Positions 1 through 5,982 of a stretch of 5,982 bases of DNA are shown piece after piece. The stretch covers positions 1 through 5,982 of the forward strand of contig RFHZ01000672.1 in the NCBI GenBank assembly GCA_003696125.1. The letters run 5' to 3'. Positions within the stretch are counted from its first letter, which is position 1; each line of letters begins with the position of its first letter. Both the position numbers and the translations under genes were made by a program. Origin of the DNA: Nitrospinota bacterium. GTDB lineage: Bacteria; Tectomicrobia; Entotheonellia; J063. The notes beneath the pieces are model-generated. The model was not told where the DNA came from. It did not search any database and worked only from the letters and a program-made list of their open reading frames with translations.

Positions 1-2
1 CC

Positions 3-1103
3 GTTACCGCGTATAATCACAATAACGAAGTAGCCTCTCCCCCGGTTATCCGCAAGCTCACCGTTACCTCTCCCTTTCCCATTGTCAGCCAGGCTCCCCC
101 TTCGCAGGTTCCCTCTGCTCAAACGAATCCTCCCATAAAGACCGGCAAGCCAGAAAAGGGTTCTCAGCCCCAGTCTACCACATCGACCACCACTCCTCCC
201 CAGGAGCCTCCGGCTTCCAAACCTCCCACCGTTGCTTCCCAGTCCTCCCAGGCTCCACCCACCTCCTCGTCAACGGCGACCCAGACTCCAGAGCAGGCCC
301 AACCGGAGCAGCAGAAGCCAGAGGTACGCCCTCGCCGTCCCGCTCTATACGTACTGGCCATCGGCATCAACCGCTATCGTGATCGTGCCCTGTGGCTCAA
401 GTACGCGGTTCCCGATGCCCAGGCGATTACGGCCAGAATCCGGGAAATTGGGGAACCCCTTTTCCCCGATATCCGGGTGACCGAACTCTTTGACGACCAG
501 GCTACCTTTGCCGGTATCGATGCAGCCTTTCAACGGATCGCTTCCCAGGCCCAGACCAAGGATGTCTTTGTGCTGTACATGGCCGGTCATGGCAAGACCC
601 TGGATGGACGGTACTACTTCCTGCCGCAGGATTTTCGCTATCGCAACGAAGATTCGATACGCCGGGAAGCGATCAATCAGGATCATCTCCAGCGCTGGCT
701 GGCCAGCATCCCTGCCCGCAAAAGCCTGGTCCTGATCGACACCTGTGAGAGCGGCTCCTTTACGCAATCCCTGGCCCTGCTGCGGGGAATGGTGGAGAAG
801 ACGGCGATTGAAAAACTGATCCGCGCTACCGGCCGGGCAACCATCGTGGCAGCCACCGATGTGCAACCTGCTCTGGAGGGGTACAGGGGACACGGGGTCT
901 TTACCTACGTCCTGCTGGAAGCCCTCCAGCAGGCAGACAAAAACTTCGGGAACCGGGATGGGATCACCAGCATCTTCGAGTTGGCGCAATACGTGGACGA
1001 CCGGGTACCGGAAGTGACCCTGCAGGCATTCCAGTTTGAACAGTTCCCCCAGGTCTACATGCTGGGCAGCGACTTCCCGATCGGCCTGGCCCAAAGGAAC
1101 TGA
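3..1103 (+). CDS. Caspase-like (peptidase C14) family protein, 5' partial
   Basis: Cysteine protease of the caspase/metacaspase-like clan, probably cleaving protein substrates in signalling or cell-death-like responses. The frame is open from base 3 to the TGA at 1101-1103 (366 visible residues) with no convincing start, so the 5' end lies outside the window. Residues 1-22 (VTAYNHNNEVASPP...) look like the last strands of an Ig-like or beta domain such as often precedes the caspase domain in bacterial WD40-caspase proteins. Residues 23-112 are a low-complexity Pro/Ser/Thr/Gln linker. The caspase fold starts at about residue 114 with LYVLAIGINRY. Catalytic His is in MAGHG (H196, bases 588-590) and catalytic Cys in LIDTCESGS (C248, bases 744-746). 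The C-terminus (DGITSIFELAQYV, then EQFPQVYMLGSDFP) matches the usual end of these bacterial domains. A GTG at 477 would remove the first caspase strand, so I reject it as the start. The gene converges on the cyclase gene. Family assignment is firm; substrate and upstream domains are unknown. Confidence 0.9.
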   Translation, partial: VTAYNHNNEVASPPVIRKLTVTSPFPIVSQAPPSQVPSAQTNPPIKTGKPEKGSQPQSTTSTTTPPQEPPASKPPTVASQSSQAPPTSSSTATQTPEQAQPEQQKPEVRPRRPALYVLAIGINRYRDRALWLKYAVPDAQAITARIREIGEPLFPDIRVTELFDDQATFAGIDAAFQRIASQAQTKDVFVLYMAGHGKTLDGRYYFLPQDFRYRNEDSIRREAINQDHLQRWLASIPARKSLVLIDTCESGSFTQSLALLRGMVEKTAIEKLIRATGRATIVAATDVQPALEGYRGHGVFTYVLLEALQQADKNFGNRDGITSIFELAQYVDDRVPEVTLQAFQFEQFPQVYMLGSDFPIGLAQRN

Positions 1104-1108
1104 GAGGA

Positions 1109-3301
1109 CTACTTCTCTGTTAAGGCGATCGATCCATCCCAATCCGCCGGGAGGTCCTCTGCTTTGAGGGTCTCCAGGCGGGTGAGCATCTCCTGGGCGG
1201 CCAGATCGCCTGGTCGCAGGGATAGGGCTTCGTCAAACTTCGCACGGGCCAGGGTAAAGTCCCGTGCCAGATAGGCTGCAAATCCTTCCTGGTAGGCCTG
1301 GTAGTATGACAGATCATCTGCATCGATTGGCTCTGTACCCTCACCGTAGACCTCAAAGACCCGGACCGCTTTGGCTTTTCCCTTGACCCTGATCACATCC
1401 AGTACCCGGGTCCGGAACAGCCCTGGGGTCAGACAGGCATGGGTGAATTCCGAGATCATGATCGTGGTCCCATACCGCTTGTTGGCTCCTTCCAGGCGGG
1501 AGGCGAGATTGACCGCATCGCCGATGACCGTATAATCGAAGATCTGGTGTGAACCCATGTTCCCGATGATCATCGGTCCTGTATTGATCCCTACCCGGCA
1601 CTCCAGGGCCGGCAATCCTCGCGCTTTCCATCGCTGGCGGAGCTCTTGCAGACGGCGCTGCATCTTTAACGCCGTTCTTACCGCCCGGTCCGCATGATCG
1701 GTAAGGGGTAGTGGTGCCCCAAATTCGGCCATGATGGCGTCTCCCTGGTATTTATCGATGATCCCTCCTTCGGCCAGAATGAGATCGGTCATCTCGGTGA
1801 GGTACTGGTTGAGCAGGCTGACCAGTTCCGGCGGGGACATCTGCTCGGCAATGGTGGTAAAGCCGGCCAGATCGGAGAAGAGCACGGAGAGGACCCGCTC
1901 CTCTCCCCCCAGTTGCAGCAATTCCGGGTGCATCAACAGCTCATTGACCACCGTTTCCGGGACGTACTTGGCAAACGCATTGCGGATAAAGGCCTGCTCT
2001 CGCGAAACAGCTATCTGCAACCCCACCACCAGGCCGAAAAAGAGGAAGAGAAAGCTCCCACCCACCGTGACCACTGGGAAGAGGGAAAAGCGGGTAAACT
2101 GGACCCAGGTAAATACGATAATGCTTATAAATCCGGCTCCACCGGTGGCATAGAGGATCCAGGAGGGACGGGGAAGGGCGGCCACCCCTACGATGATCCC
2201 CAGAAGAGCGATAAACCCCAGGACCTGCCAGAAGGACCACTGGCGGTAAAAGGTATGGGTCAACAATCCGTTCAAGAGGGAGGTGTGCAGGATGATCAAG
2301 GGAACCTCTGCTTCCAGGGGGGTCTGGCCCAGATCCGAAGTCCCCACCGCGATATCGCCGATAAAGACGAACTTCCCTTCCAAGAACTCCAGCAAATTTC
2401 CTCGTAAATCCTCCTGCTGGAAATACTGGAGGAGGCGGTGGGCTTCCATCTTGGGGAAATCCCGCGCCCACACCTGGGGGTAAGGGATAAAGACCCGTCC
2501 CCGTTCATCGATCGGGATAACCACATCTCGCTCCAGGAAACTCCCGGGGGTGGCCGGGATCACCACTTCCCGTCCCCAGTGCACCAGGACCTTTTCCCAG
2601 GGGACCTGGACGTAGTCGAGAAACATGGATAAGGCCAGGGTGGGGAAATAGAGGGAATCGATCTTTAAGAGGAGGGGAAGGTGACGATATACCCCATCCG
2701 CATCACTCGTGGCACTGATATGGCCGGCATTGAACGCTGCAGCAGCGAATGCATCCATTTGCATTAAGGCATGCGTGGCATAAAACGGTTGCGGCGTTCC
2801 TCTCTCACGGGGCTTGTGCAGGTATTCGGAACGCAGGCGCTCATAAGCCTCTCCAGCTTCCCATCTGAAGGGGCGAGGCTCAGGAGAATAGGCAAAGCCG
2901 ATGGGGAGGTAGACCGAGCCGAGCTGGGCGATGGAGGTGGCAAACTGCTGATCAGCAGCCGGATGGCTGGGACGGGCAAAGATGATATCGTATGCCACCG
3001 CCTCCACTCCTAGTTCGGCGAGAGCGGCATTTATCCTTGCCAGATCGGATCGATCTAAGATGTTTCGACCGAAGGAATCATACGTCTCATCCGTGATGGT
3101 GATGTAGACGATCTGGGAGGAGAGGGGAGGACCGTAACCGTACTCGACGATCCGTCGATAGAAGAGATCGAGCACCTGGAAGTCAGAGGCAGTCCACACC
3201 GTCCCTCGCAAGCTCCAAAAGGCGATCAGGTACCCGAGGAGGCCGGCAACCAGCAGGACGATGAGCTTTACCAGCTTTTTACTTTTTAACGCGAAACTCA
3301 T
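1109..3301 (-). CDS. CHASE2-domain receptor adenylate cyclase (class III) with C-terminal TPR-like segment
   Basis: Membrane receptor predicted to make cAMP from ATP in response to an extracytoplasmic signal; 730 aa, full length. Order of parts: N-terminal membrane helix (about 11-30); extracytoplasmic CHASE2 domain (about 40-345, with the typical ending around TSDLGQTPLEAEVP and a HTSLLNGLL helix); three further membrane helices (about 357-376, 381-400, 407-430); a short linker; class III nucleotidyl cyclase domain (about 468-655); one TPR-like unit (about 664-709). All six key cyclase positions are visible: metal-binding D477 (LFSDLAGF) and D521 (KYQGDAIM), purine-selecting K517 and T591, and transition-state N598 and R602 (GDAVNLASR). 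The Lys/Thr pair is the adenylate-type combination known from cyanobacterial CyaC-like enzymes, so ATP is the favoured substrate. Start ATG at 3301 is preceded by AAGG at 4-5 nt and lies inside the 3' end of the DUF4384 gene, which suggests translational coupling. The stop is 5 bp from the stop of the convergent caspase gene. Confidence 0.95.
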   Translation of the reverse strand: MSFALKSKKLVKLIVLLVAGLLGYLIAFWSLRGTVWTASDFQVLDLFYRRIVEYGYGPPLSSQIVYITITDETYDSFGRNILDRSDLARINAALAELGVEAVAYDIIFARPSHPAADQQFATSIAQLGSVYLPIGFAYSPEPRPFRWEAGEAYERLRSEYLHKPRERGTPQPFYATHALMQMDAFAAAAFNAGHISATSDADGVYRHLPLLLKIDSLYFPTLALSMFLDYVQVPWEKVLVHWGREVVIPATPGSFLERDVVIPIDERGRVFIPYPQVWARDFPKMEAHRLLQYFQQEDLRGNLLEFLEGKFVFIGDIAVGTSDLGQTPLEAEVPLIILHTSLLNGLLTHTFYRQWSFWQVLGFIALLGIIVGVAALPRPSWILYATGGAGFISIIVFTWVQFTRFSLFPVVTVGGSFLFLFFGLVVGLQIAVSREQAFIRNAFAKYVPETVVNELLMHPELLQLGGEERVLSVLFSDLAGFTTIAEQMSPPELVSLLNQYLTEMTDLILAEGGIIDKYQGDAIMAEFGAPLPLTDHADRAVRTALKMQRRLQELRQRWKARGLPALECRVGINTGPMIIGNMGSHQIFDYTVIGDAVNLASRLEGANKRYGTTIMISEFTHACLTPGLFRTRVLDVIRVKGKAKAVRVFEVYGEGTEPIDADDLSYYQAYQEGFAAYLARDFTLARAKFDEALSLRPGDLAAQEMLTRLETLKAEDLPADWDGSIALTEK

Positions 3302-3902
3302 AACGCCTTACGAGGAGCGACTTTCCCGAATAGACCCGGAGCTGAGCGAGGAAGGGGTCTATGCCTTCTCCGTTACCGAGACCTCGCACATTGCCGGCAA
3401 TGGCAAACGGCTTCTCCGGTTGCTGGCCCAGATCGATCCTGCTCTTCCGGAGCAGATCCTCTTCCAGGGAAGCCCATTGGGCATAGGAGGGGTTTTCGGA
3501 GCGGAACAGGGTGAGCAGCTCGGACAGCTCGGTTGGACTGCAGATGATGGTAAAGATCTCCTGTGGCTGTGTCCCCACGATCTGGTAGAATTCGGTAGGG
3601 GCAGGGAGGACCAGGGAAGCGCCCTGGGGAACCTTCTGGCCCTGGTTCAAGAGGGTGACCCGTTTGCGATCGGTATGGACCACATAGACGTACACGTCAT
3701 CCTTCGGCAGCACATAGATCCGCAAGAGATCACCGGCCTTCAGCCTGTCCCTGGCTTTGGCCTGGATGGTACGATCACCCGATTTCCGCTGTATCCCGAT
3801 CTTGGCCCGCACCAGCTCCTCAGGCATGGCCCTGGAAAGGGAAACCAGTACAGAGCATACCATAAGCAATACTGCACTGAGTTTGGGAATATTCATCGCC
3901 AT
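3279..3902 (-). CDS. Secreted DUF4384-domain protein
   Basis: Exported protein of 207 aa and unknown biochemical function. Residues 1-25 form a signal peptide (Lys at 7, then a hydrophobic run ending near SLSRA), so the mature protein should be periplasmic or surface-exposed. The Cys in LLMVC lacks a good lipobox, so I do not call it a lipoprotein. Residues about 53-130 match the DUF4384 pattern: a RLKAGDLLRIYV strand, a VYVYVVHTDRKRVTLLN core, VPQGASLVLPAP, and a FTIICSP strand. DUF4384 is often found with, or fused to, bacterial caspase-like and CHASE2/FecR-type proteins, which fits the two neighbouring genes. The remainder (about 135-207) is not recognised. A second ATG at 3896 has GGAG at 8 nt, while ATG 3902 has GAGG at 6 nt; either start is possible and the product barely changes. 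The 3' end overlaps the cyclase gene by 23 bp, so the two are probably co-translated from one mRNA. Confidence 0.85.
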   Translation of the reverse strand: MAMNIPKLSAVLLMVCSVLVSLSRAMPEELVRAKIGIQRKSGDRTIQAKARDRLKAGDLLRIYVLPKDDVYVYVVHTDRKRVTLLNQGQKVPQGASLVLPAPTEFYQIVGTQPQEIFTIICSPTELSELLTLFRSENPSYAQWASLEEDLLRKSRIDLGQQPEKPFAIAGNVRGLGNGEGIDPFLAQLRVYSGKSLLVRRYEFRVKK

Positions 3903-4131
3903 CTCTCCCCTCTCTGTTAAGGCTATGTATACTCCGTCGAGGACACTGAGGATGCAGAGCGTTTTCTTCTCTGTTTATCCCGGTGATCCCCGCCAAGAAC
4001 CTTATACGCGAAGTCAGGCCTAAAGGCAACCAAAAACCACACCTGTACCTGTTTCCTCCTGGTACGGCATATGGGAGCCCGCATCCAGAGCCCCTCTGCG
4101 CCAGGGGTGGGAACAGGAAAGGTGGCCGCAG
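3903..4131. other. Intergenic region between HAD hydrolase and DUF4384 genes
   Basis: No convincing gene lies in this 229-bp gap. It should contain the promoter for the DUF4384-cyclase pair. The only -10-like candidate is TATACATA on the minus strand (complement of 3923-3931), without a good -35 box, so I do not call a promoter. A short inverted repeat CCCCT/AGGGG near 4100-4116 has no following T-run and is a weak terminator candidate for the HAD gene. A stem-loop repeat at 3950-3980 is listed separately. Confidence 0.5.
3950..3980. repeat. Imperfect stem-loop resembling a dispersed intergenic repeat
   Basis: Interrupted inverted repeat: GGAT, one base, CAGAG, a loop of about 9 bases, CTCTG, three bases, ATCC. 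The flanking text (GAGGACACTGAGGATGCAGAG on one arm, TTTTCTTCTCTG on the other) resembles the degenerate 'gaggacactgaggacgcagag' intergenic sequences that recur in many environmental bacterial genomes. The arms are seen directly; membership of a dispersed family is inferred from memory and needs a genome-wide search. It could instead be a leader hairpin in the 5' UTR of the DUF4384 gene. Confidence 0.4.
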
Positions 4132-4884
4132 TCAGGAGAGCAACTCTCCCAGCGAGCGAATCACGTGGAGGGAGGCAGGTCGTTCTGCCGGAACCGGCTG
4201 TCCCTTGCGGTTGATCCACACCGGGGTCAGGCCTACCGCCGCTGCCCCGAGTATATCCTCTTTCCAGTTATCCCCCACAAACACCCCTTCCTCTGGCCGG
4301 ATGCCTAAAGCTTCCACGACATGGAGAAAGGTCTCTGCCTTGGGTTTGCGCCACCCCAGCTCGACGGAAATGGCGATCACATCGAACAAAGGGGCCAGTC
4401 CATAGCGGTGCAGGAGCTGGCGGGCGGTTGGTGCATGATCGAAATTGGAGAGGAGTCCGAGCCTGTACCCCCTGGCCCGCAGTTGCGCCAGGAGATCCCG
4501 GTGACAGGTGGGACAGCCGGTTGCCTGCTGGAGGGTGTGCATGTGGGTAGAGAGGACCGCCTCTCGTTGCCGCACCGTCTCCCGGTTCTCCGGGATCCCC
4601 AGCCGGGCAAAGAGACGGCGAAACCGCTCTGTTGAAGGAATCTCTCGCAGCGTCTCTTCCTTCTCCTGCGCTATTTCCCTGGATACGGCTATCAGGGCCT
4701 CCTGGTACCGGGCAAAGGGGATGGCAGGGTAGTAGCGATGGAACACGGGAAAGCTGATGGGAGCAGTTGAGCGCACCTGTCTTCCATGTCGCATCACGGT
4801 CGGCAGCTTTTGCGGATGAAAAAGCACCAGCGTATCGAAGAGATCAAAGAGGATCGCCCGGTAATCATTGCCCGGAAGGAGCAT
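4132..4884 (-). CDS. HAD-superfamily hydrolase (haloacid dehalogenase-like)
   Basis: Cytoplasmic hydrolase of the HAD superfamily, 250 aa, with the helical cap of subfamily I between motifs I and II. Motif I is ILFDLFDTLV with nucleophile D14. The usual second Asp (DxD) is replaced by F16, as in 2-haloacid dehalogenases and some other non-classical members, so phosphatase activity cannot be assumed. Motif II is LGLLSNFD (S146), motif III the Lys of WRKPKAETF (K180), and motif IV VGDNWKED (D205, D210). The cap contains an unusual CPTCH (C124, C127). The substrate is unknown. ATG 4884 has GGAG 6 nt upstream, and the first 20 bp overlap the end of the N0/N1 secretin-like gene, which supports coupled expression. 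The protein ends in a normal HAD C-terminus (VGLTPVWINRKG...), so it looks complete. Confidence 0.92.
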   Translation of the reverse strand: MLLPGNDYRAILFDLFDTLVLFHPQKLPTVMRHGRQVRSTAPISFPVFHRYYPAIPFARYQEALIAVSREIAQEKEETLREIPSTERFRRLFARLGIPENRETVRQREAVLSTHMHTLQQATGCPTCHRDLLAQLRARGYRLGLLSNFDHAPTARQLLHRYGLAPLFDVIAISVELGWRKPKAETFLHVVEALGIRPEEGVFVGDNWKEDILGAAAVGLTPVWINRKGQPVPAERPASLHVIRSLGELLS

Positions 4885-5455
4885 CCTTTTCTCCGCTAAT
4901 CAGCTTAACCAATCGGGCCACATTGGAGGCGTAGTCCACAATGATCAAGGCATTGGTCGGTCGATAGGCGACGATATGGCCTCGCGGGGAAACCAGTGGG
5001 GCCAGCGTACGTGCCAGCTCTTGCGCATCGGCATATTTGAGGGGTACCACCTGTGTCACCACCGCTTCTCTGGGAGACGGTCTGTCCAGTCTGCTCCCTT
5101 TCCGCACCTCGATTCCAGTCGTTTTGGCTTCGGCGGCCGGGATGATCTTGACCACACTCCCCACCGTGACCGTGGTGTACCCCTGCACCTCCAGGATCGA
5201 TTCAAAAAGAGGCCAGAGCTGGTCTTTAGGAATCTTCCCCGGTGCAATCACCGTCACCTTCCCCTTGACCCGACCCGGATCAAAGAGGACCACCTTGCCC
5301 GTCACCTCGCTGATGTACTTGATGACCGTGGCCAGCTCCACCCCCTCGAAGTGGAGGGAGACCAGCGCCTCTTCCTCAGATGGCTGACCGGCCAGGGCCA
5401 AGGTCCAGACCAGCAGGCCGGCCAGGCACCAGAACCAAATCCTCCGGATCTTCAT
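4865..5455 (-). CDS. Stand-alone secretin N0/N1 (GspD-like N-terminal) protein
   Basis: Predicted periplasmic protein of 196 aa. A signal peptide covers residues 1-22 (MKIRR, then a Trp/Leu-rich core ending ALALA). Residues about 31-106 match the N0 (STN-like) domain of type II secretion secretins: VSLHFEGVELATVIKYISEV, TGKVVLFDP, RVKGKVTVIAP, then VGSVVKIIPAAEAK. Residues about 133-190 match the first secretin N1 repeat (VVTQVVPLKYADAQELAR, GHIVAYRPTNALIIVDYASN). GspD proteins are typically about 600-700 aa and continue with N2, N3 and the outer-membrane beta-barrel; here the frame stops right after N1 and the HAD gene follows at once, so no secretin remnant is present. It is either a genuine small protein that binds secretion or pilus machinery, or a truncated gspD paralogue. 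ATG 5455 is the only start that keeps the signal peptide. I withhold the symbol gspD because the pore is missing. Confidence 0.85.
   Translation of the reverse strand: MKIRRIWFWCLAGLLVWTLALAGQPSEEEALVSLHFEGVELATVIKYISEVTGKVVLFDPGRVKGKVTVIAPGKIPKDQLWPLFESILEVQGYTTVTVGSVVKIIPAAEAKTTGIEVRKGSRLDRPSPREAVVTQVVPLKYADAQELARTLAPLVSPRGHIVAYRPTNALIIVDYASNVARLVKLISGEKDAPSGQ
4891..4894 (-). promoter_or_regulatory. Ribosome binding site of the HAD gene inside the upstream coding region
   Basis: GGAG on the minus strand, 6 nt before ATG 4884, lies within the last codons of the secretin-N0/N1 gene. It supports this start and a coupled-translation arrangement. Confidence 0.6.
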
Positions 5456-5475
5456 CCTCCTTCCCCCTTCTCTTC
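5456..5475 (-). promoter_or_regulatory. Purine-rich ribosome binding region of the N0/N1 secretin-like gene
   Basis: The 20 bases before ATG 5455 are almost all purines. AAGGAGG directly abuts the start codon with no spacer, while a second G-rich tract (AAGGGGG) sits 7 nt upstream at a normal distance. The upstream tract is therefore the more likely anti-SD contact, unless translation uses an unusual geometry. Confidence 0.5.
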
Positions 5476-5501
5476 ATAATCTCATCGCCAGGCACACACT
5501 G

Positions 5502-5529
5502 GTAGGGGCGCAGCGCGCTGCGCCCCTAC
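5502..5529. repeat. Perfect 28-bp palindrome, likely dispersed palindromic element
   Basis: Half-site GTAGGGGCGCAGCG is followed immediately by its exact reverse complement, so the element can form a hairpin with no free loop beyond the central bases. No T-run follows on either strand, so it is not a normal intrinsic terminator. GTAGGGGCGC...GCGCCCCTAC palindromes recur in intergenic DNA of many bacteria, which suggests a REP/MITE-like dispersed repeat. It lies 46 bp before the start of the secretin-like gene and may sit in its 5' leader. Confidence 0.8.
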
Positions 5530-5564
5530 GCGCCGAACACGGAAAACTTGACTGCAATAAACCA

Positions 5565-5589
5565 GGCACAAAGGGGCAAAGGCACAAAG
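5565..5589. repeat. GGCACAAAG direct repeat
   Basis: GGCACAAAG occurs at 5565-5573 and 5581-5589, separated by the related GGGCAAA. The three related units are therefore arranged head to tail. This is probably a slippage-derived or dispersed intergenic repeat; no function is visible. Confidence 0.6.
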
Positions 5590-5593
5590 AACC

Positions 5594-5616
5594 ACTGCCT
5601 ACTGCCTACTGCTTAC
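5594..5616. repeat. ACTGCCT heptamer tandem array (about 3.3 copies)
   Basis: ACTGCCT at 5594-5600 and 5601-5607, then ACTGCTT at 5608-5614 with one mismatch, then AC. This is a short tandem array of the kind that varies in copy number by replication slippage. It lies between the palindrome and the end of uvrC. Confidence 0.7.
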
Positions 5617-5714
5617 GGCCCCCTGCCTGCAGGTATTTATGCCTCCCGGCCTGTCCTCTGTTCCCGGCAGTCGAGATTCTTCTGGTTATGGGGACAGATG
5701 GTAATCGTCGAGAG

Positions 5715-5981
5715 TTATTTCCTGCTTACGCCCTCTTTATGGAAAAAGGTATATATCGCCTCGGCCAGCGGACGGGTGATGCCCTCCACCTCTTCCAGTG
5801 CTTCCGGGTTCGCCTCCTGGATGCGCTTCAGGCTCCCAAAATGCCGGAGCAGTTGCTGTTTTCGCTTCTCCCCGATTCCCGGAATCTCATCGAGGGGAGA
5901 GCGAAAGATATCCTGTCGCCGCAGTTGCTTATGGTAGGAGACGGCAAAGCGATGCGCCTCATCCCGGATCTGCTGGAGGAG
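5715..5981 (-). CDS. uvrC: UvrABC excinuclease subunit C, C-terminal fragment (runs off the right edge)
   Basis: Last 88 codons of uvrC, the nuclease subunit of nucleotide excision repair, which incises DNA on both sides of a lesion bound by UvrB. No start is visible because the gene continues beyond the window. The fragment begins LLQQIRDEAHRFAVSYHKQL, the conserved end of the RNase H-like 5'-incision domain. It continues with the tandem helix-hairpin-helix DNA-binding region: LDEIPGIGEKRKQQLLRHFG (first hairpin, about residues 30-49), SLKRIQEA, then VEGITRPLAEAIYTFF (second hairpin, about residues 65-80). A short tail HKEGVSRK precedes the TAA (complement of 5715-5717). This is the classical UvrC C-terminus, so the gene looks intact at its 3' end. 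The 259-bp gap before the next gene argues against tight operon linkage with the secretin-like gene. Confidence 0.93.
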   Translation of the reverse strand, partial: LLQQIRDEAHRFAVSYHKQLRRQDIFRSPLDEIPGIGEKRKQQLLRHFGSLKRIQEANPEALEEVEGITRPLAEAIYTFFHKEGVSRK

Positions 5982-5982
5982 A

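Follow-up and report, generated by a model that had tools for sequence, protein, structure and literature searches.

Genes and features of the locus

The window, by which we mean the whole stretch of 5,982 nucleotides analysed here, is an entire contig (C48:1-5982) of a MAG of 4.18 Mb in 990 contigs. Three genes lie where the original prediction had placed them, between positions 3 and 3902: a caspase-fold (C14) protease on the forward strand and, on the reverse strand, a secreted DUF4384-like protein followed by a CHASE2 receptor with a class III adenylate cyclase output. The caspase and cyclase genes are convergent, their stop codons facing each other 5 bp apart.

The caspase gene (3..1103, + strand) is represented by its 3' part only, since the open reading frame (ORF) runs past the left end of the contig and the 5' end is missing. 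What remains is a Pro/Ser/Thr-rich linker followed by a p20-type domain, matched by Pfam C14 (PF00656; E 1.4e-18, residues 117-352), in which the catalytic dyad of His (YMAGHG) and Cys (IDTCESG) aligns with that of 13 other caspases; both residues are retained in 14 of the 14 aligned sequences. The intact His-Cys domain of the original prediction is borne out by this alignment; the dyad is that of a C14 caspase or orthocaspase, a predicted protease. A PDB sequence search with the protein gave no match at E 0.01. Among NCBIfam models the protein comes closest to the EACC1-associated caspase (NF047832), at 71.3 bits against a curated cut-off of 140 bits, and assignment to that subfamily was rejected on this score.

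The closest relative, in genome G004 (L052/L085), is 46% identical over 249 aa and carries WD40 repeats and an Ig-like stretch ahead of its caspase domain; as assembled, this protein is divided by a stop into two neighbouring in-frame ORFs, one for the WD40 part and one for the caspase part. A TIR gene follows, and no CHASE2 gene occurs within the stretch taken. Next in similarity comes L069, a WD40-caspase that bears a lipoprotein-like signal and is encoded 3.4 kb away from a CHASE2 gene. At its start the window ORF resembles the Ig-like stretch of the closest relative, and the window caspase probably represents the C-terminal portion of a protein of WD40-Ig-like-caspase layout; on account of this resemblance, the missing 5' part would be expected to encode an export signal and a WD40 propeller. 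Retrieval of that part, proposed as a check on the original prediction, failed: the left end of the window matches no other contig of the MAG, and the gene could not be extended leftward. As the window is a complete contig of a fragmented MAG, the start of the caspase is irrecoverable from this assembly. At the right end, positions 5733-5982 overlap G000:C65:3384-3633 by 250 bp at 98% identity, and C65 carries the rest of uvrC; for both reasons the two contigs probably join.

The CHASE2-cyclase gene (3301-1109, - strand) encodes 730 aa. Its CHASE2 domain (PF05226, E 2.3e-36, residues 27-370) has the layout of a CHASE2 receptor, flanked by an N-terminal helix on one side and membrane-spanning segments on the other, with hydrophobic segments near residues 10 (the N-terminal helix), 360 and 410 by hydropathy. 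The class III cyclase domain (Pfam, E 5.5e-26) possesses, as first claimed, all six adenylate-cyclase residues (D477, K517, D521, D589, N598 and R602), that is, two metal-binding Asp, the adenine-selecting Lys and Asp, and the transition-state Asn and Arg, and the protein should make cAMP. This residue set differs in some of the related loci described below. Glu and Lys replace the adenine-selecting Lys and Asp in the CHASE2-cyclases of L078 and L083, which possibly use a substrate other than ATP. A further CHASE2-cyclase (L076:3099-5117) has both metal-binding Asp replaced (by G and T) and is likely inactive, its nearby caspase being kept; a caspase-DUF4384 fusion near this cyclase is truncated by the contig end.

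The first gene of the reverse-strand pair (3902-3279, - strand) encodes the DUF4384-like protein, and its ORF shares 23 bp with that of the cyclase. A signal-like helix at the N-terminus, seen by hydropathy, agrees with the secretion originally proposed. The family name was less secure: Pfam DUF4384 (PF14326) scores 19.9 bits (E 8e-4), below the gathering cut-off of 27 bits, so that we term the protein DUF4384-like, and taken alone the identification is weak. A profile built on the DUF4384-like family does reach proteins above the Pfam cut-off that occupy the same gene position, beside CHASE2-cyclases. The AlphaFold model (mean pLDDT 78) is mainly a beta-sandwich; Foldseek returned no match below E 0.001 and the fold search returned common beta-sandwich matches only, with Z of 8 or less, and consequently we read no function from the fold.

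Upstream lie a HAD-family hydrolase (4132..4884, - strand; Pfam E 1e-22) and an exported protein with GspD N0 and N1-type domains only (4865..5455, - strand; Pfam N0 E 1e-19, Secretin_N E 7e-15), which lacks a secretin pore and whose ORF overlaps that of the hydrolase by 20 bp. In L026 the corresponding pair likewise has a HAD protein upstream, 32% identical to that of the window, and the hydrolase is a possible member of the pair's operon; we do not assign the GspD N0/N1-type protein to the module. In a scan of the window for promoters and terminators, sites were no more numerous than in shuffles. A palindromic repeat at 5499-5574 (core 5502-5529) is dispersed through the MAG in dozens of copies of ~79-100% identity and appears to be REP- or MITE-like.

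A conserved pair and its caspase neighbours

Searching with the cyclase brought up relatives in MAGs whose labels are Pseudomonadota, Myxococcota, Thermodesulfobacteriota and Gemmatimonadota. Five relatives (L011-L014 and L026) share 55-61% identity with it along most of their length and have, in five cases out of five, a DUF4384-like gene immediately 5' of the cyclase, the two ORFs overlapping. One of the five pairs, in G004, a genome of the same class as the window, came to light when the DUF4384-like protein was used as the query; G004 has a second pair on contig C75 (L078). The corresponding profile, run against 297 genomes of the Myxococcota, the phylum of L012, recovered five further distant members (L079-L083), each with a CHASE2-cyclase directly after it; the stretches taken around two other weak matches (L091, L092) contained no CHASE2 gene. 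In the more distant SAR324 loci L016 and L077, the cyclase is flanked on both sides by DUF4384 proteins. The pair is thus found at 13 loci besides the window, which makes it a real unit, and to judge by gene order and overlap it is a conserved overlapping operon.

These 13 loci were gathered without regard to caspases. Six of them have a C14 caspase within 10 kb where 0.46 would be expected (P 2e-6), a 5% chance being assumed for genomes without a caspase count; when L079-L081 are counted once, the figure is four of 11 (P 3e-4). The arrangement varies from locus to locus. In L079, L080 and L081, from three Myxococcota genomes, the caspase, DUF4384 and CHASE2-cyclase genes follow in that order on the same strand, neither gaps nor overlaps reaching ~75 bp; in L077 15 bp separate the end of a caspase-DUF4384 fusion from the CHASE2-cyclase; in L012 a second DUF4384 protein and a caspase come after the pair; and in L013 a TPR-CHAT protein, which has a caspase-like fold, is upstream of the pair. 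The window departs from the tight codirectional trio in that only its pair is codirectional, the convergent caspase standing outside the pair's operon, and the original prediction was right to concede that this orientation weakens the case for a single operon.

Wider samples set limits on the association. The 52 SAR324 genomes contain 89 CHASE2 genes, and for 14 of these a caspase lies no more than 10 kb away, against 0.97 expected, a statistic that is indicative only because the genes include many paralogues. Across 193 diverse genomes, DUF4384 and caspase genes are very strongly associated as neighbours (27 cases, 1.0 expected); among the CHASE2 matches listed, neighbours of the CHASE2-DUF4384 type show weak enrichment (3 cases, 0.47 expected, each of them from the window's class) and those of the CHASE2-caspase type none (1 case, which is the window, 1.06 expected). 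A general link between CHASE2 and caspases was accordingly rejected, the diverse sample being at chance level. The expected co-occurrence of the three families within 10 kb therefore stands for related loci, where it is above chance, and does not extend to CHASE2 and caspases in the diverse sample. Since enrichment is found in the related loci and in SAR324, while the diverse sample is at chance level, the association is lineage-restricted. A tree of 47 caspase domains requires six label changes for the cyclase-module caspases, all of them forced by well-supported branches, and therefore caspases of different subfamilies have been recruited repeatedly. On the genomic evidence, the association between caspase and sensor is real, lineage-restricted and repeatedly assembled.

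Whether the window's own caspase takes part is a separate matter. The functional unit may be the DUF4384-like/CHASE2-cyclase pair alone, and the caspase that ends 5 bp away an unrelated neighbour, which would account for the convergent orientation, for the pairs that lack a C14 caspase (L026, L014, L082 and L083), for the absence of a CHASE2 neighbour from the nearest caspase relative, and for the chance-level CHASE2-caspase count in the 193 genomes, among the CHASE2 matches listed; G004 holds 16 caspases, yet its pair has none beside it. This explanation has to reckon, however, with a 4.18 Mb genome that contains only two caspases, so that one would fall near this CHASE2 gene by chance in ~1% of cases within 10 kb and ~0.2% within 2 kb, and with the recurrence of the trio in other lineages. 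We consider it a possible explanation, if a rather doubtful one. Convergence, the missing N-terminus and the TIR protein adjoining the nearest relative (L085) do count against a place for the window caspase in the module; its membership is nevertheless likely, though unproven.

The caspase and the sensor side

An export signal, whether a signal peptide, a lipoprotein signal or an N-terminal hydrophobic helix, is recognisable in 15 of the 16 neighbouring caspases examined. Twelve of these exceed the hydropathy threshold, in three cases behind a start that seems overlong, and those of L070, L074 and L079 were recognised by eye; the L075 caspase, a very long ORF, has no clear export signal. Most non-module caspases in these genomes look exported too, which means that export is true of this kind of caspase and not specific to the module. 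With regard to output, the SAR324 CHASE2 neighbours of caspases carry a histidine kinase in nine of 14 cases (that of L068 being split over two ORFs); four others are cyclases, and L069 is without an assigned output domain. The constant part across the caspase loci is the CHASE2 sensor side. In the loci with CHASE2-histidine kinase genes beside caspases (L066-L068 and L070-L075), same-strand placement and export signals are the rule, except in L075, and, by eye alone, several also seem to have an N-terminal stretch of FecR type.

According to the original prediction, cAMP rises in answer to a cue sensed by CHASE2 and/or DUF4384 and then works together with the caspase in the control of stress or cell fate. 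The gene association, together with the intact adenylate-cyclase residues and caspase dyad, would be in keeping with such wiring, but the export signals on neighbouring caspases, the exchange of the cyclase for a histidine kinase and the L076 cyclase that has lost its metal-binding residues all argue that the caspase is probably no target of cAMP; moreover, the caspases scanned showed no domain for binding cyclic nucleotides. We regard this wiring as very unlikely, and an exported caspase acting with the sensor probably fits better than a cytoplasmic caspase acting after cAMP.

Our essential proposal, to which we give an even chance of being correct, is that the window encodes an envelope-to-cytoplasm signalling unit in which a caspase is a recurrent but optional partner on the sensor side and not a target of cAMP. 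It builds on the observed conservation of the pair, neighbourhood enrichment, intact catalytic residues, export signals of neighbouring caspases and exchange of output domains; the physical contacts, the direction of the signal and the export of the window caspase itself are what we infer. The DUF4384-like protein and the CHASE2 domain would meet at the inner membrane, on its outer face, and jointly sense a cue from the envelope or the outside, and the cyclase would then supply cAMP for a CRP-type regulator. The caspase, most likely exported too, would work on the sensor side, where it could cleave, for instance, the DUF4384-like protein or the CHASE2 domain, or a substrate in the envelope, the cut then being the cue itself. 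A stronger and, in our judgement, improbable version makes the exported caspase the input of the CHASE2 receptor, such that proteolysis of the DUF4384-like partner or of CHASE2 at the outer face gates cAMP synthesis or, in SAR324, the histidine kinase; were this true, caspases in these bacteria would be envelope sensors and not executioners.

Known systems and wider meaning

Elements of this arrangement have analogues elsewhere. In Sinorhizobium meliloti, the CHASE2 adenylate/guanylate cyclases CyaD1, CyaD2 and CyaK work with the envelope protein NsrA (PMC13001267), and this serves as a precedent for a CHASE2 cyclase with an envelope partner. As in the window, CHASE2 is joined to a class III cyclase and the signal is sensed through an envelope protein, but NsrA is an outer-membrane beta-barrel, whereas the conserved partner of the window cyclase is a secreted, DUF4384-like protein whose ORF overlaps that of the cyclase and which often has a caspase nearby. 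The Burkholderia BiofilmReg operon comprises a response regulator, a LysM-FecR protein and a CHASE2 histidine kinase (PMC5192318); it shares a CHASE2 receptor with an exported partner, and a CHASE2-histidine kinase like those of the SAR324 caspase loci, but its output is a kinase where the window has a cyclase, and a caspase is not mentioned in PMC5192318. In cyanobacteria, DUF4384 is associated with orthocaspases (PMC7475262), which is the same link without a CHASE2 cyclase.

Caspase and CHASE2 are also linked in Trichodesmium erythraeum, where they are fused and the authors predict a cytoplasmic caspase domain (PMC3501461), and in EACC2-caspase proteins, which carry a C-terminal CHASE2 (PMC8195603). 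In both the link lies within one protein, while the window-type loci have separate genes and, unlike the Trichodesmium fusion, export signals on the complete neighbouring caspases. The fusions reported in EACC2 systems (PMC8195603) do raise the question of a conflict or programmed-death system, with the caspase as executioner and the cyclase as alarm, as in EACC-caspase or Pycsar-like systems. That the best NCBIfam match of the window caspase is to the EACC1-associated subfamily and that a TIR gene follows its nearest relative would suit such a role; the match scores 71 against a cut-off of 140, however, the window contains no EACC, TRADD-N, STAND or Pycsar effector gene, and the sensor is an envelope receptor, all of which leaves us thinking this role highly improbable.

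The caspase-CHASE2 fusion, the DUF4384-orthocaspase link, the CHASE2 cyclase with an envelope protein and the FecR-CHASE2 kinase operon were thus known already. The operon section of the PMC3501461 survey mentions neither CHASE2 nor cyclases, and we found no description of a three-gene caspase-DUF4384-CHASE2-cyclase operon in the open-access literature, of which our coverage was incomplete.

The codirectional trio operon and the caspase/CHASE2-kinase loci offer bacterial caspase homologues a concrete and testable signalling partner, and would place the protease in the envelope. For the DUF4384 family, on which we found hardly any open-access literature, they suggest that partnering CHASE2 receptors is a likely role. 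Caspases also cluster with DUF4384 proteins, some of them fused, at G435:C203 (L095) and on G002:C1 at ~286 kb and at 3.41-3.44 Mb.
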